The notes under the pieces are model-generated. The model saw only the letters and a list, made by a program, of their open reading frames with translations. It was not told where the DNA came from and ran no database searches. 64,000 nucleotides of DNA from a virus, in IMG/VR virus record IMGVR_UViG_3300032334_000488, positions 23,212 through 87,211 of that record. One strand, given 5' to 3'. Made by a program: the position numbers and the translations under genes. Below are positions 1 to 64,000 of the stretch, one piece after another. Position 1 is the stretch's first letter. Each line of letters opens with the position of its first letter.

Positions 1-207
1 GGTAAGGCTACTGTTGCTCATAGAGTTATCTACTCCCTTGTTAAAGGGGAGATTCTTCAAGGACAAGTTATCGATCATCTTTGTAATGTAAAACTTTGTG
101 TTAATCCAGATCATCTTGAAGCAGTTTCCTATTCAACTAACACCCAAAGGGCTTGGGATCGTCAACATTGCTCTACCTGTACTTGTATTAACTTAACTCC
201 TTCTTAA
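1..207 (+). CDS. HNH endonuclease, C-terminal fragment (partial)
   Basis: An open frame enters from the left edge and stops with TAA at 205-207. The visible 68 residues contain an HNH_3-type core: AHRVIYSLVKGE, then VIDHLCNVKLCVNPDHLEAV, which has the His-Cys-Asn-Pro-x-His pattern of phage HNH nucleases. The tail holds a Cys pair (CSTCTC). It probably nicks or cuts DNA as a homing or packaging-associated nuclease. The 3' end overlaps the convergent gene at 188-406 by 20 bases. The start lies outside the window. Confidence 0.8.
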   Translation, partial: GKATVAHRVIYSLVKGEILQGQVIDHLCNVKLCVNPDHLEAVSYSTNTQRAWDRQHCSTCTCINLTPS

Positions 208-406
208 TAGCCTGAATAGTTGGACAGGGATACAAATCTTGGCAAGCCCAGCAAGTTTCATCAGGTAAAGCGTGAATGATTGGCTTATGTAATTCCACTA
301 CTGCACGAAGGGCATTGGTGTTTGCAAGTAATTTTTCAAATAAATGTTCGTGCTTCAAGCCGTTGGTTGAATCATCTATGTAGGCAATTAACTCATCGTG
401 TGTCAT
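188..406 (-). CDS. Small phage protein with CxxC motif
   Basis: A 72-residue acidic protein of unknown function. The C-terminal half has the pattern CWACQDLYPCPTIQAI, a Cys-x2-Cys-x5-Cys arrangement often seen in small actinophage proteins and possibly metal-binding. It is the last gene of the leftward run and is convergent with the HNH fragment. A purine-rich site (GGAGAG) sits just upstream of the ATG. Confidence 0.65.
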   Translation of the reverse strand: MTHDELIAYIDDSTNGLKHEHLFEKLLANTNALRAVVELHKPIIHALPDETCWACQDLYPCPTIQAIKKELS

Positions 407-442
407 TATTACTCTCCTTTTGGTAGGGCTTTTGCTATTGCT

Positions 443-910
443 TTAGCAATCGCACTCTTCTCCTGACTGCAGAATGCCTTCACCTTGGCACTTATAACAT
501 GCTTCTGGTATGGCTTTGCAATCAGGCTCATGGTTTTTAATTATCTCGTTTACATACCCTGCCGTTGAAATCTTCTCTGCATCTGTTTGGTGAAGCCAAT
601 CCCAGATGTGCTGGTCTATTCTCAGATTGCATTGAGGACAGGGCAACACAATGTTCTTCTTCTCTTCACTGCCGCTAATGTAGGTGCTGATTCTCCAGCC
701 CAACTGAACTAACTTTCGCCAAAAGAGTCCTTCTACTTCAGTATCAGTAAGAGGCTTCTGTCTCCAAGGCTTATCGGTAAAGGGCAGTTCATCTTGAACC
801 CACTGCTTGTCCTTTTGGTATGGCTTTGGAAACTGCTCTTGCTTCTGGTATGGCTTTGCTTTCTTTGGCTGGTCTGACTGCCAGTCGTGAATACTTCTGC
901 CTTCCGCCAT
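443..910 (-). CDS. Zinc-finger-like protein with KPYQK repeats
   Basis: A 155-residue protein of unknown function. The first 35 residues are basic and carry KPYQK twice. The middle (about 90-105) has CPQCNLRIDQH and the end has CKAIPEACYKCQGEG then CDC, so one or two zinc sites are likely. The KPYQK string also occurs in the integrase insertion at 1584-2846. The underlying DNA repeat is read here in two frames, as KPYQ and as KAIPE (see findings). A DNA- or RNA-binding role is possible but not shown. Confidence 0.6.
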   Translation of the reverse strand: MAEGRSIHDWQSDQPKKAKPYQKQEQFPKPYQKDKQWVQDELPFTDKPWRQKPLTDTEVEGLFWRKLVQLGWRISTYISGSEEKKNIVLPCPQCNLRIDQHIWDWLHQTDAEKISTAGYVNEIIKNHEPDCKAIPEACYKCQGEGILQSGEECDC

Positions 911-935
911 CTTGCTCCCCTAACTAACTAACTTC

Positions 936-991
936 ACCTGGCTGCCAGGTAGAGTTACTTCGAAGATAGCCCCGCCATTTCTGACGGGGCT
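936..991 (-). terminator. Two hairpins between the lysin-like gene and the 443-910 gene
   Basis: One perfect 6-bp stem with a 3-nt loop lies at 936-950 (ACCTGG/CCAGGT) and one 7-bp GC-rich stem at 968-991 (AGCCCCG/CGGGGCT). On the leftward transcript they follow the stop of the 1003-1587 gene. No clear U-run follows, so this may be an attenuating or processing structure rather than a full intrinsic terminator. The octamer AGTTACTT lies between the two stems. Confidence 0.45.
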
Positions 992-1002
992 TCTCCTATT
1001 GC

Positions 1003-1587
1003 TTATGCTGTTCTTCCTAGTGCTTTCGCTTTCGCTTTTGCTAGGGCTTTTGCATGTGCTTCAGGGAATTGCTTCAGCCACTTCTTAACCACTGGGTTGC
1101 TGATGCCCTTCCATGATCTCCAGTCTTTGCCTTTTGCGCTCATGAAGTAAGCGATCTTGGCGTTCACCACAGGATTCAACAGTTGAGCGTTGTACTCTAA
1201 ATTGAACTTTTCCCTGCGATCTTGTCCCAATGAGTTAATCATGTTGACTTGGAACAACCCAAATGAGTTATCCCCTGTCTTACGATTGCCGTTATGGGAG
1301 AGAGGGTTTCCATGTGATTCTTTCATAGCGATTGCCCACGCATAGCGTAAGGCTTTGCCTTGAAACCCAACTGCGTGCAACAGGTCAACCAACTCAGTCT
1401 TAGTGAGGTGGTCGGCGTTATTGAACGGGGCTAGGGCTCGCTCTTGGTATTGCTTCTGCAAGACTTGCGCTTCGGCTCTTGAAGGTGAGAAGGCTGGTGG
1501 CATTACCACTAACCCACTACCAACAAACATCGCCGTAAATAGCGATCCGAATACGATCTTGCCTCTTCTTGTTAGATTCATCATCAC
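1003..1587 (-). CDS. Secreted lytic transglycosylase-like protein
   Basis: A 194-residue protein. Residues 1-40 look like a signal peptide or membrane anchor: a basic start (NLTRRGK), a hydrophobic stretch, and AEAQ as a possible cleavage site. Residues about 80-165 resemble the lysozyme-like fold of soluble lytic transglycosylases: AIAMKESHGNP supplies the likely catalytic Glu, followed by NSFGLFQVN and a YFMSAKGKDWRSW segment. It would cleave peptidoglycan outside the membrane. The C-terminus is an Ala-Lys run. The start overlaps the integrase stop by 4 nt (ATGA), so the two are translationally coupled. It is distinct from the CHAP endolysin at 20.7 kb. Confidence 0.75.
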   Translation of the reverse strand: MMMNLTRRGKIVFGSLFTAMFVGSGLVVMPPAFSPSRAEAQVLQKQYQERALAPFNNADHLTKTELVDLLHAVGFQGKALRYAWAIAMKESHGNPLSHNGNRKTGDNSFGLFQVNMINSLGQDRREKFNLEYNAQLLNPVVNAKIAYFMSAKGKDWRSWKGISNPVVKKWLKQFPEAHAKALAKAKAKALGRTA

Positions 1588-2846
1588 TCCAAAAAGTCAT
1601 TGACACTTTCTGATGCCTTTGACTGGTTGTGACGAAGGCGATGTAGGTATCGCTCTGTCGTCTTTATCGACTGATGCCCTAAGCGTTCCTTGACCTCATG
1701 CACATCTACCCCGCTTTTTAGAAGTTGGGTAGCGTTAGCGTGTCTGAGGTCATGGGTTCTAGGACTCCAGCCGATGCCTGACTTGGCTATTGCCTTGTTC
1801 CATGTAGTTCTCCATACATCTCGTGGTAGGTGGCTCGTATGGTCGATGAACCTCTGTTGCTTTTGGTATGGCTTTGTCTTTTGCCTGTGCTTTCGCACCG
1901 ACTCTCGACAAGCCTCGCATCGGCAACGCCCATGTGTATAGGCGTACAGAGTTCCATGCTGGAACAGTTTTCCGTCTTTGGCGAATGGTCGCCTAGACAT
2001 TTCTCCACGAGAAGTCTCTAGTTTACCTGTTGTTAAGATGATCGTTCTTGGGAACAACAGGTCATCTTTTGATAGGGCTTTTGCTATGACATAGCCCTGA
2101 ATCTCTTGTAGTAGGGCTTTGCTTAACATAAGGCTTCGCTTATGACCCGACTTTGTGGCTTCTACGACTAGAAACCTACTGGTATGGCTTGCCCCTAGAT
2201 CGCTGACTCGCCTTTGGACATAGACCTCGCCTGTCTTTAGGTTGATGTCTTTGACCCTGAGTTCTGTGGCTTCTCCGAATCGGCAACCTGATGCGACTAG
2301 GAATCGGGCGAATAACTGCGCCCCCTCAGTCGGTAGGTGCTGGATAATCGCCTTAAACTCTTCGGGCTCAACAACATTGGCGATGTCAGAATGCTTCGCC
2401 TTAATACGAATCCCATGTGTAGGGTTCTGAGTTAATTCTCCTGTATCGACTAACTGGGAGAGGGCAGACCCTAGCGATGCCTTGATCTGATTGAGGGTGG
2501 CTGAACCTATCCCCTGACCCCTGAGGGCTTGAAGTAACTCTTGAATCGCCCGTCTATCGATCGAAGTTACTTTGCGATCTCCGAGGGCTGGCAGGACATA
2601 GCGATCAAGGACTGACCGATAGCCCTTGCGAGTGATCGGCATGAGATCGGCGGTCGGAAGCCATGAATCGATGTAGGTCGATAGGGTAAATACAGCCCTA
2701 GAAGGCTCGCTAACGCCCGATACCTCTGCTTTTGAGGCGTGATACATAGCATCGATCTTCGTGTCCCATGTACCTGCTGAGAGGCGTTTTCCGCCCTTTC
2801 GGTAATAGCCTGTAAACCTATCCCCACGCTTTACGACATAAGCCAT
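1584..2846 (-). CDS. int: Tyrosine recombinase / integrase
   Basis: A 420-residue site-specific recombinase. It has an N-terminal arm-binding region, an SAM-like core-binding domain (about 50-150) and a catalytic domain with Arg189 (SGCRFGEATEL), Lys232, His365-x2-Arg368 (HDLRHANATQ), His391 (LGHQSIKTTERY) and Tyr400 as nucleophile. It is longer than usual because residues about 295-335 are inserted before the HxxR box. The insert contains HGT, a Cys308/Cys310/Cys313 cluster (CRCEACR) and KPYQK. All catalytic residues are present, so it should be active and the phage is probably temperate. A tandem palindromic repeat sits just upstream of the start. Confidence 0.93.
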   Translation of the reverse strand: MAYVVKRGDRFTGYYRKGGKRLSAGTWDTKIDAMYHASKAEVSGVSEPSRAVFTLSTYIDSWLPTADLMPITRKGYRSVLDRYVLPALGDRKVTSIDRRAIQELLQALRGQGIGSATLNQIKASLGSALSQLVDTGELTQNPTHGIRIKAKHSDIANVVEPEEFKAIIQHLPTEGAQLFARFLVASGCRFGEATELRVKDINLKTGEVYVQRRVSDLGASHTSRFLVVEATKSGHKRSLMLSKALLQEIQGYVIAKALSKDDLLFPRTIILTTGKLETSRGEMSRRPFAKDGKLFQHGTLYAYTHGRCRCEACRESVRKHRQKTKPYQKQQRFIDHTSHLPRDVWRTTWNKAIAKSGIGWSPRTHDLRHANATQLLKSGVDVHEVKERLGHQSIKTTERYLHRLRHNQSKASESVNDFLE

Positions 2847-2860
2847 GATTCCCCCCTTCC

Positions 2861-2892
2861 ATGTTACTGGTGAGTAATGTTACTGGTGAGTA
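2861..2892. promoter_or_regulatory. Tandem 16-bp operator-like repeat upstream of integrase
   Basis: The 16-mer ATGTTACTGGTGAGTA occurs twice in perfect tandem (2861-2876, 2877-2892). Each unit contains the inverted repeat GTTACT-GGTG-AGTAAC, a 6-bp dyad with a 4-nt centre, typical of a dimeric repressor site. It ends 15 bases from the integrase ATG, where binding would block transcription or act on recombination. It could alternatively be an integrase arm site. Confidence 0.55.
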
Positions 2893-2903
2893 ACTTCGAA
2901 TGC

Positions 2904-2934
2904 AAAAAATAGCCCCTAGCCCGATTAGGGGCTA
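2904..2934 (-). terminator. Rho-independent terminator of the leftward early operon
   Basis: On the minus strand a 9-bp perfect stem (TAGCCCCTA/TAGGGGCTA, 7-nt loop) is followed directly by a run of six T (plus-strand 2904-2909). It lies between the last early gene (3022-3252) and the integrase, so it should stop early transcripts from reading into the integration module. Confidence 0.8.
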
Positions 2935-3021
2935 GGGGCGATAGTGACTGTGGGCTTAGGGAATCTGCTTATGTGCGCTTGAAGTAACTTCTACCAGCCC
3001 CAGATCAGGGCTGAAAGTTAG
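2935..3021. other. Short spacer between terminator and last early gene
   Basis: This noncoding stretch carries one copy of the octamer AAGTAACT (2982-2989), within GAAGTAACTTC, an 11-mer palindrome. No gene is seen. Confidence 0.4.
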
Positions 3022-3252
3022 TTAGGGATAAAGAATCTCTTCCCAATCCGAATCTTCAAGATCAAGTAACTCGGTAGGCAGAACCTTCCAGCGATCATCG
3101 ATCGCAATAAAGTCCTCATTGATAAACCAATCAACATCAACGCCCCACTCACCAATAAATAATTTAGCGGTGTAGGTGTTTCCATTCATTGGAAACTCAA
3201 TCAAGTGTTCTGATGCGGTGTTTGCGCTACTAACAATTACATGAGCGACCAT
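3022..3252 (-). CDS. Hypothetical acidic protein
   Basis: A 76-residue acidic protein with predicted beta strands in the first half and a C-terminal LLDLEDSDWEEILYP. No family is recognised. It is the last gene of the early operon, 4 nt after the HTH gene and upstream of the terminator at 2.9 kb. Confidence 0.6.
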   Translation of the reverse strand: MVAHVIVSSANTASEHLIEFPMNGNTYTAKLFIGEWGVDVDWFINEDFIAIDDRWKVLPTELLDLEDSDWEEILYP

Positions 3253-3256
3253 TTAT

Positions 3257-3448
3257 TTATTTCTCCATTTCTATTTGTGTTGTTCGATAAGAGTTCCACT
3301 CATCGATTGTTTCTTGCTTCCATAGTGGTCGATTGCCGATCATGTGATCGGGGTCGGGAAGGGTGTTTCGCTTTCGATAGGTGTAGATCGTGTCGATCTT
3401 TAGCCCTGTTTGTTGCGCGATGTCGGTAGTAGTGAGCCAGTCCTTCAA
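3257..3448 (-). CDS. MerR/AlpA-type HTH protein (excisionase-like)
   Basis: A 63-residue protein with a winged-helix/HTH_17 layout: LTTTDIAQQTGLKIDTIYTY is the helix-turn-helix, followed by a wing (RKRNTLPDPDHMIGNRPLWK) and ETIDEW. Size and motif match phage excisionases and AlpA-like regulators, which bind attachment-site or promoter DNA. It lies close to the integrase but in the early operon, as expected of a directionality factor. It overlaps the upstream gene by 4 nt. Confidence 0.75.
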   Translation of the reverse strand: MKDWLTTTDIAQQTGLKIDTIYTYRKRNTLPDPDHMIGNRPLWKQETIDEWNSYRTTQIEMEK

Positions 3449-3930
3449 TTCGATGCACCAGTTTTCTGTTTAGTTTCATTAGGTTTTTTTCCAATCGTAA
3501 ACATTTTGAAATCGCCAAGCATTCGATCGAACCATAAATAAGGAAGATCGTTTTCAACATTGAAGTTGTAGTAATCAGCATCTTTGCGATTTAAGTTGCT
3601 CTGATGAGATTGATGAAATGACGAATCACCTAACCACACAGGCACTTCGCATTCAGGTAGTAACGAATGAACGGCAACGAATCGATCGAGCATGGTGTCT
3701 TTGTAACCACGATCAATCCACTCTTTGCAGATTGCGATTCCGTATTCACACAGAAGTCGTTCATGTCCACGCCACATCTTTGTAGCAGGGTGATTAGTCC
3801 AGCCCTTAGTCTCACCACGCAACGCTTGAAGTATTTGCCACGCCTCTACTCGTTGCTTGCCTAATCGTTTGTAATCGAGTGCTTTAGCAGTCTCTACGAA
3901 GTCAGGGAAAGGTAAGAATGTATTAACCAT
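3445..3930 (-). CDS. Pyrimidine-dimer DNA glycosylase-like protein
   Basis: About 161 residues. The N-terminus MVNTFLPFPDFVETAKALDY, then RLGKQRVEAWQIL and GWTNHPATKMWRGHE, match the DenV/Pyr_excise family (PF03013 type) of repair enzymes that act on UV-damaged DNA. GYKDT also fits. The ATG at 3930 is chosen because its alignment begins with MVNTF and a GAGG sits 8-10 nt upstream. An ATG 12 nt further out is possible. The start overlaps the upstream gene by 8 nt. UV repair would suit a phage of sunlit water. Confidence 0.8.
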   Translation of the reverse strand: MVNTFLPFPDFVETAKALDYKRLGKQRVEAWQILQALRGETKGWTNHPATKMWRGHERLLCEYGIAICKEWIDRGYKDTMLDRFVAVHSLLPECEVPVWLGDSSFHQSHQSNLNRKDADYYNFNVENDLPYLWFDRMLGDFKMFTIGKKPNETKQKTGASN

Positions 3931-4102
3931 TTGTAACCTCATCTAGTGTGTGCTTGATGAAATCATCGATTACTTCCCACATAGTGTCATTGGTAGTAAG
4001 CCATTCTCTGATCTTTGCCCACTCATCGTCAGTAAGTACTCTCCCTACTAGTTGAGTTGCTTCTTCACGAGTAAATAGCACGATGTCATTTGGATTAAGC
4101 AT
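3923..4102 (-). CDS. Hypothetical early protein
   Basis: A 59-residue acidic helical protein (FTREEATQLVGRVLTDDEWA, then EVIDDFIKHTLDEV). No function is known; such proteins are common in actinophage early operons. The ATG at 4102 is preferred because it has an AAGGG site at good spacing and only an 8-nt overlap with the preceding gene. A start at 4117 would add five residues. Confidence 0.65.
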   Translation of the reverse strand: MLNPNDIVLFTREEATQLVGRVLTDDEWAKIREWLTTNDTMWEVIDDFIKHTLDEVTNG

Positions 4103-4256
4103 TAGTTGTCCCTTCATAGTCCCAGTTTGATTTAACCCAGTTAAGTGCAGATAACCAATTAGTTAGATTTTCTTTGCCGAGATAAGGAAACTCATTGGCT
4201 TTTAGTTCATGTTCGATGAACGCAATTTCGTAATTGATGTCCTCAATAGTTTTCAT
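4095..4256 (-). CDS. Hypothetical 53-residue early protein
   Basis: A short gene: MKTIEDINYEIAFIEHELKA, then a Trp-rich C-terminal part (NWLSALNWVKSNWDYEG). GGAG lies at good spacing upstream. The start overlaps the stop of the 4256-4378 gene (TAATG) and the end overlaps the next gene, which is strong context for expression. Function unknown. Confidence 0.7.
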   Translation of the reverse strand: MKTIEDINYEIAFIEHELKANEFPYLGKENLTNWLSALNWVKSNWDYEGTTNA

Positions 4257-4378
4257 TACTGATCTCCATTCATGTCGTTATCGTGATCGATGATGATTAC
4301 CTCTATGTCACTAGGGCAACGAGTTACTTCTGCAACGCCACCATTGACCTCTATTACTACCTGATTTTTTGCATACAT
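4256..4378 (-). CDS. Hypothetical 40-residue early protein
   Basis: A short gene starting MYAKNQVVIEVNGGVAEVTR and ending IEVIIIDHDNDMNGDQ. The strand-rich pattern with a terminal Asp/His/Asn segment recurs among small phage proteins. It is joined to the next gene by TAATG and lies 2 nt after the 4381-4797 gene. Function unknown. Confidence 0.7.
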   Translation of the reverse strand: MYAKNQVVIEVNGGVAEVTRCPSDIEVIIIDHDNDMNGDQ

Positions 4379-4380
4379 AA

Positions 4381-4797
4381 CTACAACGCCCTTTCTTGAA
4401 TGTGTTGTGCATGAAGATCACACAAGATACTTCCTTTATCGTCACCTCTTGCATACCCTTCATACTTACAGATTTCGCAAGTGTGAACAGAACAACGATA
4501 CTTTCCGTCAGTACCGATCTTTAATTCTTCGGGAGTATCCCAACCACAAAAATCGCACTCCAATCGTTTGCCGTCTAGTTTTTGATTCTCTAGCAAGCGT
4601 TCAAGTCGTGCAATCTTTCTTTCTAATTCAAGATTAGTAAGAGTAGTTCCATGTTCTTTGGGAGGTTTAATTCCTAACTTCTCACACTCTTCTACAAGTG
4701 TTTCTCGATACTCCTGTGCATAACGCAGAGATAGTCGTTGCTTTGCACGAGAGACTGCTTTGTTACGAAGTTTTTTATCTTGTTCGTTTAGTTCCAT
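4381..4797 (-). CDS. Coiled-coil zinc-ribbon protein
   Basis: A 138-residue protein. Residues 1-75 are basic and helical, with a probable coiled coil (LELERKIARLERLLENQK). Residues 80-135 have two metal-binding clusters: CDFCGWDTPEE with CSVHTCEICK, and CDLH near the end. It could bind nucleic acid or a host protein. It abuts WhiB: its ATG at 4795-4797 shares the base at 4797 with the WhiB stop. Confidence 0.65.
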   Translation of the reverse strand: MELNEQDKKLRNKAVSRAKQRLSLRYAQEYRETLVEECEKLGIKPPKEHGTTLTNLELERKIARLERLLENQKLDGKRLECDFCGWDTPEELKIGTDGKYRCSVHTCEICKYEGYARGDDKGSILCDLHAQHIQERAL

Positions 4798-5072
4798 TAG
4801 TATTCTCCAATCACAGACACATACTGACGATACTTTCGATTCTCTCTACGGCGTAGCAACGCTCTCTCGTGATCTGTTAGACCACCGAAGATGCCGTACT
4901 GAACACCATTCTCTAGTGCGAATGTCAGACACTTATTCTTTGTGACCGCATCGCATTGACCACAGATTGATTTCGCTTCTCGAATCTTTTCATGCTCTGT
5001 TGGGTCAGGAAAAAAGATTTCAGGGTCGATACCTTTTGTCTGACATGGTGCATTGATAATCTCAATTTTCAT
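4797..5072 (-). CDS. WhiB-family iron-sulphur transcription factor
   Basis: A 91-residue protein with the WhiB signature: Cys10, Cys37-x2-Cys40 (ICGQC), Cys48, then GVQYGIFGGLTDHER, the turn that contacts the principal sigma factor, and a basic C-terminus (RRRENRKYRQY) for DNA binding. WhiB proteins are restricted to actinobacteria and their phages and act at sigma-A promoters with a 4Fe-4S cluster. Here it likely redirects host transcription or controls phage promoters. It overlaps the preceding gene by 11 nt. Confidence 0.92.
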   Translation of the reverse strand: MKIEIINAPCQTKGIDPEIFFPDPTEHEKIREAKSICGQCDAVTKNKCLTFALENGVQYGIFGGLTDHERALLRRRENRKYRQYVSVIGEY

Positions 5073-5403
5073 CTGTACTCCGATCTTTGTACTGCTCAGG
5101 ATTTGCGATCACATAATTAACGAACGAGTCCATGACATTTGTTAAGTCCTCAGGTTCTAACTCTGCATACTTCAAAAGAATCTCGATCATGTGCAGGAAT
5201 CCCCAAATAAGCATTTCGGGTTCGATCTCTTTATCTTCCATAACAGAGTTCAAGTGTTCATTGGCTAGATACTCTTTTACCTCTTGCGGAAGGCTATCTT
5301 TGCGATCAGAATCTACTTTGAATCCACGAACGATCTTTAGAAACTCGTTAGCGATCGTGATCGATTTAATTAAATCAGTTTGGTGTGATGATAGTTCAGC
5401 CAT
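5062..5403 (-). CDS. Hypothetical helical acidic protein
   Basis: A 113-residue mostly helical acidic protein (LIKSITIANEFLKIVRGFKV; EVKEYLANEHLNSVM; PEMLIWGFLHMIEILLKYAE). No family is recognised. It lies between an HTH protein and WhiB with short overlaps on both sides, so co-expression with the regulators is likely. Confidence 0.65.
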   Translation of the reverse strand: MAELSSHQTDLIKSITIANEFLKIVRGFKVDSDRKDSLPQEVKEYLANEHLNSVMEDKEIEPEMLIWGFLHMIEILLKYAELEPEDLTNVMDSFVNYVIANPEQYKDRSTDEN

Positions 5404-5629
5404 TTAATTTCTCCTTTAATTGATTGAGGTGTTCCATGTCTTTTTCGTACCCTTTAATCATGTGACTTTCTACTTTACGAATGATCTCTCGTGACACTCC
5501 GTAACGACCTGCAACGCTTGCTAACGATTCACCATTTATTCGTGATGAAAGAATGTCGTAGAGTTCGCCTAAAGTAAATGGGTGTATTTTTGATTTGATT
5601 TTGTTGAAGTTTTTATTGTTTGAAAGCAT
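5396..5629 (-). CDS. Small helix-turn-helix protein
   Basis: A 77-residue basic protein. LASVAGRYGVSREIIRKVES is a clear HTH of the sigma-region-4 or transposase-like type, preceded by LGELYDILSSRINGE and followed by a charged helix. It is a likely DNA-binding regulator. It is the first gene after the structured region at 5654-5772, so its mRNA leader or the RNA there may control it. Confidence 0.7.
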   Translation of the reverse strand: MLSNNKNFNKIKSKIHPFTLGELYDILSSRINGESLASVAGRYGVSREIIRKVESHMIKGYEKDMEHLNQLKEKLNG

Positions 5630-5653
5630 TTGTAATCCTCTCTAGGTTATGGA

Positions 5654-5772
5654 ATCGAGTAGGGGCAGGTACGACTACGCCGTAACTATCGAATGCGATC
5701 ATGATCGCCCTTAGCAGGTAAGGAAGGGGAAATGATTAACCCCTATGAACCCTGCGTTGACCCCTACTCGAT
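5654..5772 (-). ncRNA. Candidate structured RNA closed by a 12-bp helix
   Basis: No gene fits between 5630 and 5776. The ends pair perfectly over 12 bp (5654-5665 with 5761-5772). Inside are a nested stem (GCAGG 5714-5718 with CCTGC 5751-5755, enclosing AGGGG 5725-5729 with CCCCT 5740-5744), a 14-bp palindrome GCGATCATGATCGC (5695-5708) and TACG 5670-5673 with CGTA 5681-5684. Together they make a multi-branched fold. The strand follows the operon. It may be a free small RNA, a leader element of 5396-5629, or a protein-binding DNA site. No known family is recognised. Confidence 0.55.
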
Positions 5773-5776
5773 AAAG

Positions 5777-5944
5777 TTATTTTCTTATTACTTTCTGAAC
5801 ACAGTTAAAGCAGAACCACAACACATTCTGACCGCTTGAATCAGTTATGTATTTACCTGATGAAGTAACTTCATCATTGTTGCAATCATCGCAATTAGTT
5901 AGTTCGTGAGGTTGTACTTCACGAATGATCTGTGCGTATCCCAT
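5777..5944 (-). CDS. Zinc-ribbon microprotein
   Basis: A 55-residue protein with two CxxC knuckles: CDDC (18-21) and CFNC (45-48), spaced as in a zinc ribbon. It starts MGYAQIIREVQPHELTN and its ATG lies 2 nt after the stop of the preceding gene (5947-6132). A nucleic-acid or protein adaptor is likely; the precise role is unknown. Confidence 0.7.
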   Translation of the reverse strand: MGYAQIIREVQPHELTNCDDCNNDEVTSSGKYITDSSGQNVLWFCFNCVQKVIRK

Positions 5945-5946
5945 TG

Positions 5947-6132
5947 TTACACCTCTTCAATCTTCCCAGTTTGTTTGTACAACGCTTGTGCGAGTCTTGT
6001 TCCTTTTCTAACTCTTGGAGTTGCAGTTGACTTTACATCGCACCATACGAATCCCTCTTGGTGTCTAGTGATCTGACCAAGTATCTCGAACCATTGTTCA
6101 TCGACCTCAGCAGTTATTGTGTATTTAGCCAT
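5947..6132 (-). CDS. Hypothetical 61-residue early protein
   Basis: A small protein, TITAEVDEQWFEILGQITRH then VKSTATPRVRKGTRL, with a possible beta-hairpin and basic tail. No family is recognised. It is tightly packed between two zinc-ribbon microproteins. Confidence 0.6.
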   Translation of the reverse strand: MAKYTITAEVDEQWFEILGQITRHQEGFVWCDVKSTATPRVRKGTRLAQALYKQTGKIEEV

Positions 6133-6135
6133 GAG

Positions 6136-6285
6136 TTATCTCCCCTGCAAACAAGGTTCACAGATTAAGTATCCTTCTTTTGCATACATTTCATTGACAT
6201 CGTGCTGATCTCCACACTCGAAACAATCTCGAATGTGACGATACTTTTTGTCTAACAGTTTTGATTGTCTAAGAGTTATTGGCAT
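6136..6285 (-). CDS. Zinc-ribbon microprotein
   Basis: A 49-residue protein with CFEC (21-24) and CEPC (42-45), a treble-clef or ribbon pattern, preceded by a basic helix (LRQSKLLDKKYRHIRD). The start overlaps the end of 6269-6502. It is one of several such microproteins in this operon. Confidence 0.7.
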   Translation of the reverse strand: MPITLRQSKLLDKKYRHIRDCFECGDQHDVNEMYAKEGYLICEPCLQGR

Positions 6286-6502
6286 CTAAATCTCCTTCAT
6301 CTAGCATTTTTGCATTCTGCCAAACAGTATCGTTGACATGACCCACACAGACATCGAGTGCATCATCACAGATGTTAATAGCATCGTCTGACAGTTCCTC
6401 GAAGTCTCTCGAATCCCACCAAGTAACTACGAGTGTCTCATCGAGTGCATTCCCATAGTTGCGTTGCAGAATCTCGATCGTCTCTTTTACAGTTGCGATC
6501 AT
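6269..6502 (-). CDS. Hypothetical acidic protein
   Basis: A 77-residue protein with an acidic centre (WWDSRDFEELSDDAINICDD). No family is recognised. Its ATG overlaps the stop of the small membrane protein (ATGA), which supports translation. Confidence 0.6.
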   Translation of the reverse strand: MIATVKETIEILQRNYGNALDETLVVTWWDSRDFEELSDDAINICDDALDVCVGHVNDTVWQNAKMLDEGDLDANNS

Positions 6503-6669
6503 TTATTTTCTCCTGTCACTTCATCGATCATCTTTGTACATGAGCCATAGCCCAACCAGTTGCCACCCTCGCCTACATAGCAGACATCACGAGTTGCATA
6601 AGTAAATAACGACAACACAATAAGTGCAGGAATGATTACCAGCACAATCCAACCTCTACGAGTTAACAA
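6499..6669 (-). CDS. Small single-span membrane protein (TTG start)
   Basis: A 56-residue protein with a basic N-terminus (LTRRGW) and one strongly hydrophobic span (IVLVIIPALIVLSLF), followed by an external-looking segment with two Cys (RDVCYVGEGG, GYGSC). The TTG at 6667-6669 directly abuts the HNH stop (TAATTG) and the stop overlaps the next ATG. It may act at the membrane, for example in superinfection exclusion, but that is inference. Confidence 0.6.
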   Translation of the reverse strand: MLTRRGWIVLVIIPALIVLSLFTYATRDVCYVGEGGNWLGYGSCTKMIDEVTGENK

Positions 6670-7146
6670 TTAAGCATCTCCATTCTGTTTAGCCATTCGG
6701 TATTTCCATGAGTTACTAGCGATGTGAGTACGGATTCTGTGACACTTACCGCAACGAACATCGCACTTTGCGATTTCGTTTTCTAGTTTCTTGATTGTCA
6801 TGCCAGTCAGCATGAATGCGTGAGCGATGTTGTAACGCTTCTTTGCGCCTCGTACATGGTCGAAGTCGAGTGCCAGTACATCTCTCTCGCCACAGTCAAC
6901 GCATGGATTAGATTTCAAGTGATTGTAAATCCATTCCTTGATCTCTTTTCTTCGCTTCAAGTGCCACTCGACTTTGTAAGAATCTTCACAAGGTATGCAG
7001 TATGAAGTAACTCCCGACTTAGTTTTTGCAGATCGAAACTCACTTAAGTACTTTAATGAGTCACACCGCTTGCACTCCTTGATTCCGATAGCAAGAAAGT
7101 TTTCTCGCTCAATAGTCTTTGCAGACTTTCGGTTTCTAGTTGTCAC
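6670..7146 (-). CDS. HNH endonuclease-like zinc protein
   Basis: A 158-residue protein. Residues 25-55 have CKRCDSLKYLSEF and CIPCED, a zinc knuckle pair found before many HNH domains. The C-terminal half has PCVDCGERDVLALDFDHV, then AKCDVRCGKCHRIRTH, matching the HNH His and metal ligands. It could be a DNA nuclease of early metabolism or a homing enzyme. The start overlaps the stop of 7143-7847 by 4 nt. Confidence 0.75.
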   Translation of the reverse strand: MTTRNRKSAKTIERENFLAIGIKECKRCDSLKYLSEFRSAKTKSGVTSYCIPCEDSYKVEWHLKRRKEIKEWIYNHLKSNPCVDCGERDVLALDFDHVRGAKKRYNIAHAFMLTGMTIKKLENEIAKCDVRCGKCHRIRTHIASNSWKYRMAKQNGDA

Positions 7147-7847
7147 GCAATCTCCTTCTTGTATAAGCGACTAAGTGGAAGTGTTTTGTATTTCAGATCG
7201 TGATGATTAGAAGGTGTCACATAAGCGACAATAAATCGTGACCCAGTTGTGTCAACGATTACGCCTTTACGCAAGCGACCATGACCCTGAATGAATACCT
7301 GATCGTTGATTACGGCGTTGTATGGAACGAAGTCACTCATGTTTGATGCGTAAGTCATTCGCTCAGTAGAGATCGAGATTAGTTGATCTTGAATCGCAAC
7401 GATCTTTGCTTCAAGATCGATTCGCTTCTTTGCGAGTTTGATTGTTTTCTCGATCTTGTCTGATGTGTGACTGCCACAGATAATTGCGTGTTCACTATTC
7501 CAGTTCAACGGCTTATCTGTGTGTTGTCCGTCAATACGCCAAGCCCATGCAAGAAAGATCGTATTGAATTGCAGATCACCACGAGATTTAATCTCTGATG
7601 CAGGTGCAGAATTAGGAAATGTGTTTCCGTTTACATCGAAGATGTCACACCACACATGATGAATGCCTTGCACAATGATTGAATGACCTTTGTACTCGAT
7701 CTCTTGATAGGTATTAGGTAATTGCTTTAGTTCAATCACATGATCGAATCTCTTGTTACGCAACCATGTTGAGTAGTGCGTACTACCTTGATAGTTCTTG
7801 TAGTACTTATCTTGAATCTCTACGAATCGATCTAGGAAGTAACTCAT
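7143..7847 (-). CDS. Hypothetical early protein
   Basis: A 234-residue soluble protein. A helical segment (IEKTIKLAKKRIDLEAKIVA) lies in the middle, and the C-terminal 60 residues look like a small beta-barrel (VFIQGHGRLRKGVIVDTTGS). No family is recognised. It lies directly after the 7848-8465 gene and close to the VWA-MoxR pair, with which it may be co-expressed. Confidence 0.6.
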   Translation of the reverse strand: MSYFLDRFVEIQDKYYKNYQGSTHYSTWLRNKRFDHVIELKQLPNTYQEIEYKGHSIIVQGIHHVWCDIFDVNGNTFPNSAPASEIKSRGDLQFNTIFLAWAWRIDGQHTDKPLNWNSEHAIICGSHTSDKIEKTIKLAKKRIDLEAKIVAIQDQLISISTERMTYASNMSDFVPYNAVINDQVFIQGHGRLRKGVIVDTTGSRFIVAYVTPSNHHDLKYKTLPLSRLYKKEIA

Positions 7848-8465
7848 TTATGCCACCATGTCCTGTGCTTCGAGAACCTTCTCGATTAGTGATTGAAGAG
7901 TGCGTACATCGATGTAGCAACCACCACTTAATTTGATTTCGCCATTCTCTTGACGGCGATTGCGAATCTCGAAATCAAGTTTGTCTGCACGACTACCGAT
8001 GATTGATCGAAGAGATTCTTTTACTGCATCAATAGATCGTTGAGCGTTTGCTTGTTCGATCTTCTCTAGTTGTTCCTTCGCTTCGCGCTCTGCCTTCCAT
8101 TGAGCCTCACGAGCCTTCTCTTCGGCTTCTTCTTTAGTCCAGCGAGTTTCAAGAGTTGCGTAGTCAGCAACGATGTCCTGCGCTCTTGCAATCCAGTAGA
8201 TGTCACCCTGTGTAGTTCCAGCCCAATCAGAAGATTTGACTAGATAACCGACTGAACGACTTCCCTTAGGTGCAGAAGTAAATTGTGCATCAGAAGGATT
8301 ATCTGATCGATACACCTTGTATTCGTATTTTTCTAGTGACACTAACTCTGCGTTAGCAACGGCTCTGCGTTGTACACGATCAGGATTCTTTTTATCTTGT
8401 GATGAATAATCCCATGAAGGAATAACGCCGTACTTAATACCAATTTGTAGTTCTGCTGATTTCAT
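7848..8465 (-). CDS. Hypothetical protein with central charged helix
   Basis: A 205-residue protein. The N-terminal part looks like a small beta domain (GIKYGVIPSWDYSS; GYLVKSSDWAGTTQGDIYWI), followed by a long charged helix (EEAEEKAREAQWKAEREAKE). Function unknown. It follows the VWA gene after a 95-nt gap that holds two hairpins. Confidence 0.6.
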   Translation of the reverse strand: MKSAELQIGIKYGVIPSWDYSSQDKKNPDRVQRRAVANAELVSLEKYEYKVYRSDNPSDAQFTSAPKGSRSVGYLVKSSDWAGTTQGDIYWIARAQDIVADYATLETRWTKEEAEEKAREAQWKAEREAKEQLEKIEQANAQRSIDAVKESLRSIIGSRADKLDFEIRNRRQENGEIKLSGGCYIDVRTLQSLIEKVLEAQDMVA

Positions 8466-8499
8466 TTATTAGTTTCTCCTTAGTTGTAATTGTTTAAGT

Positions 8500-8558
8500 G
8501 GTGTGGTGCGCCAGCCTTCCACGAATAACGCACCACACCGAGTCACCTAGAGAGTGAC
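8500..8558 (-). terminator. Paired hairpins downstream of the VWA gene
   Basis: An 11-bp perfect stem (GGTGTGGTGCG 8500-8510 with CGCACCACACC 8529-8539) and a 5-bp stem (GTCAC 8542-8546 with GTGAC 8554-8558) fill the gap after the VWA stop. No U-run follows on the leftward strand. It may be a partial terminator or mRNA-stability element setting expression of the downstream genes. Confidence 0.5.
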
Positions 8559-8560
8559 AG

Positions 8561-10558
8561 TTAGTTGTTTACAAGACGGCGAGAGATCGCGTACTTCACG
8601 ATTGATTTCGCCATGTAAACAAGATCGAATGGATTACGAATTACAGAAGCGATTTCGCAATAGTGCGATGTCTGATCTGTAAGAGGTTGCACCGCTTCTC
8701 CGTTTTCAGGAATGTAAGCGAATGCAGTAAGCACACCAGCACGAGCCATGCGCTTGATAGTTTCGTGATTAGCATCTTGATTGCCCGACCATTCTCCGTC
8801 AGTAATTGCGAAGAAGATTCGTACAGGTTTCTCAGTTTCAGCAAGCAATTTAGTTGCGTACTTAATTGCTTGATCTGCTGATGTACCGCCACCAGTACCA
8901 GCATCACGAATCGTGTTACCGACACGATCAGTTGCACGATAGAGAGTGTTTGCATGATCGTTGAAAGTGATAACAGTTGTATTTGCACTAACGCGATCAA
9001 GTGCCTTCTTAATTGCGTACATGGCTTTGTATGCACTAGAGGCTTTGTGTCCTGACATTGAACCTGAGTTGTCTAACAAGATCACGCATTCAATCTCAGT
9101 CGCATCTTCACGACCCTCATTCCATTGATCGAATACAGTATCGAGATCATCGCCACGTAAATAACGATGTGCAGATAAACGACCTTGTGACTCGTACTTA
9201 TCCCATGCAGGGTCGAACGATGCTCTCAATCGCTCTAACTCACGACCGAATGACAACGATGCTTGAAATGTATTTGCATCAGGTGCTAAGTCGTGAAAGC
9301 GATCTAGTTCAGGTTCTTTTGAGTTGTTAGTAGCAAGAGAAGGTAAGCCACCAATCTGTCGCAAGATGTCGTTGATTTCAGTTTCATTAGAATCAAGAAT
9401 GTTTTCTAATAGATCACCAATCAATGTGTCGATCATTTCGCCAGCAGAATTACCAGCAGAATCAGAAGAAGAAGGCGAATCAAAATCTTGATCTGAATCC
9501 TGATCTGAATCTGTATCATCGAAATCGAAATCGATGTCGTTGATGTCAACATCGATAACAGGTTTTGATTTCAGTTGTTCAGCCAGTTGTGCATCATCTT
9601 CTTTGTCGAGTTGTTGTGATCGATCACGATCTTTTTCTTGCTTCTTTGGTGGAACAGGTCGTGAGTTTGCAGAGGATTCCAAGCCCTCTTGTGGTCGCTT
9701 GCCATGACCGAATGGGTCATTGATGCGAACGATTACATCGCCCTCTTCACCAGCCTGTGCAGGGCGCACAGAGCCATTCTCGCCACTACCTGAACCATTA
9801 CCTGAGCCATTACCTTTTGGAAGTAACTCGTTAAATCGCGCAATTAGTTCCTTTCCTTTTTCAGTATCAGCAGGGAATAGAAGAGTGCGGTATTCATCGA
9901 CTACTGCACAGATTTCATCGATCTGATCTTGATGAGGATAGGCGTTACGAGATTGCGCTCTTAACTCCACAGGTAAGTATCTACGACCACGCAATAGCGG
10001 ATAAGAGTTAGTGAATGCCTCTTTGTTATCAACGAAGTGAATCAAGATTGTGGCAGTAAACCAATCAATCGTTGACGGATACTTTGAGGTAAAGAGAGTT
10101 TCGATTCTCTGATCTTCTAGTGCGTTGTATGCGGTGAAGTAATTGTTATCTCGTACATAATCGAAGAGTTCTGAACCCTCACGAGATGTGTAGAGAATGT
10201 GGCTGATCTCGTGAAGATCAAGCCCCTTGATACCAGCGATTGATTTAGCATCGTTGAGATCACCGATAGTGCGAGAGTTGAAAGTAACCGATGATGCACC
10301 TGACCAAGCAGGTGCTTCCATTGGTGAGTTCTCGACAGTCACAGTCACTTTGCGAAATGTGAATGCAGAATTAACACGACCGAAGAATTGTGTGAATCGT
10401 TCTAGTCGTTGCTTCTTCTCTTCTGCTTTCAACAGTTGTGATCGTAGTGACTCACGAGTCTCACCGAGAATGTCGAGTTCCCATTCTGCGACTGCATCGT
10501 TGTAATCCATTGTTACTCCATTTCGTTTACATGACGGACAATTACCACAAGCACACAT
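8561..10558 (-). CDS. VWA-domain protein with zincin-like HExxH motif (MoxR partner)
   Basis: A 665-residue protein. The N-terminus is Cys-rich (MCACGNCPSCKR). Residues 116-120 form HEISH, with ALEDQRIE about 26 residues later, the layout of the metallopeptidase-like region in CobT/VWA proteins. Residues about 245-375 are acidic, low-complexity linker. Residues 490-600 form a VWA domain with intact MIDAS: DNSGS (Asp496, Ser498, Ser500), GGGTSAD (Thr559) and TDGE (Asp587). Such proteins work with MoxR-type ATPases as metal-inserting or remodelling chaperones. The ATPase gene lies 2 nt upstream. The phage target is unknown. Confidence 0.85.
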   Translation of the reverse strand: MCACGNCPSCKRNGVTMDYNDAVAEWELDILGETRESLRSQLLKAEEKKQRLERFTQFFGRVNSAFTFRKVTVTVENSPMEAPAWSGASSVTFNSRTIGDLNDAKSIAGIKGLDLHEISHILYTSREGSELFDYVRDNNYFTAYNALEDQRIETLFTSKYPSTIDWFTATILIHFVDNKEAFTNSYPLLRGRRYLPVELRAQSRNAYPHQDQIDEICAVVDEYRTLLFPADTEKGKELIARFNELLPKGNGSGNGSGSGENGSVRPAQAGEEGDVIVRINDPFGHGKRPQEGLESSANSRPVPPKKQEKDRDRSQQLDKEDDAQLAEQLKSKPVIDVDINDIDFDFDDTDSDQDSDQDFDSPSSSDSAGNSAGEMIDTLIGDLLENILDSNETEINDILRQIGGLPSLATNNSKEPELDRFHDLAPDANTFQASLSFGRELERLRASFDPAWDKYESQGRLSAHRYLRGDDLDTVFDQWNEGREDATEIECVILLDNSGSMSGHKASSAYKAMYAIKKALDRVSANTTVITFNDHANTLYRATDRVGNTIRDAGTGGGTSADQAIKYATKLLAETEKPVRIFFAITDGEWSGNQDANHETIKRMARAGVLTAFAYIPENGEAVQPLTDQTSHYCEIASVIRNPFDLVYMAKSIVKYAISRRLVNN

Positions 10559-10560
10559 TG

Positions 10561-11442
10561 TTAAGCCGTTGCGTGTTCTGTTGTGATCTTTTCAGCATCG
10601 AGTCCAAGTTCTTCTCGAATGTTGTATGAAGTACCTTCAAGAAGCATCTTGACTGCGGGGCGTTCTTCATCAGAGAAGTTGTTTATGAATACATCGCAAG
10701 CGAAATCGAATGACAATCCTTTTGCAACCTTCTCGAATGTTTTCAAGATACGAGGTGATACAGGTGTCTCGAAGATAGTGCCACGATCTGATGCGTGATC
10801 GTCTCTGCGAGATGTTGATCGCATTCCGTTTGCGAGTTCCAAGAGTGAAGAGGATTTGATGATCTTCTTCTCAATCGTTGTGTCGTAATCGAATCGCAAT
10901 TTAATTTCGAAGCGATCTTTCCAAGCCTCGTTAAGTAACTGAGTACCTCGATAGTTTGGATTCTGATCTGCAACCACTAATAGATCAGGGTGTGCGTTGA
11001 TTACTTCGTTGTCATGTGACATGAGAGTAATTGAACGGCGATCATCGAGAAGGCTCATTAAGTACTGTGAGAGGTTCTTAGGGGCGTTGTTGAGTTCGTT
11101 GATAAGTAGCAAGCCACCCTCACGAACGATCTTTGTAATTGCGCCGTCAACCCACTTTAGTTTGCCGTCAGCATCAGGGAACAAACCACCAATTAATTGT
11201 GTGAAGTCGATTGCAGAGTTACATGGAACAGCGAAGAAGTTCATGTGTCGCTTTGATGCGTAAGCAAGTGCCGATGTTGTCTTGCCAGTTCCAGCATCGC
11301 CTTCGATTAAGATGTTCATGTTGTGAGCAAGTGCGAAGTCGTACATGGCATCTTCTGTAACGCCACCAGTAAAGGTGCGTGGAATGTAGTGCGATGTCTT
11401 TTCTAGCGTTGGAATAAATAGTGATTTGTTTTCTGTAGTCAT
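10561..11442 (-). CDS. MoxR/CbbQ-type AAA+ ATPase
   Basis: A 293-residue ATPase. Walker A is GDAGTGKTT (48-56) and Walker B is LLLINELNNAP (from 111), with sensor-like DQNPNYRGT. The size and lack of extra domains fit the MoxR/NorQ/CbbQ clade. It is followed 2 nt later by the VWA/HExxH protein, the standard partner order. Together they probably form a chaperone that remodels or activates a protein complex using ATP. MoxR-VWA pairs occur in several large phages, but their substrate is unsettled. Confidence 0.9.
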   Translation of the reverse strand: MTTENKSLFIPTLEKTSHYIPRTFTGGVTEDAMYDFALAHNMNILIEGDAGTGKTTSALAYASKRHMNFFAVPCNSAIDFTQLIGGLFPDADGKLKWVDGAITKIVREGGLLLINELNNAPKNLSQYLMSLLDDRRSITLMSHDNEVINAHPDLLVVADQNPNYRGTQLLNEAWKDRFEIKLRFDYDTTIEKKIIKSSSLLELANGMRSTSRRDDHASDRGTIFETPVSPRILKTFEKVAKGLSFDFACDVFINNFSDEERPAVKMLLEGTSYNIREELGLDAEKITTEHATA

Positions 11443-11466
11443 GTTGTTTTCCGTTTCTCTAGGTGT

Positions 11467-11733
11467 TTAGTTTGTTTGGTAGTCGGTTGTTACTGCATCA
11501 GGGTTTTTAACGATGATCTTTGATGCGAGGTACAGATCATCGAGTTGTGTAGTTAGTTCCTGAAACTCGTTGAAGATGTTGCACTCTTCTTCAATACGAG
11601 ATTCGATCTTTGGTAGTACAGATTGAAGCACCGCAACGATCTGTGGTGGTGCGCCATTTTCAAGTGCGTTGTCGAGTGCCACCTCAACCATTGTGTGAAG
11701 TAATCCGAGTTCATCGAGATTGAATTGACTCAT
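11467..11733 (-). CDS. Hypothetical helical protein
   Basis: An 88-residue acidic helical protein (FNLDELGLLHTMVEVALDNA; KIESRIEEECNIFNEFQELT). No family is recognised. It is encoded just before the MoxR-like ATPase and may be a cofactor of it. The start overlaps the previous stop (TAATG). Confidence 0.6.
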   Translation of the reverse strand: MSQFNLDELGLLHTMVEVALDNALENGAPPQIVAVLQSVLPKIESRIEEECNIFNEFQELTTQLDDLYLASKIIVKNPDAVTTDYQTN

Positions 11734-11828
11734 TAGATACCTCGATTCGATTGCGATAGTTCGTGGAATAAGTTTTCGATCAGTACACCAACAACGCCAG
11801 CGATTACTGCAAGAATGAAAATAACCAT
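11733..11828 (-). CDS. Membrane micropeptide
   Basis: A 31-residue peptide with one hydrophobic span (VIFILAVIAGVVGVLI) and a short polar tail. The ATG follows directly after the stop of 11829-12116 and its own stop overlaps the next ATG (TAATG), so the context supports a real gene despite its size. Function unknown. Confidence 0.5.
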   Translation of the reverse strand: MVIFILAVIAGVVGVLIENLFHELSQSNRGI

Positions 11829-12116
11829 TTAGTCCTCATCTCTATCTATCCAAGCATTTAGGAATAGTCCGTCAACGGCGTTGATCGCAGTTACAGTTGT
11901 TGAATTACGAAATTGCACACCAGCAGGTAGTTCAATTTCGAGATCGTATTGCTCATTGTTAACCGCCTTGATTGCTTCCTTAGCAACGGCGATCATAAAG
12001 TCAGGAATCGGTGGATAGCAGTTATTACCGAAATGAATTGCTAATTGTTGTTCGAGATCAATAACAAACTCACCGCTTGCTAGATCGTTTGCGAAAGTAG
12101 AACCCATGTTATGCAA
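11829..12116 (-). CDS. Hypothetical early protein
   Basis: A 95-residue acidic protein (ANDLASGEFVIDLEQQLAIH; AVAKEAIKAVNNEQYDLEIE). The last part suggests beta strands. It overlaps the 12109-12402 gene by 8 nt. No family is recognised. Confidence 0.6.
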   Translation of the reverse strand: MHNMGSTFANDLASGEFVIDLEQQLAIHFGNNCYPPIPDFMIAVAKEAIKAVNNEQYDLEIELPAGVQFRNSTTVTAINAVDGLFLNAWIDRDED

Positions 12117-12402
12117 CCGCCTTTCTTACATAGTTTTGATGTTTTGATGTTGTAGTTGAGTATTTGCAGTTAGGCATAAACCAACCGCTATTAGAATGCC
12201 AAGCGATTGGTGTTGAGTATGAGTACACAATAAAGTCAGGTCGATCTAACTCCAGTTGATCTCGAAACTCTTGTGGAAGTCTGCCGAAATCGTAAGCGTA
12301 TTCATTTGGCGCAATAACAACGCCGTAGAGATTGTTACCTGTGAATGCAACGCGATCAACGATTAGATCGCCAGCCTTTGTGTTTGATGTTCTAGTTGTC
12401 AT
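12109..12402 (-). CDS. Hypothetical early protein
   Basis: A 97-residue protein with a strand-rich middle (AGDLIVDRVAFTGNNLYGVV; FIVYSYSTPIAWHSNSGWF) and a basic C-terminus. No family is recognised. Its ATG overlaps the stop of a zinc-ribbon microprotein (ATGA). Confidence 0.6.
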   Translation of the reverse strand: MTTRTSNTKAGDLIVDRVAFTGNNLYGVVIAPNEYAYDFGRLPQEFRDQLELDRPDFIVYSYSTPIAWHSNSGWFMPNCKYSTTTSKHQNYVRKAVA

Positions 12403-12515
12403 TTAGTTTCTCCGTTACATAGTCGGCAGATAAGAGCAGGTTTGTCGTTTAGTTTTACGAACCATAGATCGGTTGAAGGTTTAGCGCAGATAGCGCAGTC
12501 AAGAATGATTGACAT
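12399..12515 (-). CDS. Zinc-ribbon microprotein
   Basis: A 38-residue protein with CAIC (7-10) and CRLC (30-33), a minimal zinc ribbon. It is joined to both neighbours (start adjacent to the previous stop, ATGA at the end). It resembles the ribbons at 5777-5944 and 6136-6285 only in ligand spacing. Confidence 0.6.
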   Translation of the reverse strand: MSIILDCAICAKPSTDLWFVKLNDKPALICRLCNGETK

Positions 12516-12689
12516 TTATTTCGCCACTTTTACAATGTCGAGTTGTTTGATGAAGTCGAGTGTGTAGTTATCTGATTTAGTTGAGTAGAAGCGAGTTCCG
12601 TCATTTAGTAGTAGATCGATAGCGATCTCTGTAATACGACCACGAGCAACGATGTTGCCCTTTGCATCTATGAATGTTTGTTGTTTCAT
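12516..12689 (-). CDS. Hypothetical 57-residue early protein
   Basis: Begins MKQQTFIDAKGNIVARGRIT and continues IAIDLLLNDGTRFYSTKSDN; it looks like a small all-beta domain. It starts at the TAATG overlap with 12689-12931. No family is recognised. Confidence 0.6.
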   Translation of the reverse strand: MKQQTFIDAKGNIVARGRITEIAIDLLLNDGTRFYSTKSDNYTLDFIKQLDIVKVAK

Positions 12690-12931
12690 TAGTTGTTGTC
12701 CAATCCTGTAGTCAAAGCCTTTTGCAGTTCTGCATTAAATACTCGTGTTGTAGGTGCTTCTCCATAAGGAGTGAAGTTTGTTGAGAGATTGACACGAACG
12801 AATCCGTCTCTATAAAACTTGATTCGTTTTTTAGAACTTAGAAAACCTTCGTATGAATAAAGATACTTTCCTGTGTTGGTGTCATAGAAATCCCAAACAC
12901 CTGTTGTTCCAATTACTGTTTTGGTTGTCAT
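12689..12931 (-). CDS. Hypothetical first gene of the leftward early operon
   Basis: An 80-residue basic, strand-rich protein (VIGTTGVWDFYDTNTGKYLY; FYRDGFVRVNLSTNFTPYGE). It is the promoter-proximal gene of the 12.9 to 3.0 kb operon; upstream lies the hairpin-rich control region. An AGGAAACGG site precedes the ATG. Function unknown. Confidence 0.65.
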   Translation of the reverse strand: MTTKTVIGTTGVWDFYDTNTGKYLYSYEGFLSSKKRIKFYRDGFVRVNLSTNFTPYGEAPTTRVFNAELQKALTTGLDNN

Positions 12932-13184
12932 TTTTTATTCCGTTTCCTTTTGTAGTTACTAGTGGAATTGAATACATCGAGTTATGTATTCATAGCGATC
13001 GATCACCAAGATAGTTCGCTGACTATTTATGGTGATCGATCACTATTAACACATAAGCAGAAGTGCTGATCGTTGTTGTTGTAACTAGTTTCAATGTGCA
13101 ATCGGTTGGATTGATTACCACCTGCACTCACTAGTAGAGACATTCCGTCACTAGTTACATGACGATCTCCACACTTCAATTTCC
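12932..13184. promoter_or_regulatory. Early control region with hairpins and ACTAGT repeats
   Basis: No convincing gene. An 8-bp perfect hairpin lies at 12970-12991 (GAATACAT/ATGTATTC, 6-nt loop). An extended hairpin spans 12997-13041: GATCGATCACC with GGTGATCGATC, and ATAGT with ACTAT nested inside. ACTAGT occurs at 12958, 13084, 13130 and 13150, with a fifth copy at 13368, mostly next to GTTAC or GTAAC. As the 5' end of the leftward operon this should contain its promoter and operators; a clear -35/-10 pair was not assigned. Confidence 0.5.
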
Positions 13185-13945
13185 CTAAGCCCTACTGCTA
13201 TTCACAATCAGTTTCTTGATCGTTAATCCGCGCCCTTGAAATACCGCTTGAATGTATTTACTAATTACATTCGCATCGCCGTAGCAAGCATGATCGAATC
13301 GATTATTTATTTCGGTGTTATTGCATCGTATAGTCCGACCGCACACTTTCTGCCTTAGTAACTGATTACTAGTTGTAATCAATACCGAATAAATAAATCG
13401 CAGTTTCTTAGTCACTATAAAAAATAAATAAATAAATTGATCGTCACCTAAGTACTGTCCCTAAGGAAATCTTTCGCAGGTTAGTTCACCGATGTTTATT
13501 TATTATTTAATTATTGTTAAAGCCTGTTACCAGTTTTAACGATTCGCTTTTTTCACTTTGAATGATTCACCAATTTGCCCCTAGAGGATTCTGAAATCGG
13601 TGGTCACACATCGAGTGCGCTACTAGGAGAATTGAACCACATCTGTACGACAAATTGGGACAGGCTGATAAGAGGGGTTTTTGGTGTCACGCTCAAAAAA
13701 TCCCACCCCACAGAATGGGCGCAGAAGAACGATCGCCCCATGAATAGGGTTCTTATTCCAGTATTGGGGGTAAAGCCCTGAGAGAGCCTATAGAAGCCGT
13801 ATAAGGGCTATTGAGCGTGAGGCTGATAGGGGCAGTTTGAGCGTGGGGTGTTGCGTGGGTCACACCTGCCGAAGTAACTGCCAAGATCGCTAGTTCCGCC
13901 AAGTAAGTCCGAGCAAATAGTTGAAAGTTCAATTACATTACTCCG
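13185..13945. other. Noncoding spacer, AT-rich then repeat-bearing
   Basis: Possible open frames here lack ribosome sites and protein-like composition. An AT-rich tract (about 13415-13520, with ATAAATAAATAAATT and TTTATTTATTATTTAATTATT) could melt easily and may be a promoter or origin. CACGCTCAA (13688-13696) recurs inverted as TTGAGCGTG at 13811-13819 and 13837-13845. AAGTAACT lies at 13872-13879. Just before the HNH gene is TTGAA-AG-TTCAA. Confidence 0.4.
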
Positions 13946-14323
13946 ATGCGAGAATGCCGAGAGTGCAGAGTTGAGAAGCCGTTAGATCGTTACGAGTTAA
14001 CAGGTCATGGCTATCACCGAAAGATTTGCATGAGTTGCAGATCGTCACGAAAGCGAATAAAGAGATTGCCACGACAATTTGGAATCAGTTACCAAGAATT
14101 GTTAGTGATGAAAGAAGAACAAGATTACAAGTGTGCGATCTGTGGAATACATGAAGAGAACACAACAAAAAAGTTAGCGGTAGATCACGATCACAAAACT
14201 AATCGAGTGCGTGGGTATCTGTGCAATAACTGCAACAGGGGAATTGGTTTATTGAAAGATGATGTAGAAGTGATGAAGAGAGCGATTGTTTATTTAGAGC
14301 GCAATTTATCGAATGATGTTTAG
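13946..14323 (+). CDS. Endonuclease VII-type HNH protein (copy A)
   Basis: A 125-residue protein. It has an N-terminal zinc knuckle (CRECRVEKPLDRY, CMSCRSSRK), then YGIS-like FGISYQELLVM, CAICG, LAVDHDHKTNRVRGYLC and CNRGIGLLKDD, all landmarks of the recombination endonuclease VII family (PF02945). This family cuts branched DNA or acts as free-standing homing nucleases. It is one of two tandem paralogues, the first rightward genes after the control region. Confidence 0.88.
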   Translation: MRECRECRVEKPLDRYELTGHGYHRKICMSCRSSRKRIKRLPRQFGISYQELLVMKEEQDYKCAICGIHEENTTKKLAVDHDHKTNRVRGYLCNNCNRGIGLLKDDVEVMKRAIVYLERNLSNDV

Positions 14324-14359
14324 CCTGTATTCGGGGGTAATCGGGGGTATAAATAACCT

Positions 14360-14809
14360 ATGAAAATCTGCATAGTTTGTGAGAAAGAGTTGCCTCTTAG
14401 TAAGTTCGAGATGAACGGAAACACCCGAAGGAATCAATGCGTATCTTGTAGGTTTCAACAAAAAAAGAATCGCCCTTCTTATGATTCCGTAATAAAGCCT
14501 AAAATCAAGAATTATCGATTGAAGCAATACGGAATAACTATTGAGGATTACAACGAGATGTTAAGTAAACAGAACGGCGTGTGCGCTATCTGTAAAACTA
14601 ATCCGTATCCTGATAAAAAGTTCTGTGTAGATCACGATCACAATACAGGCGTAGTTCGTGGGTTGTTGTGCGATTTATGCAATAGAGGTATCGGGTTGAT
14701 GCGTGATGATGTCGTAATCCTAGCGTCTGCTATTGATTATTTAACGCCCCTCTTTTCTCAGAAGGAAGGGGTCACAGGGGAAACCTCGTTTCCCCTGATA
14801 AAAGAATAA
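14360..14809 (+). CDS. Endonuclease VII-type HNH protein (copy B)
   Basis: A 149-residue paralogue of the preceding gene: CIVCEKELPLSKFEMNG, CVSC, YGITIEDYNEMLSKQNGVC, CVDHDHNTGVVRGLLC, CNRGIGLMRDD. It has an extra C-terminal tail (SQKEGVTGETSFPLIKE). The 36-nt spacer between the copies contains TCGGGGGTA twice. The divergence suggests an old duplication or separate acquisition. Confidence 0.88.
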   Translation: MKICIVCEKELPLSKFEMNGNTRRNQCVSCRFQQKKNRPSYDSVIKPKIKNYRLKQYGITIEDYNEMLSKQNGVCAICKTNPYPDKKFCVDHDHNTGVVRGLLCDLCNRGIGLMRDDVVILASAIDYLTPLFSQKEGVTGETSFPLIKE

Positions 14810-15304
14810 GTTGTTTATGACCAAAGTATTTAAGAGAGAATAGAGAGATAGATACATTGATTGGTTACTAGATTGCTTGCTGGTATTAAGTGTTGGTACA
14901 ACCTGATAATAGAGATCACTATCTGATTCACATAGCAACAGGTAACTAACTATGTGATGAAAAGGTACATTTGAAATAGTTAGTTAACTACCTGATAACA
15001 AGTGGCTGAGATGACTGACAGGCTGGTGGTATGCACACAGGCAATCTGTTTCAGAATGCAGTAGCCGAAGCGATCACGATGTCATGTCACCAAAATTGTC
15101 ACCAAACTATTGGTACAACCTGATAACAAAGCGTGTGTTAACAACATCGCACCTGATTAGTAGTCAGGTGATGATGTGAACATTGTAAAAAATAAATTGA
15201 CCCCCCCACCATTAACGCAAACACACACGATGAGCGGCCAGGTCGGAGCCATGATTGAGGGGTTTAGGCTGAGGCAGTAGCCAAAATGAGCAATAATCGG
15301 CCAC
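14810..15304. repeat. Noncoding region with direct and inverted repeats
   Basis: No gene is supported. TTGGTACAACCTGATAA occurs at 14893-14909 and 15110-15126. ACCTGATAACAA occurs at 14990-15001 and 15118-15129. An 11-bp perfect inverted repeat TAACTAACTAT/ATAGTTAGTTA lies at 14943-14953 and 14976-14986. GCAGTAGCC occurs at 15059-15067, 15274-15282 and again at 15676-15684. The arrangement suggests protein-binding iterons, as in a replication origin, attachment site or promoter array. Confidence 0.5.
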
Positions 15305-15511
15305 ATGAGCGAAATTCAGCCCCTATCTATGGCTTCTGAGCCTTGTTGCAGCACAAATTGCCCTTGTAAAGAGGAAAATGATGACAAATAGTCAAAATTT
15401 GTCGGCATCACAGTTTGGCAACACGGTAAGTGTGGCCAAGGCGTGAATATCGCCTTCATCATCGTTGCAATTGTCGTTGTTGGAGTTGCATTGTGGGCAT
15501 CAGAGCAGTAA
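15305..15511 (+). pseudogene. Small Cys-rich/membrane protein frame interrupted by an amber codon
   Basis: One frame runs from ATG 15305 to TAA 15511 with a single in-frame TAG at 15389-15391. The first 28 residues are MSEIQPLSMASEPCCSTNCP plus a short acidic tail. The part after TAG encodes a segment with HGKCGQG and then a clean transmembrane span (IAFIIVAIVVVGVALW). Both halves look protein-like in the same frame. TAG is a normal stop elsewhere here, so this is a nonsense mutation, a programmed readthrough, or two short peptides, the second from GTG 15443. No strong ribosome site precedes 15305. Confidence 0.45.
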
Positions 15512-15557
15512 TCTAGTTCTACGACTGGTAGGCGAGCACGACTTAACTTCCAAAAGT

Positions 15558-15625
15558 GTAGGGGACTGTCGTGAGTCCACCTACGGCCAGTTGTCAGCCA
15601 AATCCCTGCACTGCTAAATGCAGGG
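15558..15625. terminator. Two hairpins before the plus-strand operon
   Basis: The first stem is GTAGG-GGACT (15558-15567) with AGTCC-a-CCTAC (15574-15584), ten pairs with one bulge. The second is CCCTGCA/TGCAGGG (15604-15610, 15619-15625). There is no long U-run, but both would end or shape transcripts entering the 15.7 kb operon. The 15585-15703 stretch otherwise shows no gene. Confidence 0.45.
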
Positions 15626-15703
15626 CTTTGTGCTGTAAAGAGCCCCCTAAAATTTTTTCTCAGTAACAACTCAAGGCAGTAGCCTTAATGCAACAATACT
15701 CAC

Positions 15704-16078
15704 ATGAGCAAGAGTGAATTCAACCAAGGTCATAGCCCAATGTGCCCAGAGTTAGGGTGCAGCAAGCCAGCAGATAGCCACATCCACCTCAGTCGTGAGG
15801 ATGTCGACTCTATGCGTGGTATGGCACAGGCAGGCAAGATGGCTGCCGAGGTCGACACTCACATGAGAACTGCTCCAACAGACACCCGTGACCATGCCGC
15901 ATTGAAGGCACACATGCTCTCTTCTGGCCATTACGCCCATCCGATGGATGTGCACGAGATGACTCACGAGACATTGAAGGCCTATCACGATGAAGATCAC
16001 GCCAATATGGATGCAGGTCCAGCAGATGAGCGTGAGAATTACACAAACTTCGGCCACGAGCATATGCATAACGCATGA
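15704..16078 (+). CDS. Hypothetical His/Met-rich protein
   Basis: A 124-residue protein. It has a possible metal site near the N-terminus (CPELGCSKPADSHIHL), then helices rich in His, Met and acidic residues (MHEMT-like segments; a tail NFGHEHMHNA). No family is recognised. It is the first gene of a chain of eleven linked by 4-nt stop-start overlaps. Confidence 0.65.
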   Translation: MSKSEFNQGHSPMCPELGCSKPADSHIHLSREDVDSMRGMAQAGKMAAEVDTHMRTAPTDTRDHAALKAHMLSSGHYAHPMDVHEMTHETLKAYHDEDHANMDAGPADERENYTNFGHEHMHNA

Positions 16079-16452
16079 AGAATCCAAAGCCACATACCAC
16101 GCTAGTATCTGGTTCTCAGTTCCAGGGCTTCCTTACATCATCAGCAGCGGGTGTGAACACGCCATCACGCACAGGTGAGGGTACAGAGCCTCGCCCAGGT
16201 ATGAGCAAGCGTGATCACCGCAACATTATCGCCACAGAGTTAAACAACCATCCAAAGAAGATCGGCATGAGTATGTTTGTTGCAGGACTCACTCACATGG
16301 GTGTACAGCCTAACGAGGCTAACCTAGGTCACATCTCTGGATTAGTCAGAGGTGACAATGACAAATTTCATGAATTAGTCGGCCTTGCAAGAAAGACAGC
16401 AATCGGTGCAAAGCAGCGCAAGGTAGAGAAGAATCGTGGTATTCAAAAATGA
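16075..16452 (+). CDS. Hypothetical basic protein
   Basis: A 125-residue protein with a flexible N-terminus (residues 1-45, including LVSGSQFQGFL) and a helical C-terminal part (SKRDHRNIIATELNNHPKKI; NDKFHELVGLARKTAIGAKQ). No family is recognised. It overlaps both neighbours by 4 nt. Confidence 0.6.
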   Translation: MKNPKPHTTLVSGSQFQGFLTSSAAGVNTPSRTGEGTEPRPGMSKRDHRNIIATELNNHPKKIGMSMFVAGLTHMGVQPNEANLGHISGLVRGDNDKFHELVGLARKTAIGAKQRKVEKNRGIQK

Positions 16453-16943
16453 AGCCACCAAAAGACTTAGGCAAGGCGATCGAGGCTGGCTATCAGCCTA
16501 TGTTCATGACAGGTGAAGAGATCAAGACTCACTTCGCACCTCTTGAGGGTGATAAGAAGATAGTTAAACTCCCACCCAACGAGAGAGCAAATCGCTACGA
16601 TCACGGTGAGCGCAAAGAGACTGATGATGAACTATGGGCTCGCAAGTTAAAGGAATCTAAGCAGACAGGATTAGAGCGCCACGGAGAGATCTCTTTTGCA
16701 TTTGGAGAGCCACAGAAGTACGGAATCTCACGTGAAAGCACTCTTGCAGATAAAGCCAAGAAGTCTGGCATGCCTGGAGCGATCCACGTAGCAGATAAGC
16801 CAGGATACCCATCAGACAAGCCGCAGATACTAGGTGGTCACCACCGTGTTGCATTATCGTCAGAGCAGTTCAAGGAGCACATCTTCCCTGTTAAGTATGC
16901 GAAGAATCTTGACGAGGCTAAGGCAGATCCAGGGTACCGATGA
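16449..16943 (+). CDS. ParB/Srx-like domain protein
   Basis: A 164-residue protein. The C-terminal half contains PQILGGHHRVALSSEQFKEH, the GHHR box of the ParB/sulfiredoxin-like fold, which binds nucleotide and in phages often belongs to nucleases or adaptor proteins. The N-terminal 50 residues (LGKAIEAGYQPMFMTGEEI) resemble the substrate strand preceding that box. Partition activity is not implied because no HTH is seen. Confidence 0.65.
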   Translation: MKPPKDLGKAIEAGYQPMFMTGEEIKTHFAPLEGDKKIVKLPPNERANRYDHGERKETDDELWARKLKESKQTGLERHGEISFAFGEPQKYGISRESTLADKAKKSGMPGAIHVADKPGYPSDKPQILGGHHRVALSSEQFKEHIFPVKYAKNLDEAKADPGYR

Positions 16944-17101
16944 AGTGCAAGCACATCTACGAGGTAGTCGGGGCCGTCTTCTGCCCACATTGCGGTTCTA
17001 GCACTCACGAAGTGGACTGGGCCGATGTCAATGAACAGCATCGCGCCTGGAAAGAATTTATCATTGATAATCCACAAGAGTTAACTTGGTGGAGCATATG
17101 A
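16940..17101 (+). CDS. Zinc-knuckle microprotein
   Basis: A 53-residue protein: MKCKHIYEVVGAVFCPHCGS, with Cys3, His5, Cys15 and Cys18 as probable ligands, then a helical Trp-rich tail (HRAWKEFIIDNPQELTWWSI). It is coupled by ATGA at both ends. Function unknown. Confidence 0.7.
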   Translation: MKCKHIYEVVGAVFCPHCGSSTHEVDWADVNEQHRAWKEFIIDNPQELTWWSI

Positions 17102-17310
17102 GTCGTTCAGCAGAGTTTGAGTCATCCCACATCGCAGCACGAGAAATCGCCCCAGGTGATTATCTCGATCCATCAGTAAAGGTACGTGTACATGCGGCCA
17201 AGATGATTGGTAATGACTTCGTCGTAGCACATAAGTTACGTGGCTCTAAGTCACCTGGCGTGTCTATGTATAAGCCAGATGACAAGGTGAGAGTGTGGCG
17301 CAAGAAGTGA
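17098..17310 (+). CDS. Hypothetical small basic protein
   Basis: A 70-residue protein starting MSRSAEFESSHIAAREIAPG. The middle and C-terminal parts look like a small beta-barrel (VRVHAAKMIGNDFVVAHKL; KPDDKVRVWRKK). The start at 17098 is chosen for the 4-nt overlap with the previous stop; an in-frame TTG at 17086 is less likely. Confidence 0.6.
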   Translation: MSRSAEFESSHIAAREIAPGDYLDPSVKVRVHAAKMIGNDFVVAHKLRGSKSPGVSMYKPDDKVRVWRKK

Positions 17311-17630
17311 GCAACCTCAATCCTCAGCAGTTTGTATCTCTGACCCATCACGAGGGCAGGTACCTCCATCATATTGACGCACATGACCAAGATGGCAACA
17401 TGGTCGGATCTATGGATTGGAACAAGAGATCCAAGAGAGTGATGAACATCAGCGTCAGCACACGACTTCGTCGTCAAGGTATTGCAAGCCACATGTGGGA
17501 TCTAGCAAATCAAACCGCCCAAGAAAAAGGTCAAGTAGGACCTCAACACTCCTACGAGAGAACTGACCTAGGAGATGCATGGGCAAAATCCGTAGGTGGA
17601 CGTCTTCCACACAATAGGATGAAAAAATGA
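17307..17630 (+). CDS. GNAT-family acetyltransferase-like protein 1
   Basis: A 107-residue protein from a GTG start. It begins MSNLNPQQF, a tag shared with neighbours. The GNAT core is visible: a strand GNMVGSMDWNKRSKRVMNIS, then VSTRLRRQGIASHMWDLA, in which RRQGIA is the acetyl-CoA pyrophosphate loop. The C-terminus has DLGDAWAKSVGG. It is short for GNAT (usually about 140-150), so it may act as a dimer or be a specialised effector. The start at 17307 follows the GTGA overlap and matches the MSNL start of the next gene. Confidence 0.75.
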   Translation: MSNLNPQQFVSLTHHEGRYLHHIDAHDQDGNMVGSMDWNKRSKRVMNISVSTRLRRQGIASHMWDLANQTAQEKGQVGPQHSYERTDLGDAWAKSVGGRLPHNRMKK

Positions 17631-17992
17631 GCAACCTATCTCCTAAGCAGTTTCCAGAGTTGTTCCACGGATCTACCGCAGAGACGATGAAGCCTGGAAC
17701 AATAATCCGCCCAGGTAATGATCGTGTCGTATGGGCAGGAACTAATCCAGAGCGTGCAGCAGACCATGTCATTGATCGTATGAATACAGGTTACCGAGGA
17801 CGAGATAATAAAAAGGGATGGCATCAGCAGTCTCTGGTATCACCTGTCTATGAAGTCGAGCCATTAAAGACTGACAAGACACTGACAGATATGTCTTGGT
17901 GGAGTAAAGACTCTATAACCTCTGATAAGGGCTTCAGAGTAAAGGGCGTCAAGCGCTACGTTACTCTTGGAGAGAAGATGAGTAACGAATGA
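17627..17992 (+). CDS. ADP-ribosyltransferase-like protein (Arr/KptA-type fold)
   Basis: A 121-residue protein starting MSNLSPKQF. ELFHGSTAETMKPGTIIRPG, then VVWAGTNPERAADHVIDR, resembles the NAD-binding first half of Arr (rifampin ADP-ribosyltransferase) and related folds, where the FHGT-like box holds NAD. VYEVEP later fits a core strand. The target could be a host protein or a nucleic acid. Catalytic activity is inferred from pattern only. Confidence 0.55.
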   Translation: MSNLSPKQFPELFHGSTAETMKPGTIIRPGNDRVVWAGTNPERAADHVIDRMNTGYRGRDNKKGWHQQSLVSPVYEVEPLKTDKTLTDMSWWSKDSITSDKGFRVKGVKRYVTLGEKMSNE

Positions 17993-18090
17993 GCGCCCCA
18001 AGTAAAGAGCAATGTCGTCTATGTGACCATGACATGCAGTACGGCTGCTGTACAATAGACACCTGCAAGTGTATCTGCGAGCCACGATGA
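17989..18090 (+). CDS. Cys-rich microprotein
   Basis: A 33-residue peptide with eight Cys: MSAPSKEQCRLCDHDMQYGC and CTIDTCKCICEPR. It has a CxxC start and a CxCxC end, probably metal-binding. It is linked to both neighbours by ATGA overlaps, which is the main evidence that it is translated. Confidence 0.6.
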   Translation: MSAPSKEQCRLCDHDMQYGCCTIDTCKCICEPR

Positions 18091-18419
18091 CAGTGCCGAA
18101 GAATCTTAACAATGCACAGTTTGCACTCTCTAGCGAGATAGGTCATCACGCAATCACCGCTCACATCGATAGTGAGCCAGTAGGTCGTATGACATGGGCG
18201 AAAGCAACAGGCAAGATCGGTAAGGTCTATGTCAAGCCTGAACATCGCCGCAAAGGTGTAGCGACATCAATGTTTCATGCCGCCAAAGATATGGCCAGAG
18301 AACAAGGTCTACAAGAGCCATCACACTCTCAATCACGCAGTGATGCGGGAGAAGGTTGGGTACAATCGTTAGGTGAGCAAGCACCTGCTCGTGTATCTGA
18401 CAGGGAGTACTACCGATGA
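18087..18419 (+). CDS. GNAT-family acetyltransferase-like protein 2
   Basis: A 110-residue protein. It begins MTVPKNLNNAQFALSSEIG (the NL-x3-QF tag), then a GNAT core: ITAHIDSEPVGRMTWAKATG, KIGKVYVKPEHRRKGVATSM (acetyl-CoA loop RRKGVA), a helix FHAAKDMAREQG, and AGEGWVQSLG aligning with DAWAKSVGG of copy 1. The start is set by the ATGA overlap at 18087. Confidence 0.75.
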   Translation: MTVPKNLNNAQFALSSEIGHHAITAHIDSEPVGRMTWAKATGKIGKVYVKPEHRRKGVATSMFHAAKDMAREQGLQEPSHSQSRSDAGEGWVQSLGEQAPARVSDREYYR

Positions 18420-18673
18420 CTCTAAGCAACGATCAATTCGGTGACGTCCCTAAGACCAAGTGGGTACCTGACCAAGAGGGTCACTCAATCGGATGGCATA
18501 TCCTCAAGTGGCACATACCACGAGGCAACAAAGCAGGAAAATCATTCGGCGGTGATGGCGTCTCGTCATACGACTACGAGCAGCACCACAAGATGCACAT
18601 GCGTATGCATGAAGACGGAAAATTCGAGGTCGGGCACGAGCATGAGCATTTCACACCAAAGGATCGCAAATGA
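18416..18673 (+). CDS. Hypothetical His-rich protein with QF tag
   Basis: An 85-residue protein starting MTLSNDQFGDVPKTKWVPDQ. The remainder is rich in His, with HHKMHMRMHEDGKFEVGHEH as a repeat-like segment that could bind metal. No fold is recognised. It is part of the coupled chain between two GNAT-like genes. Confidence 0.6.
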   Translation: MTLSNDQFGDVPKTKWVPDQEGHSIGWHILKWHIPRGNKAGKSFGGDGVSSYDYEQHHKMHMRMHEDGKFEVGHEHEHFTPKDRK

Positions 18674-19053
18674 AGCAGACGCCTAGAGAGCCAGATCACG
18701 ACCCTAAAGAACCAAGAAATCTGTCGGGCGTTCAGTTTAAGTTCATTCACGCTGGTGCACCTAAGCAGCACCCTAAGATTCACACTATGTATGCAAATGA
18801 CTCAGAGGGTAGATACCTAGGTCATCTTGACTGGAATAAGCGAACTGGTCAGATTGACAACATCAACGTGATCGGGCGCATGCAAGGTCTTGGTGTTGCA
18901 ACATCAATGTACGAGAAGGCAACCAAACTTGCATCTGACACTGGTATCAAATCGCCACAGCATTCAACCTTCCGCACCGACAAGGGCGATGCGTGGGCAC
19001 GCAAGGTCGGTGGCAACGTACCGCCTCGTAAGGCAGAGCCAGAAGAAGAATAA
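18670..19053 (+). CDS. GNAT-family acetyltransferase-like protein 3
   Basis: A 127-residue protein. A 16-residue leader precedes RNLSGVQFKFIHAGAP (tag), followed by the GNAT-like core GRYLGHLDWNKRTGQIDNIN, VIGRMQGLGVATSMYEKAT, and GDAWARKVGGNVP. In this copy the acetyl-CoA loop is MQGLGVA rather than RRQGIA or RRKGVA, so one basic residue is lost and activity may be reduced. It is the last gene of the coupled chain. Confidence 0.72.
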   Translation: MKQTPREPDHDPKEPRNLSGVQFKFIHAGAPKQHPKIHTMYANDSEGRYLGHLDWNKRTGQIDNINVIGRMQGLGVATSMYEKATKLASDTGIKSPQHSTFRTDKGDAWARKVGGNVPPRKAEPEEE

Positions 19054-19073
19054 TCTTGTGATAGGGTCTGGGC

Positions 19074-19412
19074 ATGATTACAGACCGCCCTTGGGGAACA
19101 TATGAAGTACTAGCAACATCTGACACTCACCAGGTAAAGCGCATCGTCGTGAAGCCTGGTCAACGCCTTTCTTATCAAACACATGAACAACGCTCTGAAT
19201 ACTGGGTGATTGTTTCTGGAACAGGCACCGTAACACTTGACGGTATTCAATCGATGGCATTAGGTGGCGATGCATTTATTATTGAACAAGGTATCGCTCA
19301 CCGTATTGCTAATACTGGAACAGAAGATCTTGTCTTTATTGAAACGCAATTAGGTATTTACTTTGGCGAAGATGACATAGTTCGTCTCGAAGACGACTTT
19401 GGTCGTGCATGA
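19074..19412 (+). CDS. Cupin, mannose-6-phosphate isomerase type II-like
   Basis: A 112-residue single cupin. It starts MITDRPWGTYEVLA, the RPWG-Y motif of type II phosphomannose isomerases, then VKPGQRLSYQTHEQRSEYWV (metal-binding His/Glu), VVSG-like IVSGTGTVTLDG and AHRIANTG. It would bind a sugar phosphate or nucleotide sugar in the cytoplasm. It may supply mannose derivatives for glycan modification (compare the 46-49 kb cassette). Confidence 0.82.
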   Translation: MITDRPWGTYEVLATSDTHQVKRIVVKPGQRLSYQTHEQRSEYWVIVSGTGTVTLDGIQSMALGGDAFIIEQGIAHRIANTGTEDLVFIETQLGIYFGEDDIVRLEDDFGRA

Positions 19413-19582
19413 TGGAAAAGACATGGACTTATAGAGAAGCAGAACTACGTGAAGAGATTGCACAAGCGATTGAGGCATGGGGATTCATAACTTCATATGA
19501 CCCTAAGTCTGAGTTAGGAATGGCACAAGACGCAGCATTTAGACAAGCACGTGCTGCCTATGCACAGATTGCACGTGACTAA
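19409..19582 (+). CDS. Hypothetical 57-residue helical protein
   Basis: Starts MMEKTWTYREAELREEIAQA and ends with a helix FRQARAAYAQIARD. It overlaps the cupin stop by 4 nt. Function unknown. A second ATG at 19412 is equally possible as start. Confidence 0.65.
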   Translation: MMEKTWTYREAELREEIAQAIEAWGFITSYDPKSELGMAQDAAFRQARAAYAQIARD

Positions 19583-19584
19583 CA

Positions 19585-19794
19585 ATGACGCACGATGATG
19601 ACATAAGCACAGAGGATTACAAACGATTAAGTAAGTACTTCAAACGTACTGGCATCTTTCGTGTGTATCTACTACTTCGCCCACCTATTGCACGTACCCA
19701 ACTAATGCTTGAGTTTGTGATTAGAGGCCGAGTTCTTTTTACAGTAAAGTTGTGGAAACGCAAACACAGCATTTTTAATGAGGAAGACAAATGA
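19585..19794 (+). CDS. Hypothetical basic protein
   Basis: A 69-residue protein with an acidic N-terminus (THDDDISTEDYKRLSKYF) and a strand-rich basic part (FRVYLLLRPPIARTQLMLEF). It lies 2 nt after the previous stop and overlaps the next start. No family is recognised. Confidence 0.6.
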   Translation: MTHDDDISTEDYKRLSKYFKRTGIFRVYLLLRPPIARTQLMLEFVIRGRVLFTVKLWKRKHSIFNEEDK

Positions 19795-19955
19795 GACATA
19801 GAGAAACCTTATGCTTTACCCCCAGAAAGTATTTTCAACAACCTGGAATGCTATGGCAATGCGATTGCGGCAAGGTGTACAGGTTTAGAAAGAAGTACGG
19901 CATGAAAGGTGGAGGAGTGAACAGATATTGGGAAGAAGTTAAGGAGAAGAAGTGA
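19791..19955 (+). CDS. Hypothetical basic microprotein with CxC
   Basis: A 54-residue basic protein (TPRKYFQQPGMLWQCDCGKV) with CDC as part of a possible zinc site. It is coupled by ATGA at the start and GTGA at the end. Function unknown. Confidence 0.6.
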   Translation: MRHRETLCFTPRKYFQQPGMLWQCDCGKVYRFRKKYGMKGGGVNRYWEEVKEKK

Positions 19956-20056
19956 GCATAACACTTGGCGTTATTATCGGGTTAGTTGTTATGGATTTTG
20001 TAGGACTTGCATTTGCGCTTTATGGTTTAGGTATGGCAAAAGGATGGTGGAAATGA
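19952..20056 (+). CDS. Membrane micropeptide (GTG start)
   Basis: A 34-residue peptide consisting of one transmembrane span (LGVIIGLVVMDFVGLAFAL) with a short basic tail (MAKGWWK). Overlaps on both sides (GTGA and ATGA) support it. The role is unknown; lysis or exclusion is conceivable. Confidence 0.55.
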   Translation: MSITLGVIIGLVVMDFVGLAFALYGLGMAKGWWK

Positions 20057-20247
20057 AAATTGGTCCATACACATTACGCAAGCCATGGGTTAAGTACGTA
20101 AATGTAGAGTTAGACTTTGAGAATCAATTAACCAGAGCAATCATTAAGTCAATTCGAGCAGACATTATTGCAGATATTATTACTTTGGATCTTTGCGATC
20201 AAGAGTGCGAGGTTATTGATTACCTTGAAAGAACCTCACGACCATGA
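20053..20247 (+). CDS. Hypothetical 64-residue protein
   Basis: Starts MKIGPYTLRKPWVKYVNVEL, with a helical middle (LTRAIIKSIRADIIADIITL). No family is recognised. The ATG at 20053 is preferred for its 4-nt overlap and the GGTGG upstream; 20044 is an alternative. Confidence 0.6.
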   Translation: MKIGPYTLRKPWVKYVNVELDFENQLTRAIIKSIRADIIADIITLDLCDQECEVIDYLERTSRP

Positions 20248-20738
20248 TTGTTCATCTATCTAAAGAAGAAGTTCGTGCATGTGCAGACATTGCATTAAAC
20301 CGATGGATGATGAAGTTCGGCAGTATTGACCGACCTAACTATGCAGGCGACAATAAGAAGTACCTAGAGCCAGAGATTGCGGCAAATGTACGAACTATCG
20401 TTGCAGAGTATGCAGTTGCTAAGTTATACAAGCAGCCCTTTACATTTCCGTTTTATACCAATGAGGAACATTATTTCAGAAAAGACTTTCCTGATGTAAT
20501 GCCATGCTATGAGGTCAAATCAATTCGCACCAAAGATGCGATCCCATTATTTCCTAAGGATGTCAGACCAGGGGTGATTCTGGTAGGGGCACGGGTTCTA
20601 GACCGTGATTACTATTCAGAGGTCGAGGTTTATGGCTGGCTTCCTACTGAAGAGTGCACCAAGGACGAGTATCATTATGCTCCAGAGAATTCCTGGCGAA
20701 TTCCTCTCGACAAGTTTAACGACACTATTCCAGGCTAG
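20244..20738 (+). CDS. Possible PD-(D/E)XK-type nuclease-like protein
   Basis: A 164-residue protein. An N-terminal helix (SKEEVRACADIALNRWMMKF) is followed by AEYAVAKLY and then YEVKSIRTKDAIPLFPKD, where the E-x-K on a strand after a helical region is reminiscent of restriction-like nucleases. The last third is strand-rich (VILVGARVLDRDYYSEVEVY). The nuclease reading is tentative. It precedes the endolysin by 7 nt. Confidence 0.5.
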   Translation: MIVHLSKEEVRACADIALNRWMMKFGSIDRPNYAGDNKKYLEPEIAANVRTIVAEYAVAKLYKQPFTFPFYTNEEHYFRKDFPDVMPCYEVKSIRTKDAIPLFPKDVRPGVILVGARVLDRDYYSEVEVYGWLPTEECTKDEYHYAPENSWRIPLDKFNDTIPG

Positions 20739-20745
20739 GAGAACC

Positions 20746-21489
20746 ATGGCTGACAAAGGCACAGCAGCAGCAATCATCGAAGTTGCTCGTAAAGAAGTAG
20801 GGACTATTGAAGGTCCAAAAGATAATGAGACCAAGTACGGCGCCTTCACCAAGGCTAACTACCTAGCATGGTGTGGCTCATTCGTTATGTGGTGCGCTCA
20901 TCAAGCAGGTGTAAAGGTTCCTAACACAGTTTCTACTGTTGCAGGAGCAGCGGCGTTTAAGAAGATGGGCACATGGTTTGACGCAGACTGCGGTCAATCA
21001 CCACAACCAGGAGATATTCTGTATTTTGATTTCCCAGGAGACGGCGTCGATAGAATTTCTCACGTAGGTATCTGCACAGGTATTGACTCTGATGGTGTTG
21101 TCAACACTATCGAGGGCAATACATCTGGCAAGAAGAAGGGCGACCAGCGCAATGGTGGCGAGGTATGCGAGCAGACTCGTGGCTATAAGCCAAACAAGAA
21201 GAAGGTTCTTGTCTCAATCGTTGGTTGGGGTCGTCCTAACTACTCAGGCAACGAAGTCCAGGCTGAGATCCCTATGCCAGAGGCCCCAGCGTTCCCTGGA
21301 CAGATCAAGCCAGGTGCCAAGGGAGAATCTGTCAAGATTGTCCAGAAGGCTCTAGGATTGGCTGCAGACGGCGATTACGGCCCAGCGACAAAGAAGGCAG
21401 TTGTTGCATTCCAGGATAACCACGATATTGTTGACTCAAACGGCATCGTTGGCCCTAAGACTTGGGCAGAATTGGTCAAAATGCTCTAA
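20746..21489 (+). CDS. Endolysin: CHAP domain plus peptidoglycan-binding domain
   Basis: A 247-residue protein. Residues 5-155 form a CHAP amidase/peptidase: AWCGSFVMWCAHQAG contains the catalytic Cys, ISHVGICTG the His and EGNTSG the Asn. Residues 175-247 form a PG_binding_1 repeat (KPGAKGESVKIVQKALGLAA; DGDYGPATKKAVVAFQ). There is no signal peptide, so a holin should be needed. The ATG at 20746 has AGGAG at ideal distance; upstream in-frame ATGs lie inside the previous gene. A strong terminator follows. Confidence 0.92.
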   Translation: MADKGTAAAIIEVARKEVGTIEGPKDNETKYGAFTKANYLAWCGSFVMWCAHQAGVKVPNTVSTVAGAAAFKKMGTWFDADCGQSPQPGDILYFDFPGDGVDRISHVGICTGIDSDGVVNTIEGNTSGKKKGDQRNGGEVCEQTRGYKPNKKKVLVSIVGWGRPNYSGNEVQAEIPMPEAPAFPGQIKPGAKGESVKIVQKALGLAADGDYGPATKKAVVAFQDNHDIVDSNGIVGPKTWAELVKML

Positions 21490-21505
21490 TTGGACATTAC
21501 CCAAG

Positions 21506-21537
21506 AACCCCTCTAGACCTGATAGTCTAGGGGGGTT
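21506..21537 (+). terminator. Hairpin terminator after the endolysin
   Basis: A 13-pair stem (AACCCCTCTAGAC/GTCTAGGGGGGTT, one T-G wobble) with a 6-nt loop lies 16 nt after the endolysin stop. No U-run follows, but stability and position fit an end-of-operon terminator. Confidence 0.7.
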
Positions 21538-21557
21538 CACTTATGTAGAGGAGAGTC

Positions 21558-22133
21558 ATGACAACGATTGCTGCCATTCAGGGAGACGGTTGGGTTGTAA
21601 TGGGAGCCGATTCACAGGGCACCTACAACGAGTACCGTAATGTCTTTATGAAAGACCACAAGGTAATTGATAACAACGGAATCTTAATCGCTGGTTGCGG
21701 CATAGGTCGAGGTATGAATCTCCTACAACGTGGATGGAAAGCACCAAAGCCACGTGTTGGAATGACAGATGATCAGTTAGACACATGGATGATAAAGACC
21801 TTCATCCCTGGAATGCGCCAAGTCTTTGTTGATGGCGGTTATGACATGAAGGATGACGGAGATTACGCACAGTTTGAGAACGTCTTCCTTGTAGCAGTTC
21901 AAGGAACCCTATACATTATTGATGAGGACTACTCACTAGATCGTGATGCTCGAAACTACTTCGCTACTGGAAGTGGCGGAGACTTTGCCCAAGGCTCTCT
22001 TTACAGTGCTGGAAACAAGATCTTTACAGACATTGAACTGGCTAAGAAGGCTATGACTACTGCCGTTAATGCAGCCAAAGAGTTTGACACCAACTCTGGC
22101 GGAGAGACCCGTATCTACGTTCAAGAGTTCTAA
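21558..22133 (+). CDS. HslV/proteasome-beta-like Ntn-hydrolase
   Basis: A 191-residue protein. After Met removal it begins TTIAAIQGDGWVVMGADSQG, which places Thr1 and Asp17 as in HslV and proteasome beta subunits. Lys31 or Lys34 (MKDHKV) can serve as the general base, and YFATGSGGDFAQGSLYS matches the HslV GSGG segment, followed by the conserved helix (AKKAMTTAVNAAKEFD). It probably assembles into a ring protease. No ATPase partner lies next to it; the phage MoxR-like ATPase is not an HslU homologue. It has its own promoter-proximal position after a terminator. Confidence 0.85.
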   Translation: MTTIAAIQGDGWVVMGADSQGTYNEYRNVFMKDHKVIDNNGILIAGCGIGRGMNLLQRGWKAPKPRVGMTDDQLDTWMIKTFIPGMRQVFVDGGYDMKDDGDYAQFENVFLVAVQGTLYIIDEDYSLDRDARNYFATGSGGDFAQGSLYSAGNKIFTDIELAKKAMTTAVNAAKEFDTNSGGETRIYVQEF

Positions 22134-22251
22134 GTAACCGTTTGTGATGCGGGTCACACCAGTTGTGAGTTAGATTAGTCACACAACTTAATAAGTGGCT
22201 CCTGAGCAAGAGCACGCAAAAACTGCTCCTTTATTATGTTAAGATTTTGGA
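22134..22251 (+). promoter_or_regulatory. Leader region with a 7-bp inverted repeat
   Basis: No gene. AGTTGTG and CACAACT form a 7-bp inverted repeat (about 22160-22190) that could act as terminator or operator. TATGTTAAGAT upstream of the 22252 ATG is a possible -10 region. Weak evidence only. Confidence 0.35.
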
Positions 22252-22515
22252 ATGTCAAAAACACAAGATAAGCGTTTACAGAGAAAACAAGACCACGCCG
22301 AGTTCTGCTGGAAGCAGGCACAACTCAAGGCAGCAATGGCCAAGACCAATCTAGATTTGGCCGTAGAAACTTTTAAGGATTTAAATAAAGAGATGACAGC
22401 AGAACAAATTCAAGCAACCCAAGAACAGACAGAAATTCAGTACAAGCGCATTGAAGAGTACCTAATGAGCGAAAAAGAACTCTATTTAGAACGTATGGGC
22501 ATCCAACAGGACTGA
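22252..22515 (+). CDS. Hypothetical coiled-coil protein
   Basis: An 87-residue, almost wholly helical charged protein (KRLQRKQDHAEFCWKQAQLK; FKDLNKEMTAEQIQATQEQT). It is a likely coiled coil, perhaps a lysis or structural accessory. No family is recognised. Confidence 0.6.
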   Translation: MSKTQDKRLQRKQDHAEFCWKQAQLKAAMAKTNLDLAVETFKDLNKEMTAEQIQATQEQTEIQYKRIEEYLMSEKELYLERMGIQQD

Positions 22516-22554
22516 TAATAGGACTTAAATCCTGAGGGGGAATCGAGACAGGTT

Positions 22555-22890
22555 ATGTTCATGAAGAGTCTAAACAATGTGTTGATGCGTATTGTTGCGG
22601 TATTTGCAGCAAGCGGTCTTGGTGTTATTGGTGCTGGTGCAATCGCTGGTATCTCAACTATCAAGGCTGTAACAGTCGCAGGTCTCACAGCAGTTGCAGC
22701 AGTTGTAGAAAAGTTGGCCCGTGCTTTTATGGACGATGGAAAACTAACTCTCGACGAAATCAACGCAGCATTCTCAAGCGTTGACAAGGGTGCAAAGACT
22801 GTGGCAGATGTAGAAGTTGAAGAACGTCAAGCAGCAGACAAAGCAGCAAAGGCTGCACCTGCTAAAGAAGACGATCCAAACTACAACTAG
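22555..22890 (+). CDS. Holin-like membrane protein with EF-hand-like segment
   Basis: A 111-residue protein. Two hydrophobic segments (IVAVFAASGLGVIGAGAIAG and VTVAGLTAVAAVVEKLA) are followed by DDGKLTLDEINAAFS, an EF-hand-like loop, and a charged Ala-rich tail. This layout recurs in actinophage proteins often annotated as holins. Location about 1 kb after the endolysin supports a lysis role, but no experiment is implied. Confidence 0.6.
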   Translation: MFMKSLNNVLMRIVAVFAASGLGVIGAGAIAGISTIKAVTVAGLTAVAAVVEKLARAFMDDGKLTLDEINAAFSSVDKGAKTVADVEVEERQAADKAAKAAPAKEDDPNYN

Positions 22891-23063
22891 TCTCTAGTTG
22901 AGTAGAAGCCTCCACCTTTGAAGGAGAGGCCGAAAGAATTAAAGACACGCTGAAGAGCGTAGCCGCACTTGTCGCAGTGATAACCAGGATCTGCCTCAGT
23001 GATGCTACGCTCTTTTTCGTAATCTAAATCGCACTGAATGCATGAGTACTCGTATCTAGGCAT
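22887..23063 (-). CDS. FmdB-type zinc-ribbon protein
   Basis: A 58-residue protein. MPRYEYSCIQCDLDYEKERS and YHCDKCG form the zinc ribbon of the FmdB/CxxC_CxxC_SSSS family, ending LSFKGGGFYSTRD exactly as in that family. A GGAG site precedes the ATG. The stop overlaps the stop of the convergent holin-like gene. FmdB proteins are small regulators of unclear mechanism. Confidence 0.85.
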   Translation of the reverse strand: MPRYEYSCIQCDLDYEKERSITEADPGYHCDKCGYALQRVFNSFGLSFKGGGFYSTRD

Positions 23064-23176
23064 TAATCTTCTCCGTCTATGTGGTCGTTTTCGCAATCTC
23101 TTGCAAGAGTCATTACTACGTATCGTTTGCCGCATATACTACAAGAAAACTTTGCAATGTAGGCGGCATCATCCAT
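23063..23176 (-). CDS. Zinc-finger microprotein
   Basis: A 37-residue protein: MDDAAYIAKFSCSICGKRYV, with Cys12, Cys15, Cys28 and His32 as a likely C2-CH finger. It is joined to the FmdB-like gene by TAATG. These are the only two minus-strand genes between 13 and 46 kb. Confidence 0.6.
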   Translation of the reverse strand: MDDAAYIAKFSCSICGKRYVVMTLARDCENDHIDGED

Positions 23177-23225
23177 CCCGCTATTATGTCCTTACACGGA
23201 GAGATAAAGGGGGCAAAATAGGATC

Positions 23226-23393
23226 ATGAACGGAAACCTGTCAACAAACCAGTTCTCTAGCATTACTGAGAGCAAGCAGGCTATGCCAGAAACTACAAGA
23301 TTTGATGGCCCAGGAGGACTAGAGCCAAAATCAGGCGATAATTTTTCTCAAAATAAAAGCATCTCAATTCCTAAACCAGGATTTAGCGGATGA
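23226..23393 (+). CDS. Small NLSxxQF-tagged protein
   Basis: A 55-residue low-complexity protein beginning MNGNLSTNQFSSITESKQAM. The rest has Gly, Pro and Ser and no evident fold, so it is almost entirely a tag plus a disordered tail. The stop overlaps the next ATG. It shares the NL-x3-QF motif with the GNAT/ART block at 17-19 kb. Confidence 0.6.
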   Translation: MNGNLSTNQFSSITESKQAMPETTRFDGPGGLEPKSGDNFSQNKSISIPKPGFSG

Positions 23394-23590
23394 CAACCAC
23401 CACTACACACGATCCGCTTTCTGCACTTGATCGTTGTGATAAGTGCGGAGCGCAAGCATTGGTACGAGCAACCCTTGCAAATGGTGAACTCTATTTCTGT
23501 GGACATCATGGTCGAGAGATGAGTAGCAAGTTGGTTGCGTCTGCTTTAGTTGTTTACGATCCAGAAGGCGTCTTTAATTATGGAAGATAG
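23390..23590 (+). CDS. DUF7455-like zinc-ribbon protein
   Basis: A 66-residue protein: SALDRCDKCGAQALVRATLA then ELYFCGHHGREM, a CxxC...CxxH zinc ribbon matching an actinobacterial family of unknown function. It overlaps the next gene's start. Confidence 0.8.
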   Translation: MTTTTTHDPLSALDRCDKCGAQALVRATLANGELYFCGHHGREMSSKLVASALVVYDPEGVFNYGR

Positions 23591-23960
23591 ATATGAAACT
23601 GGTAAAGGACTCTTTGGTGGTCCTGGTGGTACTTACGGTCGTTACTCTGTGGGAAGTCGTGTTACGGCGCAAGGAAAGAATCTAAGAAATCTTTCTACAC
23701 AATTTGGTAATGCAGAAGATATCGAAGAACAACAGCGTCGTCGATTTGGTCGTCGTCATGAGTCTGGTTATTCAGGTGCAGGATTTTGGTTTTGGAACTA
23801 TCCAAACATGGTAGGTGCAATCGGTGCAGGAACTGATCCACACGAAACTGGAAAAGATCAAGATCAACCAATGAGTGGTTCAAGTGATGCAGCATCTGCA
23901 ACTAGTGGTGCAGGTAACGGTGGAACTGCTGCAGGTTTTATCGGAGGTTTGGGTACGTGA
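23580..23960 (+). CDS. Hypothetical Gly-rich protein containing NLSTQF
   Basis: A 126-residue protein with a Gly-rich N-terminus (GKGLFGGPGGTYGRYSVGSR), then NLRNLSTQFGNAEDIEEQQR, an aromatic segment (GAGFWFWNYPNMVG) and a Ser/Gly-rich end. The start at 23580 (ATG) is chosen over upstream codons that lie inside the previous gene. A virion or assembly role is possible. Confidence 0.6.
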   Translation: MEDRYETGKGLFGGPGGTYGRYSVGSRVTAQGKNLRNLSTQFGNAEDIEEQQRRRFGRRHESGYSGAGFWFWNYPNMVGAIGAGTDPHETGKDQDQPMSGSSDAASATSGAGNGGTAAGFIGGLGT

Positions 23961-24184
23961 GTGACAAAGTTCCACAACTCAATAGAAAACCTTTAACTGT
24001 TAATCCAAACAGACAAGCACGTAAAACTGAGTTTGGTTTTAATGCAAATCTTGGTTATAAGTCTGTAGCAGAACCAACAACTATGTCGTGGGCTAATCGT
24101 GGTAAAGGTGTACAAGGAGAATCAGTAAACTCTCAAAATGTTGCCTCTAAGTTTGTCGTTAGAAAACCAGGCAAGGCGCTATAA
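23957..24184 (+). CDS. Hypothetical basic protein (GTG start)
   Basis: A 75-residue basic, low-complexity protein (MSDKVPQLNRKPLTVNPNRQ; ASKFVVRKPGKAL). It is coupled to the preceding gene by a 4-nt GTGA overlap. No family is recognised. Confidence 0.55.
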   Translation: MSDKVPQLNRKPLTVNPNRQARKTEFGFNANLGYKSVAEPTTMSWANRGKGVQGESVNSQNVASKFVVRKPGKAL

Positions 24185-24221
24185 TTCCGTAAGAGGGCAA
24201 TAAGTATTCCGAGGGGAAAAC

Positions 24222-26846
24222 TTGAGACCATTGCGTTTATTCGCAACACTATTTCTCACAACAGTTCTTTATTTATTAGGTCAATCAACTTCGTATGCAG
24301 ATGATGTCGTGCCACCTGCCCCAGAACAGGTGGTCGTTAGTCCTGCCCAAGCAGCGGTAAACACTGCACTGGCTACAGCAACGGTTGAGGTTGCTCAAGC
24401 AGTTGCTGCATCAGATACAGCCACAGCAACAGTAGCAACAGCAGTAACTGCAGTTACAACCGCAAACACAGAAGTTGCTCAAGCAAATACCGCAGTAGCA
24501 ACAGCAGTTGCAGCGGTTGCAGAGGTTGCAAACACCAGTTCGATTGCACCAACTGCAGCCACAGTAACACAAGACGTTACTACTGCAGTAGCAGCAGTAA
24601 CCAATGCAGTCGCAGCAATACCTGCAAATGCAACAACAGCAACCTCAGAGGTTACAACTGCACAGACTACTGTTACAGAAGCAACAGCAACAGTAGCCGC
24701 AGCAACAACAACTTTGGTTGAGGCTGTAGTTGCAGCATCTACACCTGCAGCAAGCGCTACACCAACACCCGAAGTAACAATTACCCAGGTTGCAACTCAA
24801 GTAGCAACAGAGGCGGCACAAGCAGCAACAGCAACAACTGCCGTACAGAATGCAGCAACTCAAATACAAGAAGCAAGCACTGCAGTAACAGCCGCAACTA
24901 CAGCCGTTGCAGCAGTTTCTCCAGCACGTACGGAAGCACAAACTCAGTTAACACAAGCCAACGTAGCAATTAACAACGCACAAGATGCAGTCAACGCACT
25001 AGCGGCAACTATTGGTGCTTCAACAAACGTGTTAGCAAACACTGATGATGCTGGCGTTCGTATGAACCTACCGTTTAATTTACGTATGGGTAATACTGTT
25101 TACAACAATGTCTACGTAGGATCTAACGCAACTATTACTTTTGGCGTTAACGAAGGCGGAAACTACTACTCAACACCTTCTGCACCATCTATTTCTATTG
25201 CAGGATATGACTGGACCACATGGAGTAATGGCTCTGGCGTTACTTACTCAACAACTACTAATACCCTTACTGTTGCTTGGGATGTGCGTCCATACCCTCA
25301 AATGACTGCAGATACACAGATGACTCAAATTCGTTTTAACGCCGATGTCAATCCAGCAGATGGGGCATGGGCAGCCGACGTAAGCGTTACTGGCCCAATC
25401 CCAAACGGTGCTCGCTTTAACATTCGTCCAACTACTAACGGAACAATTATTCCAATTATTGACACAAACTCTGGTCCTGGATTTAACGGAACTATTAGCC
25501 AAGGTGCGCCATTTACACCAATTCCAGACCCAAGTACTGCTGCAGTTCAGTCTGCAATTGATACTGCAAATGCACAGATCGCAACTTTAAATGCTGCGAT
25601 TACAAACGTGGTTGCTGCTAATACTGCAACTGCAACAGCAGCATCACGAATTGCCCCAGTAACCGCAGTATCTGCAAACACGGTTACAGCATTAAACACA
25701 GCCACTACAGACTTGACTACTAAAGTTGAGAACCTTGCAGTTGTTTCTACTGCAGTTGACAAGGTAGTAACAGCGCCAACAGTTATTGAATCAGCACAAA
25801 CAACTATTACTGCTATTCCTGCTCCCGCTCCAGAACCTGCGCCCACTCCTGCTCCCACACCACAACCACAGCCAGAGCCACAACCCCAGCCAACACCAGA
25901 CCCAACACCATCCCCAGAACCAACACCTGAACCTCCTACTCCTGATCCAATTCCTGAACCACCTGTAAATCCTCCTGATACTGACACAGGTCCTGATATG
26001 CCTCCTCAACCTTCTGAAGAGCCTCCTGCACCTGCGGAGGAACCACCAGTACCTGTTGAGGAGCCACCAGCAACTGCTGAAGAACCACCTGCGACTGCTG
26101 AAGAACCGCCTGTAGCAATTCCTGATCCTGATGGTTCGATTGGTGAACCAGAAACTCCAGCCGAGCCACCAGTAGACCCAGCGCCTGAACCTGAACCTGA
26201 GCCTGCTCCTGAACCTGCTCCTGCGCCAGAACCAGCGCCTGAACCAAAGCCTGAACCTGCTCCTGCACCTGAACCTCCTGCTCCTGCTCCTACACCAACT
26301 GTAGCAGAGGCTGTTAAAGATGCGATGGCAGATGGAAAACTTACAAACGCTGAGAAGGCTGTTGTTGCTGAGGCACTTATTGCTGCAGTTGCACCAGGTC
26401 AAGCAGTCAGTGCTGCAGACATAAAAGAAGCAGGACTTGAATACAAAGATCTTCCTCCAGCAACTCCTGTAGAGGTTCGCACCGATGAGAAGGGTAATGA
26501 AGTTATCATTACTGCAGAAGTTGCGGCACAAGTTGAATTGTTACAAGATCCAGGCGCATTATTATCAACAGCACTATCTGATCCAGGCGCAGCGTTAGCA
26601 GCCCTTGGAAGTATCGGTGCAGATATGTCACCAGAAGAACGTGAAGAAGCGACAAAGATGGTTGTTGCAACAGTGATTGCATCTGGCGCTGCGTTGAACG
26701 CAGTAGGTGCAGCAGCAGGAGCAGCAACTGGTGGTGCCACTGGAGGATCACGAAGTGGTGGCGGTGGTTCTGGTGGCGGTAGCGGTGGCGGTGGAGGCGG
26801 TTCTAGTGAGAGCAAAGCAATGAGACGAAGAAAGGAAGCAATATGA
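24222..26846 (+). CDS. Large secreted Ala/Thr- and Pro-rich surface protein
   Basis: An 874-residue protein with a TTG start after GAGGGG. Residues 1-27 are a signal peptide ending SYADD. Residues 30-265 are an Ala/Thr/Val-rich repetitive helical region. Residues about 266-436 form a beta-rich domain (VRMNLPFNLRMGNTVYNNVY; ATITFGVNEGG). A second Ala/Thr helical part follows, then a Pro/Glu-rich linker (534-690), a helical domain with DGKLTNAEKAVVAEAL, and a Gly-rich tail ending in basic residues. It may be a cell-surface or virion fibre protein; the signal peptide is unusual for a virion component. Confidence 0.65.
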   Translation: MRPLRLFATLFLTTVLYLLGQSTSYADDVVPPAPEQVVVSPAQAAVNTALATATVEVAQAVAASDTATATVATAVTAVTTANTEVAQANTAVATAVAAVAEVANTSSIAPTAATVTQDVTTAVAAVTNAVAAIPANATTATSEVTTAQTTVTEATATVAAATTTLVEAVVAASTPAASATPTPEVTITQVATQVATEAAQAATATTAVQNAATQIQEASTAVTAATTAVAAVSPARTEAQTQLTQANVAINNAQDAVNALAATIGASTNVLANTDDAGVRMNLPFNLRMGNTVYNNVYVGSNATITFGVNEGGNYYSTPSAPSISIAGYDWTTWSNGSGVTYSTTTNTLTVAWDVRPYPQMTADTQMTQIRFNADVNPADGAWAADVSVTGPIPNGARFNIRPTTNGTIIPIIDTNSGPGFNGTISQGAPFTPIPDPSTAAVQSAIDTANAQIATLNAAITNVVAANTATATAASRIAPVTAVSANTVTALNTATTDLTTKVENLAVVSTAVDKVVTAPTVIESAQTTITAIPAPAPEPAPTPAPTPQPQPEPQPQPTPDPTPSPEPTPEPPTPDPIPEPPVNPPDTDTGPDMPPQPSEEPPAPAEEPPVPVEEPPATAEEPPATAEEPPVAIPDPDGSIGEPETPAEPPVDPAPEPEPEPAPEPAPAPEPAPEPKPEPAPAPEPPAPAPTPTVAEAVKDAMADGKLTNAEKAVVAEALIAAVAPGQAVSAADIKEAGLEYKDLPPATPVEVRTDEKGNEVIITAEVAAQVELLQDPGALLSTALSDPGAALAALGSIGADMSPEEREEATKMVVATVIASGAALNAVGAAAGAATGGATGGSRSGGGGSGGGSGGGGGGSSESKAMRRRKEAI

Positions 26847-27007
26847 GAATCCTAAAAGACATGGTTGACCAACTATGGACTCTCCTTGGAATGTTCATTG
26901 CATGGGTCGTACTCGACGGAAGTGCAAAGACTATCGTTGGATACGCCATTATTGGAACAATCTTTGCTTGGGTCATTACGTATCCCCTGCGTAATCGAGA
27001 CGAATAA
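26843..27007 (+). CDS. Two-span membrane microprotein (holin-like)
   Basis: A 54-residue protein with two hydrophobic spans (LWTLLGMFIAWVVLDG and VGYAIIGTIFAWVITYPL) and charged ends. Its size and topology fit a small holin or antiholin. It is coupled to the preceding gene by ATGA. Confidence 0.6.
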   Translation: MRILKDMVDQLWTLLGMFIAWVVLDGSAKTIVGYAIIGTIFAWVITYPLRNRDE

Positions 27008-27043
27008 GGGATTATTAGGCGAGGGCACTTAGTAAGGAGAAAC

Positions 27044-27235
27044 ATGGATATCAACGTACTTAAGGCTGCAGGAGCAACTTGGCTTCGTGCATCTGTTGCT
27101 GCAGTAGCAGCACTCTACATGGCGGGCATCACAGACCCAAAGACATTGGCTAACGCTTTTGTTGCAGGTCTACTTGGACCAGCAGCAAAGTTTGTAAATC
27201 CAAAAGACCCATCATACGGTTTCGGCAAGAAGTAA
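27044..27235 (+). CDS. Small holin-like membrane protein
   Basis: A 63-residue protein: ATWLRASVAAVAALYMAGIT then AFVAGLLGPAAKFVNPKDPS. Similar actinophage proteins with a DP-x-AL-NA segment and a terminal NPKDPxxG are often annotated as holins. AAGGAGA precedes the ATG. Confidence 0.6.
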   Translation: MDINVLKAAGATWLRASVAAVAALYMAGITDPKTLANAFVAGLLGPAAKFVNPKDPSYGFGKK

Positions 27236-27253
27236 TTTAAAGGAGAAGCACCA

Positions 27254-27634
27254 GTGACAAATACCTTTGCAACTATTGGCATTGTTGCTGGTGCTCTCAT
27301 TAGCATCGGAGTGCTCTTGAGCCCATTGTACAAAAAACTAAAACGCTTTATGCAATGGATGGAACGATTCATGCGTGACTGGGAAGGCGAAGAAGCCTCA
27401 CCAGGACGTGATCGAGTTCCAGGTGTAATGGAGCGCCTTAATAAGATGGATGGCGAACTCAGCCAGAATGGCGGCTACACAACAGTCAAAGACCGAGTAG
27501 ATCGTCTCTATGAAAACCAGGCACGGGTGATTGAGACCCAAGAAAAGATGCTAGAAGCCTTTGTAGAGATGGGTGAGCGTCTTATTGCCATTGAAAATTG
27601 TTTGACAGACACAAAGACTGAACCCCGTATTTAA
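27254..27634 (+). CDS. Membrane-anchored coiled-coil protein (GTG start)
   Basis: A 126-residue protein with an N-terminal span (FATIGIVAGALISIGVLLSP), a basic stretch (LYKKLKRFMQWMERFMRDWE), then a coiled-coil-like C-terminal half (ENQARVIETQEKMLEAFVEM). This resembles DUF2746-type proteins next to phage holins and may span to the cell wall during lysis. Confidence 0.6.
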   Translation: MTNTFATIGIVAGALISIGVLLSPLYKKLKRFMQWMERFMRDWEGEEASPGRDRVPGVMERLNKMDGELSQNGGYTTVKDRVDRLYENQARVIETQEKMLEAFVEMGERLIAIENCLTDTKTEPRI

Positions 27635-27648
27635 GGGAAGATAGACCC

Positions 27649-28029
27649 ATGAATGAGATAAATCCTTTCCTATCTGTAAGCCGCATGATCGGTGACCAGT
27701 ACCGTAAGGGTGCTCGTCAAGCACGAGACATCAGCGTCCATCACGACCTTCAAACTGCACTAGCAACACATGCAGTTCAGTACGAGGCGGTAACTCGTCA
27801 AGCAGCACAACAGGCACGTTTGACTGAGCGCTCAGAAAAGAATCGCTCATCAAGAGCAACAGAGTTTTTTGGCATGGTTCATTCACACGCACAACCAGGA
27901 AAGCCAGTGTCAATTAAGCACGGAGACATTCACGCTAGTTACACACCTGCTGCTCCTGCAGTACCTGCTGCTCCTAAGCCAGGAAGAGTTCCTGTGAAGA
28001 AGAACAGGGGCGGAAAGAGCCCTCGCTAA
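27649..28029 (+). CDS. Hypothetical basic protein
   Basis: A 126-residue protein: a helical N-terminal 65 residues (DQYRKGARQARDISVHHDLQ; AVQYEAVTRQAAQQARLTER), then a Pro/Lys-rich tail (PAAPKPGRVPVKKNRGGKS). The tail could contact DNA or a membrane. No family is recognised. Confidence 0.6.
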   Translation: MNEINPFLSVSRMIGDQYRKGARQARDISVHHDLQTALATHAVQYEAVTRQAAQQARLTERSEKNRSSRATEFFGMVHSHAQPGKPVSIKHGDIHASYTPAAPAVPAAPKPGRVPVKKNRGGKSPR

Positions 28030-28379
28030 TGGCTGGCCAACTTGACAAGGGCCACGACTCTTACAGCCACTTTAACGACGGAGTCAACAGTCGTGTAAAT
28101 CCCATGACTGCAATCGATAAGAAGATTCTAAATTTTGCTGTTAAGATTGCAAACAACCCAGTAACAAAGACTCACGGTCAGATCCTCCGTAACTTCGGAA
28201 TGTATCCTCCAGAGTTTTGGACAAGGGCTCAGAATCTTTCTGGTCATCCAGAAGTTCCTGAAGAACACAAACAAAAACTTGCTGAAATGTTTCCAGACCC
28301 ATCACGTCCAGGACCTATGGGTGGCGGTGCTGATGTGAACACAGAGAGCAAAAAGTTTAGTCATGGATTGGAGTGGTAA
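28029..28379 (+). CDS. DUF3263-like helical protein
   Basis: A 116-residue protein. KKILNFAVKIANNPVTKTHG followed by FGMYPPEFWTRAQNLSGHPE resembles the small HTH-like DUF3263 family of actinobacteria. The C-terminal part is disordered. It may bind DNA; its position before the head genes could mean a packaging or late-regulation role. Confidence 0.6.
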   Translation: MAGQLDKGHDSYSHFNDGVNSRVNPMTAIDKKILNFAVKIANNPVTKTHGQILRNFGMYPPEFWTRAQNLSGHPEVPEEHKQKLAEMFPDPSRPGPMGGGADVNTESKKFSHGLEW

Positions 28380-28630
28380 TGAAGTGTGTCAACTGCAGTA
28401 GACCAGCACTTTTTGAGTATCGCTTAACTGAAGAAACATCTATCTTTTATTGCGATAAAGATTTGCCAAAGTTCTTAGAAGAAAGAAAAAAGGCAGGTCT
28501 ATTAACTCTTACTCAAGAGTACAAAGATTCGGCCAAGACAGCGTTAGAGGCTGTAACTTATGAGCCTTCTATTCCAGCATCGACAGATGAGGCTCCTAAG
28601 AAGAAGACCATTAAAAAGTCGGCAAAGTAA
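28379..28630 (+). CDS. Zinc-ribbon protein with basic tail
   Basis: An 83-residue protein: MKCVNCSRPALFEYRLTEET then IFYCDKDLPKFL, a CxxC...C zinc-binding pattern, followed by a Lys-rich tail (KKKTIKKSAK). The ATG at 28379 overlaps the previous stop (TAATG). Confidence 0.65.
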   Translation: MKCVNCSRPALFEYRLTEETSIFYCDKDLPKFLEERKKAGLLTLTQEYKDSAKTALEAVTYEPSIPASTDEAPKKKTIKKSAK

Positions 28631-28867
28631 ATGAAGGTCATACGCAAGTTTGCGATACAAGGCCATGAAATTCCATCATCTGCTCACAGTCCTAGAGGAC
28701 CATTTCCTCCAGAGGTTCTAGCAGGTCCTCAGATGGACCCTTCCGAATATCACTCTGATTCACTCCATGTAGGGTTAGATGACATCAGATTCTTCAAATG
28801 CAAGGAATGCCACACAGTTCTAGAAACAAATGAACTTGAAGACCATGATTGCGATGATTTTAAGTAG
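28631..28867 (+). CDS. C2H2-like zinc-finger protein
   Basis: A 78-residue protein. The C-terminal CKECHTVLETNELEDHDC is a single finger with ligands Cys, Cys, His, Cys. It begins exactly after the preceding stop. It probably works in the head-gene neighbourhood; function unknown. Confidence 0.65.
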   Translation: MKVIRKFAIQGHEIPSSAHSPRGPFPPEVLAGPQMDPSEYHSDSLHVGLDDIRFFKCKECHTVLETNELEDHDCDDFK

Positions 28868-28876
28868 ACTTGTCAT

Positions 28877-28895
28877 GCCTCTAAGCGCATGAGGC
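28877..28895 (+). terminator. Weak hairpin before the head operon
   Basis: GCCTC/GAGGC with a 9-nt loop, followed by TTTAA, then the 12-bp palindrome TTCTCTAGAGAA (28902-28913) in front of the 28926 gene. It could end the preceding transcript or regulate the next. Confidence 0.35.
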
Positions 28896-28925
28896 TTTAA
28901 CTTCTCTAGAGAAAGCAGACTATTC

Positions 28926-29582
28926 ATGGCAACAAATAACAACGGTAATCTTCTAGATTCCGCAGGTGAGGTCGCTATTGACTTCGTATGGGGTAACTTC
29001 CCTATTCAACCAAATGATGCTCGTCCAAACACAACAGCAGAGCGTCTAGATCCAGCATTAGATAGCCACATCATCGCTCTTTCAGGATGGAATGGCTACC
29101 CACAGTACACACCAGATACACCAGGAGAAGATGTAGCAGGTTCAACTGACTATATCCTTACTCCAAATGTTCTTGGTCTTACAACAGCACTTGCACAAGA
29201 TGCGTTGAAGGATGCGTCATTCGGAACAATCACTGTGAACACAGCAGCAACAAACGCTGCTAAGTCAATTACAGACGTTGACCGTGCTGAGGGCTCAACA
29301 ACTGCTCGCATTACAGCAACAGGTGCAACTGCAGCATACCCAGTTGGTACAAAGATCACAGTCGCTTCAACAGGAACTGTTGATGGAACTTGGACTGTAA
29401 CTGCAAACGAAAGCACCGATAAGGTTTACTTTGTTACAAATGCAAGCACAGCATTGTCTACAGGAACTGGTTCAGTAATTGGTGTTCCAGGAACAATCAA
29501 GGCACAGTCAATTGCAGCAGCACAGAACAACATTGTTCCAGGTTCTGTAATTAACATTACACCTTGGGCAGCAGCATCCTAA
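28926..29582 (+). CDS. Putative structural protein, Thr/Ala-rich
   Basis: A 218-residue protein. An N-terminal region (VAIDFVWGNFPIQPNDARPN) is followed by a beta-rich Ala/Thr region (ARITATGATAAYPVGTKITV; GTVDGTWTVTANESTDKVYF), like an Ig-type decoration domain. Location before the packaging genes suggests a capsid decoration or minor virion protein. Confidence 0.6.
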   Translation: MATNNNGNLLDSAGEVAIDFVWGNFPIQPNDARPNTTAERLDPALDSHIIALSGWNGYPQYTPDTPGEDVAGSTDYILTPNVLGLTTALAQDALKDASFGTITVNTAATNAAKSITDVDRAEGSTTARITATGATAAYPVGTKITVASTGTVDGTWTVTANESTDKVYFVTNASTALSTGTGSVIGVPGTIKAQSIAAAQNNIVPGSVINITPWAAAS

Positions 29583-29599
29583 TCTGATAGGATAAAACA

Positions 29600-30238
29600 A
29601 TGGTACGTCCAGTAGGCGGCAGGGCTGTAAGCGGTCAACGCACATCCCTGCCGTCTTCTGACGAACTGAACCTTGCTATTGGTAAACAATTTGGTCCAAG
29701 ACAAATAGCAGGTATTGAAAAGATTACAGGTCCTTCTTATGGCGGACTTCCAGCAGCAGCCTCTTATGGTGAGTTTGATGAGATCATCTCTGTAATAAAT
29801 GCAAATGACACGTTGGAGTACTACGATCCAACTACAGGCAATAACTACAACAACCTTGCTCAACTAGAAGGATCTCAAGATGGAGAAGATGAGACTCCAG
29901 CAGAATTGACTTTAGTTCCAACTTCAACCACTAACCCAGAACGTCCTCGTACCGTGGCCGCTGGTTACGACAAAATTGATAATAAAATTACAGTTGTATT
30001 CCGTGATGGAACCTTCTACAACTACTACCAAGTAACCCCAACAGAATGGCAGGCGTTTAAAGCCCGTGTATCAAAGGGACGTTACATCTACAGTTATTTA
30101 GACTCAAAGCCTCGTGGACCTGCCGATGTTGTTGGAATCTCTGCAACAGCACGCAAAGCATTTTATCGCCTTGCTCGTGGATCTCAGGTACACTACAAAG
30201 GCAAACCACAAAAACTCCCTAAACCAAAGAAACCGTGA
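29600..30238 (+). CDS. KTSC-domain protein
   Basis: A 212-residue protein. Residues about 118-165 (AAGYDKIDNKITVVFRDGTF, YNYYQVTPTEWQAF) form a KTSC domain, found in lysyl-tRNA synthetase fusions and many phage proteins. The N-terminal part is low complexity with SDELNLAIGKQFG. The C-terminus is basic. A minor head-protein role is plausible. Confidence 0.7.
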   Translation: MVRPVGGRAVSGQRTSLPSSDELNLAIGKQFGPRQIAGIEKITGPSYGGLPAAASYGEFDEIISVINANDTLEYYDPTTGNNYNNLAQLEGSQDGEDETPAELTLVPTSTTNPERPRTVAAGYDKIDNKITVVFRDGTFYNYYQVTPTEWQAFKARVSKGRYIYSYLDSKPRGPADVVGISATARKAFYRLARGSQVHYKGKPQKLPKPKKP

Positions 30239-30239
30239 T

Positions 30240-30641
30240 ATGCCTAAGGTACACAACATCGGATCAGTATTCGTTCAAGTAACTCGGTTCCCGTATGAGT
30301 GGGGAAACAAGGTTGTTGTACGTGGTTGGTCCCAAGAAATTGAAGAACCATTTAGAACTGCTAAACCGTTCATAGTACGTTTACCCAAGTACCATGGACT
30401 AGTCTTAGGCAAGTGGGGAGCCATGAAGGACGAAGAAGAAGCACTAAGCGGAGCACTAGCAAGACGGGAAGTTACATATGAGGATTTTACGGAAGAAGCA
30501 GGTTGGACACCAGCCCCAGACTCGGATCGAGAAGCGAGTGTCGATGGTCTCTACTCCAGATTTGATCTCTTGGATGGAGCAAGCAATGTTTACAATCGGA
30601 AAGAGCATCTCGACATGGCAGAGGCACCAGAGCGAGGCTGA
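30240..30641 (+). CDS. Hypothetical conserved phage protein
   Basis: A 133-residue protein from the ATG at 30240: MPKVHNIGSVFVQVTRFPYE, WGNKVVVRGWSQEIEEPFRT, then helical acidic segments. Longer upstream starts lie inside the KTSC gene and are rejected. No family is recognised. It precedes the terminase module. Confidence 0.6.
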   Translation: MPKVHNIGSVFVQVTRFPYEWGNKVVVRGWSQEIEEPFRTAKPFIVRLPKYHGLVLGKWGAMKDEEEALSGALARREVTYEDFTEEAGWTPAPDSDREASVDGLYSRFDLLDGASNVYNRKEHLDMAEAPERG

Positions 30642-30723
30642 TCTTGATGAGGTAGTCATGGGCGCTGAAGCCTTCTACGCTATTGCCAAAGAATTAAAGC
30701 GACGTTCACAGAGTTCACTATGA
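30544..30723 (+). CDS. Small helical protein before terminase
   Basis: A 59-residue protein from the ATG at 30544: MVSTPDLISWMEQAMFTIGK then ADLDEVVMGAEAFYAIAKEL. It overlaps the previous gene by about 98 nt in another frame and the terminase start by 4 nt (ATGA). A longer form from 30478 is possible. By position it could be a small-terminase-like or head accessory protein; nothing in the sequence proves this. Confidence 0.5.
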   Translation: MVSTPDLISWMEQAMFTIGKSISTWQRHQSEADLDEVVMGAEAFYAIAKELKRRSQSSL

Positions 30724-32300
30724 CCTTTGATGATGAGAAGTTTGAAGAGATAAGTCCTGAGTTCTATCAACAGGATGAACAGACTGAGCCTGAAGCAATC
30801 GATGAGCAGTTAGATGAACTGTCTCAGCAGTTTGTTGACAAACTCGTTGATAAAATTATGGACTTCCTCAAGGTTCTTGTAGGACACGATCTTCATCCTT
30901 ACCAAAAGCCTCTAGCACGTCGCATTATTGAGTCCGTCATCATTAACGATGGCGAAGAAATTACAGCGTTAGCATCTCGTCAGTCAGGAAAGTCAGAGAC
31001 TGTTGCTGACACAGTAGCCACACTCATGGTGTTACTTCCAAGATTGGCAAAGTTATACCCAGACTTACTTGGTAAGTTTAAAGATGGCTTATGGGTAGGG
31101 CTATTTGCTCCTACTGAAGGACAGGCAGAAACTTTATTTGGTAGAACAGTAACTAGACTTACCTCAGAGCGTGCAATAGAAATCCTTGGCGATCCAGAAA
31201 TTGACGATCAAACAGCACGTGTGGGTGGAGTAACTCGTCAGATCAAGTTAAAGAAGTCTGGCTCTAGCATCATGATGATGACTGCAAACCCTCGTGCAAA
31301 GATTGAGTCTAAGTCATTCCATTTGATCGTGATTGATGAGTGCCAAGAGGCTGATGACTTTGTAGTCTCTAAGTCAATCTCTCCGATGCTTGCGTACTAC
31401 GCAGGAACAATGGTAAAGACTGGAACACCTACAACTAGTAAGAACAACTTCTATAAAGCAATCCAAATGAATCGACGTCGTCAAACGACTCGTGGTAATC
31501 GTCAGAATCATTTCCAGTGGGACTGGAGAGATGTTGCAAAGTTTAATGACAATTACGAGAAGTTTATTAGAAAAGAGATGCTACGCATCGGTGAGGAATC
31601 AGATGAATTTCAAATGTCGTACAACTGCAAATGGCTTCTTGAGCGAGGCATGTTTGTTACTTCGAACATTATGGACGACTTGGGCGACACTTCTCAGGAA
31701 CTGGTTAAGGTATGGCATAAAACCCCAGTCGTTGTCGGCATCGACCCTGCTCGTAAAACTGACTCTACAGTCGTTACTGTGGTTTGGGTTGATTGGGATC
31801 GTCCTGATGAGTTTGGTTACTTTGATCATCGAGTCCTTAACTGGCTAGAGATGCAGGGAGACGATTGGGAAGAGCAGTATTTCCAAATCGTAAACTTCCT
31901 CAGTAACTATGACGTCCTCGCTATCGGCGTAGATGCCAACGGTGTAGGTGATGCGGTAGCGCAACGTCTCAAGTTACTTATCCCTAGAGCAGAAGTTATG
32001 TCCTTAACCTCCAGCCCTAGTGAGCAATCCAAACGATGGAAGCACCTGCAAGCCCTGATTCAAAGAAAAATGGTTTCATGGCCTGCTCATGCAAAGACAC
32101 GACGTCTAAGAACTTGGAAAAGGTTTTATCAGCAGATGGTTGATGCAGAAGTTTCGTTTAAAGGACCGAATTATTTGGTTGCTGCTCCTGATGAGTCTTA
32201 TGCTCATGATGACTTTGTAGACAGTCTAGGAATAGCCTGCAGTCTTACCCAAGACCTAGTGATGCCTGAGGTCGTTGCTTCTAGCAATCCGTTTTTTTAA
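30720..32300 (+). CDS. terL: Terminase large subunit
   Basis: A 526-residue DNA-packaging motor. The ATPase domain has Walker A SRQSGKS (86-92) and Walker B LIVIDE (202-207). The RNase H-like nuclease has Asp342 (VVGIDPARKTDS), Asp405 (AIGVDANGVGD) and Asp501 (HDDFVDSLG). It pumps and cuts DNA at the portal. All key residues are intact. An HNH gene follows 24 nt later. Confidence 0.95.
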   Translation: MTFDDEKFEEISPEFYQQDEQTEPEAIDEQLDELSQQFVDKLVDKIMDFLKVLVGHDLHPYQKPLARRIIESVIINDGEEITALASRQSGKSETVADTVATLMVLLPRLAKLYPDLLGKFKDGLWVGLFAPTEGQAETLFGRTVTRLTSERAIEILGDPEIDDQTARVGGVTRQIKLKKSGSSIMMMTANPRAKIESKSFHLIVIDECQEADDFVVSKSISPMLAYYAGTMVKTGTPTTSKNNFYKAIQMNRRRQTTRGNRQNHFQWDWRDVAKFNDNYEKFIRKEMLRIGEESDEFQMSYNCKWLLERGMFVTSNIMDDLGDTSQELVKVWHKTPVVVGIDPARKTDSTVVTVVWVDWDRPDEFGYFDHRVLNWLEMQGDDWEEQYFQIVNFLSNYDVLAIGVDANGVGDAVAQRLKLLIPRAEVMSLTSSPSEQSKRWKHLQALIQRKMVSWPAHAKTRRLRTWKRFYQQMVDAEVSFKGPNYLVAAPDESYAHDDFVDSLGIACSLTQDLVMPEVVASSNPFF

Positions 32301-32310
32301 CTAACATGTG

Positions 32311-32326
32311 ATACCATTATTGGTAT
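32311..32326 (+). promoter_or_regulatory. Hairpin covering the start codon of the HNH gene
   Basis: ATACCA-TTAT-TGGTAT is a perfect 6-bp stem whose 3' arm includes the first two bases of the ATG at 32325. No Shine-Dalgarno is visible in front. Such start-masking hairpins limit translation of free-standing homing endonuclease genes in other phages. Confidence 0.5.
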
Positions 32327-32912
32327 GAATAAAACAAGCAACTTGTGTGAAGTAAAAGAATGCGTAAAACAGGCCAAATCAGTAGGCCTATGTTCTATGC
32401 ACTACGCTAGAAAACGCCGTCATGGAACTGTGGGATTGGCTAAGGAACAGAGGGAAAAACCTAATCAAGTTTGTTCAGTTGTAGAGTGTGGAAAAAAGGC
32501 ATATGGGAAGTCTTTATGCTCTAAACATTGGCAAAGACTTCGTGCAAAAGGTACTTTGGAGGATCCTCCATCCCCAAAAATTGGTTGTAAAATTTTGAAG
32601 TGTACGAGTAACCACTTTGCGAAAGATATGTGCGAAAAGCATTACATGAGGCAAAATTGGTTGATAAAAGCATACGGAATAACTATGGATGACCTACTTG
32701 AGAAAATAAAGGTACAAGACAATAGATGCAGTATTTGTAAGAACGAGTTTGACCTAAGTGCCCCTCAGTTTATCCACGTGGACCACAGCCATTCTACTGG
32801 GAAAGTACGGGACATCCTATGTCACTACTGCAACACTGGGCTTGGGATGTTCAAGGAAAACTCAGACTTTTTAAAGTCAGCAATTAAGTACCTAAAAAAG
32901 CACAGCAATTAG
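32325..32912 (+). CDS. Endonuclease VII-type HNH protein with zinc repeats
   Basis: A 195-residue protein. Three N-terminal copies of a Cys/His unit are visible (CEVKECVKQAKSVGLCSMHY; CSVVECGKKAYGKSLCSKHW; CKILKCTSNHFAKDMCEKHY). Then comes the endonuclease VII core: YGITMDDLLEK, CSICKNEF, HVDHSHSTGKVRDILC, YCNTGLGMF. The zinc repeats probably recognise DNA. Its location between terminase and head genes and its AT-rich coding suggest a mobile homing-type gene. Confidence 0.88.
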   Translation: MNKTSNLCEVKECVKQAKSVGLCSMHYARKRRHGTVGLAKEQREKPNQVCSVVECGKKAYGKSLCSKHWQRLRAKGTLEDPPSPKIGCKILKCTSNHFAKDMCEKHYMRQNWLIKAYGITMDDLLEKIKVQDNRCSICKNEFDLSAPQFIHVDHSHSTGKVRDILCHYCNTGLGMFKENSDFLKSAIKYLKKHSN

Positions 32913-32988
32913 CAACATCGACTCTTACAAAAGGTGGAAACTATGTACTAAGGAAAAGGCCTTTCCAATACATCCTTAAGGAGTAAAT

Positions 32989-33384
32989 ATGACAATCTCA
33001 CCAGCACCTCGCTTTCCAGAGCGTGCACCTCAGATCTACGAAATGAAAGAGTCTGGCAACGCAACTCGTCGTGGACCACTACGTTTTGAAGAAGGAATCG
33101 CAACTGACACAGATGTGCCAAACGATTTCCAGACAGGAATGATGTCAGGTTCTGCAACAGCACCTGGCCGTCCAAACCGCAACGCACCAGTGTGGCAGAA
33201 GTCTGCTGCTGAAACTCTTTCAGAGCGTGCACATGTAGGATCAGCATCATGGGTAGAAGCACCAACATATCTTGGTGAGTTTGCACATGGAACAATGAAC
33301 GATTACTCAGGTGCTCAGATTGAGACTGCAGTTCGTTCAGGTGGACGTACACAGCGTATGTCTCCAACAGTCGTAAACGACTAA
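32989..33384 (+). CDS. Hypothetical structural protein
   Basis: A 131-residue protein of low predicted order (PAPRFPERAPQIYEMKESGN; WVEAPTYLGEFAHGTMNDYS) with many Gly, Ser and Arg. AAGGAG lies at good distance. Position between terminase and portal suggests a head protein. It is followed by a terminator hairpin. Confidence 0.6.
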   Translation: MTISPAPRFPERAPQIYEMKESGNATRRGPLRFEEGIATDTDVPNDFQTGMMSGSATAPGRPNRNAPVWQKSAAETLSERAHVGSASWVEAPTYLGEFAHGTMNDYSGAQIETAVRSGGRTQRMSPTVVND

Positions 33385-33405
33385 TAGTTTAGTAAGCACG
33401 CCGAC

Positions 33406-33431
33406 CCACCCTTACACTAGTGTGAGGGTGG
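33406..33431 (+). terminator. Hairpin between head genes
   Basis: CCACCCTTACAC and GTGTGAGGGTGG form a 12-pair near-perfect palindrome (one wobble) centred on ACACTAGTGT. There is no U-run. It likely reduces read-through into the portal operon or stabilises the upstream mRNA end. Confidence 0.6.
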
Positions 33432-33453
33432 TTAGGCTATCCTTGGAGGAGAT

Positions 33454-33702
33454 ATGAGAAAACCAGCAAACCCAAAGTTGTACGCAACTATTGTTGCTAT
33501 GGCTCGTGCGAAGTACTCGTCGTATCCAAATCCAGGTGCATCAGCATGGGTGCATAAGAAGTACGTACAAAGCGGTGGACAGTTTATTGAGACCACTGAA
33601 GCAACACGTCGTGCAGGTATGGAAAAGAAGAAAGCCGACAAAGAAAAATCAAAACACTTGGAAGAGAAAAAAGACGTTAAGAAAGATAAGAAGAAGAAGT
33701 AA
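33454..33702 (+). CDS. Small basic protein before portal
   Basis: An 82-residue protein: NPKLYATIVAMARAKYSSYP and SAWVHKKYVQSGG match a small phage family typical of this spot; the last 30 residues are Lys/Glu-rich. It shares one base with the portal start (TAATG). Function unknown. Confidence 0.65.
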   Translation: MRKPANPKLYATIVAMARAKYSSYPNPGASAWVHKKYVQSGGQFIETTEATRRAGMEKKKADKEKSKHLEEKKDVKKDKKKK

Positions 33703-35441
33703 TGTCATTTCTTGACTTTAGTCCTCCATCGTATAGAGCAGCCTCTAGCGACTTAACTATCTCTATTTCACCACTTGGTTTGGTGGAACTTGCTGATGAA
33801 GAATTTGAAGTACACGGTCCACGCCTCAATCGTTACTCGCTGAACTGGGCGATGTACCTTGGTCATCACTGGGGTTACCGCCGTGAACAAGGCGAAATGC
33901 AGATTGCAGTTAACTACTATCGTGCATTTAATGACTATCTTTCACGTTTTACATTTGGTAACGGATTACATTTTCGTTCTCCTAAGGCAACAGAAGCAAT
34001 TGTTCCAGACCGCTTAGAGCGTATCTGGGAAGTAGACAACGACAAGATGCGTGTACTACTTGAGATGGGTCAACAAGGCGGCATCACTGGTGACGTATTT
34101 GTTAAAGTTGCCTACGAAGAACCATGGACTGACTCTGCTGGACACTTCCATCCTGGTCGTGTTCGTTTACTACCAATGAACTCTTCATTCTGCTTCCCTG
34201 AGTTTCACCCACACGATCGAACACGCCTATTGCGTTTTAAGCAGAAGTATCGTTTCTGGGGAACATCACTAGAAGGTACACGTCAAGTGTTTACCTATAC
34301 TGAGATTTTGACTGACGACGTTATTGAAGAATACGTAAACGACGAGTTGATCGACTCTCGTCCAAATCCACTTGGACTAATTCCAGTGGTACACATACCT
34401 AATGTTCCTGTTTCAGGATCGCCGTGGGGTCTCTCGGACGCACACGACATCATCACTATCAACCGTGCATATAACGAAATTAGCACTGATGTCGCTGACA
34501 TCATTAACTACCACGCATCACCAGTAACGGTGATCGTGGGTGCTAAAGCCTCTAACTTGGAAAAGGGTGCTAAAAAAGTCTGGGGCGGTCTTCCAAAAGA
34601 TGCTCAGGTTTTCAATCTTGAAGGTGGCGCCCAAGGTATTGACGGTGCTTTGAAGTATCTTGAACTTCTAAAGCGCTCAATGCATGAAATTATGAACATC
34701 CCAGAAACCGCACTGGGACAAGTTCAAGCAATCTCTAACACTTCAGGTGTTGCACTTTCTATTCAGTATCAGCCATTGATGAACCGCTACTCACAAAAGG
34801 TAGCGCAGTACGGCAAGGGACTAGAAAGAATCAATGAACTTGCACTTCGTACTCTGTTCCTCAAAGAGCCAGAGACTATGCTCTACAACCCAGAGTTTGA
34901 TGGTCCAATCAAAGAAGGTCAGTTACCACAACTAGATCCTAATGACCCAATCTCTTACATGAATTACGCTCACTTCCCACAACCACTGCCTCTTGACAAG
35001 TTGATTGCGCTTAACGAAATCCAGACTAAGTTGGGTATGGGTCTTGAGTCTAAGGAGGGTGCACTCCGTACTCTTGGTGAGGAATTCCCAGAGGAGAAGT
35101 TGGAAGAGATTCGTCAAGAACTTATCTCTGATGCCCAAGCAGATGGCGCTCTACAACTTGTTAAGATTCAAATTCAGAAGCAGATTATGGACATGACTGG
35201 CATGATGCCAGGACCTGATGGCAACTCTGCTATCCCAATGCAGCCTACCCAACTAGGAGATGGCGACGTTATGGGTGATGGAGTTATTGGTGCAGAAGAT
35301 CCAAAGAACCCAGAGAACGCAGCAAGCCAAGAGACTAAGGGAATCGAAGTCCAGGCTGAAGCAGACCTGCGTAACAAACTTGTCACCGATGCCTATGGAA
35401 CCAAAATTCCACAGCGCAGAACAGTAGACAGGAAAGAATAA
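33702..35441 (+). CDS. Portal protein
   Basis: A 579-residue protein with the SPP1 gp6-type portal layout: an N-terminal region with helix RLNRYSLNWAMYLGHHWGYR, wing segments, GLIPVVHIPNVPVSGSPWGL followed by DIITINRAYNEISTDVADII, and the helical stem and clip region (MHEIMNIPETALGQVQAISN). It forms the dodecameric ring for DNA entry at one capsid vertex. The next gene is a scaffold. Confidence 0.92.
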   Translation: MSFLDFSPPSYRAASSDLTISISPLGLVELADEEFEVHGPRLNRYSLNWAMYLGHHWGYRREQGEMQIAVNYYRAFNDYLSRFTFGNGLHFRSPKATEAIVPDRLERIWEVDNDKMRVLLEMGQQGGITGDVFVKVAYEEPWTDSAGHFHPGRVRLLPMNSSFCFPEFHPHDRTRLLRFKQKYRFWGTSLEGTRQVFTYTEILTDDVIEEYVNDELIDSRPNPLGLIPVVHIPNVPVSGSPWGLSDAHDIITINRAYNEISTDVADIINYHASPVTVIVGAKASNLEKGAKKVWGGLPKDAQVFNLEGGAQGIDGALKYLELLKRSMHEIMNIPETALGQVQAISNTSGVALSIQYQPLMNRYSQKVAQYGKGLERINELALRTLFLKEPETMLYNPEFDGPIKEGQLPQLDPNDPISYMNYAHFPQPLPLDKLIALNEIQTKLGMGLESKEGALRTLGEEFPEEKLEEIRQELISDAQADGALQLVKIQIQKQIMDMTGMMPGPDGNSAIPMQPTQLGDGDVMGDGVIGAEDPKNPENAASQETKGIEVQAEADLRNKLVTDAYGTKIPQRRTVDRKE

Positions 35442-35444
35442 GAT

Positions 35445-35461
35445 TCTGATAAAAAATCAGA
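35445..35461 (+). terminator. Small hairpin after portal
   Basis: TCTGAT-AAAAA-ATCAGA, 6 bp with an A5 loop, a few nt after the portal stop. The following stretch to 35569 is AT-rich noncoding leader for the scaffold gene. This is weak evidence for termination. Confidence 0.4.
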
Positions 35462-35569
35462 GTATACCGAGATTTTTGTATTGAAATGTAATGCAATTAT
35501 CTCGTAATAAAACCCAGTGGCACGCCGCAAGGCATTCGGACAAAGACCCAGAAAATATAGGTGATTACT

Positions 35570-36343
35570 ATGGAAAACCAAGTAGAAACCGCTGACCTAC
35601 TGTCTCCGCAACTAGCAGAAGCAGTAACAGCACAAGAAGTTTTTCAGAATGAGGTGAGTTCTGTGTATACCGCAGATGACATTGCTAAGGCTCGTGAGCA
35701 AGAAAAGGCAAAGTTATATCCTCAGATGGAAAAGATGAAAGAAGAACTTGCAGCAGCAAAGGCTCGTGCTGAAGAAGCAGCAGCCAAAGAAGCAGAGCGT
35801 GAAACCCTTCGTATTGCTCTTGAAAAAGATGCAGAGGCAAAGCGCAAGCAAGAAGAAGAAAGTGAACTATCGTTCAAAGAACTCCTCGCAAAGAAGGAGC
35901 AAGAATTTAATTCTCAACTAGAGAATGAACGTCTTGAAAGAGAACGTGCATTTGCTCTACTAGAGCAAGAGCGCAGGTTCCAAGAACTAATGAATTACCG
36001 TCAAGATCGTCTGGAACAAGAGCGGGATAACATCGTTCCTGAACTAATCGACTTGATCCAAGGTAATACTCCCGATGAAATTGAGAGCAGCATCGCTACT
36101 CTCAAAGACAAGTCTTCAAGTATCTTGCAGTCTGCTCAAGCAGCCATGCAGAATGCGAAGCAACAAATGGCAGGTACTCGAATTACCGCACCTGCCTCAG
36201 GACCCCTCGATAATGACTCGTCACAACAATCGTATACACCCGATGCAATTCGGGACATGACAATGGCCGACTATGCGAAACAAAGAGCCAAACTACTTGG
36301 CACTGCAGCCAGCAATCGTGGTCAGGGACTGTTCGATCAGTAA
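35570..36343 (+). CDS. Capsid scaffold protein
   Basis: A 257-residue highly charged helical protein (EKAKLYPQMEKMKEELAAAK; AEAKRKQEEESELSFKELLA) with a disordered C-terminal part ending QRAKLLGTAASNRGQGLFDQ. Composition and position between portal and major capsid identify it as scaffold, which guides prohead assembly and then leaves. The ATG at 35570 has AGGTG upstream. Confidence 0.85.
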   Translation: MENQVETADLLSPQLAEAVTAQEVFQNEVSSVYTADDIAKAREQEKAKLYPQMEKMKEELAAAKARAEEAAAKEAERETLRIALEKDAEAKRKQEEESELSFKELLAKKEQEFNSQLENERLERERAFALLEQERRFQELMNYRQDRLEQERDNIVPELIDLIQGNTPDEIESSIATLKDKSSSILQSAQAAMQNAKQQMAGTRITAPASGPLDNDSSQQSYTPDAIRDMTMADYAKQRAKLLGTAASNRGQGLFDQ

Positions 36344-36382
36344 TCCCTTCCAACTAACCCATTAAGAAAGGACTTGACCTAA

Positions 36383-37510
36383 ATGGCAAGTGCAATTACA
36401 GGTACTGGGCAACTCGCAGGAGCGCCTACAGCGTACTCAGGTTCAAACTCATCTTTGAACCAAGCAATTCAAACAATCTGGAGCAAGGAAATTTTGTTCC
36501 AGGCAATGCCAATTCTTCGCTTCGAGCAATTCGCAGTTAAGAAGACAGAACTAGGTGTAGCACCTGGTCTCCGTGTGAACTTCCTCCGTTACAAGAACTT
36601 TGGTATCGATCCAACACCTCTAACTGAAGGTGTTCGTATGACAACCAACGCTCTAACAGCAGAGCAGATCGCAATCACAGTTGCAGAACACGGCTACGCA
36701 GTAGCAGTTTCTGAACTACTTCTTAACGCATCATTCGATGACGTTATGGCGTCAGCATCACGTCTTCTAGGTCGCCACATGGCACAGTACCTAGATGTAC
36801 AGGCTCGCAACACACTATCAGCAGCAACATCAGCAGTATTTGGTTACGACCGTACTGGCCTACAAGGTGTTAATGACTGGTACAACGAAGGAACACCTGC
36901 ATCATCAATCTCAGCACTAGATGGTAACTACAAGTTGTCAACAGGTGCTGTAAAGGATGCTGCTCTTACCCTTGCTGGTAAGAACATCCCTCGCTTAGGT
37001 GAGACATACGTACAGTTCGTACACCCAAAGCAGTCACGTGACATTCGTTCGAACCCAGAGTTCATCGAAGTTACAAAGTACGCTGCTCCAGGAAACTTCA
37101 TGCTCGGTGAAATCGGTCGTCTATACGACGTAGTATTCATCGAAACAACACAGGTTAAGAAGTTGGCTATCAATGCTGCTTACACAACATCAACATCTGT
37201 TGGTGTTCCAGCAGATCAGTACAGCGTTCCTGTCAAGGCTAACACAGCCCCAGGTAACGGTGGAAACCCAGAGTCTGCAGATTTCACAGCAGAAAAGGGT
37301 TACCTAACTAACGCTACTGGTAACGGTGCTGAAGTTTACGAATCAATCATGATTGGTGACAACGCATTTGGTCACGCAATCTCTCTTCCAGTTGAACTAC
37401 GTGACGGTGGAGTTCTTGACTTCGGTCGTGAGCACGCTCTTGCATGGTACGCAATCTGGGGCCTAGGTGTAATCACCGATCAGGCTATCGTCAAGGTTTA
37501 CACAAACTAA
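36383..37510 (+). CDS. Major capsid protein
   Basis: A 375-residue protein resembling HK97-fold capsids of the N4-gp56-like type. It has an N-terminal part with TIWSKEILFQAMPILRFEQF, LRVNFLRYKNFGI, and a helix-rich centre LLGRHMAQYLDVQARNTLS, then IPRLGETYVQFVHPKQSRDI and a C-terminal strand region. It is the main shell subunit. A strong hairpin terminator follows. Confidence 0.92.
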   Translation: MASAITGTGQLAGAPTAYSGSNSSLNQAIQTIWSKEILFQAMPILRFEQFAVKKTELGVAPGLRVNFLRYKNFGIDPTPLTEGVRMTTNALTAEQIAITVAEHGYAVAVSELLLNASFDDVMASASRLLGRHMAQYLDVQARNTLSAATSAVFGYDRTGLQGVNDWYNEGTPASSISALDGNYKLSTGAVKDAALTLAGKNIPRLGETYVQFVHPKQSRDIRSNPEFIEVTKYAAPGNFMLGEIGRLYDVVFIETTQVKKLAINAAYTTSTSVGVPADQYSVPVKANTAPGNGGNPESADFTAEKGYLTNATGNGAEVYESIMIGDNAFGHAISLPVELRDGGVLDFGREHALAWYAIWGLGVITDQAIVKVYTN

Positions 37511-37528
37511 GACAAGTTTTACAGATGT

Positions 37529-37559
37529 CTGGGGACCCTACTCCTTCCTGGGTCCCCAG
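37529..37559 (+). terminator. GC-rich terminator hairpin after capsid
   Basis: CTGGGGACCC/GGGTCCCCAG, a perfect 10-bp stem with an 11-nt loop, 19 nt after the capsid stop. It likely ends or stabilises the highly expressed capsid mRNA; no U-run follows. Confidence 0.7.
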
Positions 37560-37596
37560 GCATCAATAACCAATCTACTTTAGGAGAATAAATACC

Positions 37597-37968
37597 GTGG
37601 CAAATACACCAGTAAGTCCTTTAGACGCAACAGGTCGTGCTAAAGAACAAGCAACAAAGAAGAACGCAGCAGAGTTAAAGAAGCGTGCAGAAGAAATCTC
37701 AATCGCTACGCAACTTGAGGCAGAGAGTCTGGAGAAGGATGTCTTTGATCCTAAGAATCCAGATGCCCCACTCGTACTAGACGAGATCGAAAATGTTGGA
37801 GTATCAACTGCAGGTGACATGGTCGTCATCCGTACAATCACTGACATTGAAGATATGACTTACGGTGTAGGAAACTCTTACACCTTCAAAGCAGGCGTTA
37901 AGTATCGAGTCCCATCAGGTCTTGCGGCTTACCTTGAGCAACTTGGATATATTTGGCGTCCTAACTAA
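37597..37968 (+). CDS. Hypothetical head protein (GTG start)
   Basis: A 123-residue protein: a charged helical N-terminal half (RAKEQATKKNAAELKKRAEE) and a compact beta C-terminal half (TYGVGNSYTFKAGVKYRVPS). It could be a head-completion or decoration protein by position. It is followed by a classic terminator. Confidence 0.65.
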   Translation: MANTPVSPLDATGRAKEQATKKNAAELKKRAEEISIATQLEAESLEKDVFDPKNPDAPLVLDEIENVGVSTAGDMVVIRTITDIEDMTYGVGNSYTFKAGVKYRVPSGLAAYLEQLGYIWRPN

Positions 37969-37988
37969 ACACTAGACGTCACAAGTAG

Positions 37989-38042
37989 TCCGACCCTCAA
38001 CTGGTTCCCGCCCTCCTCCCAGTTGGGGGTTGGACCTTTTTT
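37989..38042 (+). terminator. Rho-independent terminator
   Basis: A 16-pair stem (37989-38004 with 38019-38034, two G-T wobbles) with a 14-nt loop is followed by CCTTTTTT. This is the canonical form and the second-strongest terminator in the window. It separates the capsid operon from connector and fibre genes. Confidence 0.9.
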
Positions 38043-38100
38043 GTGCTGTGTAAATCTTAATTACACGAGATGATAAGGGCAGTAATTTAACGGAGGTTTT

Positions 38101-39159
38101 GTGGCTACTATAGATGGTATGGCAGACCGCCTACGTTATGAGATAGGCGACATCGGTCGTTCGTTTGTCTATCAGTTTATTGCTGATGGCACCACTAACC
38201 GTTTTCTTATTCCGTACTCTCCTCTTGATGGTGCTAACTTGGTTGTAAACCAAGAAGGCGATGACGTCTCTGCAACTGTTGAAGTAGAAGAAGCAACTGG
38301 CTACATTGTATTTGACACTGTGCCTGCTCCAGGTGACACCATTATTGTTGCTGGAAACTACTACAAGTATTTTACAAATGTTGAAATCTGCCAATACGTT
38401 ACAGACGCATTTGAGCAACACACAACTTTTCATACAGACTCTTATGGTCGAGTAATGAGTGTCTCTACTTTACCTACAGTCGAAGAATACCCAGTAGTTA
38501 TTTATGCATCTACTTTAGCCATGTACACACTGGCTACCGATGCCTCTTTTGACATTGACATTACAGCACCAGATGGAGTGATGATTCCTCGCTCTGAGCG
38601 TTATCGTCAGTTAATGCAGATGATTGATGTTCGCAAAAATCAATACAAGGAACTCTGCTCTCAACTTGGTATTGGTCTTTACAAGATCGACGTGTTTTCT
38701 TTGCGCCGTATCTCAAAGACCACCAACGAATATGTACCAGTCTTTGAACCACAAGAAATTGATAATAAGTCTCCTAAGACACGAGTTCGTCTACCTATTC
38801 CTACCTATGGAAATGTTAAGCCAACTCCAACGACTGTTGTACAAGACTTGAATATCTACGAAGGCGATGACTATGAGTTCTCTATTCGTTTAGACTTTGA
38901 AGTTGATAACCTCACTCCATTGGCAGAAATTAGATCACTTCCAGGTGCAGCAGTTGTAGTCACTGAGTTTACTGTAACAAAACCAAACATCACTGAAGAT
39001 GGCGATAACCAACGAACACTGGTCCTTTCACTTACTGGTGAACAGACTCGTTTACTTCCTGGAAAGTCTTACTACGACGTACAATTAACTGATGCAGAAG
39101 GCGTAACTCACACTTACGTCTCTGGAATAATCTTCGTTACCAAAGAGGTAAGCCAATGA
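38101..39159 (+). CDS. Neck or baseplate-associated protein (GTG start)
   Basis: A 352-residue protein. The N-terminal part (to about 205) includes helix DGMADRLRYEIGDIGRSFVY and beta segments as in head-tail adaptor proteins. The C-terminal 120 residues (VVQDLNIYEGDDYEFSIRLD; TYVSGIIFV) resemble the N-terminal BppU-like domain of baseplate proteins. The fusion could link the neck to fibres. The stop overlaps the next ATG. Confidence 0.6.
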   Translation: MATIDGMADRLRYEIGDIGRSFVYQFIADGTTNRFLIPYSPLDGANLVVNQEGDDVSATVEVEEATGYIVFDTVPAPGDTIIVAGNYYKYFTNVEICQYVTDAFEQHTTFHTDSYGRVMSVSTLPTVEEYPVVIYASTLAMYTLATDASFDIDITAPDGVMIPRSERYRQLMQMIDVRKNQYKELCSQLGIGLYKIDVFSLRRISKTTNEYVPVFEPQEIDNKSPKTRVRLPIPTYGNVKPTPTTVVQDLNIYEGDDYEFSIRLDFEVDNLTPLAEIRSLPGAAVVVTEFTVTKPNITEDGDNQRTLVLSLTGEQTRLLPGKSYYDVQLTDAEGVTHTYVSGIIFVTKEVSQ

Positions 39160-39809
39160 CCCCAAATCAATACACCCGTCCAGGGTCTAATACTGTTCCA
39201 ATCGCCGTAAACGATGTTGTATTAATTACAACTCCAGAAGGCACTACTCATCCATCAGGTTGTGGATGTGGTAGTTGTTCTGGTGGTGGTGGAGCAGTCA
39301 CTGGTGCACAAGGTACCCAAGGCGTTAGAGGCGCCCAAGGAATACAAGGCGTACAGGGAACTCAGGGCGTTATCGGATCTCAAGGTATCCAGGGTGTTCA
39401 AGGAAGAGCAGTACAAGGTACACAAGGAACGCAGGGTGCTGGAACTCCAGGAACTCAGGGTCTTCAAGGAACACAGGGCCTTGACGGTGCTTATGCAGCC
39501 CAAGGTATTCAAGGAGTACAAGGAACCGCAGGTTCTCAAGGTATTGGTGGAGCAACTCTTGACAACACCGATGACCTTACAGAAGGCACTACAAATAAGT
39601 ACTTCACAGTTGGTCGTGTATCATTTGAGCATACCCAGGGAGCAGCAAGTGCTACCTGGAATGTTGTTCACAATTTAAATTTTTATCCTAACGTTACAGT
39701 TCAAGATTCGGCTGGTAATATAGTCGAAGGTGAAATCGCTTACACTAATTCGGACTCCTTAGTAATAACCTTTTCAGCAGCGTTCTCAGGTACAGCCTAC
39801 TTATCTTAA
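39156..39809 (+). CDS. Collagen-like fibre protein 1
   Basis: A 217-residue protein. A short head ends in a Cys-rich motif (HPSGCGCGSCSGGGGAV), followed by about 75 residues of Gly-X-Y triplets (GTQGVRGAQGIQGVQG-like), and a compact C-terminal beta domain (TWNVVHNLNFYPNVTVQDSA). The triplets imply a triple helix; the Cys cluster could lock the trimer. It is a probable fibre or whisker on the virion. Confidence 0.8.
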   Translation: MTPNQYTRPGSNTVPIAVNDVVLITTPEGTTHPSGCGCGSCSGGGGAVTGAQGTQGVRGAQGIQGVQGTQGVIGSQGIQGVQGRAVQGTQGTQGAGTPGTQGLQGTQGLDGAYAAQGIQGVQGTAGSQGIGGATLDNTDDLTEGTTNKYFTVGRVSFEHTQGAASATWNVVHNLNFYPNVTVQDSAGNIVEGEIAYTNSDSLVITFSAAFSGTAYLS

Positions 39810-39821
39810 GGAGATAACCGA

Positions 39822-42815
39822 ATGGCAAGAAAGTTTTTAACCCCGATTGATTTAGGCAAACTTGAACTTCAAAATGCCCGAATTCAAAACCTTTCAACAG
39901 CACAAAAGCCAGTCAACCCAGTCGAAGGTCAGATCTACTATGACACTGACGATAAGGTTGTAAAGACCTGGAATGGTACTGCGTGGATTAACGCAAGCCA
40001 AGGTACACAAGGTGTGCAAGGCACTGTTGGTGCTCAGGGTGTACAAGGAACTCACGGTACACAGGGCGTACAAGGTACAGAAGGTCAACAGGGAACTCAA
40101 GGCACTGATGGTACCCAAGGTACTCAAGGTACCGATGGAACTCAAGGTACTCAAGGCACTGATGGTACACAAGGAACTCAGGGTACCGATGGAACCCAAG
40201 GTACACAGGGAACTGAAGGACAACAGGGTACTCAAGGTACAGATGGAACTCAAGGTACACAAGGTACTGATGGTACACAGGGCACACAAGGTACTGACGG
40301 CACACAAGGTGTGCAAGGAACCGAAGGTCAACAAGGAGTTCAAGGTACTGAAGGACAGCAAGGTACACAAGGAACAGAAGGCGCCCAAGGTACACAGGGA
40401 ACTGACGGTACACAAGGAACCGAAGGATCACAGGGTACACAGGGTGCTGAAGGTAACTTTGGTGGTATCACAGTTGTTTACAACTTTGATGATACTGTCA
40501 CAATGGCAGACCCAGGCGACAATAATGCTCGTCTAAACAATGCTAACCCAACTCTAGTTACACACCTGGCATTGGATGATAATCCTGCTGATGGTAACTA
40601 TGACATCTCTAACTTTTTACAAACAATCGATGACTCAACATCACCAATTAAGGGTCACGTAAAGGTATCTAGAAAATTTGATACTGCTACTTTTTACCTC
40701 TACACAATCTCTGGTGTTACAGATTCAGCGCCAAACTGGTTTGATGTAGAAGTTGCTTATGTCTCTGGTCAAGGAGCATTTACTGACGGAGAAGAACTTC
40801 TCTTTACATTTGCTCGTACTGGTGATGTTGGTGCTCAAGGTACACAAGGTACTGAGGGAGCCCAGGGCGTTCAAGGCACTGTAGGTTCTCAAGGAACTCA
40901 AGGCACATTAGGTGCACAAGGAACTCAAGGAGTCCAAGGCGTACAGGGCACTGAAGGTCAACAAGGAACTCAGGGCACACAAGGTACTGACGGTACCCAA
41001 GGTACTCTCGGTACTCAAGGTGCGGTTGGTACTCAGGGTACAGTTGGTGCTCAAGGCGCTCAAGGAACTCATGGAACCCAGGGTGTACAAGGTACGCAGG
41101 GAACACAGGGAGTTCAAGGAACCGAAGGCCAACAGGGAGTTCAGGGCACCGAAGGTCAGCAAGGAACCCAGGGTTCAGAAGGTGCACAGGGTACTCAAGG
41201 AGTACAGGGCGCTGAAGGAACTCAGGGTACTGAGGGTACACAAGGTGCTACAGGTACATTTGGTGGAGAAACCTTCGAGTACAACTACCTAACTAATACC
41301 GCAGATACAGACCCAACTGCAGGTAACTTTAAGTTTGACTTTACAACATTCTCATCTGTTACTGAACTTTACATCGACCCAATCGATGCAAACGCAACTA
41401 ACATTAGTTCTTTCCTACAGACTATTGATGACTCAACATCAGGTATTAAGGGAACAATTAAAGTAACAGATATTGCTGACCCTCTTAACTATGCCTTCTT
41501 CCAAATCATTGGTACTCACAATGAGAATGGTGGCGCTTACTTTACAGTGCCAGTCGCATATGTATCAGGTCCGCTATCACTTGGTAACAACGATAACGCA
41601 TACCTAACATTTGCAAGAGTTGGTGACAAGGGTGATACTGGTGCTCAAGGTACTACTGGTGCACAAGGCGTACAAGGTACTGTAGGTTCTCAAGGTACAC
41701 AAGGAACACTTGGAGCCCAAGGTACACAAGGAACTCAGGGTGTACAGGGAACTGACGGTACACAGGGAGTCCAAGGCTCTGAAGGTACTCAGGGAGTCCA
41801 AGGAACCGAAGGACAGCAGGGTACACAGGGAACTGAAGGCCAGCAGGGAACTCAAGGTACAGATGGTACCCAAGGAACCGAAGGTACAGCAGCCCTCTGG
41901 AATTTTGCTGGCCCTTATAGCGGCGGAGTTATCTATACCGAAGGTGACGTAGTTACCTACAACGGTCAAACTTGGTATCGCAAGATTTACGGTGCAGCGG
42001 GACATACACCAACAGAAGATACTTGGTGGACACTACTTGCTGCACAAGGTGTACAGGGAACTGAAGGCCAACAAGGTACACAAGGCACCGATGGTACTCA
42101 GGGTACTCAGGGTACAGACGGAACTCAAGGAGTTCAAGGTACTGAAGGACAGCAGGGCACACAGGGTACAGATGGTACCCAAGGTGTCCAAGGTACAGAA
42201 GGTACTCAAGGTACTGAAGGCCACTCCGACCGTTACAAGACGACCTCTACTACCTCACGTTCAATTGCGGTAGCAAACAACGTAAGTTTTGTACTGGCTG
42301 ATCCAGATCTTTCATACTCAGTTGGTCAGGATGTAGTAGTTGCTTACGATGTAAACAACCACATGTCCGCAACTGTAGTCAGTTACACATCAGGCACTAA
42401 TACACTTGTTGTAAATGTTAACGACATCAAGGGTTCAGGAACATACGCTGTATGGTCAATCAACCTAGATGGTGCTACTGGTGTACAGGGTACAACTGGT
42501 ACCCAAGGCACACAAGGTACAGATGGTATTCAAGGCCTTGACGGTGTTCAAGGTACACAAGGTACATCTGGTCAACTTGGAACCTATGCAACAACTATCA
42601 CTGGTGATTCAACCGATGGTGGAGCAACAGGAACTACATCGTTCCCAGTTACTCACAACCTCGGAACTACAGACATCATGGTCACAGTCTGGGATGCGGC
42701 TTCTAAGATGGAAGTTGTAACAGATGTAGCCTACGTAACTACTACCTCAGTAACGATTGGATTTGCAGTAGCGCCAATCACAACTAAGTCTTACAGAGTG
42801 GTAGTCAAGGCTTAA
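39822..42815 (+). CDS. Collagen-like tail fibre 2
   Basis: A 997-residue protein. The N-terminal 57 residues ([40 protein letters not shown]) match fibre attachment domains. Long Gly-Thr-Gln/Gly-Thr-Asp/Gly-Thr-Glu triplet tracts alternate with two about 115-residue beta modules (nt about 40465-40827 and 41262-41630). Residues about 689-737 ([20 protein letters not shown]) resemble a CBM5/12-type carbohydrate-binding module. A C-terminal beta domain ends the fibre. It is the likely receptor-binding collagenous fibre. Confidence 0.85.
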
Positions 42816-42818
42816 TCC

Positions 42819-43034
42819 ATGAGCAAAAAAGCACTCGTCCCAGTTAACGTATTGGCTAAGGCGTCAGCGCCCTCTGGCCAGTACGCTGGTGACGTGTACT
42901 ACGACTCAACAGATACATCGCTGTTTGTCTACACAGGCTCTGTGTGGACTGCAGTAGGTGCAGGCGCTATCGATGGTGGAACGCCAACAAGTAATTACAC
43001 AAGCAATCCTGTGGTAAATGGAGGAACTCCGTAA
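42819..43034 (+). CDS. Small fibre-associated protein
   Basis: A 71-residue protein. ASAPSGQYAGDVYYDSTDTS and SVWTAVGAG form the same fibre head module (short strands ending in a Trp-Thr turn) as in the preceding gene, plus a Gly/Pro/Asn tail. It may cap or adapt the fibre. It shares one base with the next start (TAATG). Confidence 0.65.
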   Translation: MSKKALVPVNVLAKASAPSGQYAGDVYYDSTDTSLFVYTGSVWTAVGAGAIDGGTPTSNYTSNPVVNGGTP

Positions 43035-46000
43035 TGGCATCAAAGATTCAAGTTCGTCGTGGATCGTCTTCACAGTGGAATGCTGTCTCATCAGTAGTCC
43101 TATCTGAAGGTGAAATCGGCTTTGAAATCAATACTGGAAAGTTCAAGATTGGTGATGGAACTTCTACTTGGGCCGCTCTTCCTTACTTCATTGACGAAGA
43201 TGCAGTTGCTTCTCTTGTTAGCGGCGCAGCATTAGCAAACACTGATGATCTTCCACAGGGAACTACTAATCTTTATCACACAGTTCAGCATGTCTATGAA
43301 GCACTAGATAGCGGATCTCTACAAAATATCTTTATCTCATATGTAGATGGTGCTATTGATATCTCAGTACCAACTGTTCAAGGAACTCAAGGTACACAGG
43401 GAGCAAGCATCCAGGGTGTACAAGGTACACAAGGAACACAGGGCTTTTATGGTACTCAAGGAACTACAGGAGCACAAGGAACTGCAGGCTATGTCGGTGC
43501 AGATGGAGCGCAAGGCACACAGGGAACTCAAGGAGTTCAGGGTGTACAAGGAGTCCAAGGCGTACAAGGCGTACAGGGAACTACTGGTAGCCAAGGCGTA
43601 CAAGGAGTTCAGGGCGTTCAAGGTGTGCAAGGCGTACAAGGACTGCAGGGTGTTCAAGGAACACTAGGCGCCCAAGGTGCGGCAGGTAACTTTGGTGGAG
43701 CAACCTTTGACTACACATTCAGCACAAGCACAACAGCGGCTGATCCAGGAACTGGAAACATTCGCTTTAATGCGACACCTACTTCAGCAACTGCTATGTA
43801 CATCGATAGTAGCAATGATGCTGCAACTGACATCTCAACATTCTTAAACACAATCGGCGGATCAACATCAACTATCAAGGGACACTTCCGTGTATCCAAG
43901 AAGTTTGATGACAGCGTCTTTAAACTTTACACAATCTCATCTGTCACAGATAACACTGGCTGGTTCACTGTTAACTGCTCTTATGTATCTGGTAACGGAA
44001 CACTCTCAAACTCTGACGACATCGTAGTCACCTTTGCTCGCACTGGTGATAAGGGTGATACAGGTATCCAGGGTGTACAAGGACCAGAAGGTACTCAAGG
44101 CGTACAAGGCACACAGGGTGTACAGGGTGTGCAGGGAGTCCAAGGAACTGAAGGACAACAGGGAACCCAGGGTATACAGGGCACCCAGGGCACTCAAGGC
44201 ACTCTAGGAGCGCAAGGCGCTGTTGGTGCACAAGGTGTACAGGGCACACAAGGTACCCAAGGTACTCAGGGAGTTCAGGGCGTACAAGGTACAGAAGGAA
44301 CCCAGGGCGTACAAGGAATCCAAGGTACACAGGGTGTACAAGGAAAAGAAGGTGTTGGAACTCAAGGAACTGACGGTACACAGGGTACTCAGGGTGTTAT
44401 GGGTACATCAGGATCTTCTTCCTCTAACTTTAACTACTCAGTTGATAGCAATACAGCAGATGCAAAACCAGGAAATGGTCAACTACGATTTAACAACGCG
44501 ACACAAACATCTGCTACTTTCCTATACATAGATCACATTAACGACTCAGGCGTTGATATCGATGTTCTTTTGGGACTTCTTAAGACAGACGACAGTGTAA
44601 TTGTTCAAAAGAAATCAGATTCAAATGTTTACATTACTTTTAGAGTAACTGGCGCTGTAACTGTTGTATCAAACAGTTATGTAAAGGTTCCAGTAACGAG
44701 CACTGGCGATGGTGGAACAGGCAACAACTCATTTACTGGTGGACAAGCGATTGAAGTTATCACCTTTACAACTGGTCTTCAAGGACCAGTTGGTGCACAA
44801 GGTGCAGTTGGTCCTCAAGGCACACAGGGTGTACAGGGCACAACTGGCGCACAAGGCACACAAGGTACTCAAGGTACTCAAGGCACTCAAGGCACCCTAG
44901 GTGCACAAGGTGCAACAGGTGCTCAAGGAGCAACTGGTGCCCAGGGAACCCAAGGCACTCAAGGCACCACAGGAGCGCAAGGTGCTACAGGAGCCCAGGG
45001 TGTGCAGGGTACACAGGGTGTACAAGGCACACAGGGAACTACTGGCGCGCAAGGAGTACAGGGAGTCCAAGGCCTACAGGGTGTACAAGGTACTCTAGGT
45101 GTGCAGGGTGCTGCTGGTAACTTTGGCGGTGCTTCATTTGACTACACCTACAGCACAACTATCACCGCTTCAGATCCAGGTACTGGAAATGTTCGCTTTA
45201 ACTCTTTGACTTTATCTTCTGCAACTGCGGTCTACTTAGACGCAAGTAACGATGCAGCAACAGATATCACATCCTTCCTTAATACTATCGGAACATCGAC
45301 CTCTACAATCAAGGGTCACTTCCGTATGTCAAAGAAGTTTGACGATAACTCATTTGCGCTCTTTACAATCTCATCAGTTACAAACAACACTGGCTGGTTT
45401 ACTGTAAGTGCATCTTACGTATCTGGCAACGGAACATTTGCAAATTCAGATGACATTGTTATCACATTTGCCCGTACAGGTGACAAGGGTGACACTGGTA
45501 CACAGGGTGTACAAGGACCTACAGGTACACAGGGAACCCAAGGCACTCAGGGTACGCAAGGTACCCAAGGTACACAGGGAACTACTGGAGCCCAAGGAAC
45601 ACAAGGAACTCAAGGTCTACAGGGTCCTGGCGGTACATACGCTAACTCTGCTGCACTAGCAGCGGCTCTTAGCGATGAGACTGGTTCTGGTGCTGCTGTA
45701 TTCGGTACAAGCCCAACTCTAAAGGGACCTATCTACTTCCAGAGCGGTGGCGGTGCTGGTGGATCTGCTAACACACTTGATGTTAACAATTCAACAGGAG
45801 CGGTAACTCTTACAAGCGGTTATCCACTCAACCTTACTGCAACAGGTGATGTGACAATCACAGCAACTGGTGGAGCAGCAAAGGTTGGCTCTGACACTAT
45901 CGCAACTCTTACAGCGTCACAGACACTGACTAACAAGACACTCACTTATCCAGCAATTGACAATCTAAAGTTAGGTTATGCAACTACTGCAACAGCAGCG

Positions 46001-46462
46001 GGAACAACAACCCTCACTGTGTCAAGTGCTAGACAACAACTATTTACTGGTTCTACAACACAGACAATTGTTCTACCAGTAACAAGCACTCTGGCAACAG
46101 GTGTTAGTTACGAGATTGAGAACAACTCAACTGGTAACCTAACTGTTAACTCATCAGGCGGTAACTTAGTAGCAACAGTAATTTCTGGAACTACAGCACA
46201 CGTCTTGTGTATTGGAACTACTCTGACTACTGCCGCTGATTGGGATGTTGATTTTATCGCTTTCAGTACTCTTAGCGGTACTGGCGCAAATGTATTAGGT
46301 ACTGCACCATCGATCTCTAACTTAACTATCACTGGAACATTAACTGCAGGTGGTGGAGCAGGTACTAACGGCCAGGTACTAACATCTACAGGATCTGGAA
46401 CTCAGTGGGCTGCGGCTGCATCTGATGCAACTCCTACAGTGTTGATGCTAGGTGGAATGTAA
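43034..46462 (+). CDS. Collagen-like tail fibre 3
   Basis: An 1142-residue protein. The N-terminus (KIQVRRGSSSQWNAVSSVVL; GEIGFEINTGKFKIGDGTST) is a common phage fibre head domain. Gly-X-Y tracts rich in GTQ and GVQ are interrupted by three beta modules (about 43695-44055, 44420-44780, 45130-45495), related to those of fibre 2. The C-terminal 280 residues are a beta-rich tip (LTNKTLTYPAIDNLKLGYAT) like other fibre C-termini. The stop directly abuts the stop of the convergent glycosyltransferase. Confidence 0.85.
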   Translation: MASKIQVRRGSSSQWNAVSSVVLSEGEIGFEINTGKFKIGDGTSTWAALPYFIDEDAVASLVSGAALANTDDLPQGTTNLYHTVQHVYEALDSGSLQNIFISYVDGAIDISVPTVQGTQGTQGASIQGVQGTQGTQGFYGTQGTTGAQGTAGYVGADGAQGTQGTQGVQGVQGVQGVQGVQGTTGSQGVQGVQGVQGVQGVQGLQGVQGTLGAQGAAGNFGGATFDYTFSTSTTAADPGTGNIRFNATPTSATAMYIDSSNDAATDISTFLNTIGGSTSTIKGHFRVSKKFDDSVFKLYTISSVTDNTGWFTVNCSYVSGNGTLSNSDDIVVTFARTGDKGDTGIQGVQGPEGTQGVQGTQGVQGVQGVQGTEGQQGTQGIQGTQGTQGTLGAQGAVGAQGVQGTQGTQGTQGVQGVQGTEGTQGVQGIQGTQGVQGKEGVGTQGTDGTQGTQGVMGTSGSSSSNFNYSVDSNTADAKPGNGQLRFNNATQTSATFLYIDHINDSGVDIDVLLGLLKTDDSVIVQKKSDSNVYITFRVTGAVTVVSNSYVKVPVTSTGDGGTGNNSFTGGQAIEVITFTTGLQGPVGAQGAVGPQGTQGVQGTTGAQGTQGTQGTQGTQGTLGAQGATGAQGATGAQGTQGTQGTTGAQGATGAQGVQGTQGVQGTQGTTGAQGVQGVQGLQGVQGTLGVQGAAGNFGGASFDYTYSTTITASDPGTGNVRFNSLTLSSATAVYLDASNDAATDITSFLNTIGTSTSTIKGHFRMSKKFDDNSFALFTISSVTNNTGWFTVSASYVSGNGTFANSDDIVITFARTGDKGDTGTQGVQGPTGTQGTQGTQGTQGTQGTQGTTGAQGTQGTQGLQGPGGTYANSAALAAALSDETGSGAAVFGTSPTLKGPIYFQSGGGAGGSANTLDVNNSTGAVTLTSGYPLNLTATGDVTITATGGAAKVGSDTIATLTASQTLTNKTLTYPAIDNLKLGYATTATAAGTTTLTVSSARQQLFTGSTTQTIVLPVTSTLATGVSYEIENNSTGNLTVNSSGGNLVATVISGTTAHVLCIGTTLTTAADWDVDFIAFSTLSGTGANVLGTAPSISNLTITGTLTAGGGAGTNGQVLTSTGSGTQWAAAASDATPTVLMLGGM

Positions 46463-47209
46463 TTAATTAAGTAGTTCAGTACTGCCACGATGTATCTGGC
46501 TGTACTGGGCTGCTTCTTGTAGGAATTTAATTGGGCGATATTTGCCTGGCTTTAGTGTGTAGGTAAAGAAGGTCTGCTTGTTATCTTCTTTCTTCATTCT
46601 GAAGTTAAAGATGTACCAATCTACTGGGCAGTTAATTCCTCTTGACTCGATGTCTGCAACCGCTTTGCGTGCTCCTGATTTGCTAACCATGTAACCAGCG
46701 CATGACCATTGCTGATAAGAGACGCAGACATTCTCTGCCCCTATGTTGTGGTCATTATCGTTGTAAGCGAATAAGGAATCATCAGGAACAAAGAACGAGA
46801 AGAAGTCCCAGTCAGCAGGTAACTCCCACATGTAGGTCTCTACTACAGTCTTAAAGTTCTTGCTCATAACAATGTCATCTTCAAACAAGACCAAGGTGTC
46901 GTAATCAGACTCTAAGAACTTCTTGTATGCAAGGTAGTTACTAGCCCACACACCAACCACACCAGCACTAGGTGGGAATGTCTCACCTGGTTGGCAGTAA
47001 TCTTCAACGGTGTTGACCTTGAACTCTGGTCGTGTGTTTACAAAGTTCTCAACCTTGTCAACGGTATTGAGGTACATCGTTGGAGAACCTAGTCGTGGCA
47101 GAAAAGAAATGCCCTTGAGAATTCCTTCATAAGATTTATTACGGAGGTTATTTCCAGTATCAGTATGAAAGACTTCAAAGCAGGCATTACCTAGCATTTG
47201 ATAAACCAC
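46463..47209 (-). CDS. GT25-family-like glycosyltransferase
   Basis: A 248-residue protein. GVVGVWASNYLAYKKFLESD then DTLVLFEDDIVMSKNF, with the EDD motif (110-112), WSCAGYMVSKSGARKAVADI and PVDWYIFN are hallmarks of GT25, the family of bacterial LPS galactosyltransferases and of procollagen galactosyltransferases. It would transfer a sugar from a nucleotide sugar. It is the last gene of a four-gene minus-strand cassette and sits end-to-end with a collagen-like fibre gene. Confidence 0.82.
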   Translation of the reverse strand: MVYQMLGNACFEVFHTDTGNNLRNKSYEGILKGISFLPRLGSPTMYLNTVDKVENFVNTRPEFKVNTVEDYCQPGETFPPSAGVVGVWASNYLAYKKFLESDYDTLVLFEDDIVMSKNFKTVVETYMWELPADWDFFSFFVPDDSLFAYNDNDHNIGAENVCVSYQQWSCAGYMVSKSGARKAVADIESRGINCPVDWYIFNFRMKKEDNKQTFFTYTLKPGKYRPIKFLQEAAQYSQIHRGSTELLN

Positions 47210-47727
47210 ATCTGATAGCCATCTTCTAGGCAGAGTATCTCCCCTTCACAGATGGAGAAGAAGGCATCAATGCCTCTCTTAGGCTCTAGGAACTCTTTAC
47301 CGCCCTCTGTCCACCCGTAATCATCAAAGGCGATAACTCCACCCTTCTCAAGGACTTTGAAGGCGTTGAGGCCATCTAGGGCGGTCTGTAATGCTGTGTG
47401 ATCTCCATCAATGTAGATGAAGTTATAGGTCTTGGTGTTGATGTTGAAGAACTCATCACTAGTCATCTTGTGCTTGATGACTCTAGGGTTATCACTAAAT
47501 CGTGAGTCGTAATACTGCTCGACAGATGAGAAGTCTAGATCCTCGTGTTGATCTTCTTGGCTACCTTCCCAGGTGTCTACATCATCAATCGTTACAACAG
47601 TCCTGTTGTCTAGCAGCCACTGTGTGGCATCACCTGTGTAGGTGCCGATCTGTAGAGCACGGATAGGCTCACGAGGACATTTGCGATCAAAGTATGGAGA
47701 TACATTCTTAAACCAGTTAGGAAACAT
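47191..47727 (-). CDS. Class I SAM-dependent methyltransferase
   Basis: A 178-residue protein with motif I ALQIGTYTGDATQWLL, an acidic post-I region (VVTIDDVDTW), then FIYIDGDHTALQTALDGLNA and GGVIAFDDYGWTEGG, matching the Methyltransf_24 type often found with glycosyltransferases. It may methylate a sugar or a protein. It overlaps the GT25 gene by 19 nt. Confidence 0.82.
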   Translation of the reverse strand: MFPNWFKNVSPYFDRKCPREPIRALQIGTYTGDATQWLLDNRTVVTIDDVDTWEGSQEDQHEDLDFSSVEQYYDSRFSDNPRVIKHKMTSDEFFNINTKTYNFIYIDGDHTALQTALDGLNAFKVLEKGGVIAFDDYGWTEGGKEFLEPKRGIDAFFSICEGEILCLEDGYQMWFIKC

Positions 47728-47728
47728 A

Positions 47729-48289
47729 TTAGAACAACTTCAAGTTGTTGATGCAGCCATTAACATACTCCTGCGACATCTCAACATTATCTAGTAGGTG
47801 ATCAAACAACTCTTTACTCTCCTCTTTACGGCCTAGCCACCAGCCCGCTACAGCCTTCTCAAATAGTAGGACATAGGGTCCGTTGTACTCCACATACACG
47901 GGCAGTGGATTGTTATAGCCAGCAATGGTGTGCACCAGACCAATCTCTGCAAAGGTGTAGGCCTTCTGCCACTCCTTATTGCGCTCATGGATTCTGGAGA
48001 TTAAGAAGTACGCCTCTGGTCGTCCAGGCAGCAGAGTAATAGCGTGCAGGATTGTCTGATACACAGTCGCATTGCGATCGCCCTGCTTTGAAAAGCACAG
48101 AGCCATTCGTAGCAGCGATGTGTAGGCAATGATCGGATGAGTCTTGTATCCACGATCTGCCGCTCTTAGATAGAAGCCAGCAGCAGATGCAAACTGCCCC
48201 TGATCAAAGTATGCGTTAGCAAGGGCGAAGTTCTTCTCTGGGTTGTAGGAGTCAAAGGAGACATCTACTGCAAGATCTTTAATTGACAT
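47729..48289 (-). CDS. TPR-repeat protein
   Basis: A 186-residue helical protein with TPR-like pairs (PEKNFALANAYFDQGQFASA AGF-type; RPEAYFLISRIHERNKEW; YTFAEIGLVH). It is a likely scaffold for the glycan enzymes, as TPR modules often accompany glycosyltransferases. The ATG at 48289 has GGAGG at good distance. The gene overlaps the end of the beta-propeller gene by 11 nt. Confidence 0.72.
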   Translation of the reverse strand: MSIKDLAVDVSFDSYNPEKNFALANAYFDQGQFASAAGFYLRAADRGYKTHPIIAYTSLLRMALCFSKQGDRNATVYQTILHAITLLPGRPEAYFLISRIHERNKEWQKAYTFAEIGLVHTIAGYNNPLPVYVEYNGPYVLLFEKAVAGWWLGRKEESKELFDHLLDNVEMSQEYVNGCINNLKLF

Positions 48290-49283
48290 ATGTTTTTGCC
48301 TCCTCAATCAGTTCATTAACCACACTGTTAGGAACCTCTAATACAAAGGCTGAGTTGTCTTGCACACCAAAACTCACCAGCATATTGTCATTGATAACCG
48401 TTGCTCCTACGCAGAACTCAATAGGTGTATCCATAAATGCAAACTCTTTACTGAGCCCGACAAAGTTAAACTCTTTATCCCAGACAAGTAGTCGATGGCG
48501 ATAGGTAGAGTCTTTCTGGTTGAGGTAATTTCTCCACAACTTTACTTCGTGAGTAATGCAGAGGTAGTAATCTCCCCACGCAATAACGTGAGAACCACCA
48601 CGCTGGTCAATAGGTGGACGAGGCACGTTGTCATTGACTACAACCTGCTTTGTCTCTGGCTCATTAGGGTTAGACCACACCACCTCGGTAGGCATAGCCC
48701 ACTTCACAAAGTGATACGGCTTATCAATGATGGGCATATGGTTCTTCTCACAATACGAAGTGGCCTCATGCAGCGGTGCAGGCATACGAACTCGTTGGAC
48801 CTCTTTGACAGTCCAGTTCTTCTTGTCGATCTCTACCTTGCTGTACTCCATACGTCCAACGCCATTAGTCGTGGTATCACGACGAACACCGACCATGTAG
48901 TAGTCGCCATCCCACTGAACAACACGGGCATCTTCAAGACCAACAAACTCCCAGATAGGTTTGTGCAACTCCATCATCTCCACCTTGGTGTAGTTGATGA
49001 CGTTGTAATCTTTGTCTAAGCGACAGAGGAAGTTGTTAGTTACAAGACGCTGGTCCTTCTCTGGATGCAGATAAGTAAGCGGCCCCCAAGGACTAAAGAA
49101 GCGCTTGTCATTCTCACTTATGTACAGCGTGTAGTTGACCTGGCGAAGGTTAACTAAGATGTCCCCATCATCGTCAATATAGACCGATGGATTCATAAGT
49201 CCTAGGCCATTACTGAGAGAGTTGGGTATGACTATGGGCGCTAATTTTCCGCCCTGAGAAACCGATTTCTGCACCAAATTCAT
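48279..49283 (-). CDS. Five-bladed beta-propeller glycosidase/phosphorylase-like protein
   Basis: A 334-residue protein: NPSVYIDDDGDILVNLRQVN, GLEDARVVQWDGDYYMVGVR, GGSHVIAWGDYYLCITHEVK and FCVGATVINDNMLVSFGVQD. These are the repeated blade motifs and the late G-A-x-x-x-x-D motif of GH130/GH43-like propellers. It may trim, phosphorolyse or simply bind a mannose-type glycan. It is the first gene of the minus-strand cassette. Confidence 0.65.
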   Translation of the reverse strand: MNLVQKSVSQGGKLAPIVIPNSLSNGLGLMNPSVYIDDDGDILVNLRQVNYTLYISENDKRFFSPWGPLTYLHPEKDQRLVTNNFLCRLDKDYNVINYTKVEMMELHKPIWEFVGLEDARVVQWDGDYYMVGVRRDTTTNGVGRMEYSKVEIDKKNWTVKEVQRVRMPAPLHEATSYCEKNHMPIIDKPYHFVKWAMPTEVVWSNPNEPETKQVVVNDNVPRPPIDQRGGSHVIAWGDYYLCITHEVKLWRNYLNQKDSTYRHRLLVWDKEFNFVGLSKEFAFMDTPIEFCVGATVINDNMLVSFGVQDNSAFVLEVPNSVVNELIEEAKTYVN

Positions 49284-49355
49284 GAGGTTACTTTAGCCCA
49301 CATAAGGTTTCTGTACCAGTTAACCTATGTACATCCCCTTCGAAGGAGTCTAATT
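49284..49355. promoter_or_regulatory. Divergent promoter gap
   Basis: A 72-nt gap between the leftward glycan cassette and the rightward fibre genes. It must carry the cassette's promoter. CCTTCGAAGG, a 10-bp palindrome, overlaps the ribosome site (AAGGAG) of the 49356 gene. Confidence 0.45.
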
Positions 49356-49685
49356 TTGGCAACAGCATACAAGGTTTTGGGTCAAGCAGCACCAGCGGCT
49401 ACCACCCTCACAACTCTCTACACAGTACCTTCATCAACATCTACTGTTGGTTCTACCATCGTGATCTGCAACCAGGCAGCCTCTGCTGCTACCTACCGCA
49501 TTGCGGTTAGCCCAGCAGGTGCGACAGCAGAAGCAAAGCACTACATCGTATACGGTGCGACTGTCGCAGCCTCAGATACGACCGCTTTGACTCTCGGAAT
49601 TACTTTGGCCACAACAGATGTGGTTCGTGTATACGCTTCTACTGCAACTCTTTCATTCTCACTATTTGGCAGCGAAATTTCCTAA
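49356..49685 (+). CDS. Small virion surface protein (TTG start)
   Basis: A 109-residue Ala/Thr-rich all-beta protein (LYTVPSSTSTVGSTIVICNQ; RIAVSPAGATAEAKHYIVYG). It looks like a fibre-knob or decoration domain. AAGGAG lies upstream of the TTG. Confidence 0.65.
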   Translation: MATAYKVLGQAAPAATTLTTLYTVPSSTSTVGSTIVICNQAASAATYRIAVSPAGATAEAKHYIVYGATVAASDTTALTLGITLATTDVVRVYASTATLSFSLFGSEIS

Positions 49686-49708
49686 TTAACTAGTTAGAGG
49701 TAACTTAA

Positions 49709-50842
49709 GTGACTATCACTAACAAGGTTTCATTAAAGAGCGTCATGGCGGGTAACACGCCTATTGCTGACGTTCCTGATGCGCCTACCATTGGAGCAGC
49801 AACTAACGTAGGAACATCTCGTGCCTACAATAACGGCTCTGCAACTGTTGCTTACACCGCAGCAGCAACTGGTGGAACTGCTACTACATTTACTGCAACA
49901 AGTACACCAGGCTCATTTACTGCTACTGGTGCTTCCCCTATTACAGTCACAGGATTACAGTCTGCTACCTCTTACACCTTTACAGTCTCTGCTGCTAATG
50001 CCAATGGCACACTGACCTCTGCTGCTTCATCTAGTATTACTGCTACTACTGTTCCTAATGCTCCTACTATTGGAACATTTACTGATGGTGGCACAGGAAC
50101 AACTGGAACTCTATCTTTTACCGCCCCAGCAACTGGTGGTTCATCAATTACTAACTATAAGTACTCAACTGATAGTTCTACCTATACAGCCCTATCTCCC
50201 GCTCAGACATCGAGTCCACTATCTCTAACAGGTCTTACAGCAGGAACGTATAACTTCTCTGTCAAAGCCGTAAATGCTAACGGTGATTCTGCAGCCTCTG
50301 GCACTGTCTCTGGAACTGTTATTACTCCAAGTTCATTTGAGTCTATTGCTACTGCAACTGGTACTGGTTCGTCTGGAGTGATTACTTTTTCTAGTATTCC
50401 TAGTACCTATAGCCACCTACAGATTAGAGTACTTGGAAGAACTACTGCTGCTCAAACAAATACGGATTTATATGTTCAATATAACTCATCTACATCTGGG
50501 TATGCAAACCACGCAATACAAGGCAATGGATCAATTACTGAAACAAAAGCAGATGCAAGTGGTTCTTATATTATTATATATCAATCACTAACTGGCGCAT
50601 CGGCCGCTTCTTCAATAATGGGTGCCGCAATTATAGATATCCCTGACTATGCATCAACTACAAAAAATAAAACCTTGCGCTGTCTATCTGGTCAAACCAG
50701 ACCAGCGGATGCTCAAGGCGCTATTTGGTTGCAAAGTGGTTTCTTAAATAACACTGCTGCACTCTCTAGTCTTTCATTCACACTTGGTAGTGGAAGTTGG
50801 ACTACTAGTTCAGTTATTTCACTCTATGGGATTAAGGGGTAG
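49709..50842 (+). CDS. FN3-repeat fibre protein A (GTG start)
   Basis: A 377-residue protein. Two FN3-like domains are visible (ADVPDAPTIGAATNVGTSRA start; GLQSATSYTFTVSAANANGT; then VPNAPTIGTFTDGG). They are followed by a tip domain of about 165 residues that begins FESIATATGTGSSGVITFSS and ends SVISLYGIKG. The same tip occurs as stand-alone genes immediately downstream. The domain order suggests an adhesion fibre. Confidence 0.78.
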   Translation: MTITNKVSLKSVMAGNTPIADVPDAPTIGAATNVGTSRAYNNGSATVAYTAAATGGTATTFTATSTPGSFTATGASPITVTGLQSATSYTFTVSAANANGTLTSAASSSITATTVPNAPTIGTFTDGGTGTTGTLSFTAPATGGSSITNYKYSTDSSTYTALSPAQTSSPLSLTGLTAGTYNFSVKAVNANGDSAASGTVSGTVITPSSFESIATATGTGSSGVITFSSIPSTYSHLQIRVLGRTTAAQTNTDLYVQYNSSTSGYANHAIQGNGSITETKADASGSYIIIYQSLTGASAASSIMGAAIIDIPDYASTTKNKTLRCLSGQTRPADAQGAIWLQSGFLNNTAALSSLSFTLGSGSWTTSSVISLYGIKG

Positions 50843-50844
50843 CA

Positions 50845-51339
50845 ATGCCATTAACGTATGAGCCAATCGCTACTTTTACTGCATCAACTGCTACAGGTTC
50901 TGTAAGTTTTTCTAGTATACCTAATACTTACACTGACTTAACACTTGTTATAAATGGGTCCTTAAGAGATTCAGGAGATAATCTTTTACTAAGGTTTAAT
51001 GGTGATAGCAGTAGTTTATACGCTCAAACTGACATAAGTGCTAGTGCAGCAACACTTGCTACTCAAAGAACTTCAGGAGTTAGACTATATGTTCCTTTCA
51101 CAAACCAGTTTGTTCAAACCTCACCCTTTTTGGTAATTTTAAATATCTTTAGTTACGCTGGATCGCAATTTAAGACTTGTTTGGTATCAACAAATAATGA
51201 TGCAAATGGTTCTGGACGCATATCCAGCGGTGTTTTATTGTATAGAAGTAGTGACGCTGTAACCAGCCTAGAACTTACTGCCAGTGGAATTTACAATGCA
51301 GGAACAACCGCTACTTTGTATGGGATAAAAAATGCCTAG
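50845..51339 (+). CDS. Stand-alone fibre tip protein 1
   Basis: A 164-residue protein homologous to the C-terminal tip of the preceding gene: YEPIATFTASTATGSVSFSS, IPNTYTDLTLVINGSLRD, ending ATLYGIKNA. It lacks FN3 or attachment domains, so it may replace or trimerise with the tip of its neighbour. It overlaps the next gene by 8 nt. Confidence 0.7.
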   Translation: MPLTYEPIATFTASTATGSVSFSSIPNTYTDLTLVINGSLRDSGDNLLLRFNGDSSSLYAQTDISASAATLATQRTSGVRLYVPFTNQFVQTSPFLVILNIFSYAGSQFKTCLVSTNNDANGSGRISSGVLLYRSSDAVTSLELTASGIYNAGTTATLYGIKNA

Positions 51340-51859
51340 TACTTACACACTCATCGCCAGCAATGTTCTATCCTCTAGCGCATCAAGCGTCACTTTTAGT
51401 TCTATTCCATCTACTTATACTGACTTAATGATGAGAGTTAGCGGAAGAAGCAATGATAGTTCAAACAGTTCAAATTCTATACGATTTTTTATAAACAGTA
51501 ACACAGGAACTGTGTACTCTTTTACTAGAATTCTAGGTAGTGGAACTGCAGTTACTTCTTATTCAGCGCCAGCAAATACAGACGAACTTTACTTTAACAA
51601 TGGGTTAAGCAGCGCTCTTTCAACCGCTAATACGTTTGGAAATGCAGAGATTTACATCCCAAACTATACAAGTAGTGCTAACAAGCCTGTAGGATCATTC
51701 CAAACAGCAGAAACAAATAGCACGTCTGTCTCTGTAGGTATGACTGCTGGTTCAATAAGAATTACTTCTGCAATTACTACTATACAGGTAACCCTAAATC
51801 CTACTTATTCTTTTGTAACAGGTTCATCTTTCTATCTATACGGCATCAAAAACTCATAA
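51332..51859 (+). CDS. Stand-alone fibre tip protein 2
   Basis: A 175-residue second paralogue: YTLIASNVLSSSASSVTFSS, IPSTYTDLMMRVSGRSND, ending FYLYGIKNS. The conserved ends and variable centre indicate a fixed fold with a diversifying surface. Confidence 0.7.
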   Translation: MPSTYTLIASNVLSSSASSVTFSSIPSTYTDLMMRVSGRSNDSSNSSNSIRFFINSNTGTVYSFTRILGSGTAVTSYSAPANTDELYFNNGLSSALSTANTFGNAEIYIPNYTSSANKPVGSFQTAETNSTSVSVGMTAGSIRITSAITTIQVTLNPTYSFVTGSSFYLYGIKNS

Positions 51860-51868
51860 GGAGATACA

Positions 51869-52102
51869 ATGACAACACCAACCAAAGTAATCGTAGACTG
51901 CTCAACAGGAGAAGAAACAATTCTTCCTCTGACAGCAGAAGAGATTGCAGACATGGAAGCAGCAGCAGCAGAAGCCGCTGAAGCACAGGCTGCTCGTGAG
52001 GCAGAGGCAGAGGCACTTGCTGCTCTCAAGGCATCTGCACGAGCCAAGTTAGTTGCGGGTACCCCGTTGACAGAGGAAGAAGCGGCAACACTCGTCATCT
52101 AA
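51869..52102 (+). CDS. Small Ala/Glu-rich fibre accessory protein
   Basis: A 77-residue protein: KVIVDCSTGEETILPLTAEE then a long Ala/Glu helix. It resembles fibre-assembly or DUF4376-type helper proteins found after tail fibre genes. AAGGAG precedes the ATG. Confidence 0.65.
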   Translation: MTTPTKVIVDCSTGEETILPLTAEEIADMEAAAAEAAEAQAAREAEAEALAALKASARAKLVAGTPLTEEEAATLVI

Positions 52103-52152
52103 ATTCGGCGCTTAACCAATTTTTCCAGTAACCATAGGAGACAATAGGCAAC

Positions 52153-54198
52153 ATGGCTAATATCAAGCGTGCTAATACATCAGGCATCACCAAGAGCGGT
52201 GTGGCTATCCCTGATGTACCTGATGCACCCACTATTGGCGCTGCTACAAATGTAGGTACCTCTAGAGCCTACAACAATGGATCTGCGACTGTTGCTTTTA
52301 CTGCCTCTGCTACTGGTGGTACTCCTACCTCCTATACAGCCACTAGTACACCTGGCTCATTTACTGCCACTGGTGCTGGTTCTCCTTTAACAGTTACTGG
52401 ATTACAATCTGCTACTTCTTACACCTTTGCCGTTACTGCTACTAATACAACTGCTACTGGGGCGGCTTCTGCTGCTTCATCTTCTATTACTGCTACGACT
52501 GTTCCTAATGCTCCTACTATTGGTACACCTACCAATGCAAGTGGTCAGTCTTACACGGGCTCTGCCTCTGTGTCAGTGCCGTTTACTGCATTAACATCTC
52601 CAGGTACTGGTGGTTCTACGGTTACTGGATACACCGTTACCTCTTCTTCGGGTGCAACAGGTACAGGTTCTTCAACCCCAATTTCTGTGACAGAAACTGT
52701 TGGTAACCCAACTACAACTGCAAGAACTTATACAATCACTGCTACAAATGCTAACGGTACTGGTAGTGCTTCTAGTGCATCAAGTTCTGTAGTCCCTGCA
52801 TCTGTTCCTCAGACCCCAACTATTTCTTCTGCTACACGAGGCAGTAATACAACCGTTTCTATTGCTTTTAGCGGTGATACAGGTGGTTCAGCGTTGACGG
52901 CAGTGACCATTACTAGTTCCCCTTCAGTAAGTCTTTCATACTCAGGTACTTCTTCACCTATTACCGTTACTGGAACTTTTGTTCAGGGAACTTCTTACAC
53001 CTTTTCAATGACAACGACTAACGCCAATGGAACCACTGCATCTAGTGGCTCTTCTAACTCTGTGACTCCGTTTGCTGCTACTGCACCCTCTGCTCCTACT
53101 ATCGGTACCGTCACAAGAACAAGTAATACAGTAGTTTCTGTTCCTTATACAGATGGCTCCGCTAACGGTTCTGCAATTACCTCTCGTACAATTACTTCAA
53201 GCCCGTCAATTTCTTTAAGTTACACCAATACTTCGGCAAGTCCGATTGCGGTTACTGGCTCTTTTGTTCAAGGTACGGCTTACACATTCTCTATAACAAC
53301 AACAAATGGAGTTGGAACATCTTCGGCAAGTAGTGCTTCTAACTCAGTAACTCCTTATCCTCAACCTACTCTTGGTGCTTTCTCAGCGGCTACTGCGTAC
53401 CCAACTGTTGTGGCTGTTTATGCTAGAAACATTGGTGCTGGTGCATTAAGTTCAAACATAGTTTGGGCGGGTACGGGTTACAGAGGCGATAACTTTTCAT
53501 CTCTTGGTACGGGTTATTATTGGAATGGCTCTAACTGGACACAACAAGACTACTATAATGCTTCTTATGTAGGTATGGGCCGCGTTTCAACTACTCAATT
53601 TTTAGGTGCTTCAGGCTACACAGACCTTGACCCAGGTAACCAAACACGGTCAGTTTATTATGGTACAGGCACTTCGGCCTTTACTAATGGAACTAGTTAT
53701 CCGTTAAACGCGCCTTCTGTTGGACTTGCAAAAATTTCTGATGGAGTGATGTTTGTTGGAGGGCAGGGCCTTGCCGCTACTAGAGATGTTTATTACCAAA
53801 CTACTATAGGCGGTAGTTTTACATTAAGGTCTGGTGCTTTTCCAATTATTGCTCCTTCCAACATTGGTGTGGACATTGGATTTTCAACAGGTTATTGGGT
53901 AGTAAATCAAGTTACTTCCGTATATTCTTTAACAAGTGTTACTGGGGCCTTTTCAGTAGCAGCAACGCTTGCTGCTTCAAAAAATGGAGCGCCCGCATCT
54001 GTTCTTGCTAACATAAATGATACTATTTTTTATGCTGGTAATGATGGCAGTACTAGTAATACTTACCTATTTAATGGTTCAACATTTACTGCCTCAACAG
54101 CAAGTCCAATCAATTCAGACAGTATGTCTGCTGGCTCAAGAGGCAGTGTTTTAAGTATTACAAGACAGACAGTTCACTACACAGCAACGTTAAGTTAA
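52153..54198 (+). CDS. FN3-repeat fibre protein B
   Basis: A 681-residue protein. The N-terminal segment is nearly identical to fibre A (PDVPDAPTIGAATNVGTSRA). Four FN3-like domains follow (repeats of PNAPTIGTPT, TPTISSATRGSN, SAPTIGTVTRTSN). A C-terminal 280-residue tip with repeated short blades (AFSAATAYPTVVAVYARNIG; VGLAKISDGVMFVGGQGLAA) may be a beta-propeller. Its leader closely resembles that of the 54573 gene. Confidence 0.75.
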   Translation: MANIKRANTSGITKSGVAIPDVPDAPTIGAATNVGTSRAYNNGSATVAFTASATGGTPTSYTATSTPGSFTATGAGSPLTVTGLQSATSYTFAVTATNTTATGAASAASSSITATTVPNAPTIGTPTNASGQSYTGSASVSVPFTALTSPGTGGSTVTGYTVTSSSGATGTGSSTPISVTETVGNPTTTARTYTITATNANGTGSASSASSSVVPASVPQTPTISSATRGSNTTVSIAFSGDTGGSALTAVTITSSPSVSLSYSGTSSPITVTGTFVQGTSYTFSMTTTNANGTTASSGSSNSVTPFAATAPSAPTIGTVTRTSNTVVSVPYTDGSANGSAITSRTITSSPSISLSYTNTSASPIAVTGSFVQGTAYTFSITTTNGVGTSSASSASNSVTPYPQPTLGAFSAATAYPTVVAVYARNIGAGALSSNIVWAGTGYRGDNFSSLGTGYYWNGSNWTQQDYYNASYVGMGRVSTTQFLGASGYTDLDPGNQTRSVYYGTGTSAFTNGTSYPLNAPSVGLAKISDGVMFVGGQGLAATRDVYYQTTIGGSFTLRSGAFPIIAPSNIGVDIGFSTGYWVVNQVTSVYSLTSVTGAFSVAATLAASKNGAPASVLANINDTIFYAGNDGSTSNTYLFNGSTFTASTASPINSDSMSAGSRGSVLSITRQTVHYTATLS

Positions 54199-54219
54199 CC
54201 AACTAAGGAGAAAAAATAA

Positions 54220-54522
54220 ATGGCAGTGTACACAGTAAGAACAGAACAAGTAGATGGTGGATGGGTAGCCCATATTGACCAAGACGGTTTAGTTTGCATT
54301 ATGCAGCCAAACCTTCCAGGTTTACAAGGAAACTTTGCTTCTCAAGCAGATGCAAAAGCATGGGCCGATGGTCACGCTGCTGATTTAACAGCACAAAACG
54401 AAGCGTCAATTGCAGCAGCGGCTCTTGCAGCAGAGAGAGCAGCAACACAACATGCGGCTAATCTTGCGGCTATTGATACAGCAGAGGCTTTGAAAGCCCT
54501 TGTTGCTCATCTAGCACGATAA
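54220..54522 (+). CDS. Small fibre accessory protein
   Basis: A 100-residue protein: YTVRTEQVDGGWVAHIDQDG then an Ala-rich helix ending LKALVAHLAR. By position it is analogous to the 51869-52102 gene, as the helper of fibre B. Confidence 0.6.
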   Translation: MAVYTVRTEQVDGGWVAHIDQDGLVCIMQPNLPGLQGNFASQADAKAWADGHAADLTAQNEASIAAAALAAERAATQHAANLAAIDTAEALKALVAHLAR

Positions 54523-54572
54523 ATATCGCCCTTATCAATTTTTTCCAGTAATGATAGGAGATACTAGACACT

Positions 54573-56063
54573 ATGTCAGTACGCAGAGCACAAGATGAGC
54601 GCATCGAAGGAAATCCAGACGGCCTCGGAACAATCTCCGAGATTATGGACTTTCCTGATGCGCCAACAGCCATTGTCGCAACCAACGTAGGCACAGGACG
54701 TGGCTACAACAATGGTGCTGCCACTGTTGCGATCACTGCTGCTGCAACTGGTGGAACTCCTGCTACATATAACGTGATCAGTACACCTGGCTCATTCACA
54801 GGAACTGGAACATCACCTGTCACAGTATCTGGATTACAGTCACAGACCTCATACACTTTCAAGGCTACAGGTGTCACATCTACTAACGTGACTGGATTGC
54901 AGTCTGCTGACTCTGCGAGCATTACAGCAACTACAGTGCCACAGGCGCCAACTATTGGAACCGCTACATCTCCTTCTTCTACAACTGCCTCTGTTGCTTT
55001 CACCGCTGGAGCAACTGGTGGTTCTGCTGTAACTACTTACACAGCGACATCTTCTCCTGGGTCAATTACAGGAACAAGTGCAACAAGCCCAATTACTGTC
55101 TCAGGGTTAACAGCAGGAACTGCTTACACTTTTACAGTTACAGCAACAAATGCAAATGGGACATCAACAGCCTCTTCTGCTTCTAACTCAGTAACTCCTG
55201 TAATTCCTGTACCAGTTGTTTCAGGTGGAACATTGTCATCTGATGCTACTTATTACTACAGAACATTTACCGCTAATGGAGACTTGACTGTAGCAAATGC
55301 AAGTTTGACCTTTAATGCTCTAATAATTGCAGGTGGTGGTTCAGGAGGAGCAAGTGGTTATTTGGGTTGTGGCGCAGATCAATTTTTTGGTGGAGGTGGT
55401 GGAGCAGGTGGTGTTACAGAGGCAGTAAACATAACTATTTCTCCTAGCACTGTAAACATAGTAGTAGGTGGCGGTGGTACTGGAAACATTTATTGTGGTG
55501 CTTGCGGAGGATCTACAACCGCAACTGGTTTAACAACAGCAATTGGTGGAGGGCGAGGAGCATCAAGATTCAACGCAGGTTTTAGTGGAGGTTCAGGCGG
55601 CGGAGGTTCAAGAACTTATGCACAACCTAATTTTGTACTAAAAGCCGCAGGATCAGGAACAGCAGGTCAAGGTTATGCTGGTGGCGATCCTGGTAATGCA
55701 GGCAATTTCGGCGGTGCTGGAGGTGGCGGTGCTGGAGGTGTTGGCGGTAAAGTTGCTTCAGGCGTTGGTGGTGCTGGTGGCGCTCCAACAACTGCTTATA
55801 CATCTTGGGCTTCTGCAACATCAACTGGAGTTGGCGGTTATTATGCAGGTGGTGGTGGCGGTATAAATAATGGTTGTGGTGGAGCAATTTCAGGCGGAGG
55901 TGGTTCTTATCGTTCTCCTGCTTACAATGTTAATGGAACTGCAAATACTGGCGGTGGTGGTGGTGGTGGTCTTTATACGGGTGGTTGTGTTACCTATAAA
56001 GGCGGTAATGGTGGTTCAGGAATTGTAATTGTGCGTTACACAAGAAGTCAGGTAGGTGGATAA
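54573..56063 (+). CDS. FN3 plus glycine-rich fibre protein C
   Basis: A 496-residue protein. Two FN3-like domains are present (FPDAPTAIVATNVGTGRGYN; VPQAPTIGTATSPSSTTASV). The tip of about 280 residues is dominated by poly-Gly loops (AGGGSGGASGYLGCGADQFF; GGAGGGGAGGVGGK), the Gly-rich sandwich type of some phage receptor-binding tips, ending VIVRYTRSQ. The next gene starts at its stop. Confidence 0.75.
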   Translation: MSVRRAQDERIEGNPDGLGTISEIMDFPDAPTAIVATNVGTGRGYNNGAATVAITAAATGGTPATYNVISTPGSFTGTGTSPVTVSGLQSQTSYTFKATGVTSTNVTGLQSADSASITATTVPQAPTIGTATSPSSTTASVAFTAGATGGSAVTTYTATSSPGSITGTSATSPITVSGLTAGTAYTFTVTATNANGTSTASSASNSVTPVIPVPVVSGGTLSSDATYYYRTFTANGDLTVANASLTFNALIIAGGGSGGASGYLGCGADQFFGGGGGAGGVTEAVNITISPSTVNIVVGGGGTGNIYCGACGGSTTATGLTTAIGGGRGASRFNAGFSGGSGGGGSRTYAQPNFVLKAAGSGTAGQGYAGGDPGNAGNFGGAGGGGAGGVGGKVASGVGGAGGAPTTAYTSWASATSTGVGGYYAGGGGGINNGCGGAISGGGGSYRSPAYNVNGTANTGGGGGGGLYTGGCVTYKGGNGGSGIVIVRYTRSQVGG

Positions 56064-56428
56064 TGTCTCATTGGGCAGAAATAGATCAAAATAACATTGT
56101 TCTTAAAGTTGTGGTCGGAGACAACAATGACCCTAATGGTGATGAAGGTTATCAATGGTTGATTGATAATCTTGGTGGGCGTTGGATTAAAACTTCTTAC
56201 AATGGCAACATTCGCAAAAATTATGCAGGTATTGGCTATACCTATGATGAGCAAAGAGATGCTTTCATTCCTCCTTCACCTTACCCATCTTGGGTTCTTA
56301 ATGAAGAAACTTGCCTTTGGAAACCTCCTACGCCTAAACCTGAAGGAACAGATTTAATTGGTTGGCGCTGGAATGAGGAAATTATAGGGTGGGAGCAGTT
56401 TGATAAACCTGTGATAACCTTGCCGTAA
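56063..56428 (+). CDS. Conserved aquatic-phage protein
   Basis: A 121-residue protein: HWAEIDQNNIVLKVVVGDNN, WIKTSYNGNIRKNYAGIGYT and YPSWVLNEETCLWKPPTPKP. The same string pattern recurs in cyanophage and pelagic phage proteins near tail fibres, of unknown function. It starts at the TAATG of the preceding gene. Confidence 0.75.
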   Translation: MSHWAEIDQNNIVLKVVVGDNNDPNGDEGYQWLIDNLGGRWIKTSYNGNIRKNYAGIGYTYDEQRDAFIPPSPYPSWVLNEETCLWKPPTPKPEGTDLIGWRWNEEIIGWEQFDKPVITLP

Positions 56429-56446
56429 TCTATTAGTGGAGGCGCA

Positions 56447-57145
56447 ATGGAAATCATTTTTACAGACATAGATAATTTTGAAGGTGTATTACAAAAACCT
56501 AAACCTGCAAGTGAATACATACCTGAATGGTATAAAAATGCAAAATCTTATACTGATCCCAGTGGTAAAAAAGCACCAAGATTAGATGGTACGCCTTATG
56601 CAACAATAAAGCGTTGTATGCCTTTATGGGATTTAATGACTGCTGGATACATCATTGAAACACCTTATGACATTTATGTTAGACAAACTGAAAATGGTCC
56701 TTATTTTCAATGGGGCAGTAATGAAGCAATTGCTTTTCAATCTATGGAGCAATTTCAAAATCACCCTTATTCAAGAGAAATAAATTACGCTGTAAGAATT
56801 TTGCACCCGTGGAGTATTAAAACCCCTAAAGGTTGGTCAGTTTTAATTTGTGAACCTCAACACCATGAACCTACTCCAATAATTACAACAAATGGAATAG
56901 TAGATACTGATGAATTTTCTTTACCGTTTAACATGTTTCTTAAATTACGCGATCCAAATTTTGAAGGAATGATCCCTGCGGGAACTCCATTTGTACAAGT
57001 AATACCTTTCAAGCGTGAAAATTGGACATCTAAATTAGGTGGGGAAAAAGAAAAGAAAAAGTATCAATCTGATTGGAATAAATTTTCTACTGTATTCTTT
57101 GACCGTTACAAGAAGTTCTGGTGGGTTAGGAAAGAGTATAAATAA
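56447..57145 (+). CDS. DUF6065-like protein
   Basis: A 232-residue protein: EYIPEWYKNAKSYTDPSGKK, ATIKRCMPLWDLMTAGYIIE and GWSVLICEPQHHEPTPIITT. Proteins with this layout are found in aquatic phages and may be structural or modifying; none is characterised to my knowledge. Base composition is more AT-rich than neighbours, suggesting recent transfer. Confidence 0.65.
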   Translation: MEIIFTDIDNFEGVLQKPKPASEYIPEWYKNAKSYTDPSGKKAPRLDGTPYATIKRCMPLWDLMTAGYIIETPYDIYVRQTENGPYFQWGSNEAIAFQSMEQFQNHPYSREINYAVRILHPWSIKTPKGWSVLICEPQHHEPTPIITTNGIVDTDEFSLPFNMFLKLRDPNFEGMIPAGTPFVQVIPFKRENWTSKLGGEKEKKKYQSDWNKFSTVFFDRYKKFWWVRKEYK

Positions 57146-57148
57146 CCC

Positions 57149-57823
57149 TTAAGAGTTCTTCCATTCAGTCATAGTCTTGTCCACCTTACTAGAGTTACAA
57201 GACTTACATAGGGGCTGTAAATTTCCAATCGAGTGTGCACCGCCACGAGCAATCGGAATTATGTGATCAATAGTAATACGTTCCGTAGAGCCACAGGCCA
57301 CACAAGGACTGTTCATCAACTTGTGTAACTCTTTCTTGGGTACCTCAAATACTCCGTTCTGAGCCTTACGTGCTCTACGAGTCATGTGGTGTTTCTGAAC
57401 TGCCTCTAAATTGTTCTTCCTGTAATCAGCCTTTATCTGTCTAACCTTTTCAGGGTTGTTCTTACGGTAGTTCTGAGTTCTTTCTTTATTCTCTTTTTTG
57501 TGGGCCTTGTTGTACTCACGAATATCCGCAAGAAGTTTATCTCTGTTATTTTTTCTATACTGACGAGCATACTCAAGACGACGCTCTTGGGTCTTTTGAT
57601 AGTACGCCTTGTTGTAAGCCAACTCTTTATCACGATACTTCTTGCGATTCTTTCTCTTGAGTTTATTGATGTGCTCTTTATCTTTTTTGTAATACTGCTT
57701 TCGTCTTTCAGCAGCACAGGATTTACAGAAAGAACTTAAACCACTCTTTAATGCTTTGTTTACAGTAAAATTAAATACAGGTTGAGATTTACCGCATACG
57801 CTGCATTCTTTGGTTTTTTCCAT
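57149..57823 (-). CDS. HNH endonuclease with long basic helix
   Basis: About 224 residues. N-terminal zinc knuckle (CSVCGKSQPVFNF; CKSCAAERRKQYY), a very basic helical repeat region (about 45-145, with several YRKNN units), and a C-terminal HNH domain: PCVACGSTERITIDHIIPIA, RGGAHSIGNLQPLCKSCNSS. It is a typical free-standing homing nuclease. It is inserted opposite to the surrounding plus-strand genes. The start may be 57823, 57829 or 57838. Confidence 0.88.
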   Translation of the reverse strand: MEKTKECSVCGKSQPVFNFTVNKALKSGLSSFCKSCAAERRKQYYKKDKEHINKLKRKNRKKYRDKELAYNKAYYQKTQERRLEYARQYRKNNRDKLLADIREYNKAHKKENKERTQNYRKNNPEKVRQIKADYRKNNLEAVQKHHMTRRARKAQNGVFEVPKKELHKLMNSPCVACGSTERITIDHIIPIARGGAHSIGNLQPLCKSCNSSKVDKTMTEWKNS

Positions 57824-57887
57824 AAACATAGAATACATCCAAGGGCGGTTTAAGTCATACTAGAACATCTAGGTTAGGAGCCACAAA

Positions 57888-58541
57888 ATGCGTGGAACCC
57901 ATATAGAAAGTCGTTTTAAGATCGACTTTGAAAACAGGTCGATCAATGAAGGCATTGTCGACGAACTTCGTAGACCTGTTGGCTCTATCGTTCAGTGGTG
58001 GCTATGGGATGCCCAGTTCTATGCAGACCATCCTAACGAGGTACTAGATCCCATCTACGATGTCTCTAACCAGACAGATGGACAAGGTCGTCGCTGGCAG
58101 TTCCCGTTTGAAGTCCCTGTGATCATGGCCCAACAACTACGTGGTACCAACGTGATGAACGAACGTGGCTACTACGTTACAGACACGTTGCGACTTGTCA
58201 TTGCAGTCGATGATGTGCAGCGCCTGTTGCCTCAGTTGATGGATGATCCTAATATCCATATCAAGGATCGAGTTGTTTTTGGTGGCGAAGTATTTGTTCC
58301 AACCCGTGTCTTGCCTCGTGGTCGTTACGGCAACAACTACTCAGTGGTCACTATTGACTGCAACATGGTCAACAGCGAAGAGTTGGTCAACGACTCCCAG
58401 TTCCAAGACTATGTTGATGTTCCTGCTGGCTACGTGGTGCCTCCAACAAATACTGGAAATACATCCACACCAATCTTAAATCCCGTATATCCTGTGGGCA
58501 ATGCTGGTATTGATGGCGGTACACCTAGCAGCCCATTCTAG
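57888..58541 (+). CDS. Head-tail connector-type protein
   Basis: A 217-residue protein: HIESRFKIDFENRSINEGIV, RPVGSIVQWWLWDAQFYADH and VIAVDDVQRLLPQLMDDPNI. The C-terminus is low complexity. Position among connector genes suggests a neck or minor head protein; no family is confirmed. Confidence 0.6.
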   Translation: MRGTHIESRFKIDFENRSINEGIVDELRRPVGSIVQWWLWDAQFYADHPNEVLDPIYDVSNQTDGQGRRWQFPFEVPVIMAQQLRGTNVMNERGYYVTDTLRLVIAVDDVQRLLPQLMDDPNIHIKDRVVFGGEVFVPTRVLPRGRYGNNYSVVTIDCNMVNSEELVNDSQFQDYVDVPAGYVVPPTNTGNTSTPILNPVYPVGNAGIDGGTPSSPF

Positions 58542-58553
58542 GAAAGGATTGCA

Positions 58554-58679
58554 ATGGACGATTTTGAAGTAGAGATTGACCCTTCGCTCTTTGAGGACGA
58601 AGGAGTAGACTTGGATGACCTCGACTATGACAAGCACGCTCTTGACGAGGAAGACCTCGATGATTGGGAGGATGAGTAA
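58554..58679 (+). CDS. Very acidic microprotein
   Basis: A 41-residue peptide, MDDFEVEIDPSLFEDEGVDL, with about half Asp/Glu. It is the only acidic member before a string of lysine-rich microproteins and may act as their counter-ion or chaperone (inference). GAAAGGA precedes it; it shares one base with the next start. Confidence 0.65.
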   Translation: MDDFEVEIDPSLFEDEGVDLDDLDYDKHALDEEDLDDWEDE

Positions 58680-58846
58680 TGGCAGCAAAGAAAGTTAACA
58701 AGGGTAAGGTTGAGAAAGTGATGCGGGAGTACTCAGAAGGCAAGTTACATTCTGGATCTAAAAAGGGCCCAGTAGTTAAATCAAAGAAGCAGGCCCTCGC
58801 AATTTCTCTTTCAGAAGCGGGTCTTTCTAAGAAGAAAAAGAAGTAA
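58679..58846 (+). CDS. DUF6496-like basic protein
   Basis: A 55-residue protein: KVEKVMREYSEGKLHSGSKK, GPVVKSKKQALAISLSEAG, then Lys-rich end. This matches a small family of phage and bacterial proteins of unknown role. TAATG links it on both sides. Confidence 0.75.
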   Translation: MAAKKVNKGKVEKVMREYSEGKLHSGSKKGPVVKSKKQALAISLSEAGLSKKKKK

Positions 58847-59079
58847 TGCCTGAGAAGAAGAAGCCAGTTGAGAAGCCTGTAAAGATTGGCATCAAAGTTC
58901 CTGGTAAGCCAGCACGTGAAGTTCACACTATCAAAAAGAACAAGCAGGGTGATGTAATTGTTGACCACGCAAAGCGTGGCGGTGCCTACGACAAGATCAA
59001 CTTGACTAAGAAGGCTGGCGTTAAAACTATTAAGCAAGGTGTTAAAGCGACTAAAGATTGGCATAAGAAAAATGGCTAG
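58846..59079 (+). CDS. Lysine-rich protein
   Basis: A 77-residue very basic protein (KKKPVEKPVKIGIKVPGKPA; ITLTKKAGV-like NLTKKAGVKTIKQGVKATKD). It resembles histone-tail composition. No fold is evident beyond a short beta segment (EVHTIKKNKQGDVIVD). Confidence 0.65.
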   Translation: MPEKKKPVEKPVKIGIKVPGKPAREVHTIKKNKQGDVIVDHAKRGGAYDKINLTKKAGVKTIKQGVKATKDWHKKNG

Positions 59080-59377
59080 TGAAGCATGGCAGAAAAGTTC
59101 TGGTAAGAACAAAAAAGGCGGACTCAATGAGAAGGGACGCAAGTCCTACGAGAAGGCAAACCCTGGCTCTGATCTAAAGGCGCCAGTAAAATCTGGTGAC
59201 AACCCTCGTCGTGCATCTTTCCTTGCTCGCATGGGTGGAATGCCAGGACCAGAACGCAAACCTAATGGTGAGCCAACACGCTTGTTGCTCTCCCTACAAG
59301 CATGGGGAGCATCGTCAAAGGCTGATGCTAAGAAGAAGGCAGCGGCTATCTCTGAGCGAAACAAGGGAAAACGCTAA
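59072..59377 (+). CDS. DUF6321-like protein
   Basis: A 101-residue protein: SEAWQKSSGKNKKGGLNEKG, RKSYEKANPGSDLKAPVKSG, RRASFLARMGGMPGPERKPN. This matches a small family widespread in aquatic phages. It is basic and probably structural or DNA-associated. The start at 59072 overlaps the preceding stop; upstream codons are rejected. Confidence 0.8.
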   Translation: MASEAWQKSSGKNKKGGLNEKGRKSYEKANPGSDLKAPVKSGDNPRRASFLARMGGMPGPERKPNGEPTRLLLSLQAWGASSKADAKKKAAAISERNKGKR

Positions 59378-59538
59378 TGGCTAAGGAAGTTTGGAACACT
59401 AAGAATCCAAAGAAGAAGTCAACACCGTTGTCATCATCAGCAAAGAGTGCGGCAAAGGCACGAGCAGCAAAGGCTGGTCGTCCTTATCCAAACTTGATTG
59501 ACAATATGTGGGCCTCAAAACAATCGAAAGGTAAGTAA
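59377..59538 (+). CDS. Lysine/alanine-rich microprotein
   Basis: A 53-residue protein: MAKEVWNTKNPKKKSTPLSS then an Ala/Lys helix and AGRPYPNLIDNMWASKQSKG. Linked by TAATG at the start. Function unknown. Confidence 0.6.
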   Translation: MAKEVWNTKNPKKKSTPLSSSAKSAAKARAAKAGRPYPNLIDNMWASKQSKGK

Positions 59539-59540
59539 CT

Positions 59541-59648
59541 ATGTGTGCTAGTTGTAAATGTTCTTGCACCAAGAACAAGCCAATGAAGGGCTGCAAGTGC
59601 TCTTGCAACGCTTGCAAGGCTGCCCGTTCAGCAAAGAAGGCTAAGTAA
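59541..59648 (+). CDS. Cys/Lys-rich microprotein
   Basis: A 35-residue peptide with eight Cys: MCASCKCSCTKNKPMKGCKC then SCNACKAARSAKKAK. It is likely metallothionein-like or multi-zinc. TAATG joins it to the next gene. Confidence 0.6.
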   Translation: MCASCKCSCTKNKPMKGCKCSCNACKAARSAKKAK

Positions 59649-59788
59649 TGGCTAAGTCATTAACCCCAAAGCAGAAGAAGATTGCTGGTGCTGCAAAGCC
59701 AGTAGACAAGATTACAGGCGCTGACTTCAAGGCCCTTAAAAAGGGTAAGGCAGCCAAGATGACTATGAACAAGAAGAAGGGTATGTAA
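59648..59788 (+). CDS. Lysine-rich microprotein
   Basis: A 46-residue peptide, MAKSLTPKQKKIAGAAKPVD, KITGADFKALKKGKAAKMTM, with about one third Lys. Overlaps at both ends support translation. Confidence 0.6.
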   Translation: MAKSLTPKQKKIAGAAKPVDKITGADFKALKKGKAAKMTMNKKKGM

Positions 59789-59958
59789 TGCCAAAGATGT
59801 CAGACAAGAAGCAAGATGCCAAGGTAATGAAAGGCATGACTGCAGAACAGAAGAAGAAGTTTGCCAAGGCTGATAAGGCCATGGATAAGAAGAAGCCATC
59901 TCGATCAGAAGATGAGAAGATGGATAAGGCATTAGCCAAAAAGATTAAAAAGAAGTAA
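59788..59958 (+). CDS. Lysine-rich microprotein
   Basis: A 56-residue helical peptide: MPKMSDKKQDAKVMKGMTAE, QKKKFAKADKAMDKKKPSRS and a Lys-rich end. It is the last of the array, immediately before a strong terminator. Confidence 0.62.
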   Translation: MPKMSDKKQDAKVMKGMTAEQKKKFAKADKAMDKKKPSRSEDEKMDKALAKKIKKK

Positions 59959-59963
59959 TGACT

Positions 59964-59987
59964 AAGCGCCCTAATTGGGCGCTTTTT
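59964..59987 (+). terminator. Rho-independent terminator after the microprotein array
   Basis: AAGCGCCC-TAATT-GGGCGCTT, a perfect 8-bp stem with a 5-nt loop, running into TTTTT. It ends the connector/microprotein operon; the tail operon must have its own promoter in 59988-60062. Confidence 0.92.
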
Positions 59988-60062
59988 CATTTATCCTTAG
60001 AGCATCAGATCACCACTGCGGTGCCTGTGCAGTCCCACTGCTTGCGATAAAGGGGTTTTATT

Positions 60063-60257
60063 ATGGCGTACAAACCATGGTACGAACAGGTTGCCGAAAT
60101 GAACAATCAGAAAGAACGTGAAGAGTTCATCAAGGGCGTGTTTGGATTCCGCCCTACAGAAAAACGCCCAATCGTCGCAGGATTGATTTTAGGTTCTACT
60201 GCTGCATATCTAGCAGGAGCCGCAAAGACTGTGTCGAAGGCGAAGAAAAAGAAGTGA
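60063..60257 (+). CDS. Small membrane-span protein before tail genes
   Basis: A 64-residue protein: a charged helix (YEQVAEMNNQKEREEFIKGV), one hydrophobic stretch (IVAGLILGSTAAYLAGA), and a Lys-rich end. Function unknown; the start follows AAAGGGG. It overlaps the next GTG start by 4 nt. Confidence 0.6.
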   Translation: MAYKPWYEQVAEMNNQKEREEFIKGVFGFRPTEKRPIVAGLILGSTAAYLAGAAKTVSKAKKKK

Positions 60258-60571
60258 CTTACTTCCAAGAGATTAAGAATTCAATTCATAAGGCAAGCGT
60301 AGAAACCACACGCTTTATGTCTGCCCACCTTCGCTCTGAAGCCCGCAAGTCTGGCTGGCCTGAAGACATCGTTCGCCACCTATCTGTCAACCATTCTAAT
60401 GGCGCCTTTACTGTGCACTCTCATGAGTCCCACAGAGCAGAGGTCCTCAACCTTGAGTACGGAACCCCTAGCACTCAGCCAACTGCTGCTATTCGTCGGT
60501 TCAAGAACCGCACCTCCCATGCAGAAAAGTTTCTCGTTAATCGAGCCATGTCTCATCTAGGAGGAAAGTAA
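60254..60571 (+). CDS. Neck / tail-completion-like protein (GTG start)
   Basis: A 105-residue protein: FQEIKNSIHKASVETTRFMS, HLRSEARKSGWPEDIVRHLS, then HRAEVLNLEYGTPSTQPTAA and a C-terminal helix. The pattern (helix, strands, LEYGT box, helix) fits HK97 gp10-type proteins that join head and tail. It precedes the tail terminator. Confidence 0.65.
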   Translation: MTYFQEIKNSIHKASVETTRFMSAHLRSEARKSGWPEDIVRHLSVNHSNGAFTVHSHESHRAEVLNLEYGTPSTQPTAAIRRFKNRTSHAEKFLVNRAMSHLGGK

Positions 60572-61251
60572 TGTCATTCCTATTAGCCGAAGATGAAGCC
60601 CTTCGAAATCTACTGAAGGACATGGTTGTAACAGACCAAAAATCAGTGACAGAAGAAGGACCACAGCGCAAGGTGGGAGTATGGTTTGGACAACCTGACC
60701 AGGAAGTTCGTAGTCAGTCATACCCATACATCACTATCGACATGATTGATATTGGTGAAGATTTTATTCGTTCTATGCGTGGTAAAGCAAAGCCAGTCTA
60801 CATGACAGACCCAGCAACAGGTCCTGATGGTTCAACTTCTTACGATGATCAAACTCAAGACTGGCACATCAACTGGCCTATCCCAGTAAACATTGATTAC
60901 CAAATCACTACCTATGCACGTCAGCCCCGTCATGATCGTCAGATTTTGGCGCAGTTGCTGTACACAAAGATTCCATTGCGGTTTGCAGTTCTTGAGACTG
61001 GGCCAAACACTCAGTCTGGAACTACACGCCGCTTGGATGTTCTTGATGTTTCTAAACGAGACATTACTGAACAAGGAAAGCGTTTATTTGTAAACGCAAT
61101 CACGGTACGTGTCTCTAGTGAGATCGCACCTGAAACATTCAATAAGTTATACAAGGTCCAAGAACTCAACGTTACAGGCACAACTGGCAGCCAGACCCTT
61201 GGTCGTGGTCAGTTTACTGCTATTGATCCGATCACAATAACGGCACCATAA
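60571..61251 (+). CDS. Tail terminator-like protein
   Basis: A 226-residue protein: EALRNLLKDMVVTDQK, PYITIDMIDIGEDFIRSMRG, INWPIPVNIDYQITTYARQP and DRQILAQLLYTKIPLRFAVL. This strand-helix order fits tail terminator/completion proteins next to sheath genes in myoviruses. Confidence 0.72.
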   Translation: MSFLLAEDEALRNLLKDMVVTDQKSVTEEGPQRKVGVWFGQPDQEVRSQSYPYITIDMIDIGEDFIRSMRGKAKPVYMTDPATGPDGSTSYDDQTQDWHINWPIPVNIDYQITTYARQPRHDRQILAQLLYTKIPLRFAVLETGPNTQSGTTRRLDVLDVSKRDITEQGKRLFVNAITVRVSSEIAPETFNKLYKVQELNVTGTTGSQTLGRGQFTAIDPITITAP

Positions 61252-61282
61252 GGAACCCTTACCCAACTAGTTAGGAGAAAAA

Positions 61283-62785
61283 ATGGCATATAGCCGCCCA
61301 GGTGTTTACATCAGTGAACGCCTACTACCAGCACCACTAACAGGTGGTGTCACTGCTAACGCTGCTGGCGCTGTTGTTGCACCATTTGCACAAGGCCCAG
61401 AAGCCGTAACGCTTGTTTCATCTTGGTATGAATTTACTAAGAACTTTGGAGGCTATAACGCCTCATACCCAGCAACTTTCCAGGTTGGTGCCTTCTTTGC
61501 TAATGGTGGACGTGAACTCTACGTCAAGCGCCTTCTTGCAGATGATGCAGACCCAGCAGCAGTAAACCTTCTTACATCAGGAAGTCTTGTTGTTGCTACT
61601 GTCACATCAAAGAATGCAGGAGCAGATGGCAATAACCTTCGTGTTGTTGTATCTGCTGGATCAGTTTCTGGAACATACACATTGACTCTCTACAAGGAGT
61701 CTGGTGTTCTTAATGACATTGCTGATGACGTACTGCTAGAGCGCTATGAGAACGTGGTCTTTAATGACCCAACATCTAGCGATTTTGCTGAGACAGTTAT
61801 CAACCTAGTCTCACCAAACATCACAATCAGTGCAAGTGCATCAGGTGTTCCAGTTGCTACTAAGTACCCACTAACAGGTGGATCAAACGGAACTACTCCA
61901 GTTGCAACTGACTACACAGAGTACAAGGGCGGAGATGCTTCAGTATTTGAAGACTTCACATCACTTGATCGTCCTCTTGTATTCTTCCTACCTGCAGTAA
62001 ATGCACTTGCTTCAGGTGCTGTTTCAGTATTTGATGCAGCAACATCATGGTCAGAGGCAAACAACGGTTTCGTTGTATTGGACACTGATCCAGACCTAAC
62101 AGTTGCAAACGCAATCTCATTTGCAGGAAGTCTGACAGATACCAGCAATGCTGCTGTCTACTACCCAAATGTCTACATTGCTGATCCTCTAGGACGTGGA
62201 GCAGGTGCTCTTCGCAAGATTGGCCCAGCAGGTTCTGTTGTAGGACTGTACCTAGCAACTGATGCAAGCCGTGGAGTATTCAAGGCACCAGCAGGTATTG
62301 CTAGTGCTATCCAAGGAATCGTTGCTGTAGAAAGAGCATTTTCATCTGCAGAACTTGATTCAATGAACGCAAGCACATCTCCTGTAAACCCAATCCGTCA
62401 GATTCCTGGCGCTGGACTATCAGTGATGGGTGCTCGTACATTGAAGCAAGATGGAACAGCGAACAAGTATGTCAACATGCGTCGTTCACTTATCTACATC
62501 CGTAAGAACCTTAAGAACCTTACTGAGTTTGCAATCTTTGAAAACAACGATGAGCGTCTATGGGCGCTTATCCGTACTAGCCTTGGTTCATTCCTCAATG
62601 AGTATCGCAACCAGGGTGGTCTTCGTGGAGCAACAGCGGCACAGGCTTACTTCGTTAAGTGCGACGCTGAAAACAACACAGCCCAATCAATTGCCAATGG
62701 AGAGGTACACATCCAAGTTGGTGTGGCTCTTCAGTACCCAGCAGAGTTCATCGTCATCGACCTCAGCCAAAAGACGCTGAACTAA
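61283..62785 (+). CDS. Contractile tail sheath protein
   Basis: A 500-residue protein. The N-terminus SRPGVYISERLLPAPLTGGV is the classic sheath start; VAPFAQGPEAVTLVSSWYEF and FFANGGRELYVKRLL follow. The C-terminal domain holds VNMRRSLIYIRKNLKNLTEF, FENNDERLWALIRTSLGSFL, AYFVKCDAENNT and EFIVIDLSQKTLN, the conserved inner-tube contact region. It defines the phage as a myovirus. AGGAG precedes the ATG. Confidence 0.96.
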   Translation: MAYSRPGVYISERLLPAPLTGGVTANAAGAVVAPFAQGPEAVTLVSSWYEFTKNFGGYNASYPATFQVGAFFANGGRELYVKRLLADDADPAAVNLLTSGSLVVATVTSKNAGADGNNLRVVVSAGSVSGTYTLTLYKESGVLNDIADDVLLERYENVVFNDPTSSDFAETVINLVSPNITISASASGVPVATKYPLTGGSNGTTPVATDYTEYKGGDASVFEDFTSLDRPLVFFLPAVNALASGAVSVFDAATSWSEANNGFVVLDTDPDLTVANAISFAGSLTDTSNAAVYYPNVYIADPLGRGAGALRKIGPAGSVVGLYLATDASRGVFKAPAGIASAIQGIVAVERAFSSAELDSMNASTSPVNPIRQIPGAGLSVMGARTLKQDGTANKYVNMRRSLIYIRKNLKNLTEFAIFENNDERLWALIRTSLGSFLNEYRNQGGLRGATAAQAYFVKCDAENNTAQSIANGEVHIQVGVALQYPAEFIVIDLSQKTLN

Positions 62786-62802
62786 TCCGAAGGAGAAAAT
62801 AG

Positions 62803-63411
62803 ATGCCTACAATCATCAATAATCGGTCGACTCTAATCACCGATCCATTACGTAACTTTAGATTTTTAGTTACGTTCAAAGCACTGCCAACAGCGAGCAC
62901 AGCAACTAAGAACCTTCAGAACTCTGCAACCTTTGGCTTTACTTCTGTGTCAGGAATGGCTGTAACCACAGACTCTATTCCTTACCGTGAAGGTGGCTAC
63001 AACACCACTGTTCACCAGATCCCAGGACAGACAACATTTGCTCCAATCACATTGCAGCGTGGAGTTATCCTTGGAACAAACCAGAACTACGAATGGATGC
63101 GTAATCTATTCGCAACTGTGCAAGGCGGCGGAACACGTAAGGCAACAGAGAACTTCCGTTGCGACTTAGAGATCGCTGTTCTTTCACACCCAATCCCAGG
63201 TGCTAATCCAGAGGATACAACTGCAGCACAGACAGACCACGTAGCGATGCGCTTTAATGTGTATAACTGCTGGCCAACTGCAGTTGCATACTCAGATCTA
63301 AACGCTGGAGATAACGCACTATTCGTTGAGCAGATGACACTTGTCCATGAAGGATTCGATGTTAACTGGGCAACAAACCTAACTGACAACGCAGCAGCAT
63401 TCCCAGCCTAA
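62803..63411 (+). CDS. Tail tube protein (gp19-like)
   Basis: A 202-residue protein: DPLRNFRFLVTFKALPTAST, FTSVSGMAVTTDSIPYREGG, FAPITLQRGVILGTNQNYEW, typical of T4 gp19-like tube proteins that stack inside the sheath. Position directly after the sheath agrees. AGGAG precedes the ATG. Confidence 0.94.
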   Translation: MPTIINNRSTLITDPLRNFRFLVTFKALPTASTATKNLQNSATFGFTSVSGMAVTTDSIPYREGGYNTTVHQIPGQTTFAPITLQRGVILGTNQNYEWMRNLFATVQGGGTRKATENFRCDLEIAVLSHPIPGANPEDTTAAQTDHVAMRFNVYNCWPTAVAYSDLNAGDNALFVEQMTLVHEGFDVNWATNLTDNAAAFPA

Positions 63412-63425
63412 ACTAAAGGACTAAC

Positions 63426-64000
63426 ATGACGAACACAATTAATGCAGCGGCTAATCCCGCATTGGCAAACGACCTATTAAACAAAGCGTTGAATGAAACA
63501 CCTCAGGAAGTAAAGACTGAGATATCTCTACCTTCGGACGTAACTGTTGACCTTCCTGGTGGCTACATCACAGCCACTGGGGAGGTCTTCAGAACCGCTG
63601 AAGTTCGTGAACTCAATGGAAAAGACGAAGAGGCTATCTCAAGAGCAACAACTCTTGGTAAAGCACTTCTAACAATTCTTCAACGTGGAACCGTCAAGAT
63701 CGGTAACGAATCCGCTACTGAGAACATCCTTGACCAACTTCTTATTGGAGACCGTGACCAGATTCTCTTGGGAATTCTCAAGTGCACATTTGGTTCTGAA
63801 GTTGAGATCCTTTCTTACTGTGCAGGTTGCAACGAGAGCAAGACTGTAAGCCTAGATGTCAACGCTGACATCAAGACAAAGGTTCTTACAGACCCTGTTA
63901 ACGATCGCATCTTCACAGTAAAGGGAAGAAACAAAGAGTTCACTGTAAAACTTCCTAACGGAGTAGTACAGAAGAAGATGATCGAAAACATTGATAAGAC
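63426..64000 (+). CDS. Tail assembly / baseplate hub assembly-like protein (partial)
   Basis: The frame runs off the right edge (about 191 residues visible). EISLPSDVTVDLPGGYITAT, VRELNGKDEEAISRATTLGK, QLLIGDRDQILLGILKCTFG and YCAGCNESKTVSLDV resemble T4 gp26-like and related assembly proteins, with a zinc-type CxxC. Its place after the tube gene suits a tail assembly chaperone. The 3' end, and any frameshift product, lie outside. Confidence 0.7.
   Translation, partial: MTNTINAAANPALANDLLNKALNETPQEVKTEISLPSDVTVDLPGGYITATGEVFRTAEVRELNGKDEEAISRATTLGKALLTILQRGTVKIGNESATENILDQLLIGDRDQILLGILKCTFGSEVEILSYCAGCNESKTVSLDVNADIKTKVLTDPVNDRIFTVKGRNKEFTVKLPNGVVQKKMIENIDK

What the first reader, a model, noticed from the sequence alone, without database searches (positions are those of the whole stretch)
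58554..59958. Array of lysine-rich microproteins joined by TAATG
After an acidic 41-residue peptide come seven very small basic proteins (35 to 101 residues), nearly all connected by one-base stop-start overlaps and closed by a strong terminator. Composition resembles histone tails; one is an eight-Cys peptide. Two match small domain families (DUF6496, DUF6321). They sit between connector and tail genes, so they may be packaged with DNA, neutralise charge or condense the genome, with the acidic peptide as chaperone.
Basis: partly seen in the sequence, partly recalled or inferred. Interest (0 to 1): 0.62.

Follow-up and report, generated by a model that had tools for sequence, protein, structure and literature searches.

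The report
Phage operon of basic microproteins
A freshwater phage carries a string of eight tiny, tightly coupled genes for one acidic and seven lysine-rich proteins; close relatives of one of them are found in virions of marine cyanophages, where some carry a head-targeting tag, so the set is most likely packed inside the virus head with its DNA.

Summary
The array is real and exactly placed. Eight ORFs (58554-59958) encode one acidic peptide (-21) and seven basic microproteins (+10 to +15 each, +88 together). Five of seven junctions are one-base TAATG overlaps, and a strong terminator follows. All eight are under purifying selection. The ordered set, with exchangeable slots, lies between the same flanking genes in 55 other IMG/VR contigs.

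The DUF6321 protein (D) and another array family (F3) recur as modules of large Lys-rich proteins beside terminase genes of T4-like cyanophages. Such proteins are listed in the S-CREM2 virion proteome, and one is labelled a virion protein in S-SCSM1. Stand-alone cyanophage DUF6321 proteins begin with a peptide resembling T4's capsid-targeting sequence. S-SZBM1 is a counter-example: its DUF6321 protein was not detected.

The window proteins lack that tag, and no S77/S78 prohead protease was found in the 87-kb record. Most likely they are head-internal DNA-binding proteins working like T4 IPs, encoded pre-cut. DNA condensation versus injection as early effectors is unresolved. The acidic-chaperone idea is untested. 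New variant of a known kind.

The parts
58554..58679 (+). A: acidic peptide, 41 aa, net -21; its 3' end (GGGAGGATGAG) provides the Shine-Dalgarno-like site for gene B
   Evidence: acidic gene precedes the basic genes in 44 of 56 loci; SD-like site at 24 of 27 distinct acidic-to-basic one-base junctions
58679..58846 (+). B: 55 aa, net +13, DUF6496 domain (PF20106); predicted two-helix domain
   Evidence: dN/dS 0.21; bacterial homologs, some with HC2/H1-like tails
58846..59079 (+). C: 77 aa, net +15, family without Pfam match, very conserved
   Evidence: dN/dS 0.135
59072..59377 (+). D: 101 aa, net +15, DUF6321 domain (PF19846); 8-base overlap with C; predicted four-helix domain
   Evidence: homologs in cyanophage proteins, two of them virion-listed
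59377..59538 (+). E: 53 aa, net +11, phrog_34011 (unknown function); slot taken by family F3 in many relatives
   Evidence: dN/dS 0.10
59541..59648 (+). F: 35 aa, net +10, eight Cys
   Evidence: other small Cys-bearing families (F4, F12) occur near this position in relatives; dN/dS 0.16
59648..59788 (+). G: 46 aa, net +12
   Evidence: dN/dS 0.10
59788..59958 (+). H: 56 aa, net +12, last gene of the array
   Evidence: dN/dS 0.13
59964..59984 (+). Intrinsic terminator closing the array
   Evidence: terminator-like structure after the array in 33 of 56 loci
57888..58541 (+). N: 217-aa conserved flanking gene, probable head-tail connector by position (no family match); used as upstream anchor
   Evidence: 26% identical stretch at GiJojo gp75 between capsid and tail terminator
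60063..60571 (+). I (64 aa, one hydrophobic segment) and J (105 aa): downstream anchors, before the 226-aa gene, sheath and tube

Best explanation
The array is a late, translationally coupled set of virion-internal basic microproteins. The eight ORFs are read from one message. Strong ribosome-binding sites lie before the acidic gene and at its end; most basic-to-basic junctions lack one and are probably reached by stop-start reinitiation, giving roughly matched amounts. The basic proteins enter the head during assembly or DNA packaging and bind the packaged DNA, neutralising part of its charge and possibly leaving with it at infection. They are built from the same modules (DUF6321, F3, and F6/F8 in relatives) that T4-like cyanophages and pelagiphages make as capsid-targeted proteins or Lys-rich polyproteins. 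Shown here: gene reality, order, conservation, coupling anatomy, shared modules, listing of homologous proteins in cyanophage virions, and CTS-like N-termini on some cyanophage homologs. Inferred: that the window's own proteins are packaged, that they bind DNA, that expression is late, the copy number, and the role of the acidic peptide.
For: Array between the same flanking genes in 56 distinct loci, median 7 basic microproteins, median summed charge +88; dN/dS 0.10-0.26. Location among structural genes. Module sharing: DUF6321 in cyanophage proteins between TerS and TerL/sheath; F3 and DUF6321 fused in the same cyanophage proteins and F8+F6 fused in pelagiphage Hodr beside its DUF6321 gene between TerS and TerL. 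Virion proteomes: S-CREM2 gp137 (DUF6321, 40.8 bits), gp160 (F3) and Lys-rich gp136 and gp155 are in the published table (PMC10665884); S-SCSM1 gp29 (F3+DUF6321) is labelled virion protein by authors who ran virion mass spectrometry (PMC9602691). CTS: S-CREM1 gp179, S-SZBM1 gp192 and P-TIM40 gp114 score 39, 33 and 25 against T4 ipIII's first ten residues, background maximum 15 of 71. T4 IPs are small basic head proteins at about 300 copies that bind DNA (PMC9026906). DUF6496 is fused to HC2/H1-like tails in some bacteria. At 300 copies each the window set would balance about 15% of the phosphates of 87 kb.
Against: No proteomics or binding data for this phage or any relative with the separate array. 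S-SZBM1 gp192 (DUF6321) and gp194 (+65) are absent from its 30-protein virion table (PMC9146016). The S-CREM2 table gives only 4 peptides for gp137, not mapped to the DUF6321 domain, and its authors note that non-virion proteins may co-purify. The window proteins have no CTS, so how they would enter the head is unknown. Only DUF6321, F3, F6 and F8 link to the cyanophage or pelagiphage proteins; B, C, E, G and H were not found there. DUF6496 also occurs on ordinary bacterial chromosomes, so it is not virion-specific. No solved structure resembles the models.
Confidence: 0.52

Rival explanations
1. Virion-packaged early effectors: the microproteins ride in the head but their job is in the new host cell (blocking restriction or nucleases, coating the incoming DNA, take-over), as T4 IPI does; basic charge is mainly for packaging with DNA.
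For: Repertoire varies by slot between relatives (32 clusters of basic ORFs in 56 loci; E versus F3; several Cys-bearing alternatives) as expected for an arms race. D is a folded, strictly conserved domain, not just charge. Cyanophage Lys-rich proteins can carry an enzyme module (SAM lyase in S-SZBM1 gp194), and the SAM hydrolase, kinase and cytidylyltransferase in the S-CREM2 virion list have CTS-like N-termini. [quoted passage not shown]
Against: Purifying selection is strong (dN/dS about 0.1 for D, E, G), unlike fast-evolving anti-defence proteins; net charge stays near +12 across families of different length.
Confidence: 0.22
2. Non-virion late factors: nucleic-acid-binding helpers acting in the cell during assembly (packaging, RNA or ribosome binding, keeping replicated DNA compact) and not retained in particles.
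For: Cyanophage, pelagiphage and L047 copies sit beside terminase genes; S-SZBM1 gp192 and gp194 not seen in virions; DUF6496 is common on bacterial chromosomes.
Against: Two virion lists include DUF6321 proteins and CTS-like peptides imply head entry in cyanophages.
Confidence: 0.2
3. Cationic lysis or antibacterial peptides, or metal-binding stress peptides (the eight-Cys F).
For: Small, cationic; F and other slot families are Cys-bearing.
Against: Lys-rich with Gly, Ser and Asn and folded helical domains rather than amphipathic membrane peptides; not next to lysis genes in the window; homologs fused into large proteins in virion lists.
Confidence: 0.04

Closest known systems
T4 internal head proteins IPI, IPII, IPIII (PMC9026906)
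   Same: Small basic proteins; variable repertoire between relatives; cyanophage DUF6321 homologs carry a CTS resembling that of IPIII.
   Different: Window proteins have no CTS and no S77 prohead protease was found in the 87-kb record; seven proteins in one coupled array preceded by an acidic peptide; no sequence similarity to the mature IPs was shown.
Lys-rich DUF6321 proteins of T4-like cyanophages (T4-GC119; phrog_727, phrog_3477, phrog_4689)
   Same: Same DUF6321 domain, often with the F3 module, in the structural/packaging region; some virion-listed.
   Different: Mostly long multi-module proteins with protease-like hydrophobic-x-E-A/G sites (21 observed, 8.8 expected), whereas the window encodes modules as separate genes; B, C, E, G and H modules not found there.
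Pelagibacter phage Hodr DUF6321 region
   Same: Stand-alone DUF6321 gene (102 aa) followed by small basic genes, between terminase small and large subunits.
   Different: Contains a fused F8-F6 protein; no acidic leader and not the same gene set.
Histone H1-like HC2 proteins and DUF6496 fusions of bacteria
   Same: DUF6496 is joined to HC2-like Lys/Ala tails in Chitinophaga (HC2 47.1 bits, cut-off 40) and similar tails in two MAGs.
   Different: Window B has no HC2 match and only a short Lys tail; the HC2 match is to low-complexity sequence.
Ascovirus P64 (PMC6163548)
   Same: Cationic virion protein reported to condense viral DNA: a working analogy.
   Different: Large single protein of an insect virus; no homology tested or implied.

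Membership tests
DUF6496 (PF20106) | Profile match above curated cut-off | tested here: met
   B: 37.3 bits, cut-off 24
DUF6321 (PF19846) | Profile match above curated cut-off over the whole domain | tested here: met
   D: 86.6 bits, cut-off 28.5, profile 1-72 of 72
T4-type internal head proteins | N-terminal capsid-targeting sequence ending in a glutamate cleavage site | tested here: not met
   Window A-H score -9 to 4 against T4 ipIII's first ten residues; cyanophage homologs 15-39
T4-type internal head proteins | Processing by an S77 prohead protease of the phage | tested here: not met
   No S77 in G000 or five relatives (records may be fragments), positive in S-CREM2; no S78 either
T4-type internal head proteins | Small, basic | tested here: met
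   35-101 aa, net +10 to +15
T4-type internal head proteins | Present inside the mature head | not testable with these tools
   No proteome of a phage with the array; cyanophage homologs listed in virions, not detected in S-SZBM1
T4-type internal head proteins | Binds DNA | not testable with these tools
   Needs purified protein
Histone H1-like HC2 (PF07382) | Profile match | tested here: not met
   None of A-H matches; only bacterial DUF6496 fusions do
HC1/HC2-like disordered histone tails | Disordered low-complexity chain | tested here: not met
   For B and D only: AlphaFold pLDDT 80 and 85 with helices; C, E-H not modelled

The most novel reading that the evidence does not exclude
Aquatic tailed phages share a modular kit of head-internal basic domains, a viral nucleoid kit, delivered by two genetic strategies: as capsid-targeted proteins or polyproteins cut by the prohead protease (T4-like cyanophages), or as a pre-cut string of stop-start coupled microgenes headed by an acidic partner in phages that lack that protease.
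Probability: 0.3. Interest if true: 0.8.

Novelty: new variant of a known kind. Interest (0 to 1): 0.6.

Why it matters
DUF6321 and DUF6496 have no function, and no paper in the searched library names either, yet DUF6321 was found in over 460 phage records. Placing these modules inside phage heads would give a first testable role to a widespread family of aquatic phage dark matter and would show how a set of basic head proteins can be made without the T4 targeting-and-cutting route. It bears on the long-open question of what T4-type internal proteins do. The small size of the genes makes expression, DNA-binding and virion-localisation tests straightforward.

Tried and rejected
Recent exchange as the cause of the very high identity of array proteins: rejected, since synonymous divergence matches that of the flanking gene (pS about 0.7) and almost no pairs have low pS in the array with high pS in the flank. 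Chance ORFs: rejected. Simple disordered-tail reading: rejected for B and D. Known fold: no PDB match by sequence or structure. A second array in the window: none found. Streptomyces phage GiJojo, the closest sheath relative, has no array at this place. DUF6496 and C proteins have no match among public phage records at the tblastn threshold used. DNA search with the S-SZBM1 gp192 end only returned close relatives. A mistyped row stopped one structure job; the alignment was rebuilt without that row.

Full report
OBSERVATION. A (58554-58679) is a 41-aa acidic peptide with 22 Asp/Glu and one Lys. B, C, D, E, F, G and H are 55, 77, 101, 53, 35, 46 and 56 aa, with net charges +13, +15, +15, +11, +10, +12 and +12. 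Five of seven junctions are one-base stop-start overlaps; C/D overlaps by 8 bases and E/F has a gap of 2. A GC-rich hairpin with a T tail follows at 59964-59984; the 61-nt stretch containing it folds at -21.6 kcal/mol, z -6.3. B matches DUF6496 and D matches DUF6321 above the Pfam cut-offs.

GENOME. The window is bases 23212-87211 of an 87,211-bp IMG/VR virus record with a contractile tail. The sheath (61283-62785) is 36% identical to Streptomyces phage GiJojo. Tube, terminase large subunit, portal and capsid protein match PHROGs. The gene upstream of the array (N, 57888-58541) matches no family and is called a connector by position only.

REAL GENES AND A CONSERVED SET. Searches with C and N found related IMG/VR loci. 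In 56 distinct loci (window included) N and J flank an array with a median of 7 basic microproteins (3-11) and a median summed charge of +88; an acidic peptide precedes the first basic gene in 44. Of 350 junctions, 198 are one-base overlaps and 45 are 8-base overlaps. Median pairwise dN/dS is 0.26, 0.21, 0.135, 0.10, 0.10, 0.16, 0.10 and 0.13 for A-H, against 0.12 for N and 0.34 for J. Synonymous divergence is as deep as in N, so high protein identity reflects constraint, not recent transfer. Slots are exchangeable: E alternates with F3, and different Cys-bearing families occupy neighbouring positions. Clustering gave 32 clusters with mean charge +12.7, sd 2.8; some clusters merge neighbouring genes, and the basic ORFs were selected for charge of at least +8, so count and mean are approximate. 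Other IMG/VR loci without N carry shorter runs of the same families; in L047 the run lies upstream of ORFs resembling the window's terminase, portal and scaffold.

TRANSLATION. Shine-Dalgarno-like motifs stand before A and at 24 of 27 distinct acidic-to-basic one-base junctions, but at only 22 of 141 basic-to-basic one-base junctions and 3 of 39 8-base junctions. The Glu/Asp codons at the end of A supply the site for B (GGGAGGATGAGTAATG). Coupled reinitiation through the basic genes is inferred.

LINK TO VIRIONS THROUGH RELATIVES. DUF6321 occurs in over 460 public phage records, mostly cyanophages. In T4-like cyanophages it is often the C-terminal domain of a long Lys-rich protein, or a stand-alone gene, between TerS (gp16) and TerL (gp17) or the sheath. 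Profiles built from the freshwater arrays find F3 and D together in syn9 gp114, S-SCSM1 gp29, S-8S55 and S-P4 proteins, and F8+F6 fused in pelagiphage Hodr beside its DUF6321 gene (PHROG support). These are separate, sometimes adjacent, genes in the arrays. In S-CREM2, gp137 (DUF6321, 40.8 bits), gp160 (F3 module, net +30) and Lys-rich gp136 and gp155 are all in the published virion table (PMC10665884). Among 126 S-CREM2 proteins examined, Lys-rich ones are enriched in the virion list (6 of 40 against 2 of 86, p=0.013). S-SCSM1 gp29 is labelled virion protein in its record and the authors determined virion proteins by mass spectrometry (PMC9602691). Against this, S-SZBM1 gp192 (DUF6321) and gp194 are absent from a 30-protein virion table (PMC9146016).

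CAPSID TARGETING. T4 internal proteins enter the head through a ten-residue N-terminal capsid-targeting sequence and gp21 cleaves after L/I-x-E (PMC9026906). Compared with the T4 ipIII N-terminus taken from the T4 record, DUF6321 proteins S-CREM1 gp179, S-SZBM1 gp192 and P-TIM40 gp114 score 39, 33 and 25, against a maximum of 15 in 71 background proteins; S-RIM44 gp111 scores 15 and is not distinguishable. In P-TIM40 and S-CREM1 the DUF6321 domain begins directly after the glutamate, which is close to where the window's D begins (MASEAWQKSSGKN). Cyanophage Lys-rich proteins are enriched in hydrophobic-x-E-A/G sites (21 observed, 8.8 expected by shuffling), consistent with cutting between modules; no cleavage was measured. 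The window proteins have no such tag, and neither S77 nor S78 proteases were found in the record or five relatives, with S-CREM2 as positive control for S77. These records may be fragments and a divergent protease could be missed.

WHAT THE PROTEINS MAY DO. AlphaFold gives D four helices (pLDDT 85) and B two helices (pLDDT 80), without PDB matches by fold or sequence. D keeps invariant G, L, P, R and W positions, so it has a specific job beyond charge. DUF6496 is widespread on bacterial chromosomes; in Chitinophaga it is fused to an HC2/H1-like tail and in several alphaproteobacteria to a tail resembling Rho_N, the latter below the Pfam cut-off. In two bacterial MAG contigs DUF6496 and DUF6321 genes are neighbours. 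T4 IPs are basic, about 300 copies per head, bind DNA at low salt and are dispensable. With the same copy number the window set would offset about 15% of the phosphate charge of 87 kb: meaningful but not full condensation.

VERDICT. The best reading is a coupled set of virion-internal, DNA-associated basic proteins that works like T4 internal proteins but is not a member of that family by the CTS and protease tests. Whether the main role is genome compaction or delivery of early effectors is open. The novelty is the pre-cut array organisation and the link between two unnamed Pfam families and phage heads.

Noticed in passing
window 57149-57838, minus strand: 229-aa HNH-endonuclease-like ORF (by eye) on the opposite strand just upstream of gene N; in relatives, other ORFs of 145-498 aa are inserted between N and the acidic gene, so this junction is an insertion hot spot.
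   Followed up: no
window 39156-46462: Very long collagen-like QGTQGVQGT repeat proteins between capsid and tail modules.
   Followed up: no
L121:23253-25376 (minus), S-SZBM1 gp194: 707-aa Lys-rich protein (+65) with a SAM lyase domain (PF23780) preceded by an internal stretch, FITYREFIAEG, resembling the T4 capsid-targeting sequence.
   Followed up: partly
L203 and L120 (S-CREM2 gp6, gp13, gp14, gp154): Four proteins of the S-CREM2 virion list, including SAM hydrolase, kinase and cytidylyltransferase, share a CTS-like MKxFxxFLxE start; 0 of 86 non-virion proteins examined have it (p=0.009). Suggests enzymes delivered inside cyanophage heads.
   Followed up: partly
L064:3165-3458, L047:8167-8454, L045:8540-8833: A basic 95-97-aa microprotein (family F9) in related arrays is HNH-like (PF13392, just below cut-off), placed among the basic genes.
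   Followed up: partly
L228, L229 (bacterial MAG contigs): DUF6496 and DUF6321 genes next to each other in contigs binned as Aestuariivirga and Acidobacteriaceae, possibly viral contigs; same pair as in the window array.
   Followed up: no
window 8561-11442, minus strand: 665-aa ORF with a possible von Willebrand-type C-terminal part next to a 293-aa ATPase-like ORF, resembling a CobT/CobS-like or MoxR-like pair; by eye only.
   Followed up: no
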